A stretch of 64,000 nt of DNA, from the NCBI RefSeq assembly GCF_007655135.1, contig NC_045134.1:25878568-25942567 (forward strand). Reading direction: 5' to 3'. The stretch comes from Punica granatum. Taxonomy: Eukaryota; Streptophyta; Magnoliopsida; Myrtales; Lythraceae. Shown piece after piece: positions 1 through 64,000 of this stretch. The number at the start of each line of letters is the position of its first letter. Within the stretch, counting starts at the first letter, position 1. The position numbers and the translations under genes were made by a program. The notes beneath the pieces are model-generated. The model was not told the DNA's origin. It made no database searches and was given only the letters and a program-made list of their open reading frames with translations.

Positions 1-74
1 ACCTCAGATCGTCCAAAGCACGGATTCAATCTGGTGCTGTAGACTCCAGAGCTGGAGTGGAAAGGCATTCATTC

Positions 75-3000
75 CTACCGACGCAGCCTCTTCTTGTCTC
101 GCTTTTCTCTTTTCGGGAATCGTTCTTCGCTCTCTAATTGGGCTTCCATCAGCATGTGTGACCACAGCTCTTCAAACTGATCCTGGAAACCTTCCTGAAA
201 CCAGTCCTGAACCTCCGAGTGCAGTTCCATTGGGTTCTCCTCCCATGCATCTCTTAACCTCGCACAGCAGTCAATTCTATGAGCCTTCAACTTAAAGAGA
301 AGGTTCCCCACCCGTTTTTGACTCGATCCCTCCGGCCTCAGGATTGTAGCCGGAGGGGCCGCAATGAACTTCCGAGCGGATTTAAGGCACGGAAGCACCT
401 GACCTTCGAGCAAAGCATAGGCAAATACAGCCACTCGATGGGTCTCATCACTGATGGGCAAACTATGCAATGGCAGCTCCCACAGGAGGGGTCCAAAGGC
501 AGGTTTTACCCAAGAGAGTACTCGGTCTGTCCGAGAATCATAGAAAGGTTTCGGGTCCGTAAGAGGAGCAGAAAAGCTGCATAAAGAACCAGCATATTTA
601 ATGAGCCAATCAGACTTCACACTAGTCGCTCCATGCATATAAGGCCGCTTTGTTTGTAGGAGTTCGCTATAGACCAAGAACTCAGGAGCCGAGCTCGAGA
701 GAGACGACCAGCGATGGAGGAAGACTGTTTCTTTAACCATGCATGCCTGGTACCTCGTTGCACAGGCTCTGCTATCTCCTTCCGAAGACACTGAGATCCC
801 TCGGGTTCGCTTTGCAACCCGATCAGCCCAACCAGCACAAATAGCTCGCCCCAGTACCCCCTCTTCATTCAGCAGCAGCGGATGCCTATCGAACGAGACC
901 CTCCAAGCAAGCTCTACGTCTTCTGCAGTTCCATGGGTCCACGAAAATTCCTCTCCTTCCGAGCCTCTCTGAGAAAACACAAGTTGGAGCAACTGTTTCC
1001 TCAGTTTCGACATCTCTTCCATGGTTTTAAGGTGAAGAGCATTCTCATTGCAGAAATCCGCTTGACCTCTTGAGAGCTCGAAGCATTGGAGTGCGTAAGC
1101 TATTGTAAGAGCATCACTGGTGGGGTTATGAAATTTTGCACGAGACAATTTAGCAGTTTCTTTTAGCTTCTTCCTCCTCATTTTTTCCTCCTTGTCCATG
1201 GCCTTTTCCTTTTCCCCATCAATCAGTGCAGATCCCTCCTGCTTTTCCAATCCATCTCCTTGAGTCTGAGAATTTTCAATCGGCCTTAGAAACGGATTGG
1301 GCAAGCTTAAAGCTGCTGCTGCAGCGACTGCAAATCCTAGGACAAGGTTCGCTCGAGTATAACTGCCTACCGTCCTCATTATCTGAATAACAGTAAGGAG
1401 CATTCGAGAATGGCGAGGACTCATTGGGTAGTGGGCCATGGCTTTCCCTAAGGTTGTTAACTTCCCATTGCTATCAAGAGCTTCGAGAACCTTCAAGCAC
1501 TGTTCTGCTTCAAGCAGTGAAGTCTTCTCGGGAGTCGTTGGAAATGGGAAATTCGCTACCTGTAGCATGTACATAAACAAGATAATTAGTAATTTACATT
1601 TCAGTACTGAAAATCAAAATTGCCATAATGAGAGAAGAATGGTGTCCTGTGCACATACCTTATCAATACCCATTGATTTCATTAGGAGGACAACGCCGTC
1701 GACAGGTATCTTTGATATTTCTGCCAATGCGAAATCTGGAAATATGTTATGAAAGACTGCAGAAGAGTAGAGACGGTAACAGTGGCCTGGCCCAGTTCTT
1801 CCAGCTCTTCCTGCCCGTTGGGCAGCAGAAGCTTTACTGATCCACTTTATCTCATAGGTTTCCATCCCATTGGAAGAGTTGTAATTCTTCACCTTCTCCC
1901 TTCCAGTATCCACCACATACTTTATTCCCGGGATAGTTAAAGACGTTTCAGCCACATTGGTGGCAACAATCACAAGTCTCTCTCCTTCATTGACCTCCTG
2001 GAATACATGAAGCTGAGCTGCCGTTGGAAGCATAGCATAAAGGGGTAAGACCCGCATTGGACCATTGCTGGCACCGTTTTTGCCTCCTTTCTCCTCCAAT
2101 ATGTTAGGATTGACCGCATCTGGGACTTCCTGAAGAGCGACAGGATCTGTCTTATTTGCTGTGTTGGAATTGGAACTAGCTGAAACTTTCCCAGCTAAAG
2201 CGTCAAAAGCAGCTTTCAAAGAAGAAAGGGTTCCCTCATTGTTTAGAACTCCCGAAAGATTGCCATCTGCTGAAGTCTTATCATCCCCTGAAACACCATT
2301 AGCATCCACGGTCTCAAAATCACTCTCGGATTCTGAGTCATTCGGAACATCAGATTCATCTTCCCTGATATCATATTGATCGTCATCGTAAGAGCTGAAC
2401 CTATCGGTTTGCTGGTGGTTATCACCAATTTGATATGCTTCATCAATTTCATTCATATCGATTCCCTCCACCAAGTTCATTTCAGGGACTGCATCCGACT
2501 CATTTTCTGCATTTCTATGGTTGCTTCTCATAACCAGCTCCCTAGAAGCTTTACGAAGCTTCTGGCATAGGTACTCCACTTCCCTTTGCCCAGTTACAAA
2601 GACCAGCACTCCCCCTGGTGGAAGTCTCTTGTGAATTGAAATGACCTTCTTGTAAGCTTGTCCAATATAATCTACAATCTCTGTTCTCTTTGAGAAGTGT
2701 ATGGTAACTGGGTATTGTCTGGTAGGAACTTCAATTACTGGAGGAGGATAACGAAACAATCTTTTCCCAGAGCTGAAGTCTTCTACGCGCAAGGTAGCAC
2801 TCATCAGCACAAGTTTCAGTGGATAAATCTTACTTTCAGGGCTCACATTCTGTCCTAATAACAACATCTTCTGTTGCTTCTCAAACAGGTCCTGAGATCA
2901 TGAAGAGAATCATTTAGAGAATATGGGGAAATGAATGACATGAAAGTCCAAGTTCTTGAGGCTAGAAATAACAAAATCCTTAAAATTTACCTGGCGGAGT

Positions 3001-5662
3001 TTAATTACTCTTGATAGCATTCCAATGAGTATGTCCGTATTCAAGCTTCTTTCATGAGCCTCATCCAGAATAATGACAGAGTAACGCCTCAACAAAAAGT
3101 CATTCTGCAGGGAGGAAAAAAGACAATCATCCGGTTAGACAAAATCCAGTCAATGATTTGCATAAACCAAATCCGTAGATCCACATCCAATGACAATAGA
3201 TAACAGAATGATGTTGGCATACTGGCCAATGGAAACTGCAGACACACCTTTATACCAATTATCAGTCTTTTGTTGTAACTGCTGCTTAATGCCAGAAACA
3301 AGTATTACAGAAACAAAGAAATGGACTATAAGGAGTGAGGGAAAACTTTAGGTCTACACTCATACCACTTAACTACTCAGAGAGCTGTCCCAAATCAATT
3401 TATATAAAACATTATTTACATCAGATATCATTTTTAGTAGAAACAAACCTGAACTTCTCGCAGCAGAATTCCATCAGTCATAAACTTGATGGAGCTGTGG
3501 TCCCCGATCTTCTTGTCATACCGAACCTGAAAACCAACCTCCTTACCGAGGCGGAGACCAAGTTCATAGGCAACACGTTTTGCCGTTGCAAGGACAGCAA
3601 CACGACGGGGCTGAGTCACGCCAACAATACCAGTTCGAGCAGTGGAGCAATTCGAACCAAAGCCCGCTTCATACAAGAACTACAGGCAAAAGAAGAGAAG
3701 CACAACATCAAGAAAACTCCTCAATAAAAAGGTTCCCACACAAACACAAACAGTTACGTAAAATCAAGCAAACCCACCTGAGGAACCTGCGTTGTTTTAC
3801 CACACCCAGTTTCCCCGCAAATTATAACTGTCGAGTGGTAATTAATAGCTTCCATTATCTCCTGCTCCATCATGACAATTGGAAGATCCTTCCTCGTGTC
3901 TTCCACACCCTTTGGTCTCAATACATGGACCACAGTTGGAGCAGAAAAGGTTCCACAACCAGAAGAGTTTGGTGGACTGCTTTCCTTGTCAACTGCTTTT
4001 GGTCTCTCATCTACCCTACCCTGTAGTTCCACAAACAGTAAACATAAATGCGGAAACTTTTTGAGAAACACATGCAACTAAGTTTCGCAGAACGCATGCA
4101 CATAGTTCATGAAGAAGTATAGCATCATCATTAGCAGCTGCTTCTCAATGCCATAGCATCAAAATTGCTTTAGAAAAACTAGTAGATTATTACTTTCCAA
4201 GAATATTACGAAGTCATTACACTTCATTCTTCAAAAAAAAAAAAAAGATTTCCTGGATGAGCAACATCTCCTAATCACGATGCACTTGACTAAAAACCAA
4301 AGTCCAAGGATGAGGGGTACCCTTGCTCCATCGCTGTCTCTCACATCAGGAGTATGAAGCATTGGTGAGGGATTTGATGTATCAGCAGGTGCAGATGTGA
4401 TGCTGTGGACAATATGTGTAACAGGCAAGACTGGAACTTGAGCTGTCATAATTTGGCCCTTCTTCTCTCCACGATCCTGCCTGTCTCTTCCATGAACATT
4501 GTTGCATACTGTTTCGGATGTTGAATTAGCTTCATCATCTTCATCCCTACTGCCAAAATCTTGATCATACGGAGCTCTTAGACCGGCCTTAGAAAACTGC
4601 ACAACCTTGCTTCGTTTCTCACATTTAGTTTCAGCCTGAAACAAGTGGTTGATTGGCTTGAGTGACAAGCAAAAAACAACTCATCCGAAACATACAACAT
4701 TCTTTTCAAAGACACAAACCCGCCCAATGTTCCGTGTTGATTGCAAAATTGAGTAGGCAGTCTCTGGTATCTTGTACTTCCTGAAAACAGATACTCTCGG
4801 ATGATCAACATATATCAACAAGTCAGCGGACGAATACTGAGAGAAGGTGATATAAATAGCGAACAAATAAACATAAAGAGTTACGTACTCCAAGGTTTCA
4901 AGACTTTGAGACAGCAGCAGCTTGTTTCGCTTCTCCTCCTACATTATACAACAAAACAAGGATATTCTAATTAATTTCTACTGATTAAAAAAAAAAAGGT
5001 TCTTGGAAAACAAGGCATGATTTTTCAAGTCAGGCAAATTTGATTCTCAATGACCGAAAGAATGAACCACAATTGCAAGAAGGAGGTGAAATATGCATTC
5101 AAGCTCACCTCCGGCTTCTTGAGCTTTCTTTTCCGAGATTTGCTCATGACGGGGGATTTAATCTTCTTCTTTGCATTCCGAGGATCCTAAAAGAAACAAA
5201 GAAAGAAAAGAAAGAAAAGAAAAAAAAGTTAAACTTTCCATCCAACCCGACAGTTCTCGAATCTGCGAGAAAGGAGAAGAAGATTCGAAGTTCAGCGGTG
5301 CAACTTACCTGACTCTTTCCTTTAGCATTTTTCCTTTTCTTCCCTGGCAATATCACTGCATTGCTATCATCACCTACCGAGCTGCCGACCCCGAGTTAAC
5401 ACACAATAATTAGCTCAACTCGATCGAGCAGAAGTATATCCAGCAACTAATAGCTCAATCACCAACATTTAGATCCAATTTAGAACAGAAGTATACAAAA
5501 TCGGCCCAACATTTGATTCAATGAGCAACCAACTAGAGCTTATTACATATACCGCAACAGTCGTACAAAGAAAGAAGCTAGAGATTGATCCAGTGTTTCG
5601 CCGGCTTACCTCAACCGACCGCCTTCACGCTCCAAATCCACACCACGAACCTCCATCTCCAT
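75..5662 (-). CDS. DHX37: DEAH-box RNA helicase, DHX37/Dhr1 (ECM16) family
   Basis: Eleven exons join in frame: 5662-5610, 5381-5309, 5186-5109, 4938-4889, 4780-4720, 4635-4321, 4020-3778, 3679-3449, 3104-2991, 2891-1659, 1559-75, all with GT-AG introns (about 1311 aa). The N-terminus is short and lysine-rich. Motif [11 protein letters not shown] is at about aa 279-288, TQPRRVA follows, motif II DEAH is at 382-385, motif III SAT at 437-439, [12 protein letters not shown] in RecA domain 2 and QRAGRAGR at about 764-771. The HA2/OB-fold region fills the last exon. A very acidic, serine-rich insert lies between motif III and motif VI, as is usual in DHX37. In yeast and animals these helicases release U3 snoRNA from pre-18S rRNA in the nucleolus; plant homologues are the family's closest match. 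The start at 5662 gives MEMEVRG, and the second ATG at 5656 is an alternative. The stop lies 75 bases from the window edge, so the 3' UTR is mostly outside. Function is inferred from the family. Confidence 0.93.
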
Positions 5663-6161
5663 GGCTACTTCTCTCATGAGGAGGAGGAAGCAGGGTAAAA
5701 CAAAGAAGCTGGTCTCCTTTGTTTTTGGTTCTCCTGACTCTCTCCCAGTCACCCTGTCTATCTCTCTCACTCACAGTGTTCCTTGCTTCCAAGTTTGCCA
5801 CGCCGTCTCAGATATCGGAAAGAAGGAGAGAGACGCCGGAGGAAATTCGACCTCGCGCCGCGGGTCGGCTGGCAGATGAGGAGGAGGAGAAGAGAAGCAC
5901 TCGCAGTCGGTGCACGCCGCGAAAGCCCACCCGAATACAATTGGGTCGGGTTTTTGGGTCGATTCTCGTAATCGTAATACCCGAAATTGCACAGAAAAAG
6001 ACAAATAAATGAATTCCCAGACGAGTTGCTTCAGTTCAGCTCGACCATTTGATTGACGCGTCAATGGCGAGAGATGGGGAGGTCGTCGCCCGTTGCGGAA
6101 GGCGGTGACTATCAGATATATAATATATAATATAATACATGTATATATATATATAAATATA
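5663..6161 (-). promoter_or_regulatory. Upstream region of the DEAH helicase gene
   Basis: This spacer holds the presumed 5' UTR and promoter of the minus-strand helicase. It is moderately GC-rich and purine/pyrimidine-skewed up to about 6100, then turns into a TA-rich run that served as the target of the neighbouring hAT element. I see no convincing TATA box and no coding sequence. Confidence 0.4.
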
Positions 6162-6576
6162 TATAAAGTTAGGGGTGTGCACGGGTACAGGGTAGACCCG
6201 GAACTGGTTGGACCTACCCTAATGGGTAGGTTCTGGATAGTTTCAATTAGAAACAGGGTAGGATATGGGTAGAAAAATTGAGAACCGGTGAAATCCGATT
6301 CCGGTTCCGATTCCAACTTATAGGGTATCCAGAATCGGAACCGGAACCGATCCATTATATTTTATATTATATTCGACGCCACATCAGCACATACCAGATC
6401 AAATCCAACGGTCCAAACAGAAGTCCATCATACGCCACTGTGCTCCTCTTGCACAAGATCGCTCCTCCGTCCTCCTCTTCCTTGAGCTTCCTTCGGCGTT
6501 CACTCGTTGCCCCAATCTCTCTCCCTCATATCGTACTCTTGCTTCTCCAGTTCTTCTCAAGATTAGTCCAACCGCA

Positions 6577-6740
6577 ATGGCGAAACTGGCGCTGCTCTTC
6601 GCTCTCTTGTGCTCCTAGCGACCACCGTCGCCGTCCGCCTGATGAAGGACCCATCTCTTGGTGCGTGGAAGGGTCTACAGTGACCCCTGCAAATCCGACT
6701 TTGAGACCTTCGCCTCTACTAACACTGTAGGTACAACATG
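6577..6740 (+). pseudogene. Captured Ole e 1-like (pollen allergen family) exon fragment
   Basis: From the ATG at 6577 the sequence encodes MAKLALLFAL, a secretory signal peptide start. After a frame change it reads ATTVAVRLMKDP, and after another change LVRGRVYSDPCKSDFETF. These pieces match the N-terminal exon of plant Ole e 1-domain extracellular proteins, which have a conserved GRVYCD-C-FET pattern. Here the first conserved Cys is Ser and at least two frame breaks are present. The fragment ends near a GTAG/GTAC splice-donor-like site. It lies wholly inside the hAT element, so it is a captured, decayed copy and not a functional gene. Confidence 0.7.
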
Positions 6741-7149
6741 CACTTTCTTTTTTCTCTATTTGACCAGATCTTCCGTTTCCTGCTCAATTTCTCCCGTGAA
6801 GTAGTGAGAATGGTGATTGTTCACTTCCCGGTGGACTTGTAGACTGTAGATCTGCTTCAAAATAGGCGTCGATCTGGTCGCTAGATCTTAGGATCTGTTA
6901 GATCTCTCTCGTTGTTGCTTGTGGTAGTGAATGGTTCTGTCTAGGTCAAAATTTTCGTCGGTGGATTCGATTTTGGTGTCAAGGAACAATCGCACTATTT
7001 CTGGTGCTATCTCAATGGCAAATACCCCAGAGGAAAGAAAGAGACGGAAAAGTCGATTCAAGCGCTTTGAGAAGGGATAAGGTAATCGGGCAGAACTCAA
7101 TCATCATTATAAATCAAAAGGTGTTGGAGCAGCAAATTCAAATTTGTAT

Positions 7150-7521
7150 GCTTGAAGGGCTAGTGCCATGGTGATCAGGAAGAACTTGGATAATGGGGGA
7201 TCTGAGGCTGTTGAAGACATTGAGTGGGATGCCCTTACTGTTAAGAAGACCTGTCAGGAAATTGAGAAACGTTACTTGTGCCTTATCTCTGCCCCCGATC
7301 CTGCCACTGTAAGTCTTCCATTGCCAGTTGCAAATACTTAAAAGAATGATGGTCTTGCAACAATGGATGACTGTTTCTCTTGTTGAAAATTCTTTTTTTT
7401 TTGCAGGTGAGGCTAAAAGAAGTTCTTGAAAAGGCTCTTGCTATGGTTCAAAGCTCGCAGAAGAATTATCATTACAAATGTGATCAGCTAAAATCGATTT
7501 GCCAAGATCTAACTGCTCAAA
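7150..7521 (+). pseudogene. Captured SAC3/GANP (THP3-like) gene fragment with intron
   Basis: Exon-like sequence to 7308 reads DIEWDALTVKKTCQEIEKRY followed by LISAPDPAT. An intron with GT at 7309 and a CAG ending at 7407 follows. The next exon starts at 7408 and reads VRLKEVLEKALAMVQSSQ, then KCDQLKSICQDLTAQ. The order and phase match the region upstream of the SAC3/GANP domain in plant SAC3 homologues, where an EKAL-MVQ-SQKNY-YKCDQLKSIRQDLT run is conserved. Retention of an intron points to capture at the DNA level. The fragment is truncated at both sides and is bounded by the hAT subterminal repeats. Confidence 0.65.
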
Positions 7522-7719
7522 CCGGAATAAAATTTTTTTACAGATTCCAACAGGGTACTCGGAACCTGTGGTATAATACAGGTTTCGGGTAGGTTCCGGT
7601 TCCAAGATTCAACAGGGTAGGGTCCGGTTCCAAAATGTTGGAACCGGTCATCTACAGGGTAGGATCCGGGTATTGTAAAAAAAACAGGGTATCCGGAACC
7701 GATCACCCCTATATAAAGT

Positions 7720-8125
7720 AGTATCCCGCCCAACTTATTAAATAGAAATAAAATAATAAATGTAATAATAAATTAATACGTTATATAAAAGTTGAATAAT
7801 ATTAATTATTATTGTAATTAAAGAAATATAAACATTAAAGAATAATTCTAATAGCTTATTATTTTTTATAAGGAATTGTTATTTTATTATTAAATAAAAA
7901 TACATAATTTTAAAAATTATATCTCATTCCATTAAATGGGAGTAGATTAATAAATGTATTAATTAATCAATACGTTATATAGAAATTCAATAATATTACT
8001 TATTATTGTAATTAGTGAAAATATATCCAAAAGAAACATTAAAAAAGAATTTTAATCACTTATTGTTATTCTACAAGCAACTACTACTTTATTATTAAAT
8101 ATATATACATAATTTTAAAGAAGTT
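7720..8125 (+). repeat. AT-rich ~200-bp repeat, copies 1 and 2
   Basis: Two successive copies, about 7720-7915 and 7916-8120, share the order: TTAAATA near the start, TAATAAATGTA, AATACGTTATATA, a TTATTATTGTAATTA block, a run like AAACATTAAA.AA.AATT, and an ending close to ATACATAATTTTAAA. Two more copies lie at 9130-9540. The unit resembles a decayed satellite or a piece of a larger element. No coding sequence is seen. Confidence 0.65.
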
Positions 8126-8349
8126 AAGGCTAATAATGATTTTATAATTAGGTGGGCAACATGATTTGCAATCTTGCCCCCAGTTATACAACACCTGCGA
8201 ATATATCAGACGAATTGAATAACTAACGTTAGTACTGGCTCGGTTAGTGTATGTCGAACCCTAACATATGAAATGCCCTTGCTTATTATTACAATAATTA
8301 TAGGGCATCCATTTAGTGGGGTTGATTTTGCCTAATTCGGCAGAAATAT

Positions 8350-8490
8350 CATTGCTCTAAAAAGAGGATGTAATACAATTCCTCGCGCCCTCACCTATTT
8401 ACTTAGAGGTCGCACGTTCGAGACGATCCGTGCTATTTTATTAGTTTTATCTTTCATTGTATTAGGCCTTGCATCTCCTTTATAACTGAA
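8350..8490 (+). mobile_element. SINE, tRNA-derived, TAACTGAAAA-tailed family
   Basis: A tRNA-like box B (GTTCGAGAC) follows a degenerate head near 8380. The body ends with CTCCTTTATAACTGAAAAAA, the same 3' end as the SINEs at 27624-27786 and 36476-36637. Target duplications are not clear here, so the ends are approximate. Confidence 0.5.
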
Positions 8491-9125
8491 AAAAGAAATG
8501 ACATTTCGATTTTTGGTTGAGTTTGTGTCGGCATATTGAGATCCAAGTGTGTATAAAAAATCCCTTTATCCGTGTAGTTATTTGTAGATACAACTTGTAT
8601 TGTCTGTCTGAAACAAATAAATCGGAATTAAAATATAATACAACTCTAAATTTATCATTCATATTCATAAACGAAACGCAAAATAAAAATTCAAAAGGAC
8701 CAATTCAATCATCTATATAAAATTCCGAACATTCAATTGTCCAAAAGTACATTCATTAATTCTTTTTTCGATATAAGTAATAATGTAGATGAATACATTC
8801 ATTCACTCATAAAAAAAGAAAGCAAACGAATACATTCATTCATGGATGCAGTGAGTGAATGCAGAATGGAATTAGATCAAGAGAAATTAGAAATTTAAAG
8901 AGTACAAATAAAAGATATTATATATCAACTAGCTGTTATATTTGCGCATTTGGGATTAATTATTATTAAAAAGTTTAATATATTGTATTATCCAATTATA
9001 TTTATTTAAATTTTTTTATTCATTTAATTTTGAAAATAAAAGTATTTTATAGAGCTATTTTGATATGTTTTATTCATCGTTATTTTAACGATTATCAAAG
9101 TGTTAATATTACCATATATATTTAT
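8491..9125. other. AT-rich spacer without recognised features
   Basis: Low-complexity sequence with short CATTCATT-type runs around 8750-8860. No open frame of interest and no terminal repeats were found. Confidence 0.5.
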
Positions 9126-9129
9126 ATAT

Positions 9130-9540
9130 ATATAAAGTTGTATCACATCCTATTAAATAGCAGTAAAATTTTAAATGTTTAATAAATTAGTATAATATAT
9201 AGAAATTGAATAGTATTAATTATTATTGTTATTAAAAAAATATATCGAAAAAATTAAAGAATAATTCTTTATCGTAATCACTTATTGGTATTTTATAAGG
9301 AATTTCTATTTTATTAGTAAAAAAATATACATAATTTTCAAGACCCTCTTACATAAGTGTATAATTGTAAATGTTTAATAAATTAGTATGTTATATAGAA
9401 ATTTAATAGTATTAATTATTGTTGTTGAAGAAAATATAACCAAAAAATTAAAGAGGAATTTTTTTATTGTAATCACCTGTTGTTATTTTATAAGGAATTT
9501 ATATTTTATTTGTAAATAAATATACATAATTTTAAAGACA
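9130..9540 (+). repeat. AT-rich ~200-bp repeat, copies 3 and 4
   Basis: Copies at about 9130-9340 and 9341-9540 keep the same internal order as those at 7720-8125: AATGTTTAATAAATTAGTA, TTATATAGAAATT.AATAGTATTAA, ATATA.C.AAAAAATTAAAGA, TTTTATAAGGAATTT and ATACATAATTTT. They are closer to each other than to copies 1 and 2, which suggests a local duplication. Confidence 0.65.
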
Positions 9541-10485
9541 CAAAGAATTATTAAATTTTTCTTAATTAACTTTAATAATCATTACTGGCCTTATAAAAAG
9601 TTAAATTAAGTAAATCACACATCGAAGTGATTAGTCATTTTATCTAAAATCATTCAAATTTACAAAACTTAATATATGAAATATGAGTGAGAAAAAGACA
9701 ATTGCAAATACTTAATGTTAAAACTTAATAGATTCTATGACCATTAATCATTCATTAATAATTAAATTTGCTAGGATTTTTTTTTTTGGATTTTATAATT
9801 ATCTCTTATAAATTAAATTGATAATTGAGATAATTTCTATAAAATATTTTACATGAATTATATGCTTACGAGCTATTTAGTTAATATTATCTATCATGAA
9901 TATAAAATTTATATACTATAAAGACAAATTTTCCTATTTGCTATATATTATTATAAACTGTAAATTAATATTAACAATTGCCTTAATATCTAATGTTTCA
10001 TAAAAATTTCTTTATAAAATCCTTGCAACAATCGGGTTCAATAGCCTAGTTTTAATCTAAATTCAAAGACTCCGTACCATAAAATATACAAATTTCTATC
10101 ATGATTAACAATCACGAATAAAATAATCAATATTTGCATCAAAGTCCCGAATTTGAGAAAGGGAGAAGCAAAAATCCTAAATCAACATAAACTCCTAGTA
10201 GTGATACATAAATTCAGAAATACATATTTCGAAATTAAATTTTTAAATGTGTCAATGCTACTGAAATTAGAATACAAAAAATTTCTGATATCAATTTATA
10301 GTTTACAATCCAAAATTTGATTTTTTTTTTTAATCGCCCTCTTCATCTTAAAATACATCTCTGAGGTCTAATGTCTATGAATCAATGTGAATCTCTCGAC
10401 AAACTATACCGAGAACGACTCTAAGAGACATAATCTACATAAAAAGCTGACTTCTTCTTCCTACTACCTGTTCAAGATCTTGAAG
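9541..10485. other. AT-rich spacer downstream of GAUT11
   Basis: No gene recognised. The last part before 10485 should contain the 3' UTR and polyadenylation region of the minus-strand GAUT gene. Confidence 0.5.
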
Positions 10486-12879
10486 TCAATTCGCGGTGCA
10501 TTCCCGGAGGTAAGGGTGGGTGTGATCCACATATCTCCACCAGAGAGGCTTGTACCTGCTAATCCCGATCTCAAGCCATGGCTTTAGATTCCCGTTGAAG
10601 TGAATCACTGCTGCGCTATCAATGAGACGGTCGTCGATGTTCACATCATGGCCCAACCCCAGCACATGCCACCTGCGATCGAGCGGCTCAGTCAGACCAT
10701 AGAAGGCCAGAAGGCCCACAGGCAGGGTCCCCGATCTCCACACTGTCCGGTCGGAATTCAATTCTAGCCAGTACAAATATTGTGCGGTGATGTCGGCCCT
10801 CCTCCACTCAGCCAGATTGAAGATGTTCATGCCAAAGGCCCACCCGCAGGCCTGTGGATCAATCTTTGAGCTGACAACCGGGTTCGAGAAGTTGATGTAC
10901 TTGTAGTACCGGTGGAATGATTCCAAGCAGGTTTCCACAGCCCCGTTAACATTCCCGTGCAGATCCAAGGAAAAGAGAAGGCTCAGGTCCTTCTGAACAA
11001 CAACATCGTCATCAAGAAAGACAACCTTCTCAAGCTCAGGGTAGATCTCTGCTGTATAAAACCGTAGGTGGTTGAGCAACGAAGTATCCTTTGGGTCCTG
11101 CAGCTTAGGCAGTTCATCTTTGACATCTCCAGGACCAACTACAGGAGAGAAAGAAGCGTTGACCCATGAGAGCTCTCGCACATTCCGAACTTCGATGGTG
11201 GATCCACTGAAATTGTTGCCATTGAACCAAGACAGCATTGCTCCATAATTTATACTATCAGTAACAATATGGAACACAAGATCCTTCGGGCTGTTAGAGT
11301 TAGAAACCGTTGAGTTAACGACTACAGATGCGGCGAGGACATTATCTGAGAACAAGCAGAAGTGATGAAGACTATTGTCCACGAGACGAGCAGAATTTGA
11401 ACTCTGTCTCCCGTTCTTGATTCTCTTCAATGGTGGGTCCTTCAGCCAATCGGCTATAAGTTTCAGATTGAGGCAATGGAGACTTCTGGGGACTGATTCG
11501 GCCACAAGTCGACCAGATACTATGGACTGAACTGTGGACGAACTGGCACGTTGCTCGAGAGCTTGCATGTGGGATTTCATGGTTACTATTGTGGTAGCAA
11601 TATCATAGTGCAAGTCTTGTGCCTTGAGAAAAAGCGAAGACAGGCTTTTCATTAACGATTCTGCTTCGGCTAATGAGATGATCTCTCCTCTCATGGCGGC
11701 TTTGGAGAGCAGGAGCTGGGATGATCGGATCTTTGAACTCAGTTCCCATGCTAAGTGAAGGTCGTTATGCTCCTTTGCTATGACGACATAAGCCTTGGCA
11801 AGTATAATTTGCTCGGACAACTGCTGAGAAAATGATGTAGCACTCACTACTTCGTCTGTGAATTTTGAACTACTGTGGGCTTCTCTTCGTTTACTCACAC
11901 TATTCTCCTGAAAACAATGAGAAATCGAGTGTCAAGTTAATCTTCAAACGAACAACTTAACGTAAAGATCCAATCTGCAATCATATCAGAAGTCAATCGA
12001 TGGTCAAGACATTTCTTCATAATAGCAACCTAAGGGACTGTAGATACATATGTACCTACCAGTTTGCCTAAACCACAGTGAACTCATAAAATCATATTAG
12101 TACCACCATTGTAGAAAACGGCAACCAAACTTGTTGAGAAACTCAAATCTCTCGTATAAAACATGCAGGACGTGACGTATAATAGCTCAAATGGAGAAAC
12201 AAACATTTTAAACTGAGGACAAATGGACCGATCATTTTAAAGTTTTGGTTGAGGCTCAAAATAAGTAAAAATCAAAGAAAGCAAAGATTCTGAAAGCTTA
12301 AAGCTGAATCCAAATTGACCATTTCCTCCATACAGCAAAGGCAATTAGCTCTTATCCATCTGGGTTGTGTAAGAATCAACACACTTATACTTATTGGCAA
12401 TGTAAAGATTCCCAGAACCGGAACACAGTATAGTCATCTATCTATCGCCGATAATGCCCGTATGCCGATCCCTAAATGGTGCTTGCATTCAAAATGTCAT
12501 TTCAAACGTTAAACACGACCACTTACATCTATGAAAGAAATGCAGAGCTACACGCGCAGCTCCATCAGGAGGCAGCTGAGCTGCCGTAATCAATCCAAGA
12601 GCAATGAAATTCTTAATTATAAACTGACAAAGACACTGAATAAGAACAAACCCAGACAGCTAAAATGAGAAAATAAGCCCAAAAAAAAAAATGTTGTTCC
12701 TTTTTCCTCGGTCATACTCTTACCATTACAAGCTGGGCGGCACGACCTTCGTGGTGATTGTGATGAACCACAAACAGTATACACCCAGCGACGAAGAACA
12801 GCCCAAGAAGCGCCCAGATCCACCGCGTCGACCAGCGCCTCCGGCCAGACCGCCGGAAGTCGGCCGCTCGCCGCCGCAT
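10486..12879 (-). CDS. GAUT11: Galacturonosyltransferase, GT8 family, GAUT11-like
   Basis: Two exons: 12879-12724 (52 codons) and 11907-10486 (473 codons plus stop), joined in phase 0, about 525 aa. The N-terminus is a short Arg-rich tail followed by one membrane anchor (about aa 20-38, WIWALLGLFFVAGCILFVV), the type II Golgi topology of GAUTs. A stem region containing HLAWELSSKIRSSQLLLSKA comes next, then the GT8 domain with HLRFY, the metal-binding LDDDVVVQKDL (aspartates near aa 351-353), ACGWAFGMN and the C-terminal HFNGNLKPW. The closest family member from memory is Arabidopsis GAUT11. The segment just before the LLNHLRFY motif is about 15 residues shorter than in that protein. The family transfers galacturonic acid from UDP-GalA in homogalacturonan (pectin) synthesis; the exact subgroup is an inference. 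Confidence 0.93.
11908..12723 (-). other. GAUT11 intron 1
   Basis: Single 816-bp intron with a GTAAGA donor at 12723 and a TTTTCAG acceptor at 11908-11914. It splits the coding region just after the membrane anchor. No embedded element was recognised. Confidence 0.85.
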
Positions 12880-13127
12880 ACTCCGCCGCCGCCACTGCCA
12901 AGATCAAGAAATCTCGGCTGCCCACATCTCAAATTTCACCGGGGAATCATCTGAGCACGCCGCCGTACGATTTTGTGCTGATTCCGGTGTCCTCCAGGTC
13001 AACGACCGACAGGGACAAGACAATGGGTCTCTCACCAGCTGACACTCGTCGTCACCTTGCCAATTAATCCTTGTCAGCTTGCCGATGCCCAAAATAGGTT
13101 GCATGTCTGGGTTGGACTGATATAGAA

Positions 13128-13182
13128 ATGGGCCTAAGCGTGGGCCTTTTCTGGGCCTGGGCCTGGGCCTGGTCTTGAGCCG
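13128..13182 (-). promoter_or_regulatory. Cluster of TGGGCC (site II) motifs upstream of GAUT11
   Basis: Several TGGGCC/GGGCCT units occur within about 55 bp, including three back-to-back GGGCCT repeats. They lie about 250-300 bp upstream of the GAUT11 start codon. Site II elements (TGGGCY) are bound by TCP factors and are common in promoters of growth-related plant genes. Function here is inferred from position only. Confidence 0.4.
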
Positions 13183-13229
13183 GTGTCGTTGCCATTGGAA
13201 GTTTTCCACGTGACCATGAGACATCTCAG

Positions 13230-14200
13230 TGAATTAGATGAGACTAATCACTGGTCGAATGTCGAACGATCTTGGACACAAAGTACTTTCAGTGAGCTTC
13301 ACATTCACATTCTCACTGGGAGTTACTACTCTTTCCTTTTTGTTGAATCAAATCTTAGCGGCGCTCTCATATGTGGACAAAAGTTATCGAGGCCAGTTAT
13401 CGTCTATTCAGAAAGAACATGACATTAGAAAAGCTCCCGACAGGTACGGAAGAATTTTTCAGAAGACAAGGCTGGCAGGCCTGCCCATTACAAAGTCCAA
13501 TGAGTGCCCAAATGTTTAAGGAGTTATTCGTTTAGTTTCAATTAGATGAATGTCTGTAATTTATTTTGATCTAATTAGACGAAGGATACAACACAATTAT
13601 AATGAGATGCGTGTAAAATAAATCATTATTGTGTTACGTATGTAAACTTAATAGTAGACATCCTTATTATCTGAAGGTTGTTACCGTGAAAGAGTTGGAG
13701 GGTCTTTTGTTACATCCTCGACTAGGGCAGGGTTTACGTTAAAGAAAGAGTCGATTTTTGCATTTGATACAGAAAAGACTAACCTCCTATAACCTAATTT
13801 AGCATAAGAAGGAATAATAATTTCATATACATCTCGAGAAATAATCGACTATTTTTGGGGTGCCTGCGTGGTTCAACATGGCAGCGTAACTAGTGTCCAT
13901 GTCAAAACATGTATGTTCTTTTTATCGTTTGCAGTTGCCATCGATCGATCATGACAGCACTATCAGAACATGCCTCTAGAATAAAAATCGTTCTGCAAAG
14001 ATGTTCCACTTACATGGCAATCCCGTTTCCACGAACCTCTTCTGTCGCTTGATGAAAACCGGACAGATGATGCCGTACAATGTTGATGCTACAGACATAA
14101 AATTTATCCATAGACAGCCTCTTTCCTAGTAGTACATAAAAACAACCATATACAACTAAAACAAAACCCACAAGGCAAAGTTACGCTGTTCAATCAGGTC
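13230..14200. other. Intergenic spacer between GAUT11 promoter and FUL-like gene
   Basis: No conserved coding sequence, RNA gene or clear terminal repeat recognised. Confidence 0.45.
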
Positions 14201-14209
14201 GACATATAT

Positions 14210-15115
14210 AGGAATAGTGTCTTATAGATACGGAATTTTGAGACGGGACATGTCTGTTGTTTTGAGATGGAAATTTTGAAAATTGAAACATAAAATTTCG
14301 TCTTTATTCACATGACACGAAAGTCTCTGTCTCAAATTTCCGTCTCTATGGATCCATATACTACTTATAAATTCGAAACTTTCTTTCTTTCTTTTCTTTC
14401 AAAGAGCTAGATATACAAATATTAGTTATAAGAAGATTCTATATAAAAGTTTCAAAAATTATTAAAATAAAACTGATGAATATTGATTGTATATTAAAAG
14501 TTTTGTAGATAAAATAATAAATAAATTACAGATAAGAGATCAACAGTATTAAGAAAAAAAGGTGCAAACTACAATAAGTGTGAATGTGTAAAATCAGTCA
14601 GAGGTATTTAACATATAAGCAATAGAAATTGAATATTAGCTTTAAAATGAAAATTTGCATATGTATAACAAATATAATGAAATGTTAAAAGGTAACGATA
14701 AATGAGAGCAATCTAGATGGAAACACGCGTGCGCGCCATGGTGAAGATCTTGGTTCGAATCTTCGCGAGTGCATAGTCCACATAAATAGAGAGACATGAT
14801 GCATTGCAGCCCTCGTATAAGTGTGATGAGTGCACAAAAGCCCCTGCTCCCCTCTAGGCTTCTCTTTCTGTCTCAATCGTGAGACGAAAATTGAGACAGT
14901 TTACTCCGTCTATCAGGTTTAGACAAAAAATTCCGTCTTAAATTTTCTTCTCAGTCGAGATTGAGACGGAAATTTTTGTCTCGTCATTTTGCAACGAGGC
15001 TTTTTGACCAGGACCCTCTGAGACGGAAAACTCCGTCTCTATATCATGCAGAGATTGAGTTTTTCGTCTCAATTGCTGTCTCTATATGAGCGAATTCCTG
15101 TAATAGACGACCCTT
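14210..15115. mobile_element. Degenerate element with GAGACGGA subterminal repeats (possibly CACTA-type)
   Basis: The motif GAGACGGAAA or its complement TTTCCGTCTC recurs in both orientations near both ends (14250-14350 and 14870-15070), which is typical of subterminal repeat arrays of CACTA transposons. Clean CACTA ends and a 3-bp target duplication were not found. A possible right end (AATTCCTGTAATAG) is near 15110 and a possible left end (AGGAATAGTG) near 14210. A tRNA-like GGTTCGAATC box at about 14752 suggests a nested SINE fragment. Confidence 0.35.
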
Positions 15116-15427
15116 CAATCCGCTCGAAAACTCCTAATTATGATCCAAATTTACAGAGCAAAGGATTTCGAATGTCTGGGATGATAGCAGACACAATGTT
15201 CACATACAAGAGGTGGGAGGCCTTTCCTTCTAATTGATATTTTTCTTTGCTTTGACATAATGCTGGCAGATGTGCTTACAGCTTCAGACCACAATGTCTT
15301 AGGGTACATATGATTATAATTTGTTTGTTCACATATACGTGGTATAGATGAGGACACCTTTGATAGTAAATGGGGACTCATTTTATCGAGGCATATACTT
15401 ATATAATATATAAATGGGGTAGTGTTG

Positions 15428-16985
15428 TTAATCGGAAAGGTGGTGAAGCATCCATGGAGGAAGCATCGTACCATTTCGGTGATGGAGCTGCAGCATTGCA
15501 GCTTCTCCTCCCTCTTCTTCCTCCGCACCCTCTCTACAGTACCCGGGTACTCTGCAAAAATTACATCTTTAAACAGTCATTTGAGGTACGTCAGATAACT
15601 CTATTTATGCCATGTGAAACCAATCCGGGGAGTGAACATAGCCAAATTGATAAGGTAAAAAACACGCAAGGAACTCTCTAGCTAGCTGTCATCTAATGTT
15701 TTTGGGATTCAGTTGATCGGTAAAATTTGGAAGAAGAAGAAGAGATACCCCATTGCGGCAAGAGGGTGCTGTAAGGCGGGCCCGGGCTGGGTCACCATGA
15801 CAGCTGAGGCAGAGTTGAAGCTGCTTTCTTCTTGCTGCTGCTGTGGTGCCATTGCCTTCTCCCTTTCTTTCACCTGAATTTCAATTATGTACACATATAT
15901 AAACATCGCTGTCAAACCCAAAGTTGTCAACAAGGACTAGTCACATGGTTTTGGAACAGTCATAGAGCTACCACATTGCATCAGAGCTCGCAGTTCTCGC
16001 AGATGCGAAAGGGTCGGTTGATCAGGACAGCAAAAGTCGGGCCCCCCACCCTAGCATTACCCCGTCACCAGGGTTATGAGGATCTAGGTCACTGTATGTA
16101 ATAGGAATCTGGAATTATGACAACTCATGTCATCCACCTCATATGGAAAATGGTTTTACGAGTTTTCCGGAAACAGGTTGGAACCGACACTGACATTCGG
16201 CATCTAATAAGATGCTCATGATGGACCATACATTTTGAGCCTCTTTGGCATGCTGTGACAATTTATCGAGAGAATAATTTGACTGATCATGCTATATATA
16301 TATATTGAATTTTTATTGGACTTATACGGATCTGAGCTCATTTCCACTTAAAAGTTCAAGTTGATAAAGTGGTGGTATCCAGGGGCGAATCCAGGATTTT
16401 CGTTCAGGGGGGCAAAAATATTGCTTGATATAAATAGTACATAAATTTTTTTTTCGGGGGGGGCAAAGTGCAAATTTTACATAGAAAAATTCATAAACTA
16501 ACATAATTTTGGGGCAAAATTATAAAAAAGCCAAAGTTCAAGGGGGGCAATTGCCCCCCTGGTATTACATTGGCTCCGCCCCTGGTGGTACCCAAGTCTC
16601 ATATAAATCAATGGATTTGATTCATGTTTTCTATGTGGGATTAATATCCTCAACAATATATGTATATATATATTAACTTATGGAAAGAAGCATCATAGTG
16701 ATAACACTTTCATAGCTATATTCATAATGAAACATCATGAAAATGCAATCAATATCTATGTCAATATATATAAGTGCAATGCGAAATGGCTTCACCTTCT
16801 TAGCAAGCAGGTTATTTTGTTCTTGCAAAGCCTTATCCTGCCAGGGAAAAAGCATTCAAGTGATCAATCAAAGGTGCTCAATGATCACTATAGCATGGGA
16901 TATAGACGAAGTTTCAGTCAGTTGCAATTCTTCGTTAGAGAAAATGTATATCAAGAAGCACTATCATCAGATCCCTTGACCTACT

Positions 16986-17020
<35 letters not shown>

Positions 17021-20000
17021 CTCCTACAAAAGTCGAAGCTGCGAATGACATAATCAGAATCGAGGAACCTTTTGTCCGAATCTGGTTATAATCATCTACA
17101 CCTCTTCAACTGAGCAATATATACAGACGTGAAGAACTAATTGGGAGGACAGACCTTTTTCTGAAGCTCGGAGATGGATTCATGCATCAGTTGGTTCTGA
17201 AAGCCAAAAACAAGCTCAGCTTGAGATCAGCGGTGAATTTCCATAGAAACTTCAAACTTAATATGTTTAAGTTTACCTTTCTGGATCTTATGTGCTTGAG
17301 ACCCGAATCGAGCTGTTGCTCCAGGTGCTGAAGCTCTCTGAGGCTCAAGGAATCGAGATTTTCTCCCATCAAGTTCCTGCTCATATTTTTCAGATCATCG
17401 GCTAATAGCACTTTGAAGGCACTGTTACCCCCAGAAAACATGAATTTATCACATGATACCGTTTATTCCGGACAGTGGAAACTAGACTTATATTTTACTG
17501 AACGTACATCCATAATCCAATTTTCTGGTGCCTTGAAGGTGTCATATTTTGTTATCATCGTTCTCTCCTACTCGGGTCCAAAGAAAAAATAATCACAGCA
17601 TTGCATCTTAATTGTTACCTCTGGTTCTTTTGCAAAATCTCCACTCGAGCCTTGAGTTTTGCATGCTCCAAAGGCCAGTTCGCCTGGACAACATGAAAAT
17701 AATTAGATTCATGCCTTACAAAATCAACATTTTCGTTGATATGTGTGAGGAAGTGCGAATGATGTTTGCATCACACAGGGCACGGGTTATTATGGGTCGT
17801 GAGACTATCCAATCTCAAGGATCTTATTGATAATTTATCTCCCCTGCAGCACCGCCACAATTTCTCATTTCTATTCTTCCAAAATGCTAGCGAACGGTAA
17901 CCTACAGTTGGCTCAGCATCATTTCCAATAGCCTGTCTCTCCACGTACGAGTATCTTTCATAGCGTTCAAGAATCCTCTCCATGCTGCCAATACAAAGAC
18001 AGATCAATCAGAGAGATTACCACAAGATAGAAAAGTTATCTGACAGTCACCATGTGTTTCCAAAGACAATAATGGCTTCTCTTAAACCCAAAAGAGAAGA
18101 CTAAGGTGGTGCCAAACAAAAAAGTCTGCCCATAATATAAAATAATGTGTCTGCAGCTCGATTGGTCTTGCAGCAACCTGAGGGGCCTAAAGTCTTGGTC
18201 ATATATCTAGTGCTTTGAGAGACGAGCTAATCTTTCTTCATTCACACCATGAAGAGATATTCGAGAAGTTGATTACTGATTAATCACTAATTCGATAGCC
18301 ATCTTAACTTCAGACGTGGACCATGAACAGTATATAAGCATATATATATAAATACACATAATGTCATTGGAAGTGCATAAACCTTCAAGACAAAGGCAAC
18401 ATATCAGAAGAGCAAGGACTGCAAATTCAATTCATTGGCTTTTGACTAAATTGGTATTGCATTCTTATCGCCTATCAGTTCTCGTCATCATTCCTCTCAT
18501 TCCTATGTTATTTTTTGATATGTTGTGCATCCCACCACATATAATCTTATGTTAAAGCCATATCAAATGCAACTTAGTGAGATGAGATCTATGTTAAAAC
18601 TATATAAACATTATGTCTATGAAAGGAATCGTACAGTATGGTCGGTTTGATGGCTCCTTGATATACGAATTACTATGCTAAATGAAATTTTTTCGAATTC
18701 ACATATAAAATCCTTTTCCATTCGGGAGATTTCTGGTCTCCTTTTGCCTATTACATATATGTATGTAAATTATATATGTTCGATAAGTCTTTACCTTAAA
18801 GTTGATATATCTAAGAAAGGAAGAAAGGCACAGTAGCAGATGAAGACTCTTAAATTGATCGATTTGTTTTGAAATATTTCACAGCCCTTACCTCACTTTG
18901 CGATCTGAAAATTCGAGTTGAATATCGTATGGACAACCTAAGATCGATGACATTGATCAATATGTTCATCGTTAAAAAATGGAAAAAAAAGAAGAGGTAC
19001 CATGTTAATTTTGAGGAAAAATTTATATATTTGGTTTATTCTTATAAGTGATCTATTTATAGCAAACCACATATGATTGAATAAAGTTCTCAAACGAAAT
19101 ATGAAAAAAGAATTCTTTGTACTACGCCTTGATCTCCTTCGTAACCCAAAACAAAAATTATGAAAAAGGAATATGAGAAAAAAAACAGAAAACTAAAAGG
19201 GTAAGCAACATGAGTAATTTCTAGGGCACAGACAACATTTGTAATCTCCATAAACAGCAAAACAATCTCTATTTATTTTTCTATAAAATATTAAGTTTAA
19301 ATTTTCTGGGTCTACACTACACATGTTTTTTTCATTTTGTATCATGTTTTTGCGCTGACAGTTTGCCCATCATTTCTTTTTTCTTTTCCACTTTAGGCAG
19401 GGAGGCAGTCATTGAGTAGAAGGGAATATTGTCAGAGGCATTGCCTCTTCTTCATTGTATAGGCTGCTGCTGCCTACTCTTCTTCTGCTTCTTCCCCTTT
19501 CTCTTTTCACCGATTATATATACACACACACGCACACACGCACACACGCACATAGATTTCCTTGTATTATATTATACATGTTGACTTATCAAGTAAATAT
19601 ATATTTCATGATATGCGACGCACACATATATATATATATATAGTAATTATCAAAACATATATAATAAACAATATGCCGGACATTCGGAACTATGATATAC
19701 ACATTTAATTTACACATACATATACTTTATCTTCATTTAAAATCATGACGCCCTGATCTACATATATATACAGAAATGTTTTATATATGACATCCAATCC
19801 ATCCACCTCTCTATGTTTTTTTTTTTCAGGTGACCAGAAGAAAAAGAAGTGTATGGTTAAGGTGTTACAAAGGAGTGGTGTCAGTTCCTGATTGGTGCTT
19901 TCGGGCAACGTATCGACCTGTAATTTTTAGACCGTACAGTGAAAGTTCTCATCGAGAGGACCCATAAGTACAACACACATATATGATGGCTGAGATCACG

Positions 20001-20263
20001 AAGAGATTTGTATTCGATGCATGATAAATTTAGTGAGATCGATCAAAAGAAGCGGATGAGGCAAGTGTGTGCGCGTACCAAGAATCGGTTGCGTACTCGA
20101 AGAGCTTGCCCTTGGCGGAGAAGACGATGACGGCGACCTCGGCATCGCATAGGACGGAGATCTCGTGGGCCTTCTTGAGGAGCCCGGAGCGGCGCTTCGA
20201 GAACGTGACCTGCCGGTTGATCTTGTTCTCTATCCTCTTGAGCTGCACCCTTCCCCTCCCCAT
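15428..20263 (-). CDS. FUL: FRUITFULL-like MADS-box transcription factor (AP1/SQUA clade)
   Basis: Eight exons: 20263-20079, 17984-17906, 17683-17619, 17376-17277, 17196-17155, 16837-16796, 15873-15749, 15551-15428. Their lengths (185, 79, 65, 100, 42, 42, 125, 124) are the standard MIKC pattern and give 253 aa. The MADS domain is aa 1-61 ([20 protein letters not shown] to FEYATDS), and exon 2 encodes [14 protein letters not shown], typical of the AP1/SQUA clade. The K domain contains [20 protein letters not shown]. The C-terminus is [11 protein letters not shown], the paleoAP1/FUL motif, not the CFAA farnesylation motif of euAP1 proteins. FUL proteins promote floral transition, inflorescence meristem identity and fruit patterning, and partner SEP proteins. 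Intron 1 is 2.1 kb and intron 6 holds nested transposons. The gene lies 13.5 kb downstream of a SEP gene in the same orientation. Exact orthology (FUL, AGL79 or a retained FUL-like AP1) is not settled. Confidence 0.93.
16306..16655 (-). mobile_element. Solo TRIM-type LTR in FUL intron 6, interrupted by a hAT MITE
   Basis: On the minus strand this reads TGTTGAGGATATTAATCCC and continues with blocks that align with the LTR at 49520-49666: CACATAGAAAAC, TTATATGAGA.TTGGG, and a CTTGAACTTTTAAGTGG block. The match continues on both sides of the MITE at 16380-16584, so the LTR was present first. No internal domain or second LTR is found nearby, so it is a solo LTR inside the FUL intron. The ends are approximate because the flanks are TA repeats. 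Confidence 0.7.
16380..16584. mobile_element. hAT MITE (205 bp) nested in the solo LTR
   Basis: The ends are CAGGGGCG at 16380-16387 and CGCCCCTG at 16577-16584. The 8-bp flanks GTGGTATC (16372-16379) and GTGGTACC (16585-16592) match at 7 of 8 positions, as expected for an aged hAT target duplication. The interior has two GGGGGGCAAA-type runs facing opposite ways. No coding capacity. Confidence 0.88.
16987..17019. repeat. TA microsatellite in FUL intron 5
   Basis: An uninterrupted (TA)n tract within the intron between exons 6 and 5 of the FUL-like gene. Confidence 0.8.
17985..20078 (-). other. FUL-like intron 1
   Basis: A 2.1-kb first intron with a GTACGC donor and GGCAG acceptor. First introns of AP1/FUL genes often carry regulatory sites. 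I see TA repeats, a CACACACG tract near 19523 and pyrimidine runs, but no clear transposon. Confidence 0.8.
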
Positions 20264-20350
20264 GATCTCCTCCTCCCTTGTTCCTTCCTCCTCTACCCTA
20301 CCGACCGAGAGAAACCTCCTCGTCTCGAACCTGGAAAGAGCAGCTCGCGT

Positions 20351-20359
20351 CTATTTATA
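20351..20359 (-). promoter_or_regulatory. Probable TATA box of the FUL-like gene
   Basis: On the minus strand the sequence reads TATAAATAG, about 88 bp upstream of the FUL start codon at 20263. This leaves room for a short leader of roughly 55-60 bases. The call rests on motif and spacing only. Confidence 0.5.
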
Positions 20360-20363
20360 ATAC

Positions 20364-21890
20364 CACGCCGTGGCAATTGTACGTTTATAAGTATTCCTTC
20401 GAAGAATCACATAAAAAGACCACACACGCGTGCGCGCGCACACACACTCTGTGTCTCTATCTATCTATGCCATTGGAGAGGAATCACCACCACCGCCATC
20501 ACAATCATCGTTCTTATGATGTCAGTTTCACTTCGTGTTGAGGGAGGAAAAGAGAGAGATGTTCGTTAATATGTGAGCTTATTGGAGAAGGAGAGATTAG
20601 ATATATAGAGAGAGAGAGAGATGAAGACAAGTGATGAGACGAGCGGTTTTGGAGATGGAAAAGGTGAAAAGAGAAGAGTGGTTTCGTCAAAAACGCTGTC
20701 GAGTTCCCATTGGATCAATGGACTGTCACCAACAGTTGTCTTTGTCTGGTCTGGGAGCCGCACACTTGACCATCCCCCCTCACCCCTTTAAGTTTTAACT
20801 TTTAACCCCCACAAAAATAAAAATAAAAAAAGAAAAAATTACTCATCCTATGTATCGAGAGAGACTCGTGAACCTAATCGAGAATACGAGAAGACGGAAT
20901 AAAGGTGCTTGGGGAATATTTTACTTATGACCGTCAAATATAGGCCCTTTTTCGACTAATCTAGTCGAGTCAAGATGTTCATTAAGGAGTAAATCCCTTT
21001 CGGTGTGAATTTTTTATATTTATAAGGACTCGAGCCTAAGATCTTTTGATTTCGAGATTATGCGGATGATATAACTGCACCAGAACCTCGGCTGTGCTGC
21101 TACTCTTTATTGGGAGTCTTTATCATACGATAGCTAAGTGTGTAGATAATAGACCAATCAATCGTGCCTTCATTTGACAAATACAAAAGTTTAAGTTTCT
21201 AAATTAATGGTTTATATATGGTCATTGGTCATCTCGGACGAATTTTATTATATGGCACAAGAATGCGTAGTCAGTATACTTTATGCGCATCCAATCACCA
21301 GATGCTTTTAATTAACAATTATTACTATTGGACTAATATGAAAAATTATCTAATGCAGGCCATGAAGAGATGAGGTTGCATTTTAATTTAGATTTGATGG
21401 CATTCATTTGGACAACTATGCACTTGTATTTGAATTACCTTCAAAGAAAAAACAAAAAACTATGCACATGTATTTTCTTACTATGACCAATATGGTATGG
21501 TAGTGTTTCTGTTTCTGCTGTACATAGCCGGACCATATGACGCCAATCAGTCCATCATATTACTGTTTATAATTACGCCAAAAGAACAAAAATAGTCTCC
21601 AACAACAAATGGATGGTAAAGTATATATCGAATCATCTACAAAGATTTATTCAAGTATTTTGACGCTCATTCTCTTTAAATAAAATTTCGAATTCGAGTT
21701 TTGTGAATAGAGAATATCATTTACTATGAAAGATTCAATCCTTTATGAACCAACCATACTTAAATTAGATTGGTCATGGCTCATTGGGCTTCTTATATTA
21801 AGGTATACACCTAAAAAAAAATGACTATGTCAAGTCGAGGCACTTCTAAAATACGATATTAATCTAACTATAACTTGCATATCAAAACTC
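20364..21890. other. FUL upstream region and AT-rich spacer
   Basis: This holds the presumed FUL promoter, with a CACACGCGTGCGCGCGCACAC tract near 20425 and a GA-rich run at 20605-20622. A possible degenerate SINE is present around 20930-21110, with GACTAATCTAGTCGAGTC and a TCGAGCC box. No genes seen. Confidence 0.4.
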
Positions 21891-21900
21891 TCATATATAT

Positions 21901-22206
21901 GGCCTTGTTTGGCGACTAAAATTTTTTTAACTCCACTCCACATTAACTCTACTTGCTTTCAATTTAACAACACGATTATTACTTTTTTCCCATTTTTTTC
22001 AATTTTTTTAATCTTAACTACCATTCAATTTAATTTTTAATATTAAATTTTTTCAACTATTAATTACTTTTTCCATAATTCAACACCACAATCATTACTT
22101 TCTCTCAACTATTCATTACTTTTTTACATTTTTCTCATAATTCAACAATACAATCATTACAAATCAATTAAAATTAAAACTCAACTCTAAAACCAAACAC
22201 AACATA
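21901..22206. mobile_element. MITE of the GTTTGGTTTTAGAGTTAA-ended family, copy A
   Basis: Starts near GCCTTGTTTGGCGACTAAAA and ends near CTAAAACCAAACACAAC, giving a short terminal inversion around TTTGG/CCAAA. The interior repeats ACAATCATTACTTTTT and AACTATTCATTACTTTTT. Closely related copies lie at 23709-24016 and 58640-58950. Confidence 0.6.
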
Positions 22207-23126
22207 GACTCTTTAACAAACCGGTCATGAGATTTGTTTTTCCTAATGGTTAGACCTGTAGGTCCATATAATCAAAACAAAGCATGCGTCTGTTTCAACT
22301 TAATTATAAGTGCTAAAATTAAAGTGCCGAAGTTTTATGTATGAAATAAGTGTTTATTTAATTAAGTTAATCTATATATATGAAAACAAAGTACGAGCCG
22401 AATTCTCATGTCACTACATTATCAAAAATAAAAACGGAATTCTCTCAGCTTGCCACGTCATTACTTATGTATTAAGGAATTTTTTATCATTAATTATGTA
22501 ATATAATATATATATATATGTATTATTTGCAGAATTACTGATCATATATTGTAGCAGTCGAATTGCCATTCATATAGATTGTAGCAAAATATAAAGTAGG
22601 AAACCAGTAATAACGGGTGCTTATAATATTTATAGAGTTCTCATTTGCATTATGGACAAATATATTCTTATCATATTAACTACAATCAAATTGTCGTTTA
22701 TACATATTGTTTGTTTATAATATTGTCGTTCATTGTGCCGTTTATGTGTGTGTATATATATATATATATATATACACACTGCACGAGTTGAACAAAGAGA
22801 GACAGGCAAATGGAGCAGCAACTGCGCTAACCAAGTAAACTCTCAATTCATGTTTTGTATGAACTAGATACAAGTCACATGGCCCACGTGTTGCGCAGGA
22901 ATATGCACTATTTTGATAATATATTATGGTAAATCTTGACTTTTAAGCGTTTACCTTATTCTAACAAAAATATATTGCACTTGCATTGTTATTTCAAATA
23001 TTAAACGGATGTTTTTTGTCAAATACTAATCGTTAAATGAATTACACCATACTACACAAGAAAGATTATAGCTCAACACTTGTGTTCAAAAAATCTTGGT
23101 TTCGTACGAGCAAGAGAAGCTGAGAG

Positions 23127-23445
23127 TAACCACCAACACGGTGGTCTAGTGGTTAAGTATCAAGCGCTCCACTTGAACATCACGAGTTCGAACCTCACTG
23201 AGGACGTAAAGTTCGCACACTATGTGGGTGTATTATGGGATGGCGATGGCCGGCCCATAATACTTGATCCAGTGGGTCTTGAACTTAATTCACTAGTGCG
23301 TTGGTGGGGCTGCGGTGATCAAGTTGGGCTAAAGTCACAGCGAGCTACGGCGAAAGGAATATTTCATGGCGGTTTGGTTCCCTTAGTTGGGGCAGGCATA
23401 GCGGACTAATAACCCGACCTAACCTTTTATTCAGCAAAAAAAAAA
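23127..23445 (+). mobile_element. SINE with tRNA-like head and 15-bp target duplication
   Basis: The head has box A-like GGTCTAGTGGTTAAGTA and box B GAGTTCGAACCTC, followed by a unique body and an A-rich tail. The 15-bp direct repeat AAGAGAAGCTGAGAG flanks it perfectly (23112-23126 and 23446-23460). The element is 319 bp long and looks recent. It is not a tRNA gene because no acceptor stem closes around these boxes. Confidence 0.9.
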
Positions 23446-23708
23446 AAGAGAAGCTGAGAGCAAAGGGGAAGAAATGAGATGTACAAAATCGGTGAATAGG
23501 AAGACGAAGAAGAGAGGCTGACCATTAGCTTGCAAAGTAGAGAAAGATCGTGGAACTAATGTTTCTATTTGTAAATTATTTCTTTTGTTTTTTTAATTGT
23601 TTTAATTTTATAAATTATTTAGTTTCTTTAATCATTTTAATTAATTAAGGTTGTTTCACACAAGAATATGTGTGTATCTAGTTTTATATTAAATGTAGGA
23701 AACATGAA

Positions 23709-24016
23709 CGCTCCGTTTGATTTCGTAATCATATTTTTAAAATTTTAACTCTAACTTTAACTTTATTCACTATACAATAAAAATCAATAACACAATTATT
23801 ACTTTTTCCTTTTTCTTCAAATTTTTAACCATTTAATTCAATTTTTAATACTAAATTCTCTTAACTATCTATTACATTTTCTACAATTTAACAATACAAT
23901 CATTATTTTTTTCAACTATTCATTACTTTTTCTCACCTTTTCTCATAATTCAACAACACAATCATTACAATCCAATTAAAATCAAAACTCAATTCTACTT
24001 AACTCTAAAACCAAAC
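23709..24016. mobile_element. MITE of the GTTTGGTTTTAGAGTTAA-ended family, copy B
   Basis: Runs from CTCCGTTTGATTTCGTAATC to CTCTAAAACCAAACACGC. It shares long internal segments with the copy at 58640-58950, such as TTTTAACCATTTAAT and CTCATAATTCAA. No coding sequence. Confidence 0.65.
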
Positions 24017-24397
24017 ACGCTAGAAGAGACTCTTCACCAAGAGCTCTCAAAACGCTTTTGTGGCACGCTAAGGATCTCTCAGGACACCGATGTGGCAATG
24101 TCCTTATAGATTCAATGAGAGAATTTCGTGGGAGTACATTGAATTACTATATATAATAGAGACTTTAATTTGAGTTTGGTGCATGCCTTTGTCTCTTTCC
24201 AATCGATATTTTGGTTGTGGGTTAGAGGTTCTATCTTCTCTCTTTCTTTTTCTCCTTAGTATGCAACCTCAGCTACTTTTTTAAGTATTTTATAATTTTT
24301 TATTAAGAAAACTCAATCGAGTTAATTTGGTTACTGATTTATCAAGATATGTTCACATGTGATATACTTGATTTTTTTTTTACTTTTCATTACCTTA

Positions 24398-24398
24398 T

Positions 24399-24436
<38 letters not shown>

Positions 24437-25352
24437 ATAAAGTTCTGAGCTGAATTCTTACGCTGTCACGTTATCAAAAAATAAAACGAGTTCATAGTCG
24501 AATTCTCACGGCAATACATCATCATTTATACAAAGGAAATTGTTATATTTTTATTAAAGAAATGTTATTAATTAATTATGTAGTGAATATATAAATTTTA
24601 TATAAGGCACGACGTAATATATATATAAGAGAATAAAATATGAGATAAAGCACAACGGCATATATACAAGATAACAAAATATGCAATAGAATATGTAATA
24701 TAAAAGATGTAGTTGCCGCTTCAATTAAATATATAGATTAAGTATATATAAATTAGATATATAATTGTCATTTTTTGACAATTTCATATATTTATATATG
24801 TCTTTTGCCTAGCCAAGTATCGGTTAAATAAGAATAATATTCTATTTATAATTCTAAACCTCTTTTTTCCTTTCTTCTCCAAAATTTTCTTTTTCTTGGT
24901 TGAATTGGCAAATTTCAACTAATTGCTTCAATATTTTGATTGTTTTAATAATCTGCTCCAAAAATTTATTTTTCTTGATTGAACTTTATTCGAAATTGAT
25001 TGTTTTGACAGAATCTCTATTCCAATTTTATTATGAATGTCGCTTAAGTAAGGGTAAGACTTTTCTTATTTATTCTTATTCTTTGGTTGAATTTTGATTT
25101 GTAGAATGAATTTTTAAACTAATTTCTTTTCCAAACTAATTTTTTTTTATATTAATTGTTTTAATAGAACATTTATTCCAATTTTAGTATGGTTGTTGCT
25201 TTAGTAATTGAAAATCCTTCAATCATTTATATATATAATATATAATATCAAAATTTACATTAATTAACAATATGAATCATTTTTTATATTTCAAAATTTT
25301 TATCTTTAAATTCCTTAGTAATCGTACGCGCGACGCGCATAATTTCATCTAA
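24398..25352 (+). mobile_element. Possible small Helitron-like element
   Basis: A TC-start after A at 24397 is followed by a TA tract. Near 25325-25352 a GC-rich short hairpin (GCGCGACGCGC) precedes CTAA at 25349-25352 and then T. This fits the Helitron pattern of a 3' hairpin plus CTRR with insertion between A and T. The 5' end is weak because of the TA repeat. Related AT-rich sequence with a GAATTCTCAYG motif occurs near 22390. Confidence 0.3.
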
Positions 25353-26758
25353 TTTTGTTTGATAGGACAAATATTGAAAACTTTATAACATTTGATATCC
25401 TTGTTACATAATGACCACAAAAATTTCCTTCTTTTAACTTTAGCCCCAATATTTTATATATTTTTAGAAAATTTTTTAAAAAAAGGTCAGATCGGGATCT
25501 GACTGAGAAGGGAGAGAGGGGCGGTGGTGGCCGGGTCGGGACTTCCACTGTCCCCTGAATGATTAAGTAGGCTCCCACTTATTTAATCATTAAGTGCATT
25601 TTTTTACTTTAAGTCATTAAGTTAAGTTTTATTTAGTATCTTTTTAACAAGCTGAACTTGATTAAGTCTTAAAAATTTTATTTCAACATAATTTTTTAGT
25701 TATAAAGGAAATCTATAAATTAGTACAAAAGTAAAAATAACAAAAAACTAAATAAAATGACACAGAAATTTCACTGACGAAAATCGAACCTCAGACCTCA
25801 TGGTTCCGGACGAAGACTTGTACTTTGCACCAAACCTCCTTCCTTATTTCAACACTTAATTTAAGCAATCAAACACACACTAAATTAAACTCATATTTTT
25901 CTTCGTCATTAATTGAGGAGAATTAATCTCGTCGCTTTCTTCTTTCCTCTCAGCGGCCGATCTATAGAGACAAGACTACCTCGTGGCATATGCGGGACCA
26001 TATGTCGAACGATGAACGTGGGGGGCAGCTCCAAGGTGTTGCATCCATTAGAGGGATAGGCAACGTGGACACCCTCCATTAGACCCTCTCCGTTACAAAA
26101 GCTACGCCACATATCGTATCGATTATATGGGGGATTAGACGTTCATCTTAAGCAAAAGGAACCAAAGACGGGATTTTATCTCCACCAAAAAGTGCAATCG
26201 TAGTCATAACAAAATATTTCATAGCATAATTTAGGCTGATAATAATTCGTAATAGGAGGAAAAAAAAAAAGTAGATGGTTCTCGAAGTATGGACAGGGGT
26301 GGATCATTTCTGCATGGACCAGTACGACATTTTGGACAGACTTTGAAACTGGGGATGACCCGTTGATCACTTCTCATCTTGATCTGCTTTAATCTTAAAT
26401 AGACAATGTCGGTTTTTTTTTAATTTATATGCATCGCTTGATATTAAAAAAATTAACATGCCACTTCTAATTCAGATGCAAGCCAAGAAGGTCCACCAAA
26501 GAATAAAATTCTGTTAATCATGGATTTTATTCATTTACATTACTTGAATATGAAACTTTTGCTTAAACTAGAAAGGTATCGAATCATTTGCATCAACCTA
26601 TGTTGGTCCATCCAGAATGGCAGTTTAAATTGGTTTTCTTTTTCCTCCAGGTGACAGATTCATGGAGAAGTGCTCAACTTCATTCCCTTTTTGCCTATTT
26701 TAGACTCAGATAGAAATTAAACGCAGTCTTGCTGCGGAAGTGAAAGTTTGGGTAGGTT
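25353..26758. other. AT-rich spacer
   Basis: No gene recognised. A tRNA-like box B on the minus strand near 25785 (GAGGTTCGATTTTCG) indicates a SINE fragment at about 25735-25835. Confidence 0.4.
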
Positions 26759-26930
26759 GTCTTTTCGGTGTGTACCTTAATTTTCAAAAACTTAACGAGC
26801 CTGACTAATCTAGTTCCAGTCGAGTAAAGGTCTCACAATCAAGGATTTTTTCCATTCTCAAGACTCGAACTCGAAACATTCGTTTCGGAGAATAAGCGCC
26901 AAATAACTTGAACTAATTGTGGTTGATGGA
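26759..26930 (-). mobile_element. SINE of the GGTACACACCGAAAA-tailed family
   Basis: On the minus strand a box B-like CGAGTTCGAGTC is followed by a body containing CGACTGGAACTAGATTAGTC and a GGTACACACCGAAAA tail. The same tail is found in the SINE at 39071-39226. Target duplications are unclear, so the ends are approximate. Confidence 0.55.
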
Positions 26931-27366
26931 GAGGTTGCTTTTTCCTTTTGGGGATACTTTGATTGGCCTAATTGAGGAAGAATCGAAAAGGAAAGCTTGC
27001 CTACAGTTGAAGCTCACATCTTTCTTAAGTTTCACACTGGCCATATACATATATAGATGGCATATAGGGTTGCTTTACACCAATCATAAACGAGCCATAT
27101 ATACCAACATAAATTATCTATATACGATCGATGACACATCTTTATCTTCAAAATCTTGAGATTGTTAGGTTTAATGCAGTAACATCTCTGTATGCATATT
27201 TAAGAGATAATTTACACTCATCAATACCTACCTCGCATATGGTAAGAGAAAGTACCAATATGATTCAACAAATTAATGACAAGCAAGCCTACTAGTTTAG
27301 CATGCTGACAGGGGACCATAAATCTGTATAGCTAATGAATTACACTGTCTTATTTTTTTTTTGTCA

Positions 27367-30142
27367 TCTATACTATTATAAAACCAAAAGGATGACCTTC
27401 CTCTTACTTTAACTTTCCGAAACACCCATAAAAAATAATTAAAATTAATGATACCACATAATGAAGGTTACAATAATCATTACATTTAAAATAATTACCC
27501 AACTTTCTCCTACTTTTCCTCCCCCACTCTCTCTCACTCCTTTCATCAGGCCAACGTTTGCATTTTTTTTCCTTTAATTGTTATTTTTTTCATTATAATC
27601 TATTAAGAAAAAACTTGGGTTTAGATCAAGAGAGGGTATAGCGCAATAACGCACATCTCGTCTGGTAACCAAGAGAATCCATGTTCGATACCCATTACCC
27701 AGTAAGACTATTCATGCTCATTTGTTAAATATTTAGGATTTTTATTTCAACGTACTAGATTCATGTGCTTCCCTTGTAACTGAAAAAAAAAACGTAGGTT
27801 TACCCAATTTTATAATTTACTTCATTACTAATAGTTGTGTTAATGTAAAATAACAAAAAATTTGAAAAGTACATTTATAATATACGAGAAATGATCATTT
27901 GAGATTTTATTGATCATAATTAATTAGTTCCGTACGTGAGGATGCACTGGACGACCAGGATGAGGCTTCATCGAGCAATTAAAATATCAAGCCCAACGTA
28001 GTAAGTTTCTGGCCTCTTAGATTCAAGTCGGGCCCATTAGAGAATATACTCAAGCCTTGGCCCACTAATAAATAATAAATAGCAGAAAAAAAGTTGGAAG
28101 GTCTTTACTCTTTTCTATTTCTTCTTTATATTCTTTTGTTTGTCTGCCCTCCTCTCTCTCTCTTTTTTTTATTTGGATAATTTCTCTATTCTCTTAATTT
28201 GTCATAAATTAGTTAGTAATATTTAAGACATGAATGCATATAGATAGGGAAAAAGGCAGGTTATAAATTATATATTTACCGAGTTCTGCACATAATAAAT
28301 ACCACAAAATTATGTCTGAGAATCAAAGAAGTGAAAATTATGACAAAGAATAATACTCTAGTCTTATGGAAATGAGAGTATAAGTATAGAGATACAATAA
28401 TTCTGTAATGTGTATAAGTGCATACTAAGCGCAAGAGAGTTGTGCATGGGTTAAGAACTAAAGAGTGTAAGAAAAATAATAGAGAGTAAAAAGATGATAT
28501 ACAAAATTATCATTATATCTTCTATTTATATAATATTTAAAATATTGAACCTAAAATAATATCATATATACTGAGGAGTTCTTTTAAGTTATTGATTTTT
28601 TTAAAAAATTTTAAGAAATTCTCTTATTATATATTACTATGTGCAAACGATTTGCACAAAATATCAAGACTTTGTTGAAAAAAATGTAAATCAAATATGG
28701 TAAAAGTTCATTTAATTGAGAATTGGAAGATTAATTCACATAGAGCCAAAGGCTTACATGGTACAACTTCGTCTCGCTTGCCTACTTTTATTGTTATAAT
28801 TGATTTGTAAAATATTATCCAAATTAATCAACAAATTTATTACAGAACGAAAATAAAAATATTATTAATTGGAACTAATGTGCTTCAACTGTATATTTAC
28901 ATTTATATGCCTTATACAGGCATCATTAGGTTTTTATGCCCGCGTATTGCCTGGATTTATAAACAAATATTTATGATAGAAAATTCACTTTAATGTATAA
29001 TATGAGAAACTGAATTCAATAATAATTGATAGCTAGAAACGAATATAACATACAAAATTTATTTTATACTATATAAATTTTAATATGGTAAATATCAAAC
29101 ATATGTAAACAAATAACTATTTGAGAGATTATAATTAGTTAAAGTTTGTGTAATGTAAAATGTACCAAAAAGAATGTACCAAAAAAAGGTTTGCTTAATG
29201 TACCCAAATAAATCAATTAATTTACCAATTTTATTTTTGAGAAAATAATTGTAAAGATCTAAAAAGCAAACCGTTGTTTGATGAAAAGTAAAATCATAAA
29301 GCCTTTGTCAACGTATATTAAATAAAAAGTAGAAATTTATTCAATAAAATTTTAAGTAGGAAACAAAATTGAATTACAATTATACAAAGAAATGATTCGA
29401 GGTCCACATGAAGGAGGGAGGAAGTACGGCAGTTTTTCTCACTCTCACCCAACCTTTCTCTTCTCTTTTTGAATTTTTTTTAAAGTTAATATTTATATAT
29501 TTATTTTAAGTATATGGACTTTTTTACAATATCAATCACCACATATCTGAACATTAAATGGATCCAATTGCCGAGTGAGGTTAGCCCACCAAAAATTAAA
29601 GTTCTCTCGATTGTACTTTTTTTTCAATTACAATATTCGCATTTGAGACCTTAATTAATTAGAACAAACGTCAAATTACTTAAAGCTAACACACTGTAGT
29701 TGAAAGGCTATTTCAAATTATCGCCAATTTAAATTGTTTCTTATTATTGGCGATGTCATAGATATTTTTATTTTCTGATGGAATGCAAGATTATGACAAT
29801 CTATTGACTAAGATTCATTCTTGCTTAAATATACTTGGTTGTAATGTGACCACAAGATACTTCTAAAAAATTTCAAAATCTTACTACGAGTAAAGTTCGT
29901 CCACTTAAAATTAGCGTAAGACTTAGGACTTATTATATTGTATGAAAATTAATCAGTACAATCTTTCAAAAATCTAAATTATTTATTATCAATCGACGAT
30001 TCATAACTTTACAAATAAATAATTTTATCAGTAGTTTCATTTATACTCTATGTTTGATATTGTACATATTAGTTACTATGTTAATCTAAAAAATTGAATA
30101 AGTTCTTTTTCAACCCGCTACATCGCGCGGGGTGTACCCTAG
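27367..30142 (+). mobile_element. Non-autonomous Helitron (2.8 kb)
   Basis: The 5' end reads TCTATACTATTATAAAACC directly after an A (27366), a common plant Helitron start. The 3' end has a hairpin-forming stretch CCCGCTACATCGCGCGGG, then CTAG at 30139-30142, followed by T. No terminal inverted repeats or target duplication are expected, and insertion between A and T fits. No Rep/helicase frame is visible. A SINE (27624-27786) is nested inside, and the last kilobase contains blocks repeated just downstream at 30190-30390. Confidence 0.65.
27624..27786 (+). mobile_element. SINE nested in the Helitron
   Basis: The head GGTATAGCGCAATAACGCAC resembles box A, and GTTCGATACCC is box B. The tail is CCCTTGTAACTGAAAAAAA. 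Imperfect 16-bp direct repeats (27608-27623 and 27787-27802, pattern AAAAAACNTNGGTTTA) flank it. Same family as 36476-36637. Confidence 0.7.
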
Positions 30143-30660
30143 TCATTATTTATGTCAAAAACTTATAAAAAGCTAATATTTTGACATATATTAATTTACT
30201 TTTCGAAAAATTTATTATTGAATTATATTTGTATATATTTTCGGAATATATATTTTAAAAAGCAAAACGTCCTATATATTTGATGAAAAGTACAATCGTA
30301 AAGTGTCTAATAATATATATTAAATAAAAAGTAGAAATTTATTCAATGAAATTTCAAGTAGAAAAAAAAATTGAATTATAACCATTATTTATGTTTTAGA
30401 CTTCTAAAGGCCTAATATTTCAAAATAGAGTAATTTATTTTTGGAAGAATTTTATTATTAAATTATAAGTATAGATATATTTTTAGAATATTTACATATT
30501 TTTTATATTTTTAATGTGGATTAATTGTATATATTAATTTTTTTTAGAAAAAAATTATTATTGAAGTACATATAGATAAATTTTCAGAATATTTTTTTTA
30601 ATTTTATATTTTGTTAATGTGGATTAGTTGTATATATTTACAATTACGCCATTGTTTTGT
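29230..30660 (+). repeat. Dispersed AT-rich repeat blocks in and beyond the Helitron end
   Basis: A block with TTGATGAAAAGTA, AATAAAAAGTAGAAATTTAT and TCAA.GAAATT occurs at about 29260-29390 and again at 30270-30390, on both sides of the Helitron 3' end. A second pattern around AATGTGGATTA.TTGTATATAT repeats at about 30515 and 30615. Together they suggest successive insertions of related elements. Confidence 0.5.
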
Positions 30661-30899
30661 ATTCAACTTCCTATATATAATTAGATAGTTATTTGTATAA
30701 TTACAAATATTTGTGATTTTCGTATAAGTTATTTGAATTAGTAGTTTCTTCATTTTCATATTTGCTATTATTAATTACAATAATATGTATTGTTATTTAG
30801 TTTTTATATAATATATTAATCTATATAATATATTAGTTAGAAATTTACTATTATACCTCCATTTATTATGGCCTAGTCAAATCTATATAATATATAAAT

Positions 30900-31261
30900 G
30901 GGCAAATTACAAAAAAAAACTCAATTTTTGTAAAATGTCTCAGTTTTGTCCTAAATTTTGTTTTGTAACAAAAAAAACCATAAATTTTCTAAAATGTCTC
31001 AAAAATGACATCCGTTATAACTTCCGTCAATTTTTGCCTACGTGTGACCTACGTGGACTGTTAAAGGGACCCACTAGCCTACGTGTGACCTACGTTGACT
31101 GTTAAAGGGACCCACCATCAGCAGCAAAAATTGACGGAAGTTATAACGGATGTCATTTTTGAGACATTTTAGAAAACTTATGGTTTTTTTGGTTACAAAA
31201 CAAAATATATGACAAAATTGAGACATTTTACAAAACTTGGATTTTTTTTTGTAATTTACCC
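30900..31261. mobile_element. Mutator-like fold-back MITE (362 bp)
   Basis: The inverted ends run from GGGCAAATTACAAAAAAA to TTTTTTTGTAATTTACCC, and most of the element is self-complementary (ATTTTGTAAAATGTCTCA and GACGGAAGTTATAACGGATG on the arms). A perfect 9-bp duplication TATATAAAT flanks it (30891-30899, 31262-31270). Near the centre a segment GCCTACGTGTGACCTACGT with GGGACCCAC is tandemly duplicated. Short open frames here are by-products of the palindrome. Confidence 0.9.
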
Positions 31262-31270
31262 TATATAAAT

Positions 31271-32449
31271 TTGAAAACATTGTAATAAATGGTGGCATAA
31301 TTGTAAATATATGTACAACATGCGTGAAATTAGTAAATGCTTGTAAATTAAAAGTTTATAATATTTTATTTTATATATGCATAAATATTTGGAACATGAA
31401 ATACTTTAATATATCCTCAAAATTTATGCATAAATAATAAAATTACAAAATTATCATCAAAACTTATGTTTACTGATTTTTTTACCGAATTTCGAAAAAA
31501 TAATAATTTTGACATTATTTAACTAAAAATAGTAAAGTTTGAATTAGATAAATTCAATTATATTTGTAGTAAAAGTCTCATTCGATGCACGAGTAAAAAG
31601 ACCTGGGTGAACATATATATCTTGGATTTAAAGCTTTAGACCCATCAATAAAAATGTAGCCTTGTTTAAAAAAAGAAAATAAATTGTCTTGTCTCACGCG
31701 CATATGGGCAAAGATTTTCACGAGTTTATTGTCCTTGTTGGCATCACAAATTCAATGTAGCCAAAAGATTTGGTACATGATAGGTACCATCAAGACTTTA
31801 TGGTTCGAAAGTAAGCGTACATTGTCCCCTTTGTAGAATTTGATGTTTCACATTTTTTACTCTCTCCCTCTCTATACATATATACAATATTAATTTCTTC
31901 CGACCATTATCACATTTTTTAATGAAAATTCTCTTAGAAATTTTCACGCGAGAGTTTAAAGTGACCAGAATTTGAGAAACAAGAATTTCTCTTTGTATTT
32001 GAAAAATCCAAAAACCATGCTCAGGTCCTACCGAAAAAAGAAATGCTCGGGTTATTTTGGTATATGATATATATTCCTTTTGATTTCCAAATTTAGTTCA
32101 AGAAAGAAACTTGGCGTTTTTATAAAAAATAGATTTTTTTAGTGATAATATCTTGTCACATTACTCGAAAAAGTACCAATTACAAATAAATAAATGAATG
32201 TTTATCATATGATAAGCCATCAAAAATATTACTAGATACTATATTTCTATTAATTTCGTCTTACCATATCATTGTGAAGTAAGACCATTTAAGATTTTAA
32301 CGTAAATGTAGGATACCATTGACTTGCATGAGAATATTCTATTAATATTAGAGGAATTTCTACTTTCCAATAAGAAACTAAATATATATAAAAAAAAATA
32401 TAGGAAGAATCCCTAAAACTCAAATTTGCATTTCATTCCAAAATATCCA
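31271..32449. other. AT-rich spacer
   Basis: No gene, RNA or bounded element recognised. Confidence 0.5.
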
Positions 32450-32458
32450 ATAAAAAGA

Positions 32459-33345
32459 GGGTTGATGACATAAAAAGGCACGATATTTGGTCAAATTCCT
32501 ATTTATAGCACGACCTTTTAAAAACCGTATAAAAATGCACAATATTTTATTTTAGTTTCAAATCAAGCATGAACTTTGGTTTTAATTTCAAACCTAGTAC
32601 GACCTTTCAGAAATCGTATATAAGGCACGACCTTTTGATTCAATAAAAAATGTTCTCAAAACTAAAAATGAGCGAGGGGACCACGACGGAGAAAAATGGG
32701 AGGGAAGGCCGACGGCCACGATTGCGGCCGTCATCCATACCCCCTTCACAAATCCCAATTGAGATCGATGACAATGACAGAGGTCGCCACCGACTCCAAT
32801 TAGGGCGATGGCCACAATTTGGGCCCCTACCGCCGTAATCGAAGGAGCCCTAATTTCGAGGCTCCTTCAATTTCAGCAATGGGGGCAATGGTCACGGCCA
32901 TTACCCCCCAATCGATTCGGCGATGACCTCTGTCATCACTGTTGACCTTGATTGGGAGTGGCAGCAATCAGGGTCACCATCACCAGCCCTCTCCCCCCTT
33001 TCAATAGTTGTGACCCCCTTCCTACCTTTTTAAAAATTTTCAAAATAATTTTATATTAAATAAAAATATGTGGGTCCACTCATCTAATCACGTTGTGTTA
33101 GTGACACAAAAAATCGTATTAGATTTGGAACAAAAACGAAAAGTCATACTAAATTTGAACCTAAATCAAAAGGTCGTGCCTTCTATACGATTTATGAAAG
33201 TTTATGCTATATTTTAAACTAAAATGAAATGTCATGCTAAACTTAAAACTAAAGCAAAATGTTATGTCTTTTTGTGCAATCTCTAAAATATCGTGCTAGA
33301 AATAAGAATTTGACAAAAGGTCGTGCTTTTTTATGTCATTAACCC
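32459..33345. mobile_element. Mutator-like element with GC-rich core
   Basis: The ends are inverted: GGGTTGATGACATAAAAAGG at the left and CTTTTTTATGTCATTAACCC at the right. Arms are imperfect and about 190 bp long. The flanks ATAAAAAGA (32450-32458) and ATAAAATGA (33346-33354) are a 9-bp duplication with one mismatch. The core (about 32660-33030) is strikingly GC-rich compared with the surroundings and has GGTCGCC/GGCGATG-type motifs. It could be a captured gene piece or a family-specific core. The open frames in it match no family I know. Confidence 0.8.
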
Positions 33346-33354
33346 ATAAAATGA

Positions 33355-33766
33355 ATAATGCATCCGTAAAATAATAAAAAAGACCGTTAATTTCTTCTAT
33401 TAGTACTGTATAGTCAATCGTGTTCAACTGTGCATCCTCGATTCGTTATATATAAGAGATCTAGCGAAATCATCAATACACAGGACGAGAAATTTATAAA
33501 ACCAGGTAAATTTTTTTTTTAACCCTATAGGGGATTATACGCGTAGTATTATTAGTACCCTTATGGGCCAATATTACACCATAGAAACATTTAAGTAATT
33601 GATTATTTGTGCCCATCGTATATATGATTACGTACACTTAGGTCCTGCGAAGTATGGCACACAAACCAACTAGTTATATATATATATATATATATAATGA
33701 AATTCATAAATATAACAACTTGTCTGGTGCGTATATAAATTGACTGATGAGAGCCGATAAAGATGG
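33355..33766. other. Spacer and 3' flank of the SEP-like gene
   Basis: AT-rich sequence that should include the SEP 3' UTR. A TA repeat lies near 33675. No other feature. Confidence 0.45.
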
Positions 33767-35354
33767 TCAAAGCATCCACCCGTTATAGAATCCTTCAACA
33801 TTTTGGTGGGTAGCCCCAGCATTGACCTCATTTGGTCCTATTGCATTAGTGTATCTGCGGATAATCAAAATACAATATTAATTATTTGGGCAAATTTTGA
33901 ATAAAAAAATAATAAATAGATAATTAACCAAAACTTTTATCGTCTAGGAAGGGAAGACTGAAAAATACCCAATTTGCAACGTGGTGTTGCCTCCTAATGG
34001 ATGGAAATTAAGCCCTTCCGATTGAGGAGGATACTGAGCATATGGGTCGTCGTTGTGATCTTCAGCGTCCCAGGCGAGGCGGAGCGGAATTCTTGTATTG
34101 CTCTCCTCCAGCTGATGATATGATCACGGATATATGTTGGAAAATAATTTCTCGAAGATTGATTAAAATCAGGGAGTATAAATATGTCTACATATTGACG
34201 TAATAATATTGCTCACTGATTAAGAGAAATCACCTTCTTCCTCAAGGCTTTGTTAGTTTCAAGCAGCATTTTCTCCTGTTCAGCAATAAATATAACAATA
34301 AAAAAAGCATAAATCACTACTATATTGTATATCTATATAAATTTATATATTAAAATTTAATTGCATGTAATATTGTTATTACCAGCGACTTAATTAAAAA
34401 TAAAAGAACCATTAATTGTTTTACCCTTTTCTGAAGGTCAGCGAGCCGATCGAGCATGACGTGAGTCTGACAATAATAATGTTAAGGAAAAAAATTAAAT
34501 AAAACTTAAACATATGGTTAGGAAAAAAAAAATCTGATAGAGATAAATTACTAATGATACTTGGAATATAGATAATTCACCTTTGCGGATCGGACTTGCT
34601 TCAGTGAGCTCTCCACTTGATGCTCGAGCTGCTCAAGCTCTTTCATGCTTAGCGGGCTTAGATCTTCTCCAAGAAGGTTCCTTATTGGTCATGTTCAATA
34701 CATCATCAAGACTAGAAAATAAGCTGACAATCGATTTATAGACGCATATATTTACATATCGAAAAGAAAAGTTTGCCGTAAATTTACAAATAGAGACATT
34801 GGTGACTGGGTATATTATATACACACGCATGGATTCCATATCTCGAAAATCATTACCTCTGAGATCGTTGAAGTATCTCTACTCTAGCTTTCAGCTTCAT
34901 GTACTCCTGGTAACTGTTCTGCATGACCAAATGTGTGTATATATATATAATCATTATTTACATTACTACGAAAAATTTGATTTATTTTGCTTTACTCGAA
35001 AAAGCAAATTTTCTTCTAATTGATGAAGTTAAGGAATTTTCATCAATTGAGCTTTTGTATTAATTATTACCTGAGGGTCGTTGCATGGATGGGTGGCTTC
35101 CATTGCAGCATAGCTACACTGATGGTACCTTTCGAGTGTCTTCATCATGCTGCATGCAGATTAAATACACAATGCCAAAAAAAATAATATTAATATGTAA
35201 AGTTAGTTTCTAAAACAATTAAGATAATATATATATGTAAGTTCATAATAAAAGCAATGGATTTGGATCTAATTACATGCAAACATATAACGTAAAGTCA
35301 AACCACTCATATATTTCCAAAATAAAGAAAAGGCAGTGACAAATATTTGCAGAC

Positions 35355-35386
<32 letters not shown>

Positions 35387-38225
35387 TTCGATTACAAAAG
35401 ATATCTATGGATTTGATACAATCAAATATAAGTTTTAATAGTTAATAAAGGGCATAAGTAGTTCACGATAACTAAATTTCTTAATTATCAAGTAAGAATA
35501 TACGTTGTTACGCTACACTCTTTTATTACAAATTTGAAATATTTTAACTATTAATATATGAGAAATGATCATACTTTTCGATTATTCATAGAGAAATTTT
35601 AAGTAACGATCACAACAACATATAATAAATAAATAAATAAATAATAATGATCACAACTAGAGCCTATTTTTGCTGTCATTAAGCAACAAGGCGATATAAG
35701 GACTCAGAATAGTTAGAATAAGACAAGATATATCATCATGTATACTCTTTTTCGAGTATATGAAATCACATACAAACAGTTGGTGAGAAATATATATATC
35801 TAATTTTTGCACAATTGGTAATTGTAATAATCTTTTCAACTATCCCGAGAGGAAAAAAGTATTCTTCATCAAACGCTTATGCTAAAAATGTAGGAGTTGG
35901 CACTAGAGAGACCCTGTTGACGTCATATATATGCGGCCAATTGGGCTCTAACAAGACAATTGAATTCAGAGAAGTATAATATGATGTAAAAACTTTTACA
36001 TCTGGGACAAATTGTCTTTGGCCTTAGCTGATTTTAATTAATATTACTGTATTTTGTTTTGAAAACTTGTTAAAATTCTATTGACATATGCATTTCTTAT
36101 GAGTATTAACTTTTCTAGGCGACAATCATACAGGAAATATATAGATCTATTTTTTTCCTTGAAAATAGATCTAATTATGAAAATAAGAAAAGAGTTTTCA
36201 GATAATACCTAATTAACATAAGGATATTCTGGTATATGGAAAGAGCAAATGATACATCTACGAACAAAGTCCGGCGAATTCCAGAAGAATCCGAAATCAA
36301 GAACAAGTAATGTATGGAAGATCATTATAATTTATCAAAGTAAACAAAGAAAACAAAGTAATTTGGCAAACAATAATTGTCTTTATGGTGGCAATTATAA
36401 TTTATCAAAGTAAACAAAGAAACTTCATGTTCAGAAGTTAGCAATAGTCCAAGCATTTAATTACTGGGATAACATTTTTTTTCAGTTACAAAGGAGGTCA
36501 ATGAACTTAGTAAAATGAAATAAAACCTAATAGCTAATAAATTGGCATAATTAGTTCCATTGAGTATCGAAGTTAAAATCCCTTGGTTACGAGAGGAGAT
36601 TCGAGAGCGTGCGCCTCTGCGCTACACCCTCTTTGATAATTACAGGGAAAACATTGATAATATTGTAATCAGAGCAATGGAGGTGCACACTGAAAAATTA
36701 AAGAAATGAAACAAACACTAATGACATTTATGTATTCGTGCTATTTTCATCATCCTTTGAATTTTTAATGGAAAGGGCCATCTTTTGCCAACAAATTAAC
36801 TTTTGAACACTCATCATTGTTTGTGAAAACCGCGCTGGCTGTCATTGATCGATCTACGCAGAACTATAATTTGATTGTGTGCTTCTCCAACCCTTGATCA
36901 GAATAATATACTTAATTACCCGTTTTTGCAGTAATAAACATGAGGAAGAATGACAAATTGCCAACCCAAAGAAACATATGCATATATAATTATTTTGCAA
37001 TACAAGTAAAAGACTTCGTTATGTTACATGTTAATATGTGATACTTAATTTTATTTAGCATCCAAGTCTTTTCCTCTTTTTTTTTTTTGGTTGGTTCTTC
37101 CCATTTTGTTGCTGAAACTAAAGCAAATTTAAATTAAAGTTTTCGGGCATTGTCCATTCTAGGGTTTTCACACATAAGCATCAAGTCGGAACCACAGAGC
37201 AGCCTTTTCCCTTCTCTTCTCTCTCCCTCCCTGTAACATTAATCCCTTAATTGCAACCGTACAAAAGTGTTTGCAGACTTAAACATACATCAACATCACA
37301 TCTCTGGTCGCAACATATCATAACAGTTCATTTTCATTATTTTTAATTTTCTTCTTGGCTGCGGCGGTTTAAATAATGCATGGATTTCTTAACTAGAAAC
37401 CCTGCGGGTGCCTCTCTGGTGTGTGTATGAGTGTGTATAATATATTTGTATTTATGTATGTATTATCAGGATCATTAAGGATTACTATATATGTTTTAGT
37501 TAATTTCATCCGTTAGTTATTCTGGGAAAAATGTCCGATCTTTAAAAGAAAAAAAGGAAAAAAAAGAGAGTGAGAATGTGAGGAAACCCTAAAATTTCAT
37601 TAAGAGAGAAACCCTTATTGATTTGTATCTGCAGGCACCACTCATAATTAAGCATCGAGAAGATGTGGTGAAGCAGAAGATCGTAACACGATGTGCAAGC
37701 CATATACAGATCTACGAGCAAAGACGATAAATAATATTATCGATAATTCTTTTTCGATTTCTAATCATGGGTGTGTACGTACTTACTGAAGATCAAAGCA
37801 ACATCATGACACTCAAGAAACTATATATGATTCTGCTTTTTGTTGCTAATTAGAAAAACAAAGAGAAGGAAAGCGACCCTTTATCCTCTTCATCAACATC
37901 AAGTTGAAAAAAATATAGAAGAACAAAGAAAGTGCATAGATCTCATCAAAAAAAGAATAGATTATATATAACAAGCAAAGATACGGATACATACATGTAT
38001 GTATAGGTGAATTATTAGGATATATATAATTAATTAGTACCTTGAACTGCTGCAGAACTCATAGAGCTTGCCACGGTTGGAGAAGATGATGACGGCAACC
38101 TCGGCATCGCAGAGGACAGAGAGCTCATAGGCTTTCTTGAGGAGACCATTCCTCCTCTTTGCAAATGTCACCTGCCTGTTGATCTTGTTCTCTATCCTCT
38201 TCAGCTCAACTCGTCCTCTCCCCAT
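33767..38225 (-). CDS. SEP4: SEPALLATA-like MADS-box transcription factor (SEP4/RIN type)
   Basis: Eight exons: 38225-38041, 35149-35071, 34918-34857, 34680-34581, 34466-34425, 34275-34234, 34111-33969, 33854-33767. Lengths are 185, 79, 62, 100, 42, 42, 143 and 88, the MIKC pattern, giving 246 aa. The MADS domain (aa 1-61) reads [20 protein letters not shown] and LYEFCSSS. Exon 2 has [18 protein letters not shown]. The K domain includes [20 protein letters not shown]. The C-terminus holds PPQSEG and TTLQIGY, then the SEP motif GFYNGWML. The YHQCSYAA segment and LEES..IPLRL stretch favour the SEP4/RIN/FBP9 branch over SEP3. SEP proteins are bridging partners in floral and fruit MADS complexes. 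Intron 1 is 2.9 kb. The exon 4 acceptor is AAG, less common but required by frame and by the standard 100-bp length. It lies upstream of FUL on the same strand. Confidence 0.93.
36324..36422 (+). repeat. 29-bp direct repeat in SEP intron 1
   Basis: The segment starting ATTATAATTTATCAAAGTAA is present identically at 36324-36352 and 36394-36422, a 70-bp offset. Confidence 0.9.
36476..36637 (-). mobile_element. SINE in SEP intron 1
   Basis: On the minus strand the head GTAGCGCAGAGGCGCACG resembles box A and the tail is CCTTTGTAACTGAAAAAAA. Flanking 17-bp repeats (36459-36475 and 36638-36654; AATTAC.GGGA.AACAT) differ at two positions. The element lies opposite to the genome's plus strand, so it is in sense with SEP transcription. 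Confidence 0.8.
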
Positions 38226-38680
38226 TCTTACTTTTGATTCTCTTAGAAAAAAAAGAAAAAATATTTTGCTTTTGTAGGTTTTGGTAAGAGATTTGAGGGC
38301 TTCCTGTGGAGGTGATTGTGTGTTTAGGGCACAAAGGGAAAGGGATGGAGAGGGGGAAGGAGAGGAAGGAAAGAGATCGTGTGTGTGTTGACTAATTCTT
38401 TCTGCGTTTTTGTGTGTTTGTACGTGTCTGTGGGATTAATGAGAGAAACATGGGAAAGCTGGAAGTGGTTGTGTTGTTGTGTAGTGGTGCGGTGTCTAGG
38501 TTTATCTTGTTTTACCTTCTTTTCTCTTGTAATCAATTAAAGTTTTTACTACGATTAAGATATTTTTCTTTCTTCGGAGAAAAAATGTATGGTTTCTGCT
38601 CTCTTTACCAGTACAATAATTATTATCTGTCTGGCCTACATCACAGTTTTATGGTAAAGCGATGGACTAACGCTCCCATA

Positions 38681-39058
38681 TTTATCATTTAAAGATAAAA
38701 AGAACTAGCATGAACCGGGAATTTACAGATCTCGCGGAAGTCATATGCCATCGATCACTTATATATATGTAGCGCCTAGCGGGCCGCCTACTCCCGTGAG
38801 ATTCACACGCCTATATATATATATATTAATGGGTCGCTTATCATTACCCTAAAATGAGCAGAACTTGTATTTATTATTTAAATATCAGAAGAACTAGCAT
38901 GAACCGGGTATTTACAGATTTCGTGGAAGTCATATGCCATCAATCCACTTATATACATGTAACGCATAGCGGGCGACCTACTCCCGTGAGATTCACGCGC
39001 CTACACACACACATATATATAAGAGAGTCGCGTATCATTACCCTAAAATGGGCATCTT
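38681..39058 (+). repeat. 189-bp tandem duplication upstream of SEP
   Basis: Two direct copies with a 189-bp period, 38681-38869 and 38870-39058. Shared runs include GAACTAGCATGAACCGGG, GAAGTCATATGCCATC, CTACTCCCGTGAGATTCAC and ATCATTACCCTAAAATG. It lies about 460-830 bp upstream of the SEP start codon. Divergence is mainly single-base changes and TA-repeat length. Confidence 0.9.
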
Positions 39059-39070
39059 ACTATCACTATT

Positions 39071-39226
39071 TTTTTCGGTGTGTACCATGGTGTCCAGAAA
39101 TCCAATAAAGTCTGACTAATCCAGTCGGAAGATCGAGCATTAAAGGTTATTCTCTCTCTCAACAAGTGTGCTTCCCGGGGTTCGAACTTGTGTTCTCCTC
39201 CTTACTCATCCAACAATTTTATTGGT
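39071..39226 (-). mobile_element. SINE with 17-bp target duplication upstream of SEP
   Basis: On the minus strand box B CAAGTTCGAACCCC is followed by a body and the tail GGTACACACCGAAAAAA. The 17-bp direct repeat ATCTTACTATCACTATT flanks it perfectly (39054-39070 and 39227-39243). It inserted at the edge of the tandem duplication. Confidence 0.9.
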
Positions 39227-39243
39227 ATCTTACTATCACTATT

Positions 39244-40306
39244 AATGACATATGAATGTGATCATAGTAGTAGAGACTAAACAAATTGTTCTCTATTGCG
39301 CGCATATGATATATATTTATGCACCTAAAGGGAGGTGCAAGATCATGCGCATGGAATCCAATTCGATGAAAATTTTCCACTAATTCAAACCTGGTGTAAA
39401 ATCGAGTATAAGATTGGTCGCTCGTCCATATATTTAGCTAAAAACTAGCAACTTGAAATGTTCTTGACCAATATTAATTATATATGGGAGGTTATATATG
39501 GCAATGTAATCAGATACCTGGGGAGCTGAAGACGCATTTGTTGATTTGTAAAATTAGATCTACTTATAGGATTCTAATCTAATGATGCTAAAAGTTTGTA
39601 TCAAACTATTTTTATAATTAGAGTTATTTTGAGCAGATCGCAATACCATAACTTATTTCAAATTTTCGTTTGCACAATTCACAGGAGAAGATAACGTTAG
39701 ACAGTAAAGAAAATAAAGAAAACGTGATGGCTGGCTCATTGAAGCAATGAATGGTCAGATATATAGAGCATATAGTGGGATATTGTCGAAATGGATATCG
39801 ACTAATAATGCACGAAGAGTTGTCTGGGAGATTAATCACAAATTATCCTAGGAAACTCTCTTTCCCTAAATGCAAAATTCACAAAATAAATAAAGTAAAT
39901 AAATAATTTAGTTGATATATAACTTCTCCTTAATTCATGACATGATAATTGTATGTATCACGCTAGGAATAATAATCCACACATTAAATCGGAATTTCAT
40001 CCAAAACATGATCCGTATCTTTTGAGAGAAATGAAAAACTTTGATGACACATTTATTCTTTCAAAGAAGACATAATATTCGACTTTTGACCAAATTAATC
40101 CCCACCCTTTATTTTTAATTTTCTACCAGCTTTAATTTGCCCTAAGAGACTGAACAAAGGAAAATCTGCCTTTTATTACATTCTGTAATAGTATGTGAAA
40201 TGGACGTCAACGACCACCTTAGATGCGATATGCTTTTCGTTGTAGACGTGTCGACTCCTCAACATGGTACCTATAAAATACTCATCTCATTCTTCCATGC
40301 TTTTCT
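39244..40306. other. AT-rich spacer
   Basis: No gene or bounded element recognised. Confidence 0.5.
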
Positions 40307-40320
40307 AATTAATTTCAAAG

Positions 40321-40480
40321 AAAGAGAGAGAAAAGATATTTGATGCAGTAACACAAGTCGTTGTCTTGAATTACGAGGTCTCGGGTTCAATCATTGTCAG
40401 TAGGATTTTTGTATCCCTTTATTGAGTCTTATTATTTCTATTTTTGTATTAAGTTGTAGGTATCCCTTATAATAAAAAAA
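40321..40480 (+). mobile_element. SINE with 14-bp target duplication
   Basis: A tRNA-like head includes CTCGGGTTCAATCATTG (box B). The body ends in an A-rich tail at 40480. The 14-bp repeat AATTAATTTCAAAG flanks it perfectly (40307-40320 and 40481-40494). Confidence 0.85.
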
Positions 40481-40494
40481 AATTAATTTCAAAG

Positions 40495-41084
40495 GGAAGA
40501 GAGGAAACTTGGAACTTAAGATTTGCAGGTGGATTATTTTCTCATATACATTTGCTTATATTTGTATATATCTAAATCCGATCGATCAAAATCCAATGGC
40601 CAATCGAGCGACGGATTCAGTTAACGAATGGATTGATCTTAAAGTACCCAATATTTTAGTCCCTGAAAGGGAAAAAAAAAGTTTAAAATGATTTAATAAA
40701 GTTGAAGTTATAAAAAGTAACTTAGAAACATGCATGCATGTTTAGAGTATAGTGAATGGTTCATATTCACCACCGAGTGGTCTAAGTGCTTGCTGACGAC
40801 GACCGGTTTGTACTCGATTAGCCACAGATAAAACATTTTCGGCAAGAAAAGTTTGAGCCGGTTTTCGGACCGGGGATCAATTCTTGATCAAAAAGATTCC
40901 AAAGGGCAAAAGTTTTGGAATCGCTCGCTGTCGGATAATATGCGTGGATCCCTATTTGTTCATATCATGACTCATAATTAATCCAGTCCTAGAAGAAAAT
41001 ACTTCCTTTTTAATTTTCTTTCAAAAAAACTTTCTCATGAATAAAATTTAGTTAAAATGGCTTCTTTTCCTTTGAAAAAAATGA
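40495..41084. other. AT-rich spacer
   Basis: No gene or bounded element recognised. Confidence 0.45.
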
Positions 41085-41270
41085 CTTTGTTTGGTTTTCA
41101 AGTATAAAGTTTTATTCTACCAAATTTATTCTTCTTCAAATTCAATACTGTAATTATTACTGTTTTATCTTTTTCTTCATTTAATAATAATTTTTCGCTG
41201 ATAATTTTTCTTAACTATTGTTATAATTAATTTTTTAATAATAAAATTTTCAACTAATTTCATATCCATA
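41085..41270. mobile_element. Partial or diverged copy of the GTTTGGTTTT MITE family
   Basis: Starts CTTTGTTTGGTTTTCAAGTA and shares AATTCAATACTGTAATTATTAC-like interior blocks with the copies at 21901 and 23709, but has no clear right end. Confidence 0.4.
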
Positions 41271-41830
41271 AGTAAATACATACATAGATATATATATATT
41301 TTCACACATCTATATATTTATCAACACTTATAATTATTATACAAAATCAAGTTAAGCCGGATCATGATTCAACTCAAAAATCAAAAGCAAGCTAATAAAT
41401 TTCTTGCGTCCGCGCTGCATGGGAACTCAAACACTGCCGCCCGTGCCTTAATTAGCTGCTAATCACCAGAAGAATCGCGGAACTGTCACAGTAATCAGTA
41501 CGTGTCGACTACTGGTTGGATGGTTCCACAGTACTGCACGAAGGCAGGTGACGCAGTCAATTTTAAAATTTATTTTTTAATTAGCTTTTTGGGGTAATAA
41601 TAACTTATTACATTTCTGAACTGGGTGAGTGCAGTTTTGCGACCAACGTACTATTTTACGGCTCCATGGTTCCGAAAAATACCCCCTGAAATGAGACACG
41701 TGTCGATGAAGGGGACATCCTATGAACCGCCGGTATGAGGACATAGCCCCTCTGCTGCCGTCTGATACGTGTCACTAAAAACACATCCAAGGCTGTGACG
41801 CCTTTTTTTGTTTTTGTTTTTTTTTTTTTT

Positions 41831-42246
41831 TAAATTACACCGGTGTTTTAAAAAATTTTACAAATGTTTCAATATGGTATATATATATTTTTTTTACTAT
41901 TTGACGGTGCAAAATGTTTAGAAGTTGTTTCAGTATAGTACAAACCGTCATTGACGCCATCAAGTCATCCTTTACAAGATCTGTAAATTTTGCACCATCA
42001 TATAACTTACGTAAAACATTTTGTACTATTAAGTTATAACTTCAAAACATTTTGCACAATCATGTAACGTCCCACAAAAATTAGTTTTGCACAATCAACG
42101 TCGATTTGACTGCGATAATGGCGAGATGACGGTTTATGCTATACTGAAACAATTTTGAAACATTTTGTACTATCAAGTAGCGAAAAAACTTTTTATACCA
42201 TATTGAAATATTTGTAAAAAATTTTGGACTATCGGTACAATTTACC
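41831..42246. mobile_element. Mutator-like fold-back MITE
   Basis: Inverted ends TAAATTACACCGGTG at the left and ATCGGTACAATTTACC at the right, with complementary arms (ATTTTACAAATGTTTCAATA against TATTGAAATATTTGTAAAAA). Interior blocks AAACCGTCATTGACG and GCGAGATGACGGTTT also pair. It is related to the element at 50857-51329. Target duplications are unclear because of poly-T and CT-rich flanks. Confidence 0.65.
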
Positions 42247-44138
42247 CTCTTTTTTTTATAATTCTAGAAGTCCTTTTCTCAATTTCTTTTTTCTTTTTCT
42301 CAACGTAGTCCTATTCTCAAAAATGATCAATCATGCGGAACGGAGCCGAACCTGCTCACGAGCTACTATAAGATTTGATTATTTGAGATTTGAATTTGGG
42401 AGGTTGAGTCAAGTCAAGCTTCCGAATAGAGCAGCTCGTGCACATTCTCGAGCTTTCTACCTAAGAATTAATATGACCATCGTACATGATAAAAACTGAT
42501 CATAAACCGCATGTCGATATACTATAGTTCATTTCATTATGATGAGGGATTGGTTTAATTTTATTTTACGCATAGTCATGCTGGCCTAATTTTACTATCC
42601 TCAAACTTAATCCTGATTTCAGGCTTATCAAGCTCAACCTTGAGCCAACTCGAGCTCATTCCAACGCAAACCAAAACCCGGCCTTCGTGAGCTCAAGTGC
42701 TTGTCTGGGCCTTCCAGCCTAGCTCAATGGCCTAGCCAACTGTAACTCAATTCGACTAGGCTCAATTATGCTTCTATCAAATGCCACAAAGCGAAAATAA
42801 AATAAAATAAAAGAAAATGGACTTTCGATCTACTCTATATCTCTAAAAATTAAGTAGAGATGAAAAGAAAGACAATGAGAATAAGGAGTTGCCATCAGCC
42901 TTTTCATTTGGTTCTAGAACTAGAAGAACCGACGGGGTTGCTTGCCCAAAGTTGGCCTGCTAGTTACTATATACGCAATCTTGGCAAAATTCATACGCAA
43001 ATTTCTCGAGTATTCGACTCAATGATGTGGATCGTTTAACGGTTGCTCAGATCCAATTTTTAACTCAGAACCTTCACTTTTTCATGAATAAATTTGATCG
43101 ATGAATCCTTTTTGTAGCCTTTCGTTTATTTTCAGCATTCTGCCTCGGCCTACGTGATATTACTCTTTTTCTTAGATTCATGAAAGATAGTACATTATAC
43201 GTAGCATCTTCTTCTCCTTTTGCTTTTTGTCTCTCTTTCTTCGTAAGATTTTCTACAACGACATGTACAAGGAAATCTTCAAAATGTGGCAAATAATAAC
43301 CCAAAAAAAAAAAAAGCACTTCATATGCCCCAAAGCTTAGTGGGTTGGGCCATTTCCCTGAACCCATAATTACCAATGGGCCACTGGGTATATTGCTACA
43401 AACCAGGCTTCAGACATATTCTTGGGCTACGGCAAGCCCAATTAACTGATATATCTCGGGCCCATAAACCTTATCGAACCAAGCTGGCCCAGCAATTTAT
43501 CGAAACAAATCGACCAAGCAATACAAGATTCGGGCAAGGAAGTCGTCCTGAAAGAATCTCCCAATCGCATCGAGATTCTTTTACACTCTGTGATTCATTT
43601 GAAGAATCTATGAATTAGTATAGTGCTAAAAGATGCCATCGCCTTTTATTCATGTCGCGGGCACATATTACTTGTTCGGGAAGAACATGCCGAGGCTCAA
43701 GCCACGACGAAAATCCAAAACCGATATCTTGCGGGGTTAATGAGTAGGCATTAAACAAATTTGGATGGAGGAGGGAAATTGCCGTAAGAGCAAAACAAGA
43801 ACGTCAACAGGACTATGGTCCTTTCCATGATCTTTCCATCTTCACTGCGAATACGAAAGAACATGACAAAGCTGTCTCCTGTCGTCTTCGTCTCTCCCAG
43901 CAAAAGATCATTTCATGGTGGCGCCATAACTGCAGGGAAAGAGATCACCGATGAGACTACACATCGCAAGCTAATAATAACTCCACTTGACGTGTGCGGG
44001 TCCCATGTTAGCTAGATATCCGTCGGGTACACGAAACAACAGTTGAGATTCGTCCGAGATTTTATTACGACGAGTTTGAATTGAATCAGTAGATAGCGAA
44101 ACTAAACCAATTTTACTTCAACGAGGCCAAGTAAGTGC
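42247..44138. other. Intergenic spacer, repetitive in part
   Basis: 42320-42780 is rich in GAGCTCG/CGAGCTC words, reminiscent of a decayed hAT-type repeat. 43370-44010 is more GC-rich and may be a remnant of an LTR element or a decayed host fragment. No identifiable coding sequence was found. Confidence 0.35.
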
Positions 44139-44154
44139 GAGAATATCTATATAT

Positions 44155-44538
44155 CCGTAAGTTTATCTAACTAACTTATCTAGATCACAGTTGTTGAGTG
44201 GTATAGGTCCTATTGGGAATCCTATTGTTGAGTGTCTGCCCCCCGCTATATATGGAAATAAGGGTCTAAATGAAAAGGTTGTATCTTGATAATATTATTG
44301 AATATGATTATTAAGATTCATCTGGTTGAGATGTGATTGGACAAATAGGGACGAGTTCCTCCTCCCGATTATATACTGTTGAGCTTGTCTAACTAGCTTG
44401 GCCAGACTCGGCCTTCTCAGATCATGTGTTAATCACAACCATCGAGTGCTACTGATAATCAATGTGCCCAACCTCAACTACCCAAAATAAGTATCCGGAT
44501 ATAGTTATTGAGATTCATCTGGCCGGGATTGAACAAAC
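44155..44538 (+). repeat. Diverged tandem duplication hosting the composite retroelement
   Basis: Two copies about 220-230 bp apart share TCTAACTA.CTT, ATCACA..TGAGTG-like and ATTGAGATTCATCTGG blocks. The second copy ends in GGGATTGAACAAAC, matching GTGATTGGACAAATAG of the first. The retroelement inserted at CAAAC of copy 2. Confidence 0.55.
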
Positions 44539-44997
44539 TGATGCGGCAGAAGAGGTGTCAAATTGGTATTTCGAGAAAAATAAGTTATGATGGCCCTATC
44601 TCGAGGAAAACAACTTCCGGAGCAAAACTCATAACTTTTGGCTATGAAAACACGAGATTTTGGCCGAATTCCATCGTTTAATGCCTCAAACGGGCATTTT
44701 TTTAATGTTATTTGGGCATTTTTGTAATTTTAGGAAAATTTTATATCTTTCGTGCAATTTAAGCGCTTTTAATTCTATTTAAGCATTGTAAAATCCTAGG
44801 GTTAAGAGAGTTAATTTCGAATTTATCAATAAAGTTGTGGAGCTACCGTGCTCTTTCTCCCAATCTTGGATTTGTTTTCGAGTTTGATGCCTATTCTTGG
44901 TATTCGTAAAATCAACAGATGATAGAAGGTCGTAGTTCCGATATTCGTACGCGAATCAACGGGTCTGTAATAAGTTACTCACGTGTACGCTGCGCCA
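44539..44997 (+). repeat. LTR 1 of the composite element
   Basis: 459 bp, TGATGCGGCAGAAGAGG to TGCGCCA. It contains GCATTGTAAAA..CCTAGGG and AATAAAGTTGTGGAGCT, a probable transcription-end region. Very similar to LTR2 and LTR3. Confidence 0.88.
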
Positions 44998-44999
44998 GT

Positions 45000-45011
45000 T
45001 GGTATCAAAGC
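45000..45011 (+). promoter_or_regulatory. Primer-binding site (initiator-Met tRNA type)
   Basis: TGGTATCAAAGC lies three bases after LTR1. It differs at one position from the canonical TGGTATCAGAGC complement of the plant initiator methionine tRNA 3' end. Confidence 0.85.
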
Positions 45012-45034
45012 CTACGGTTTGATCTTGATCGACC

Positions 45035-45823
45035 ATGCCGCCCAAGAGAAGGGATCGTGTGGACGATGTTCTTGAGTGTGACAACCTGCGACATCTGGAA
45101 CAGAGGATGGAGCAAATGGATCAAAGGATTAATCGTATGTTGGGGCAGCTAACACAGCAGATGGCTGTACTTATAGGGAACCAGAATCGAGAAAAACCTA
45201 ATCCGAACCTTAACCCTAACCCTAATCTTGAGCAAGAGGAATCTTGCGAGGAGTCAGAGGGAGAGAATGATTCTGTCGAGTATGATTCCTATTATGAAAG
45301 AGACATGAATATATTTATCGAAAAAGGTTCGTCTGACGACGCATTTTTTTTAACGGGAGGCAATGGAGAGCCCGAGTTTGACGAGGATGATGAGGGAGAT
45401 GACAAGGCTTATGACGAGAATTGGAAATTCAACGAATTTGAGGGGACTGATGTGAGTCTCTTTGTTTCTGCAGAGTATGATGAGGACGATAAGGAGGTTG
45501 ATGCGGTCTGGGAGGCCATCGATAAGAGGATGGACTCGCAAAGAAAAGATAGGAGGGAGGCGATGTTGAAGCAGGAAATTGAGAAGTACTATGCCTCGAA
45601 TCAACAGATGAGGACGAGGATGTCAGATGTCTCTATCGAACCAATCACTGTAGCAGAGTGTTTTGAGTCGGTATTTTTTCCAATCATCCGTTCTGAAGTA
45701 TTAGCTGACATCGGTTTCCGGTCAAGTATGGAAGATGTGTATGTTTGTGTGAATAATTTTATCTCTAGACTCATAAGGCGAATTCTCTCCACCCAGGGGA
45801 GAATGATGCGGCAGAAGAGGTGA
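45035..45823 (+). CDS. Chimeric retroelement ORF: Gag N-terminus + PRP6-like + PP2C-like fragments
   Basis: A single uninterrupted 262-codon frame. Residues 1-70 (MPPKRRDRVDDVLE, RHLEQRMEQMDQRINRML) are a plant gypsy Gag N-terminus. Residues about 85-118 (IEKGSSDDAFFL..GEPEF) correspond to the linker before the protease in the second unit. Residues about 119-190 (GDDKAYDENWKFNEFEG, EYDEDDKEVDAVWEAIDKRM, KDRREAMLKQEIEKY) match the N-terminal region of plant PRP6/STA1, a U4/U6.U5 tri-snRNP splicing factor. Residues about 195-243 (ECFESVFFPIIRS..DIGFRSSMEDVYVCV) resemble the N-terminus of a PP2C phosphatase. The last 19 residues are element sequence leading into the polypurine tract. No introns remain, which fits capture through RNA. 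Host-family matches are from memory. The 3' end runs past the LTR2 start at 45804. Confidence 0.75.
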   Translation: MPPKRRDRVDDVLECDNLRHLEQRMEQMDQRINRMLGQLTQQMAVLIGNQNREKPNPNLNPNPNLEQEESCEESEGENDSVEYDSYYERDMNIFIEKGSSDDAFFLTGGNGEPEFDEDDEGDDKAYDENWKFNEFEGTDVSLFVSAEYDEDDKEVDAVWEAIDKRMDSQRKDRREAMLKQEIEKYYASNQQMRTRMSDVSIEPITVAECFESVFFPIIRSEVLADIGFRSSMEDVYVCVNNFISRLIRRILSTQGRMMRQKR

Positions 45824-46262
45824 CAAATTGGTATTTCGATAAAAATAGATTATGATGACCCTGTCTCGAGGAAAACAACCTCCAGGGCAAAACTTACAGC
45901 GTTTGGCTGTGAAAAGACGAGATTTTGGCCAAATTCCATCGTTTAGGGCCTCAAACGGGCATTTTTATGTTATTTGGACATTTTTGCAATTTTAGAAAAA
46001 ATTTATATCTTTCGTGCAATTTAGGCACTTTTAATTCTATTTAAGCATTGTAAAACCCTAGGGTTAAGAGAGTTAATTTCAAATTTATCAATAAAGTTGT
46101 GGAGCTATCGTGCTCTTTCTCCCAATCTCGGATTTGTTTTCGAGTTTGATACTTATTCTTGGTATTCGTAGAATCAACAGATGATAGAAGGTCGTAGTTC
46201 CGGTATTCGTGCGCGAATCAACGGGTCTGCGATAGGTTACTCGCGTGTACGCTGCTGCGTCA
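45804..46262 (+). repeat. LTR 2 of the composite element
   Basis: 459 bp, TGATGCGGCAGAAGAGG to GCTGCGTCA. It is preceded by the polypurine tract CCAGGGGAGAA. Only four bases (GTTA) separate it from LTR3. Confidence 0.88.
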
Positions 46263-46266
46263 GTTA

Positions 46267-46717
46267 TGATGTGACAGAAGAGGTGACAAATTGGTATTTC
46301 GAGAAAAATAGGTTATGATGACCCTATCTCGAGGAAAACAGCCTCCGGAGCAAAACTCACACCATTGGCTGTGAAAAGACGAGATTTTGGCCGAATTGCA
46401 TCGTTTAGGGCCTCAAACAAGCATTTTTATGTTATTTGGGCATTTTTACAATCTTAGGAAAAGTTTATATCTTTTATGCAATTTATGCGCTTTTAATTCT
46501 ATTTAAGCATTGTAAAACCCTAGGGTTAAGAGAGTTAATTTCGAATTTATCAATAAGTGGAGCTACCGTGCTCTTTCTCCCAATCTCGGATTTGTTTTCG
46601 AGTTTGATACTTATTCTTAGTATTCGTAGAATCAACAGATGATAGAAGGTCGTAGTTCCGGTATTCGTGCGCGAATCAACGGGTCTGTGATAGGTTCCTC
46701 ACGTGTACGCTACGTCA
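46267..46717 (+). repeat. LTR 3 of the composite element
   Basis: 451 bp, TGATGTGACAGAAGAGG to CTACGTCA, with small internal deletions. It is followed by GTTGGATCG, where a primer-binding site is expected, but TATCAAAGC and the first Gag codons are missing. Confidence 0.88.
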
Positions 46718-46729
46718 GTTGGATCGTAT

Positions 46730-47635
46730 AATGAAGCAACTAATACAACAGATGGTTACACTTATGGAGAATCAGAATTTGAGAAACCCTAATCCGAATT
46801 CTGACCTTAATTGAGAGGAAACGGAAGAGGAGTCAAAAGGGGGGAATTATTTTGCTGATATTCCACGAAGACAGCAAAGGGGTCCAATTGAGGAAGACAG
46901 GCAGCGATGGGAGACGGGCATTCGGACCGATATTCCTGAATTCCAAGGGGGCTTACAGCCAGAAGAGTTTCTAGATTGGCTCGCGACGGTAGAATAGGTT
47001 TTGGAGTTCAAGGGGGTACTTGAGACTAAGCGGGTACAGCTTGTGGCGACTCGGTTGCGTGGTAGGGCGATGGCTTGATGGCAATAGGTGAAGCGTACCT
47101 GTAGCAGGATGGGTAAACGTAAGATCACGTCGTGGGAGAAGATGAAGAAAAAGAAGAGGGCTGCCTTTCTGCCCTATAACTTTCAGAGGATCATGTACCA
47201 ACGCCTCCAGAACTTGAGGCAGGGCAGTAGGTCGGTGGATGATTACACCAACGAGTTCTACCAGTTGGTTGCTCGTAACGAGCTTCAGGAAACCGAGGAT
47301 CAGCTGGTGGCGAGATATATTGGCGGGCTAAGAGTGTAGTTACAGGACACGATTAATTTGTTCAACCCTGTTAACGTGTTTTCCGCCCATCAGAGGGCCT
47401 TGATAGTTGAAAGACAACAGAAGCGAGTCGGCAGCGGGATGTTCAGTGGAGGTGTCACTGTTGCAGGAACTGGTGGGGTCGTACGGGCTGGTGGTGTTAG
47501 TACTGTCCCAGGGCATCCGTCGAGGCCTGCTAGCATTGGTCCGAGCGATAGTGGAGCGAAGTACTTCAAGTGTGGAGAGCCCGGACACTGACAGTCTGAG
47601 TGCAGAAAGGGAGAAAAGAGAGCGATGTTTATCAA
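46730..47635 (+). pseudogene. Decayed gypsy gag with broken zinc knuckle
   Basis: The frame reads in pieces: DRQRWETGIRTDIPEFQGGL, EEFLDWLATVE, then a stop, [35 protein letters not shown] and INLFNPVNVFSAHQRAL. It ends with a CCHC knuckle, YFKCGEPGH, in which a stop codon interrupts the run before the last Cys. Several in-frame stops show it is no longer functional. The order is that of plant Ty3/gypsy Gag. Confidence 0.8.
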
Positions 47636-48512
47636 AGATGATCAGTTTGATGACGCAATTTATGTAAAGAGAGGTGATGGAGAGGCCGAGTTCGAAGAGG
47701 AGGAGGAGATTGTGACAGGAGATGGGGTGCCCAACCTGGTGGTGAGGAGATCTTGTATGACTCCGAGAGCTGCGGACGAAAACTGGCTGCGTAACAATAT
47801 CTTCCAATCCACCTGCACCATCGGGAATAAAGTCTGTCATTTCATGATAGACTCGGGCAGTTACGAAAATATTGTGTCTGTTAAAGCCGTGCAGAAGTTG
47901 GGCCTGCGAGTTGAGCCACATCCCAAACCGTATAAGCTGGCATGACTGAAGAAATGAGGTGAAGTGAGTGTGTCAAAGCGCGCGCTGGTTACTTTCTCTA
48001 TTGGCTCTCGGTATAGGGACTCTGTGTGGTGTGATGTTGTCATGATGGACGCGTGTCACTTGTTGTTGGGAAGGCCCTGGCAGTTTGACAGGAGTATGAG
48101 CCATGACAGGAGGACCAATAAATACAGCTTCACGCATAAGAGGTTAAAGATTGTACTGGTTCTGAACAGAGACAGGGACACCAACGAGCCCCGACCTGCG
48201 AATCTGGTTTCCGCAGCCAACTTGATGTCCCTTGTTCGGTTTCAGGAGGAGTTGTATGATGCAGAGTTAATGTTTGCTCTCGTAGGTGGGGAGGTTGTAG
48301 AGGAAAGACATATATCTTGTGAGTCCTTACCGATCTTGAAAGAATTTCAGGATGTCTTTCCTGAGAAACTGCCAGATGGTCTACCACCTTTCCGAGACAT
48401 TCAACATCATATCAACTTTCAACTTGAAGCATCCCTTCCGAACATACCACACTACAGGATGAGCCCGGCTGAACATGAAGAGTTGAGGACCGCAAAAGAT
48501 GCTCGGAGAGAC
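47625..48512 (+). pseudogene. Decayed gypsy pol: retropepsin and truncated start of reverse transcriptase
   Basis: After a linker (FIKDDQFDDAIYVKRGDGEA), the aspartic protease core appears as CHFMIDSGSYENIVSVKAVQ (47833-47895) and then LLLGRPWQFDR. A stop and a frame step occur near 47943. The stretch LKEFQDVFPEKLPDGLPP and HYRMSPAEHEELR are the canonical entry to a gypsy RT. The RT then stops matching at about 48500, where host-like sequence begins. No catalytic YVDD, RNase H or integrase remains. Confidence 0.8.
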
Positions 48513-48750
48513 TTCAAAGACATGAATGACCCGAATGTGGTCTCCTACACTACTCTAATATGTTGATACCTTAAGAGAGGGATGCTTGAGGATGGGGTTG
48601 GTGTCTTCCGAGCAATGCCCAAGAAGAATACCGTGTCATGGAATGCGGTAATCGCAGGGTGCAGGCAAATGGGCTGCGACGAGGATGAAGTTAACTTTTC
48701 CGTAGAGGTGATGAGAGAAGGGTGGATCCCTGACAAGTACTTTGACCTCG
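48513..48750 (+). pseudogene. Captured pentatricopeptide-repeat (PPR) fragment in the retroelement
   Basis: The reading frame gives DMNDPNVVSYTTLIC, a stop, then YLKRGMLEDGVGVFRAMPKK and NTVSWNAVIAGCRQMG, followed by VEVMREGWIPD. This is the spacing of PLS-type plant PPR repeats (VVSYTTLI-GY, A-VF-MP-KN-VSWNA-I-G). The stop replaces a glycine codon, a single-base change. The fragment sits where the RT should continue. Confidence 0.75.
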
Positions 48751-48960
48751 AGACTATTCTCCAAGCCAAGATTCAGCCACTAACTGTTGTTCCTGGAAAG
48801 TCATTCATCGGTTTCTTCTACCCTGATGGGATGGATGAAGAGGGTTTCGATTATATAGTGGAGATTGTTGCGGCAGCAATTGAAGAAGCGGAAATAGCTG
48901 CAGGTACCTTGGAATTTGTAATTCCTCAGGCAACAAGTCTGAAGCTCTCTGGACTCCTAG
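48751..48960 (+). other. Unrecognised host-like coding fragment in the retroelement
   Basis: Open frame continuing from the PPR piece: TILQAKIQPLTVVPGKSFIG, FFYPDGMDEEGFDYIVEIVA, then AAIEEAEIAAGTLEF. It is neither PPR nor any gypsy domain I know. The composition suggests a real cytosolic protein segment. It ends in the shared 3' segment (RWRILSTQRRMMRQK) before the polypurine tract. Confidence 0.5.
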
Positions 48961-48999
48961 GGCAAATTCGATGGCGAATTCTCTCCACCCAGAGGAGAA

Positions 49000-49457
49000 T
49001 GATGCGGCAGAAGACCTGGCAAGTCGGTACTTGAAGAAAAATAGGTTCTGACGACCTTATTTCGAATGAAATGGCATATGGAGCAAAACTTACGGCATTT
49101 GGCCATGAAATTTCGATATTTTAGGCGAATTCCATCGTTTAGTGTCTCAAACAGATAATTTTATGTTAAGTATGGTGTTTTTGCAATTTTAGGAGAGTTT
49201 ATTTCTTTGTATGCAATTTAGGTTTTCTTAAATCCTATTTAAATTTTGTGTAAGCCCTAGGGCTGAAAGAGTCGTCTTTTGGATTATTAATAAAAGTTGG
49301 AGCTTTTGTGCTCTTTGCCCAATTCTTGGATTGGATCCAAGTTGGATGTCAATTACCTAGGTATTCGAAAAATCAATAGGGATTGAAGGTTGTAGTTCCG
49401 GTATTCGTGCGCGAATCAACGGGTCTGCGACAGGTTCCTCGCGTATACGCTGCGTCA
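49000..49457 (+). repeat. LTR 4 of the composite element
   Basis: 458 bp, TGATGCGGCAGAAGACC to TGCGTCA. It is clearly more diverged from LTRs 1-3 than those are from each other, yet is followed by CAAAC, the same five bases that precede LTR1. Confidence 0.88.
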
Positions 49458-49519
49458 CAAACCAAGTATGAAAGAAAAAACTGCTTCTCCGTTTGGTCGT
49501 TAGAGAATTAAAGAGAGAC

Positions 49520-50060
49520 TGTTGAGAGTTAAGAATGAGTTAAGTTCACATCGGAAATATAAGAGAAATTTCATAAGTTTATAAGAGATTGGGTATTACA
49601 ACTTATCAACTTGAACTTTTAAGTGGATATGGACCATATCTACATATTTCCAATGAAAATTTTACATGGTATCAGAGTGTGTTATACTTTCGCGCGTCCA
49701 CATGTGTGGACTCATACCACGTCAGGTTTAAGGTTTGTTTGTGAGGGTAGTCGAAAAATGCTCCTGTGTTGGCCCGAGTGTGGCTAGGTCCAATTTGAGA
49801 CAACCCAGAATGCGCCTCATGTTAAATCAGGCCCGAGTGTGGAACTCGTGGTTAGTTTGGTTTGTCCCCCATCTTGAAGACGGGTGTTTAATAGCACGTG
49901 GATGGACCACACCTTACCACGTAAAGGCGAATATTGAGAGTTTACAATGAGCTAAGTCCCCACATTGAAAATATAAGAGGAATTTCATATTTTTATAAAA
50001 GATTGAGTACCATAACCTATTAATTGAAGATTTTGGGTTGGAGAAAGACCAAATTGTCAG
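49520..50060 (+). mobile_element. TRIM-like miniature LTR retrotransposon
   Basis: The left LTR is 49520-49666 (TGTTGAGAGTTAAG to TTTTACA). A primer-binding site TGGTATCAGAGT directly follows at 49667-49678. A short non-coding interior leads to a second, more diverged LTR from about 49932 (TATTGAGAGTTTACAATGAG) whose right end fades near 50060. No coding domain exists, as expected for TRIMs. A solo relative lies in FUL intron 6. Confidence 0.75.
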
Positions 50061-50064
50061 GCGT

Positions 50065-50856
50065 ATCATCTCTTTTTTGAAATAATGAGATATCCTCAAC
50101 TTATTAATCGGAAACGGTTGACACTTGAGCCTTTGACTTTAATATTATTCACCAACAGCTAGTGCTTAATTTCAAGGGTTTTCAAACTCCTGCACTATTT
50201 AAAAAAAAAAAAATCCGTCCACGTGAGTACATAATTGCGCCAGCAATTCGCGGTAGGCTTGTGATATTTGTTTTAACCCATTTGCACTCTTTGAAGCTGG
50301 GAGCGAGCAGGATGAGTTGGAGCAATCCTGAAAGAGACAATTGCATGAGGAAGGGGCTAATGCGTGCACTTGGAGGGAGTTTGAAAGTATAATAAGTGAG
50401 TATTACGCCGTTACGTAATTGCATAAAACTCAATCTATATTCAACTTATGTAATGATGGGGAGAGAAATTGTATAGATTATAACTGCATTCTTTTAGATA
50501 TGTCAATTATTAATTAGTTACGTGATTGTATAATACTCTCTAGTTCTTTTTTTTTTCTTTTTTTGTTCATGAGTGTTACTGAAAAGGCAGTCGTAGTGTT
50601 TTGTAGTGTGTGGGCATCGGGGATGTGTCCAATTCGGCCATTGGGCCCCCAAGAAGTTGGTTAAGCCTGCCCCCCTTCCTACCCTTTAATTAGGGCTTCA
50701 CAGCTGGGTAGCATTCACTGCTTTTGTCCCCTCTGGACCCATCAAAACCTCCCCCCACCCCTAACACACAACGCCGCGCCACATCATTCCTTTACATACA
50801 TATATATATTATATACATGTGTGACCTATAAATGTATGATATATATATGTATATTG
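50065..50856. other. Intergenic spacer
   Basis: No coding sequence or bounded element recognised. Confidence 0.45.
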
Positions 50857-51329
50857 GGTAATTACACTGGTGGTCTAAAAAATTTCACTAATATATCAAG
50901 TTATTCTAAAAGTTTTTTTTGTTACTTGATGGTACAAAATGTTTCAAAAGTGTAACATGATAGTACAAACCGTTATCTCGCCATTGACGTCATTATCTCG
51001 CCATTGACATGGGTGGACCTTTAAGTTAATTAAAGAAATATTTTGTACTATTATATTACATCTGTAAAACATTTTGAACCATTAAGTAACAACTTCAAAA
51101 GAGTTTGAACCATCATGTAACGTTCCATCAACTCCTAAAAACATATCAGAGCCACGTGTCGATCACGTTTCGGCCACGTCAGCTTCACTTGACGGTGTGA
51201 ATGGTGAGATAACGGTTTGTACTATCATGTTATACTTTTGAAACATTTTGTACCATCAAGTAGCAAAAAAAACTTTTTGGACCAACTTAATACATTAATA
51301 AAACTTTTTGGACCACCAGTGTAATTACC
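50857..51329. mobile_element. Mutator-like fold-back MITE
   Basis: Inverted ends GGTAATTACACTGGTGGTC and GACCACCAGTGTAATTACC. Interior inverted blocks include ACAAACCGTTATCTCGCC against GGTGAGATAACGGTTTGTAC. A CATTATCTCGCCATTGAC unit is locally duplicated. Flanks share TATATGTATAT close to each end, a probable target duplication in a TA-rich target. Related to 41831-42246. Confidence 0.8.
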
Positions 51330-53506
51330 TTATATGTATATAGAATGTTGTGAGTTCGAACTAATTAAGATCCATTCAAACTTGATTCAGCTGAACTATC
51401 ACGACAATCCATCGAATAAACGAGACACTGTAAGAACTGCAAGGGCGACCGTAGTTAGGTTCAAGAATATGCAGCATAAATTTCGGAAAGACTGTTATAT
51501 TTTCTCAACGTTATAACATATGTGGATGATCATAAGATAGAACGTGAGTGCTATAATATGATGAAGAAATCCACATATATTTATAAAATTATCGATGTCA
51601 AAACTTTTACATGCAAACAAATGCTTCGAAGATTTTTTATTTCTTTTTTCATCTTGGGTTTTAAAAAAAGAAAAAGCAATGCTTGGAAACGACAGCCGGG
51701 ATCTAATTACTTCAATTCTCATAGATATTTATTGCATCCAACGTTCAAGGTTTTAGATCCGAGTTGAAGATGCATAATGTTATTATTATTTTGGGGCAGC
51801 CCCGCCAACATATAATTATTAATGGAAAATATAAATTTTGTGAAAGATATATATCATCAGCATATAAAGGATAATGTATTTAATAAGTATATATGTTGTG
51901 TACGGAGAGAAATAAAGACGTGCAAATTTCTTGTACTTTGAGGTATGCCGCAATGGAGATTCGTACTTGATTGTTCCTATAGGTATGATTTGGTTTACAT
52001 GATAAACATGCTTCCTCGTTTCTAGAAAACGTGCATGGTTGATCTTATATAACCCTTTTTATGGCTTACCAATAGTCAGTCGACACAACAAATAATTTAA
52101 TCACGTGTATCTAAAAATGCACGAGATCAATCTACTATAGTATAGTTAGGTTAGTTCTAGCTAGTGATGTAGATTATTATAAGTTCATATAGCGTAGTTA
52201 GGCATACTTATATGGGCATATTGATTAGGGGGGAACGTTGAATATGTTAATTAGTAAATGCGAGGAGGGAGTAGGGGCTCCCCATCCCTCCCCCCCCCGG
52301 GGATCTCCGGGATGGGGAAAGTGACGACTTTTAAGGGCATAAATGAAGCCCTAACCTTCTTGTAAGAAAATGACAATGCAATGCCAAGGGCCATATATAA
52401 TAATGTGCGAGAAGGTGGGTGTGGGGCCCCTAACTCATTGGAAGAAAAGTTGGGAATAGTGCCGGTATGTGAAAAGCGATTGAGAAAAGAGGACATGAAA
52501 AGTTTAAATGGTCAGTGAGAATAATCAAATTAAAAGATTACTTTCTAGTTTCTAAGTTGAGAATGAATGATTTGATTTTACTGTATACCTTATTTTGCTC
52601 TCGAGATGATGTGATTTTGGTCTGCTAGCAAGTGATTTTGCTCTCGTAGGGTTTTGATTAATGGGAGAGGGAGGGACCATTAAATGTGATTCGGAGGAGG
52701 TAGTTGGGTAGTAGAAGAAAAGAGACAGCCCTTTTGTGTGCAGGAAGGTGGGTGCCTTTTTTTGGTTGGTTTCCTCTGCATTTGTTATAATGGAGCTTTC
52801 GTTCTATGTTTTATCCTGTAATTATATGCATATGTATCTATATATATATTATCAATATGATAATGTAAGTTAGTGCATTAGGTTTTGTCCGGCTCCCCTC
52901 CCAACCAAAATCTCAGATCATTCCTATCATTAACACAATTCTTTTGAGTTTCTTATCTTGTCACATATGCTTTCCTTTTTATGTTGGTCCAATATATATA
53001 AGTATGTATGCATGCATGTGTATGTATAATTTGAACATTTATTACACTTAAGACATTGCATGTATATATAAATTTTTTTCGGTGGAAATCATTGCATATA
53101 TTTTTTGATTAGTGTAAGTTAAGCTCCAAGTTAGGATTAGCTAGCTATTCTTAAAGTGTCTTAATGTGTGTCCACATACTATATAGCAATCACATGGAAA
53201 CTTATATATAGATTATCATAGATATATACGTATACATATTTTTTTTTTTCGGCCCTCTTTGATCGAACCCTACGTGCGCATTAATGAGTCAGTCCCCTTC
53301 CAATTCATCGTTGGGCCACACGAAGTTCTCTATTATTCAACGACAACGGAAAGGAGACGAGCAGTTATTGTTAGAGTGTTGTTGGAATGGAACAATAATA
53401 TTTGCCCATTTCAAGATCGACTCGTAGAGCCCGGATGCAACATGGCTTTCTGCGGGAAACTTTAGATGTTGCACACCACAACCATGGCCTCTCTTTTGTC
53501 TGCGGC
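51330..53506. other. Intergenic spacer
   Basis: Mostly AT-rich. 52260-52480 is GC-rich with a run of nine or more C residues at 52290. An open frame at 53259-53465 has no recognisable homology. No gene is called. Confidence 0.4.
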
Positions 53507-53516
53507 ACCTAAAGCT

Positions 53517-54680
53517 GGAAAATTACGTCAATGATACAAAATATTTTAAATTGTACGCGAACAGTACAAAATCTTTTTTTATAATAATTTGATACAAAAC
53601 GTATCAAATTGTTTCAATCTAGTACAATCCGTCAATTTCTGTCAACGCCATTAAGAATTTCCGACGTGACACGTGACGTGGCAAGTCTTATGATACGTGA
53701 TTGAAAACTTTTAGCATGATATAATAAATGAGTACAAAACTTTATTAAGATGTAATAAATGGGTACAAAACTTTATTAAGATGTAACGAAATGGTACAAA
53801 AAGTTTTGTATGATGTAATAAATTTATACAAATTGCGGAACAAAGGGCAACTACAACTAATTAAAATAATAAAAGGGGAGATCCGTATTGAATGGTGCTG
53901 CGGGATCTATGCATATCCGACGATAGGAAGACTCGTGTTACGATAATATGGAGTCATATTATCATGAGCGAAAAAAATATCTGGTAGTATGAATTTGCAT
54001 CATAAAATTTTGGTCCCTCTAGATTTCGAGAGAAGTACATAAGTTCGAAATGAAATATTGGAAGAGAAAATAGAAGGAAGATCTTTCATTCCAAAAATTT
54101 CTGACATGGCACGTAACGATCCTGTCAAACATTTTTGGAATGAAAGATCTTCCCTTTATTTTCTCTTCCAATATTTCTTATGCACTTCTCTCGAAATTCA
54201 AAGGGACCAAAATTTATGATGCAAATTCATACTACCAGATATTTTTTCGCTCATGGTAATATGACTCCATATTATCGTAATACGGATTTTCCCATCGTTG
54301 GCAAGCACCATTCAATACGGATCTCTCCTTTTATTATTTTAATTAGGTGTATCAATTTGTTACATCATATAAAACTTTTTGTACCATTTCGTTACATCTT
54401 AATAAAGTTATGTACCAATTTGTTACATCTTAATAAAGTTTTGTACAAATTTGTTACATCTTAATAAGGTTATGTACCTATTTGTTACATCATGCTAAAA
54501 TTTTCAGTTACGTGTCATAAGACTTGCCACGTCAAAAATTACTAACGGCGTCGACGAAAATTGACGAATTGTACTTGATTGAAACAATTTGATACGTTTT
54601 GTATCAAATTTTACAAAAAAAAAAATTGTAACGTCCGCGTTATAAGTTAAAAGGTTTTGTATCATTGAAGTAATTTTTCC
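53517..54680. mobile_element. 1.16-kb near-perfect fold-back element with 10-bp target duplication
   Basis: Two arms of about 560 bp face each other around a loop of about 35 bases centred near 54115. The ends are GGAAAATTAC at the left and GTAATTTTTCC at the right. Flanks are the identical 10-mer ACCTAAAGCT (53507-53516, 54681-54690), the size used by Mutator-like transposases. Arm pairs include AATATTGGAAGAGAAAATA with its complement, TGAATTTGCATCATAAA with TTTATGATGCAAATTCA, and repeated TTACATCTTAATAAAGTT units near the outer part. No transposase frame. Confidence 0.92.
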
Positions 54681-54690
54681 ACCTAAAGCT

Positions 54691-54833
54691 TGACCAAGTT
54701 CTTAAATTCAGAGCATATAGGAATAGGAATATAAACGATAGGATATAAAAGCAAGTCGATCGAGATTTAATGAATCGGAAATCAACAATAATTAAATTGA
54801 CTGGTATATTTTATTTTAACATTTATGACAACG

Positions 54834-54869
<36 letters not shown>

Positions 54870-55890
54870 GAAGGCTGCCACGTGGGGAATATGGTGTGGA
54901 ATAAGCCAAAACTCAAAGTGCTAAAATGTCATAATTATATTGGCAGATATTATTATATCATTATTTGCAAATCATGGTAAAACTAGTAAAATATTTTTTT
55001 GACAAGTAATAAAATATTTAGTTATATTCAGACTAATGATTCAAATTATTAGTAATAATCATAGGGAATTGTACTTACAGTTTTCGATATGTTCGACAAG
55101 AATTACTTATAGAAAAAAGAAGAAGAAAGTTCTACTTGTAATTAAGATTGATGGATTTATCTAACCAGAAAAAAAATCGAAAAATTTGGACAAAAATTAT
55201 CAATGATTTGTAACAAATAGCATTGAAGTTGTCAATAATATATGCACTCGTATTTTCAATTATTCTGATTAATTTTGTCTGTTCTGACTTGAGCCTGGCC
55301 AAATAAATATATACATTTTATTTTCTGGGTCATTTATTTATATATTTAGTGGCAAAGGTTCAAAATTTCAAATATTGACTTGTCAGTCATCCCCCAATAG
55401 TTGGACCCACCACCAGGGGACAGCTATAGGCAAGCCCCACTTTTTTTCATGAGATATGTTTCTCTCAATTAATTATCAAATTTTTTTCATTTTTAGCAGA
55501 ATTTGTCTTAATTTAAGTGCCATTTTTTTATTATATGCAAAGTACGTCCAGAGCATATCGCGTTACACCAAAAAAAAAAAAAGAAGCGATGTATAATTTT
55601 TATGCAATGTTTTTATCTATGGGAGCTTTTATAATTGTGATTACAAAATTAACCCACCGTGGTTTTTCATTTATTCGAGTTTCTTTTGAATATAATAATT
55701 AATGTCCTCTATTTTTGTTTTCTTTCAATTTCTGGAAAACAATCATGGAAGGGAAATTGAGAATGACTCTGATATCTATAAACAATAAAGATAGCTTTAG
55801 AGTCAGCAGTGGCGGCTACGGACAAAATTTAAAGGCAAATTTTTTTTTCCTTTATAATTCACCGAAAAAAGATTTTTTTAGAAAAGTACA
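54691..55890. other. AT-rich spacer
   Basis: A TA microsatellite at about 54844-54870; otherwise no feature recognised. Confidence 0.45.
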
Positions 55891-55895
55891 AAAAA

Positions 55896-56697
55896 ATGAT
55901 TGTTATTTGAGGTCGAGACAAATTGAAACATGTATTTTTATTAGGAATAACTTCCCTGTAGTGTACTCCATTAGATATAGGAGATTACGACATTAATTTT
56001 TTTTCATTTTTAATCTTCACTCTTTAGCCTTTTAATTATTTTGATTATAAAGCTTTTTTCTTTTATCATTTCTATCATTAACTTTTCATTTTAGTTCTAG
56101 AAAGAAAATCTAAAAGAAAGGAGGAGTCAGGATCACCGACCGAGGTCATCGGCGTCCTTCGTGGGTACCGACAACCTCGGTGGAGAGGTTGTGGTCGCCG
56201 ATTGGCGACCCTAAGTCCCGATTCGTGGGATCGATTCGTAGGTTAGGACTGCCAATAAGCTACCCCGATCCCTCCATTAAGGTCGTCAGAGATCTCCATG
56301 GGTATCGATGGCCTCTGTGGAGGGGCTGGGATTGTCGATTGGTGGCCCCTGCCTGCAAATTGATCAGAAACTCCCACTCGGAGCTCCAGTCGATTCGGGG
56401 GACTGAGGCCACTCCCGAGGTCGCCAGCACTCATGGAGGACGCCGACAACCTCTGTTTTCCTTTCAATTTTCTTTTTAGGACTAAAATGAAAAAAAAATG
56501 AAAAGTTGATAATAGAAATGATAAAAGAAAAAAGAGTTAGAATCAAAATGATTAAAATATTAAAGACTGAGAACTAAAAATGAAAAAAAAAAACTAACAT
56601 TGTAACACTTATGTTTAATGGAGTACACTACAAGAGAATTAATTGTCCATAACAAAAGTACAAAGTGTAATTTGTCCCGATCCAAAATTACAAGAGA
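55896..56697. mobile_element. Fold-back element with GC-rich core
   Basis: Long imperfect inverted arms of about 200 bp contain TAGTGTACTCCATTA at the left (near 55960) and TAATGGAGTACACTA at the right (near 56617), plus matching TTTTATCATTTCTAT and ATAGAAATGATAAAA blocks. The core, 56110-56460, is GC-rich with many GGTCGCC/GGCGACC words and no recognised protein. Outer ends are approximate and no clean target duplication was found. Confidence 0.65.
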
Positions 56698-57714
56698 GTT
56701 TTTATATATATTTTTTCCTACGTGTTGGATAATTACTGCTGACTTTTTGCATGGTTTAATTGCGGCATGGCATCCTCAAGGGAAACAACAAAAATGTCAC
56801 AAACAACTTGCATTATTGAACTCAATCACTTACCCGAATGCGCGGCTCGATAAAATCTAAGGGGACCTCGATCATTATGCTCATCGCCGAACCTCCAAAG
56901 GATCGACGGTGTGCTTTTATGTCGGACGTTGACTTCGTGTAATCGTTTTCCTTGAAAAATATGATCATGTCATGTTTCACAGGGAGAATGTTTTTGTGAT
57001 GATTAAAATTGGACAAAAATAATTGATTGATTAATTAATTAATGAAAGTGGGAGTATTGTAGGACAATGCTAACCAGTGTCATGAAGCTCCAGTAATAGG
57101 AATGGGACAAACAAAGGTAAAGAACAAGTTCATACAAAAGCAGTAAAGGAAAGAATAAAGTGATTTTTTTTTTCCAGTGTGCTTGCTGGAATTTGAAAAC
57201 CCAAACAATCTTAACTAATTTAGCTCTAAGTCGATTTACTATGAGGTAAATCTCTCCCACAACACATTTTTTTCATTTATTATGAGACTCAAATTCAAGA
57301 TTTTATTTAAAAAGAATAAGCATTGAATCATAAAGTGAAAATTTATTTTAAGGAAAATCAAATCAAATGCCCCACTGTGGAAATTTATAAATTAAAAAAA
57401 GAAAAAAAGAAAAGAAAAGGGAAGATATGGATATTTGCCTTGCCTCAACTAAACCCTGTCCACCCATTCCCACTTATCTTTCTTCCCTCGGAGAAAAGTA
57501 TGAATCACAAAGGGAAAGTGGTTTAACCTAACGTGCCCGCACATGCTCTCGGTTGGGATCACTGAATCCTACAGTTCGATGCTCAATAGTGGTCGGAATT
57601 ATGGCGCTTCTCTTTTTATTTTTTTTTAACTGATCTGTTTGTGAGTTCATTGGTCTTATTTTTGTCAATTTAAGGAATAAAATGGTAATAGGATTGAAAT
57701 TATCATAATACATA

Positions 57715-58021
57715 GGGTTAATTAACAAGAAAGGTACGATCTTTGCACTCTTTTCTAAATATAGATCGATATTTAGAAAATAACATAAAAATACACGATA
57801 TTTACATTTTTTCTCAAATACAACATGACCTTTTGAGAGTAGTATAAAAATACACGATATTTGTTTTTTCCATATGCACAGCACGATTTTTAGGAAGAAA
57901 TGCAAATGTCATGTATTTCTGTGTTACTTTTCAAATGTTGTGTTATATTTAAAAAAATATAAAAGTTGTGTTATATTTAAAAAAAAGTACAAATGTCGTG
58001 CATCTTTTAGGATATTAAACC
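57715..58021. mobile_element. MITE related to the GC-core Mutator-like element
   Basis: The ends GGGTTAATTAACAAGAAAGG and TTTTAGGATATTAAACC are inverted and share the RGGYACGAT motif with 32459-33345, but the GC-rich core is missing. Flanks TAATACATA (57706-57714) and TAATTTATA (58022-58030) match at 7 of 9 positions. Confidence 0.65.
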
Positions 58022-58030
58022 TAATTTATA

Positions 58031-58639
58031 TATGTCTATTTTCTCAATTTTATCTCTTTGTCCCATTTTTCGGCGAGTTTTTCTTAGAAAATTATGAAAG
58101 ATCAAATATTAAAGATTATATCTCCAATAGATGCGCTTTTCAGAACCCGAACATTTGTTTTTCTCCTAAAATTTTTATGTCCTTGCCCAGGAAACTTCCT
58201 TGCGTTAATCTTGCTTCTCTCTTTATCTTTATTTTTGTTCGTTCCCCCAATTTCAACATGTAATCTTGCCGTTTCTTGACCCAAGATATTTTTCCTTTTT
58301 CATGATAGATTCTTTATATTATTTTTTTCCTTTCAACTTATCAAAACATTTTTTGTTTTTAAATTTCCTTTTCTTCCAACTTCAATTATGCCAGAGAAAT
58401 GAATGACCAGTGGGACGTGTTTTGTGAAAAGACTTGTCTAAACTTTCGATTTATATATTTTGCAGGGACAGAAGACATTATGGAAAAAATGATTGGTTGA
58501 CCAGCAGCCCCAGTAATTTTCATTTATTAAAAAAAGACTATAATACCTATACGTGTATCGGTCAAGAATAATTATCACTCGAATTTTAATTTTTGAAGTG
58601 TTTTTAGCGGATTTTAAGTTCTTATGCTGCAGAGAAATT
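58031..58639. other. AT-rich spacer
   Basis: No feature recognised. Confidence 0.45.
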
Positions 58640-58950
58640 GACCCGTTTGATTTCCGAATTCGATTTTAAGATTTTAACTCTAATTTTAACTTTACTCACT
58701 ACACAACAAAAGTCAACAATATAATTATTATTTTTTATTTTTCTTCAATTTTTTAACCATTTAATTTAATTTTTAATAATAAATTCTTTCAACTATTCAT
58801 TATTTTTTTTATAATTCACAATACAATCATTACTTTTTTTCAACTATTCATTACTTTTTCTCACTTTTTCTCATAATTCAAAATTACAATCGGTACAAAT
58901 TAATTAAAATCAAAATTTAACTCAATTCAATTCTAAAATCAAACACACTA
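58640..58950. mobile_element. MITE of the GTTTGGTTTTAGAGTTAA-ended family, copy C
   Basis: Runs from CCCGTTTGATTTCCGAATTC to TTCTAAAATCAAACACACT. The interior aligns with the copy at 23709-24016 over almost its whole length. Confidence 0.65.
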
Positions 58951-60145
58951 TACGTAACTGTAGTGTGATAATTGCACAATACCTCGTGATTTATATATAA
59001 TATATAAAAATAAATATATTAACTTAAGTGGACTGTTACACCGACAAATTTCAATCGGACTAAAAATGAGTCTGAGGAAAACGTGAGAAGTGGGGCCCAA
59101 TCTCCACGCCATTGATGAACTTGTCAAAAGATGGGTAAGCTCCTGCCAATTAAAACCAAACCGGCCCAACTGGCAAAACCCAGCGCGTGGGCCTCACCTG
59201 ACAAAGGATTGAGACTTATGCCCCCAAAAATGAGGAGGGTGATCCTAATTATCAGATATACGTGACATATGGTTATTAGTTTCATGTCCAACGGATGAGA
59301 AGATGTGGTCTATGACACGAAGAGCAAATGAATTCAGCTTACGCATTCATGAACCGAAAATAACAGTGATTGATTCTGTACACGAAGAGATCGAAAGGCG
59401 TGGAAGGGGGAAGTTGAGGCTGAATGAATATTTGTGGGGCCTGTCTTCTTGATCCCAACATAATTGAGCCTCTCCTGACATACCTTTGTGCATTACCACC
59501 CACCCCATATACATTATACATCAAGTACGAAATCGATAGAAATTCATCAATTATTTAATGAGTTCAAAGGTCCATCGAAATTTGAACTTACGTTGTCAAG
59601 TACGATAAAGACACATGAATCCTTGATGGAAAGATGACACGTTGTTTCATCCATTTATTATCGAGATAATTTGAATGAAAAACTTTTGATTTCATTAAAA
59701 ATTATGAAAAATAATATATGTCACGAGTTCTTATGCAGTTGGCAAATTGTGTTTCATGTGTTGATGCACTTGTCGCGCACACCACCTTGGCGACCACCAC
59801 GCATAGGGCTTCAAGCTCATCGGGTACTGAAAACATGTAACTGGAATCTGCCCAACAGGCAAGTTGAGATTATCTGGTTAAGGACTTCTTGGGTTGATGT
59901 CTCATAAAAAAGAAAGTTCGAAATTGTACTTCAAAAAAAAAAGTTATGGTTAATAAAATAATAATAATAATAATAATAATATATCTTTCTTTTTAATTTC
60001 TGGAAATAACAAAACAGGGTGTGGAGATGGTGAGGAAAAGGAGTTAAACCTCCATCCATGAGTTTCTGTGTTTCTCTGCCCCTCCGTTTAGTCTCCCTCC
60101 CTCCCTCCCTCTACAAGTATAGCTTTCAAAGAACTGAACTCTTCT
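58951..60145. other. Spacer and distal promoter of SPL6
   Basis: No gene recognised. An AAT trinucleotide run lies at 59959-59983. The region nearest 60145 probably contains the SPL6 transcription start. Confidence 0.4.
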
Positions 60146-60231
60146 ATGGAGTTTGGAGCCATTAATGTGCATGGTCCTCCTCCTCCTCAGCCCCATCATT
60201 CTTTTCCTCTACTAGCACCACTCCACTGGTA

Positions 60232-60232
<1 letters not shown>
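60146..60232 (+). other. Upstream ORF (28 codons) in the SPL6 leader region
   Basis: An ATG-started frame encodes MEFGAINVHGPPPPQPHHSF and eight more residues, ending TGG TAA. It lies about 440 bases before the SPL start and immediately before a (CT)19 tract. If transcribed as leader it would be a uORF. The overlapping GGTAAAG could also be a 5' UTR splice donor. Confidence 0.35.

Positions 60233-60234
<2 letters not shown>

Positions 60235-60272
<38 letters not shown>
60235..60272 (+). repeat. (CT)19 microsatellite in the SPL6 leader region
   Basis: An uninterrupted 38-bp CT tract upstream of the SPL6 start codon. CT/GA tracts are frequent in plant 5' leaders and can be bound by GAGA-type (BPC) factors. 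Confidence 0.9.
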
Positions 60273-60273
<1 letters not shown>

Positions 60274-60676
60274 GGAAATGGGCAGAAAAGTCGGTCCTTT
60301 TGTGAAGCCAATAAGTGCCCTTTTCACTTGCTTATCTGCACTGCCCACTTTGGCCTCTATTTTGCCTTTCCTTAGTGGCCTTTACTTCAGTGATGTTCTT
60401 CTTTAGCAGATAGGGCACTTGAATGCTTCTTGATTGGTAATGGTGGGCTGAGGTTACTGATTCTGCTCTCTCCTGCTGCTACTTTAGTTGATTCGGGTTC
60501 CGAGTTTTCTCTTCCGGGAGCGGACAATTCGCCGGTTCTTTTCGGATAGAGAGGAAATTCGAGGACTTTGTGATTGCTCTGGTTTGCCCCTAAGAAGATG
60601 GGATAGTTCCATTTGAGTTGAGGAGGGTGCTTTTAAGAAATTTGATTCCCATATTGCGACTGTGTGTTAGTTTTCG

Positions 60677-62822
60677 ATGGAATCTTCTTGGATTTATGTC
60701 TCAGAAGGGAAGGGATTCGGGTCGAACAGTGAATCCATATCGCCTCCGGATTCGCTTTCGAGGAGCAGGAACCCGTTCCCCAATGGGGAACTGGTAAAGA
60801 CTCCTTCCTGTTTTGGGAATCACATTCTGATCTCCGGAGGTCAGCCGCCAGCTGACATGGGTCAACGTTGTTTCGGGCCAGAACTGGGGATTCAGCAGAT
60901 GATCGCGAAACAGTTGCCCTCTGATTCGGGATCCGATGTTCTAACTGGTAGATTTGGCGGCGGGAGAGATATGACCCCGATCATGGCTTCCCTGAATGCC
61001 TTCTCTGAGGAAGACGACTCCACCTCGAAGTTCTCCAGTTCTGTGGTGGACTCCAACAGCCGAGACTCATCCCTCATTGATCTGAAACTGGAGAGATTCA
61101 ACGATATTAGGGATCACCACAGCTCAAAGTTCTCACGAAGAGGACCGGTCCTTTCTTATCCCGAATCTTCGGCTCCTTCCAAGAGAGGTCGAGCAGGAGG
61201 GATAAGTTCTCAGACAGCTTATTGCCAAGTTTACGGGTGTAACAAGGACCTCAGCTCATCAAAGGACTACCACAAGCGGCATAAAGTCTGTGAGGCCCAC
61301 TCGAAGACTGCTAAGGTGATCGTGAACGGCATCGAGCAGAGATTTTGCCAGCAATGCAGTAGGTTTGTATAGATTCCTTCTGTCGTCGACTTCGGATTCA
61401 TGAATTGATTTGTATCCTTACAGTGATTGAATTTATTTTTAGCAGAAATAAATAAGGCCTCTGGTGGTTTTTATGATTGTATGCGTCTTGCAGATTTCAT
61501 TTGCTTGCGGAGTTTGATGATGGAAAGAGAAGCTGCCGAAAACGTCTCGCAGGCCACAACGAACGTCGCCGGAAGCCTCAAGTTGGTGCTCATTCTGGTA
61601 GAAGCGGAAGATTGCTCCAACCTTTCGGTGAGCCCCTTATCTCTTTCTTTAGTTCTCTCATGTCCGCCGAATAATATTCCATAGGATAAAGTCATCTGTG
61701 GTCGAATTTTGTGCACGACACTGTTTGTTGACATTTTAAATTACTACTCTACAGTTATCAGAATACAACCCGAATCACAGCATCAGTCGTTGAAAATGAG
61801 AGTGCTTTTCTAATTCTTCTCGCTAGTATTTAATCTTTGGGTGCCAGATTCAGACCGTCGTGTTTTCTGCAGAAGCGTTTATTTTGTATATGTTTGCCTC
61901 CTATTATTCCGTTCAGCATTTCGAGATTTTGCTTATTAGTTCTCTTTAACTGGGAAATTTCTATTGCCCTTTGAATTCTACATCTCCAGTTTATTCATGC
62001 TTTTGATTCAAGTTATGTCTGTTTATCATGCTGACATGCTTTGAGTTCATATTTGCAGGCAATAGGTTCCAAGGGAATGCCTTTGCACCAACCTCCTTTA
62101 TATGCCAGGACATTTTGCCCAATGGAACCAACTTGAATCCCGAGAAATATAGCACCCATGACTTATACGGGCGAATCAAACTCGAGGACAGAGCAGATTA
62201 TGGTGGCCCTTTAACAGCCATTCCTCTCCCAAGCAGGCATCTACATTCTAAATCCCCCATTTCACCTTACACTAATTTGGAAAAACAGTTCCCTTTTGCC
62301 CACGAAACTGGAGTCAGCTCTTCCACATCAACGGGAATCTTCAGCGGGCAAATCTCTGCCTCGCGATCCTTCTTTCAAGACTCTACATTGGGGAGTGAGG
62401 ACTTCTCGGCTTTCAACTCAGCATCAGCCCTTCAGGGATTCTCAGAATCGGGTTGTGCTCTCTCTCTTCTGTCATCCCCATCTCAAAATTCTTCTTCCTA
62501 CAGCTTGAACCAGGTTTCGAATAAGATCATGAGTGAGGTACCGAATAAGCTGCGTACTTCCTCGGCGATAAGTTCTGGAGAAGGAAACCAAACAAGTCCG
62601 ATTCTAATCTCGGGTTGTGCTGATACAGTTAATTTTGAGATTTCTGAAGGGATTCTTCGAGCACCGGAGGTTTTACACGAGAAAGGCAAACTTTCCTGTG
62701 ATGATGGTCCTACAATTAGTCTGAGTCAGTTATCTTCTCAGCTCCATCGTGTAGAGCATCAGAGACGGTCCATGAAGGTGAAGCGGGAAGATGATCCTTT
62801 CTTTTGTACTAGGCTCACTTGA
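60677..62822 (+). CDS. SPL6: SBP-box transcription factor, SPL6-like
   Basis: Three exons: 60677-61362, 61494-61627, 62059-62822 (686, 134, 764 bp), 527 aa. The SBP domain spans about aa 181-258 and crosses intron 1, as in other SPL genes. Its first zinc finger reads [20 protein letters not shown] and VCEAH; its second is [20 protein letters not shown]. The nuclear signal is [18 protein letters not shown]. The N-terminus [14 protein letters not shown] and the domain sequence fit the SPL6 subgroup best. SBP proteins bind GTAC-core motifs. Members of this family promote phase change and flowering, partly by activating AP1/FUL-type genes; SPL6 itself is also linked to plant immunity. Exon 3 carries a miR156 site. 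The first ATG of the exon was chosen because it matches the family's N-terminus. Confidence 0.93.
62455..62474 (+). promoter_or_regulatory. miR156/157 target site in SPL6 exon 3
   Basis: The 20 bases GTGCTCTCTCTCTTCTGTCA are the canonical plant miR156 target, with full complementarity to the usual miR156 core. They encode the conserved ALSLLSS peptide (about aa 407-413). This is expected in miR156-regulated SPLs outside the SPL7 type. Confidence 0.95.
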
Positions 62823-62834
62823 AGCTTTAAACGG

Positions 62835-63048
62835 TAATGTACAAAATCATATTGAGAATTTGTTTCCCGATATCTGTTTTCACCTTTTCAAGGTAAAACA
62901 CGTAGATTGGACTTTAAGAACATTATCAAGTAGAACATGAAAACTTAATTTTGTACTTTCCATGCTTGAAAACTGAAACTCGAAGTATTGTTGATTGATA
63001 GAGCTTCCGGTCATAGACATTGAACTTCATCCTTCTTATATTTCCAGG
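62835..63048 (+). other. Possible 3' UTR intron of SPL6
   Basis: Shortly after the stop, AAACG|GTAATG resembles a donor, and TTATATTTCCAG|GGAAGC near 63048 an acceptor. The piece between is U-rich. It is suggestive only; transcript data would decide. Confidence 0.35.
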
Positions 63049-64000
63049 GAAGCAAAGCATCCGATCACAGGGAACTGGAGAGATGTTTTCCGGTAGATTG
63101 GTGTGGAATAGAATAAACCGAAGTGACTGGACTTTTTCAACTGCCTGATTCTAAATTTTTTGTATTTAATCCTGTGAATTGAGTTAGGGGCTCTCTAACC
63201 TCTTTCAGAGCAGATTTAAAGGTCTGAACTTTGGATTCCTAACGGTTATTCAGTTGTATATCAGTTCTCAGTAGCTCCATAGATCTGCCCGATTTATGTC
63301 GGAAAATTCCGCACTATCAGGTTCAGGTCAGTTCTCGGGTACTAATTTCTCCTCTGCAACTCACATTACTGATAATCAACTGGGAAATGGCTATAATCCA
63401 AAGTTCTCTTTCACGAACGCACAGCAGATACATCTTATCTCGACCGGAGAGCAGAAACTATGAAATGATGATCTTTTCTGCCTTTTTAATTTCTGGCGCA
63501 AGTTTATGTGGTCTGAGCATCAACGTGGTAGTTGGTTTCCTGAATTTATTATACATAGGAGCACATGAAGTTTCTTCGAGTGGCATGACCTGAATCAAGA
63601 ACATAGGATTAATGTCCTAATTTTCTGCAATAAATTATTTAGCTTCTAGTTTTCTGCTTACTCCACCTTAATGGTCCAAAGTGTGTAACATGGATCGTGT
63701 GATTCACTACTTAATCAAAAAAATCGTGGGATTCACGTGTAGTTCAAAGGAGCTCTATATATCTCCTGCTCTGCTCATATTTAGTCTCTGCGTAAAACTT
63801 ATTGATAGATATCCATCCCGATGTTTAGGAATATTGCATTTTCAGAATTCCACTGCAAAAATTCCAGAACTCGGGGTAGTCTCCCTTCGTGCTCAGCCTC
63901 AAGCTTTTCCATTGCGGAATTAATTTATAAGAGCAAGCGATAGACAGAGAGCAGGCGACGGCATTCCGATTTATCACGTAATCCCGATTGCTGCTTGCGT
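63049..64000. other. 3' flank of SPL6 to window end
   Basis: AT-rich sequence containing the SPL6 3' UTR. No further gene is recognised before the window ends. Confidence 0.45.

Follow-up and report, generated by a model that had tools for sequence, protein, structure and literature searches.

A Gag-STA1-PP2C reading frame of pomegranate is one member of a repeated structure, very probably a family of non-autonomous, gene-carrying LTR retrotransposons

The window, i.e., the whole stretch of DNA that was analysed, comprises 64,000 nt of Punica granatum (NC_045134.1, 25,878,568–25,942,567, forward strand; assembly GCF_007655135.1). It contains a chimeric open reading frame (ORF) at 45035–45823, in which 262 codons remain open between the ATG at 45035 and the stop codon at 45821–45823, encoding 262 amino acids. 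The N-terminus of a gypsy-type Gag is followed by an acidic Gag-Pol linker, a piece of STA1/PRP6, a piece of PP2C 22 and, in a shifted frame, the 3′ end of the element. The ORF lies in the first unit (unit 1) of an array of long terminal repeats (LTRs), the features of which are as follows.

44534–44538, no strand: CAAAC immediately before LTR1, repeated right of LTR4 at 49458–49462
44539–44997, plus strand: LTR1, the 5′ LTR of the chimera unit, TG...CA, 459 bp, 91.7% identical to LTR2
45000–45011, plus strand: primer binding site TGGTATCAAAGC, with 1 match in the window against 0.03 expected by shuffling
45035–45277, plus strand: Gag N-terminus of type I, aa 1–81
45278–45385, plus strand: acidic linker, aa 82–117
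45386–45601, plus strand: captured STA1/PRP6 piece, aa 118–189, about residues 160–232 of STA1, placed by Pfam, PDB and protein comparisons
45608–45760, plus strand: captured PP2C 22 piece, aa 192–242, residues 55–105 of the PP2C, placed by protein comparison; two codons (QQ) precede it at the join
45761–45803, plus strand: 3′ end of the internal region in a shifted frame, with a purine tract at 45795–45803
45804–46262, plus strand: LTR2, the 3′ LTR of the chimera unit, 459 bp
46267–46717, plus strand: LTR3, beginning four bases (GTTA, 46263–46266) past LTR2
46718–48999, plus strand: internal part of the second unit, with decayed gag, protease and the start of a reverse transcriptase (RT), then a PPR piece, a 70-residue piece and the 3′ tail of unit 1
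49000–49457, plus strand: LTR4, about 25% different from LTR1–3

Unit 1 displays the hallmarks of an LTR retrotransposon, namely a direct pair of TG...CA LTRs, a primer site and a purine tract ahead of the 3′ LTR. The primer site, which we take to be complementary to tRNA-iMet, is separated from the ATG of the chimeric ORF by 23 bases. An earlier, sequence-only reading had placed the end of the ORF in element sequence beside a polypurine tract, and the frame does indeed pass through the purine tract and stop inside LTR2. The unit is small, with an internal region of about 0.8 kb and an LTR-to-LTR span of 1.7 kb; capsid and nucleocapsid are absent from it, no pol lies between LTR1 and LTR2, and no gypsy-type gag, protease or RT domain was matched in it. 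Pfam matches of this kind were obtained in relatives (RVT_1 in P0089, E=5.6e-25; Retrotrans_gag in P0092, E=2.2e-8), and the Ty3/gypsy label of the family is assumed here from its Gag, protease and RT domain types.

LTR1, LTR2 and LTR3 are mutually similar (K2P 0.073–0.090), while LTR4 differs from each of them by 0.306–0.318. Unit 1 alone lacks a target-site duplication, having CAAAC on its left and GTTAT on its right; the outer CAAAC pair is a candidate for such a duplication around all four LTRs. An origin of the array by joining two cDNAs end to end was considered, given the outer CAAAC and the LTR2-GTTA-LTR3 arrangement, but LTR4, far too unlike LTR3, speaks against it. The neighbouring unit (46267–49457) is itself a second gene-carrying element. 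Its PPR piece is matched in the PDB (E=1.6e-27), although the Pfam PPR match reaches only 18 bits and lies under the cut-off, and its 70-residue piece has no match, Pfam included. Elsewhere in the window, long inverted repeats occur at 30900–31261 (138 nt arms, 93%) and at 53569–54627 (nested arms of 120 and 106 nt), which are possibly foldback elements. The array sits in a gene-bearing region, judging from long ORFs that by eye presumably resemble a DEAH helicase (75–2867, minus strand), a glycosyltransferase (10486–11898, minus strand) and an SBP-box factor (60677–62822, plus strand).

The sequence-only reading regarded the ORF as a chimera of a retroelement Gag with PRP6-like and PP2C-like fragments, and each of the three parts is borne out by comparison. 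The PRP6 segment matches Pfam PRP1_N on aa 115–199 (E=2.1e-13) and, in the PDB, 6qx9 (E=2.8e-13) and 3jcr (hPrp6, E=4e-13). It is an incomplete piece, covering only positions 37–120 of the 144 in the PRP1_N profile, and no tetratricopeptide-like repeats were found in it. A padded search returned 66 proteins at E<=0.001 among 90 candidates, with 71–88% identity. P0092 and P0093 among them are Punica chimeras, the other 64 are recorded as having a PRP1_N domain, and Punica's own STA1 was not found by name. The PP2C segment agrees with Punica PP2C 22 (P0060) at 44 of 51 residues; it has no Pfam match and spans only residues 55–105 of 393, without the catalytic domain. In all 14 copies tested, the bit score placed the PP2C piece nearer to Punica PP2C 22 than to the Euphorbia or Populus proteins or P0062. 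The Gag part is 62.8% identical to Punica Gag P0061 over 78 aa. Chance similarity of the host segments is ruled out by these E-values together with the recurrence of the join described below. Nor are the segments normal parts of a gypsy Gag-Pol, as ordinary relatives (P0080, P0082, P0087, P0089, P0090) show no STA1 or PP2C match.

Those five ordinary relatives carry the acidic linker between zinc finger and protease, and it is at this linker that the host sequence begins in unit 1. The earlier suggestion that the STA1 junction falls in an acidic stretch common to linker and PRP6 agrees with the comparison: on the STA1 side the junction corresponds in Trapa STA1 to EEEEDDEGED, whose acidity is the highest among the 1018 ten-residue windows of that protein, and the linker ranks 3rd to 8th in acidity among the windows of four ordinary relatives (best of five offsets). 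At the DNA level, the linkers of units 1 and 2 stay alike as far as GAGGATGATGAG and diverge soon after it. Acidity and DNA similarity at this point fit template switching at a microhomology rich in purines. The join of PRP6 to PP2C is not acidic.

With the whole ORF as query, 71 of 287 candidates reached E<=0.01; one is the window's own protein, 55 are named Punica granatum and 15 are others (STA1-like, PP2C-like or unnamed). When 92 proteins (P0001–P0090, P0092 and P0093) were compared by blast with five yardsticks, both host pieces were present in 38. The Gag-STA1-PP2C ORF is thus one member of a repeated structure rather than a lone new gene; the single chimeric frame of the sequence-only reading is real, while its status as a one-off is not. 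PP2C 22 is entered at residue 55 in 37 of the 38 copies, the exception being P0035, which enters at 154, and among these 37 the PRP6-PP2C join reads ASN-QQ-MRTRMSDVS with few changes. The common entry residue points to one founding fusion that was then amplified. By name, the copies comprise 16 CDL15 models, 20 CRG98 models, the window's own and one otherwise named (P0019). CDL15 and CRG98 names were treated as two assemblies, and since models of both are among the 38, some loci may be counted twice; the recurrence, which the sequence-only reading missed, nevertheless extends over the 20 CRG98 gene models of one assembly, two of which (P0017 and P0040) are neighbours. One CRG98 model, P0092, agrees with the window ORF at every one of 198 residues and continues into a unit-2-like Gag and protease, and is most likely the window locus in another cultivar. 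Another, P0093 (CRG98_037285), has a cargo copy between endonuclease (PF03372) and reverse-transcriptase (PF00078) parts, as if the element had inserted into a LINE or the parts had been joined by annotation. All copies are proteins taken from gene annotation, which biases them toward open frames. Conversely, many pomegranate models annotated as "PRP1 splicing factor N-terminal domain-containing protein" represent fragments of the Gag-STA1-PP2C element, and such annotations should be read with this in mind.

The copies differ in the extent of PP2C and in the type of Gag. Three reach PP2C residue 255 (P0035 among them, only from 154), one reaches 210 and 16 end at 105; in P0017 and P0019, both long, an NF pair borders each end of the segment that the short copies lack, a pattern expected of a jump between short repeats. 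In P0014, P0021, P0031, P0038, P0039, P0042 and others, Gag runs to about residue 93 of P0080 and resumes at about 191, a jump which means that capsid and nucleocapsid were lost, P0080 being itself a shortened Gag. A donor-rooted tree was built from 43 copies, comprising 37 of the 38 with both pieces plus six in which PRP6 is the sole host piece. At its base are the long-PP2C copies P0017, P0019 and P0035, with type II Gag, and P0040, without Gag, as well as the short type II copy P0020. Support is good for four of the 41 inner branches, and the bootstrap had not converged, so that an order of forms with long PP2C first and short later is likely but weakly supported. Gag changes between types I and II five times on the tree, of which the well-supported branches force only two to three, and the number of exchanges is not firm. 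The window copy combines Gag type I with the short PP2C and, on this weakly supported tree, would be a derived, internally deleted form.

The same lineage holds other host genes as well. When only the Gag N-terminus and linker were used as query, 30 of 388 candidates reached E<=0.001. Every one is from Punica (query P0057 included), and they are made up of STA1/PP2C copies, ordinary Gags and proteins with other cargos. The latter include CHD3/PICKLE domains in P0081 (E=2.4e-7) and P0083 (E=6.3e-7), an RRM protein joined behind a STA1 piece in P0057 (E=1.5e-15), a lipoyl ligase domain in P0084 (E=1.8e-11) and DEUBAD proteins identified by source names only (P0063, P0075, P0076, P0086), with no Pfam match for P0063 and P0076; further cargo pieces without assigned identity occur in P0072–P0074, P0078 and P0079. 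Element sequence flanks the cargo on both sides in P0057, P0063, P0079 and P0083. No two-sided element sequence was found in P0072–P0076, P0078, P0081 (one side only), P0084 and P0086, which may therefore be gene models fused by annotation, and P0028 (kinase) and P0053 (transporter) are doubtful as cargos for the same reason. On these matches and names, host genes other than STA1 (CHD3/PICKLE, an RRM protein, DEUBAD) occupy the same position in relatives.

A mosaic structure with a single common PRP6-PP2C join thus recurs in many annotated copies, and the chimeric ORF very probably constitutes the internal region of one member of a non-autonomous, gene-carrying family of gypsy-type LTR retrotransposons, now decaying neutrally. 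Such a family could have arisen as follows. An ancestral element would have lost capsid, nucleocapsid and pol. The STA1/PRP6 piece would then have been gained, probably as the reverse transcriptase switched template onto co-packaged host mRNAs, entering at an acidic, purine-rich stretch common to STA1 and the Gag-Pol linker. The PP2C 22 piece, from residue 55 to about 255, would have been gained next, probably in a like manner, before a switch back to the element near its 3′ purine tract. The founder would then have been amplified, presumably with proteins supplied in trans by full elements; most of the PP2C piece would later have been lost in some copies, and exchange would have given some copies a second type of Gag N-terminus, the window copy bearing both changes. 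This course suggests a simple, testable rule, i.e., that captures occur where the acidic linker of the element and an acidic stretch of a host mRNA come together.

The host pieces could instead have entered at the DNA level, by insertion, read-through from a neighbouring gene or recombination, with no template switching involved. The four-LTR array indicates that DNA rearrangement may happen at this locus, and yet the pieces stem from two unrelated genes, both lie in sense orientation between the ends of the element, entry into the first was at an acidic stretch, and relatives hold other host genes at the same place; entry as DNA is consequently considered rather unlikely.

With regard to the age of the element copy, the sequence-only reading had suggested that the intact frame may mean recent origin or selection, and neither is supported. 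Of 456 sites compared between LTR1 and LTR2, 38 are different (K2P 0.090), 32 of them by transitions. This divergence of 8% argues against a recent origin, although LTR2 is possibly not the LTR that originally paired with LTR1. In neutral simulations at 0.045 per site, the ORF stayed stop-free in 34.0% of 4000 draws, and in 24.4% when G/C sites mutated twice as often; both figures consider substitutions only and would be lowered by indels. As the ORF was also picked for its openness, the open frame says little.

Constraint on the cargo was assessed in ten of the 38 copies, chosen for having both pieces complete; P0093, whose cargo is that of P0010, and P0007, whose PRP6 is interrupted by a gap, were excluded. 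Relative to their majority sequence, PRP6 differs at 85 of 730 residues (11.6%) and PP2C at 62 of 510 (12.2%), and the bootstrap interval of the rate difference extends from -0.029 to 0.020. Over the same stretch, 64 STA1-like proteins have a mean identity of 0.923 to Trapa (Trapa included), the lowest being 0.575. Equal rates in the two pieces, set against about 92% identity of host STA1 across plants, indicate a cargo free of the constraint acting on its donor. The majority sequence differs from the donors at only 5 of 124 positions, which implies that the pieces were near-perfect at capture. Pairwise identities had hinted at selection on the PRP6 part (0.86 for PRP6 against 0.75 for PP2C in nine type I copies; 0.80 against 0.64 in eleven type II copies); this was rejected in view of neutral draws, in which equal values are expected for all segments, and of the ten complete copies (0.116 and 0.122). 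When 13 copies were compared with the donor, the direction was opposite (PRP6 0.785, PP2C 0.860), probably because the STA1 yardstick was from Trapa and not from Punica.

These rates also bear on the proposal that a host gene was born from the element, its Gag-PRP6-PP2C protein being made and kept by selection. The 262 open codons, the frame likewise open in many annotated copies and the seemingly slower PRP6 of the pairwise type I and II comparison speak for it, as does the expression of LARD elements in pomegranate peel and aril, in a report whose accessible portion does not name the Gag-STA1-PP2C family (PMC5999313). Against this stand a frame that stays stop-free in about a quarter to a third of neutral draws with substitutions only (a share that indels would lower), PRP6 and PP2C pieces that change equally fast per copy, a PP2C part from which most of the enzyme is missing and an annotation biased toward open copies. 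A selected host gene is accordingly given very little credence, and the host pieces of the window copy most likely have no function of their own and are decaying neutrally.

It is similarly hard to credit that the captured STA1 piece aids escape from silencing, whether by camouflaging the element, acting as a decoy or giving rise to siRNA that targets the host gene. Camouflage by captured genes is described in the accessible part of a review (PMC13317346), and PICKLE, domains of which occur in relatives P0081 and P0083, is tied to RNA-directed DNA methylation in the portion available of another paper (PMC5452414); the link was, however, drawn after the fact, P0081 has element sequence on one side only, and the cargo carries no sign of constraint. 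The broader proposal, in which the lineage repeatedly takes host mRNA at the acidic Gag-Pol linker, its cargos include the RNA-directed DNA methylation genes STA1 and PICKLE, and the amplified STA1 piece weakens or evades silencing, is as a whole highly improbable. An enrichment of chromatin genes among sorghum captures, taken from the accessible text of PMC3726574, was discarded as support because the enriched terms include the elements' own functions. A literature search found no report of a Gag-STA1-PP2C family in pomegranate, which does not in itself prove that there is none.

Large retrotransposon derivatives (LARDs) have a large internal region of several kb, whereas that of unit 1 measures about 0.8 kb. 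The LARD elements of pomegranate underwent, by the available part of the report, a recent radiation of non-autonomous LTR elements (PMC5999313). Unit 1, without pol, is likewise non-autonomous, but differs in its span of only 1.7 kb and in its host-gene cargo, none being mentioned for the LARDs in that part of the source. LTR elements carrying host genes, as the pomegranate family does, are also documented in the accessible text of a genome-wide survey of full-length elements, with 672 captured genes in rice and 1,343 in sorghum (PMC3726574), whereas the present case concerns one lineage with several cargos at one place. A further likeness is to Bs1 of maize, an LTR element with pieces of three host genes; in the accessible part of a review, the presence of pieces of several unrelated host genes inside the element is described as leading to a chimeric gene (PMC13317346). 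Unit 1 similarly holds pieces of unrelated host genes within its element ends; its donors are others, and unlike Bs1 its fusion recurs across 38 proteins, which include long as well as short forms and two types of Gag. Capture of host genes by LTR elements is already known, and to this the pomegranate family adds an amplified founder fusion with later deletions and exchange of Gag, all within one species.
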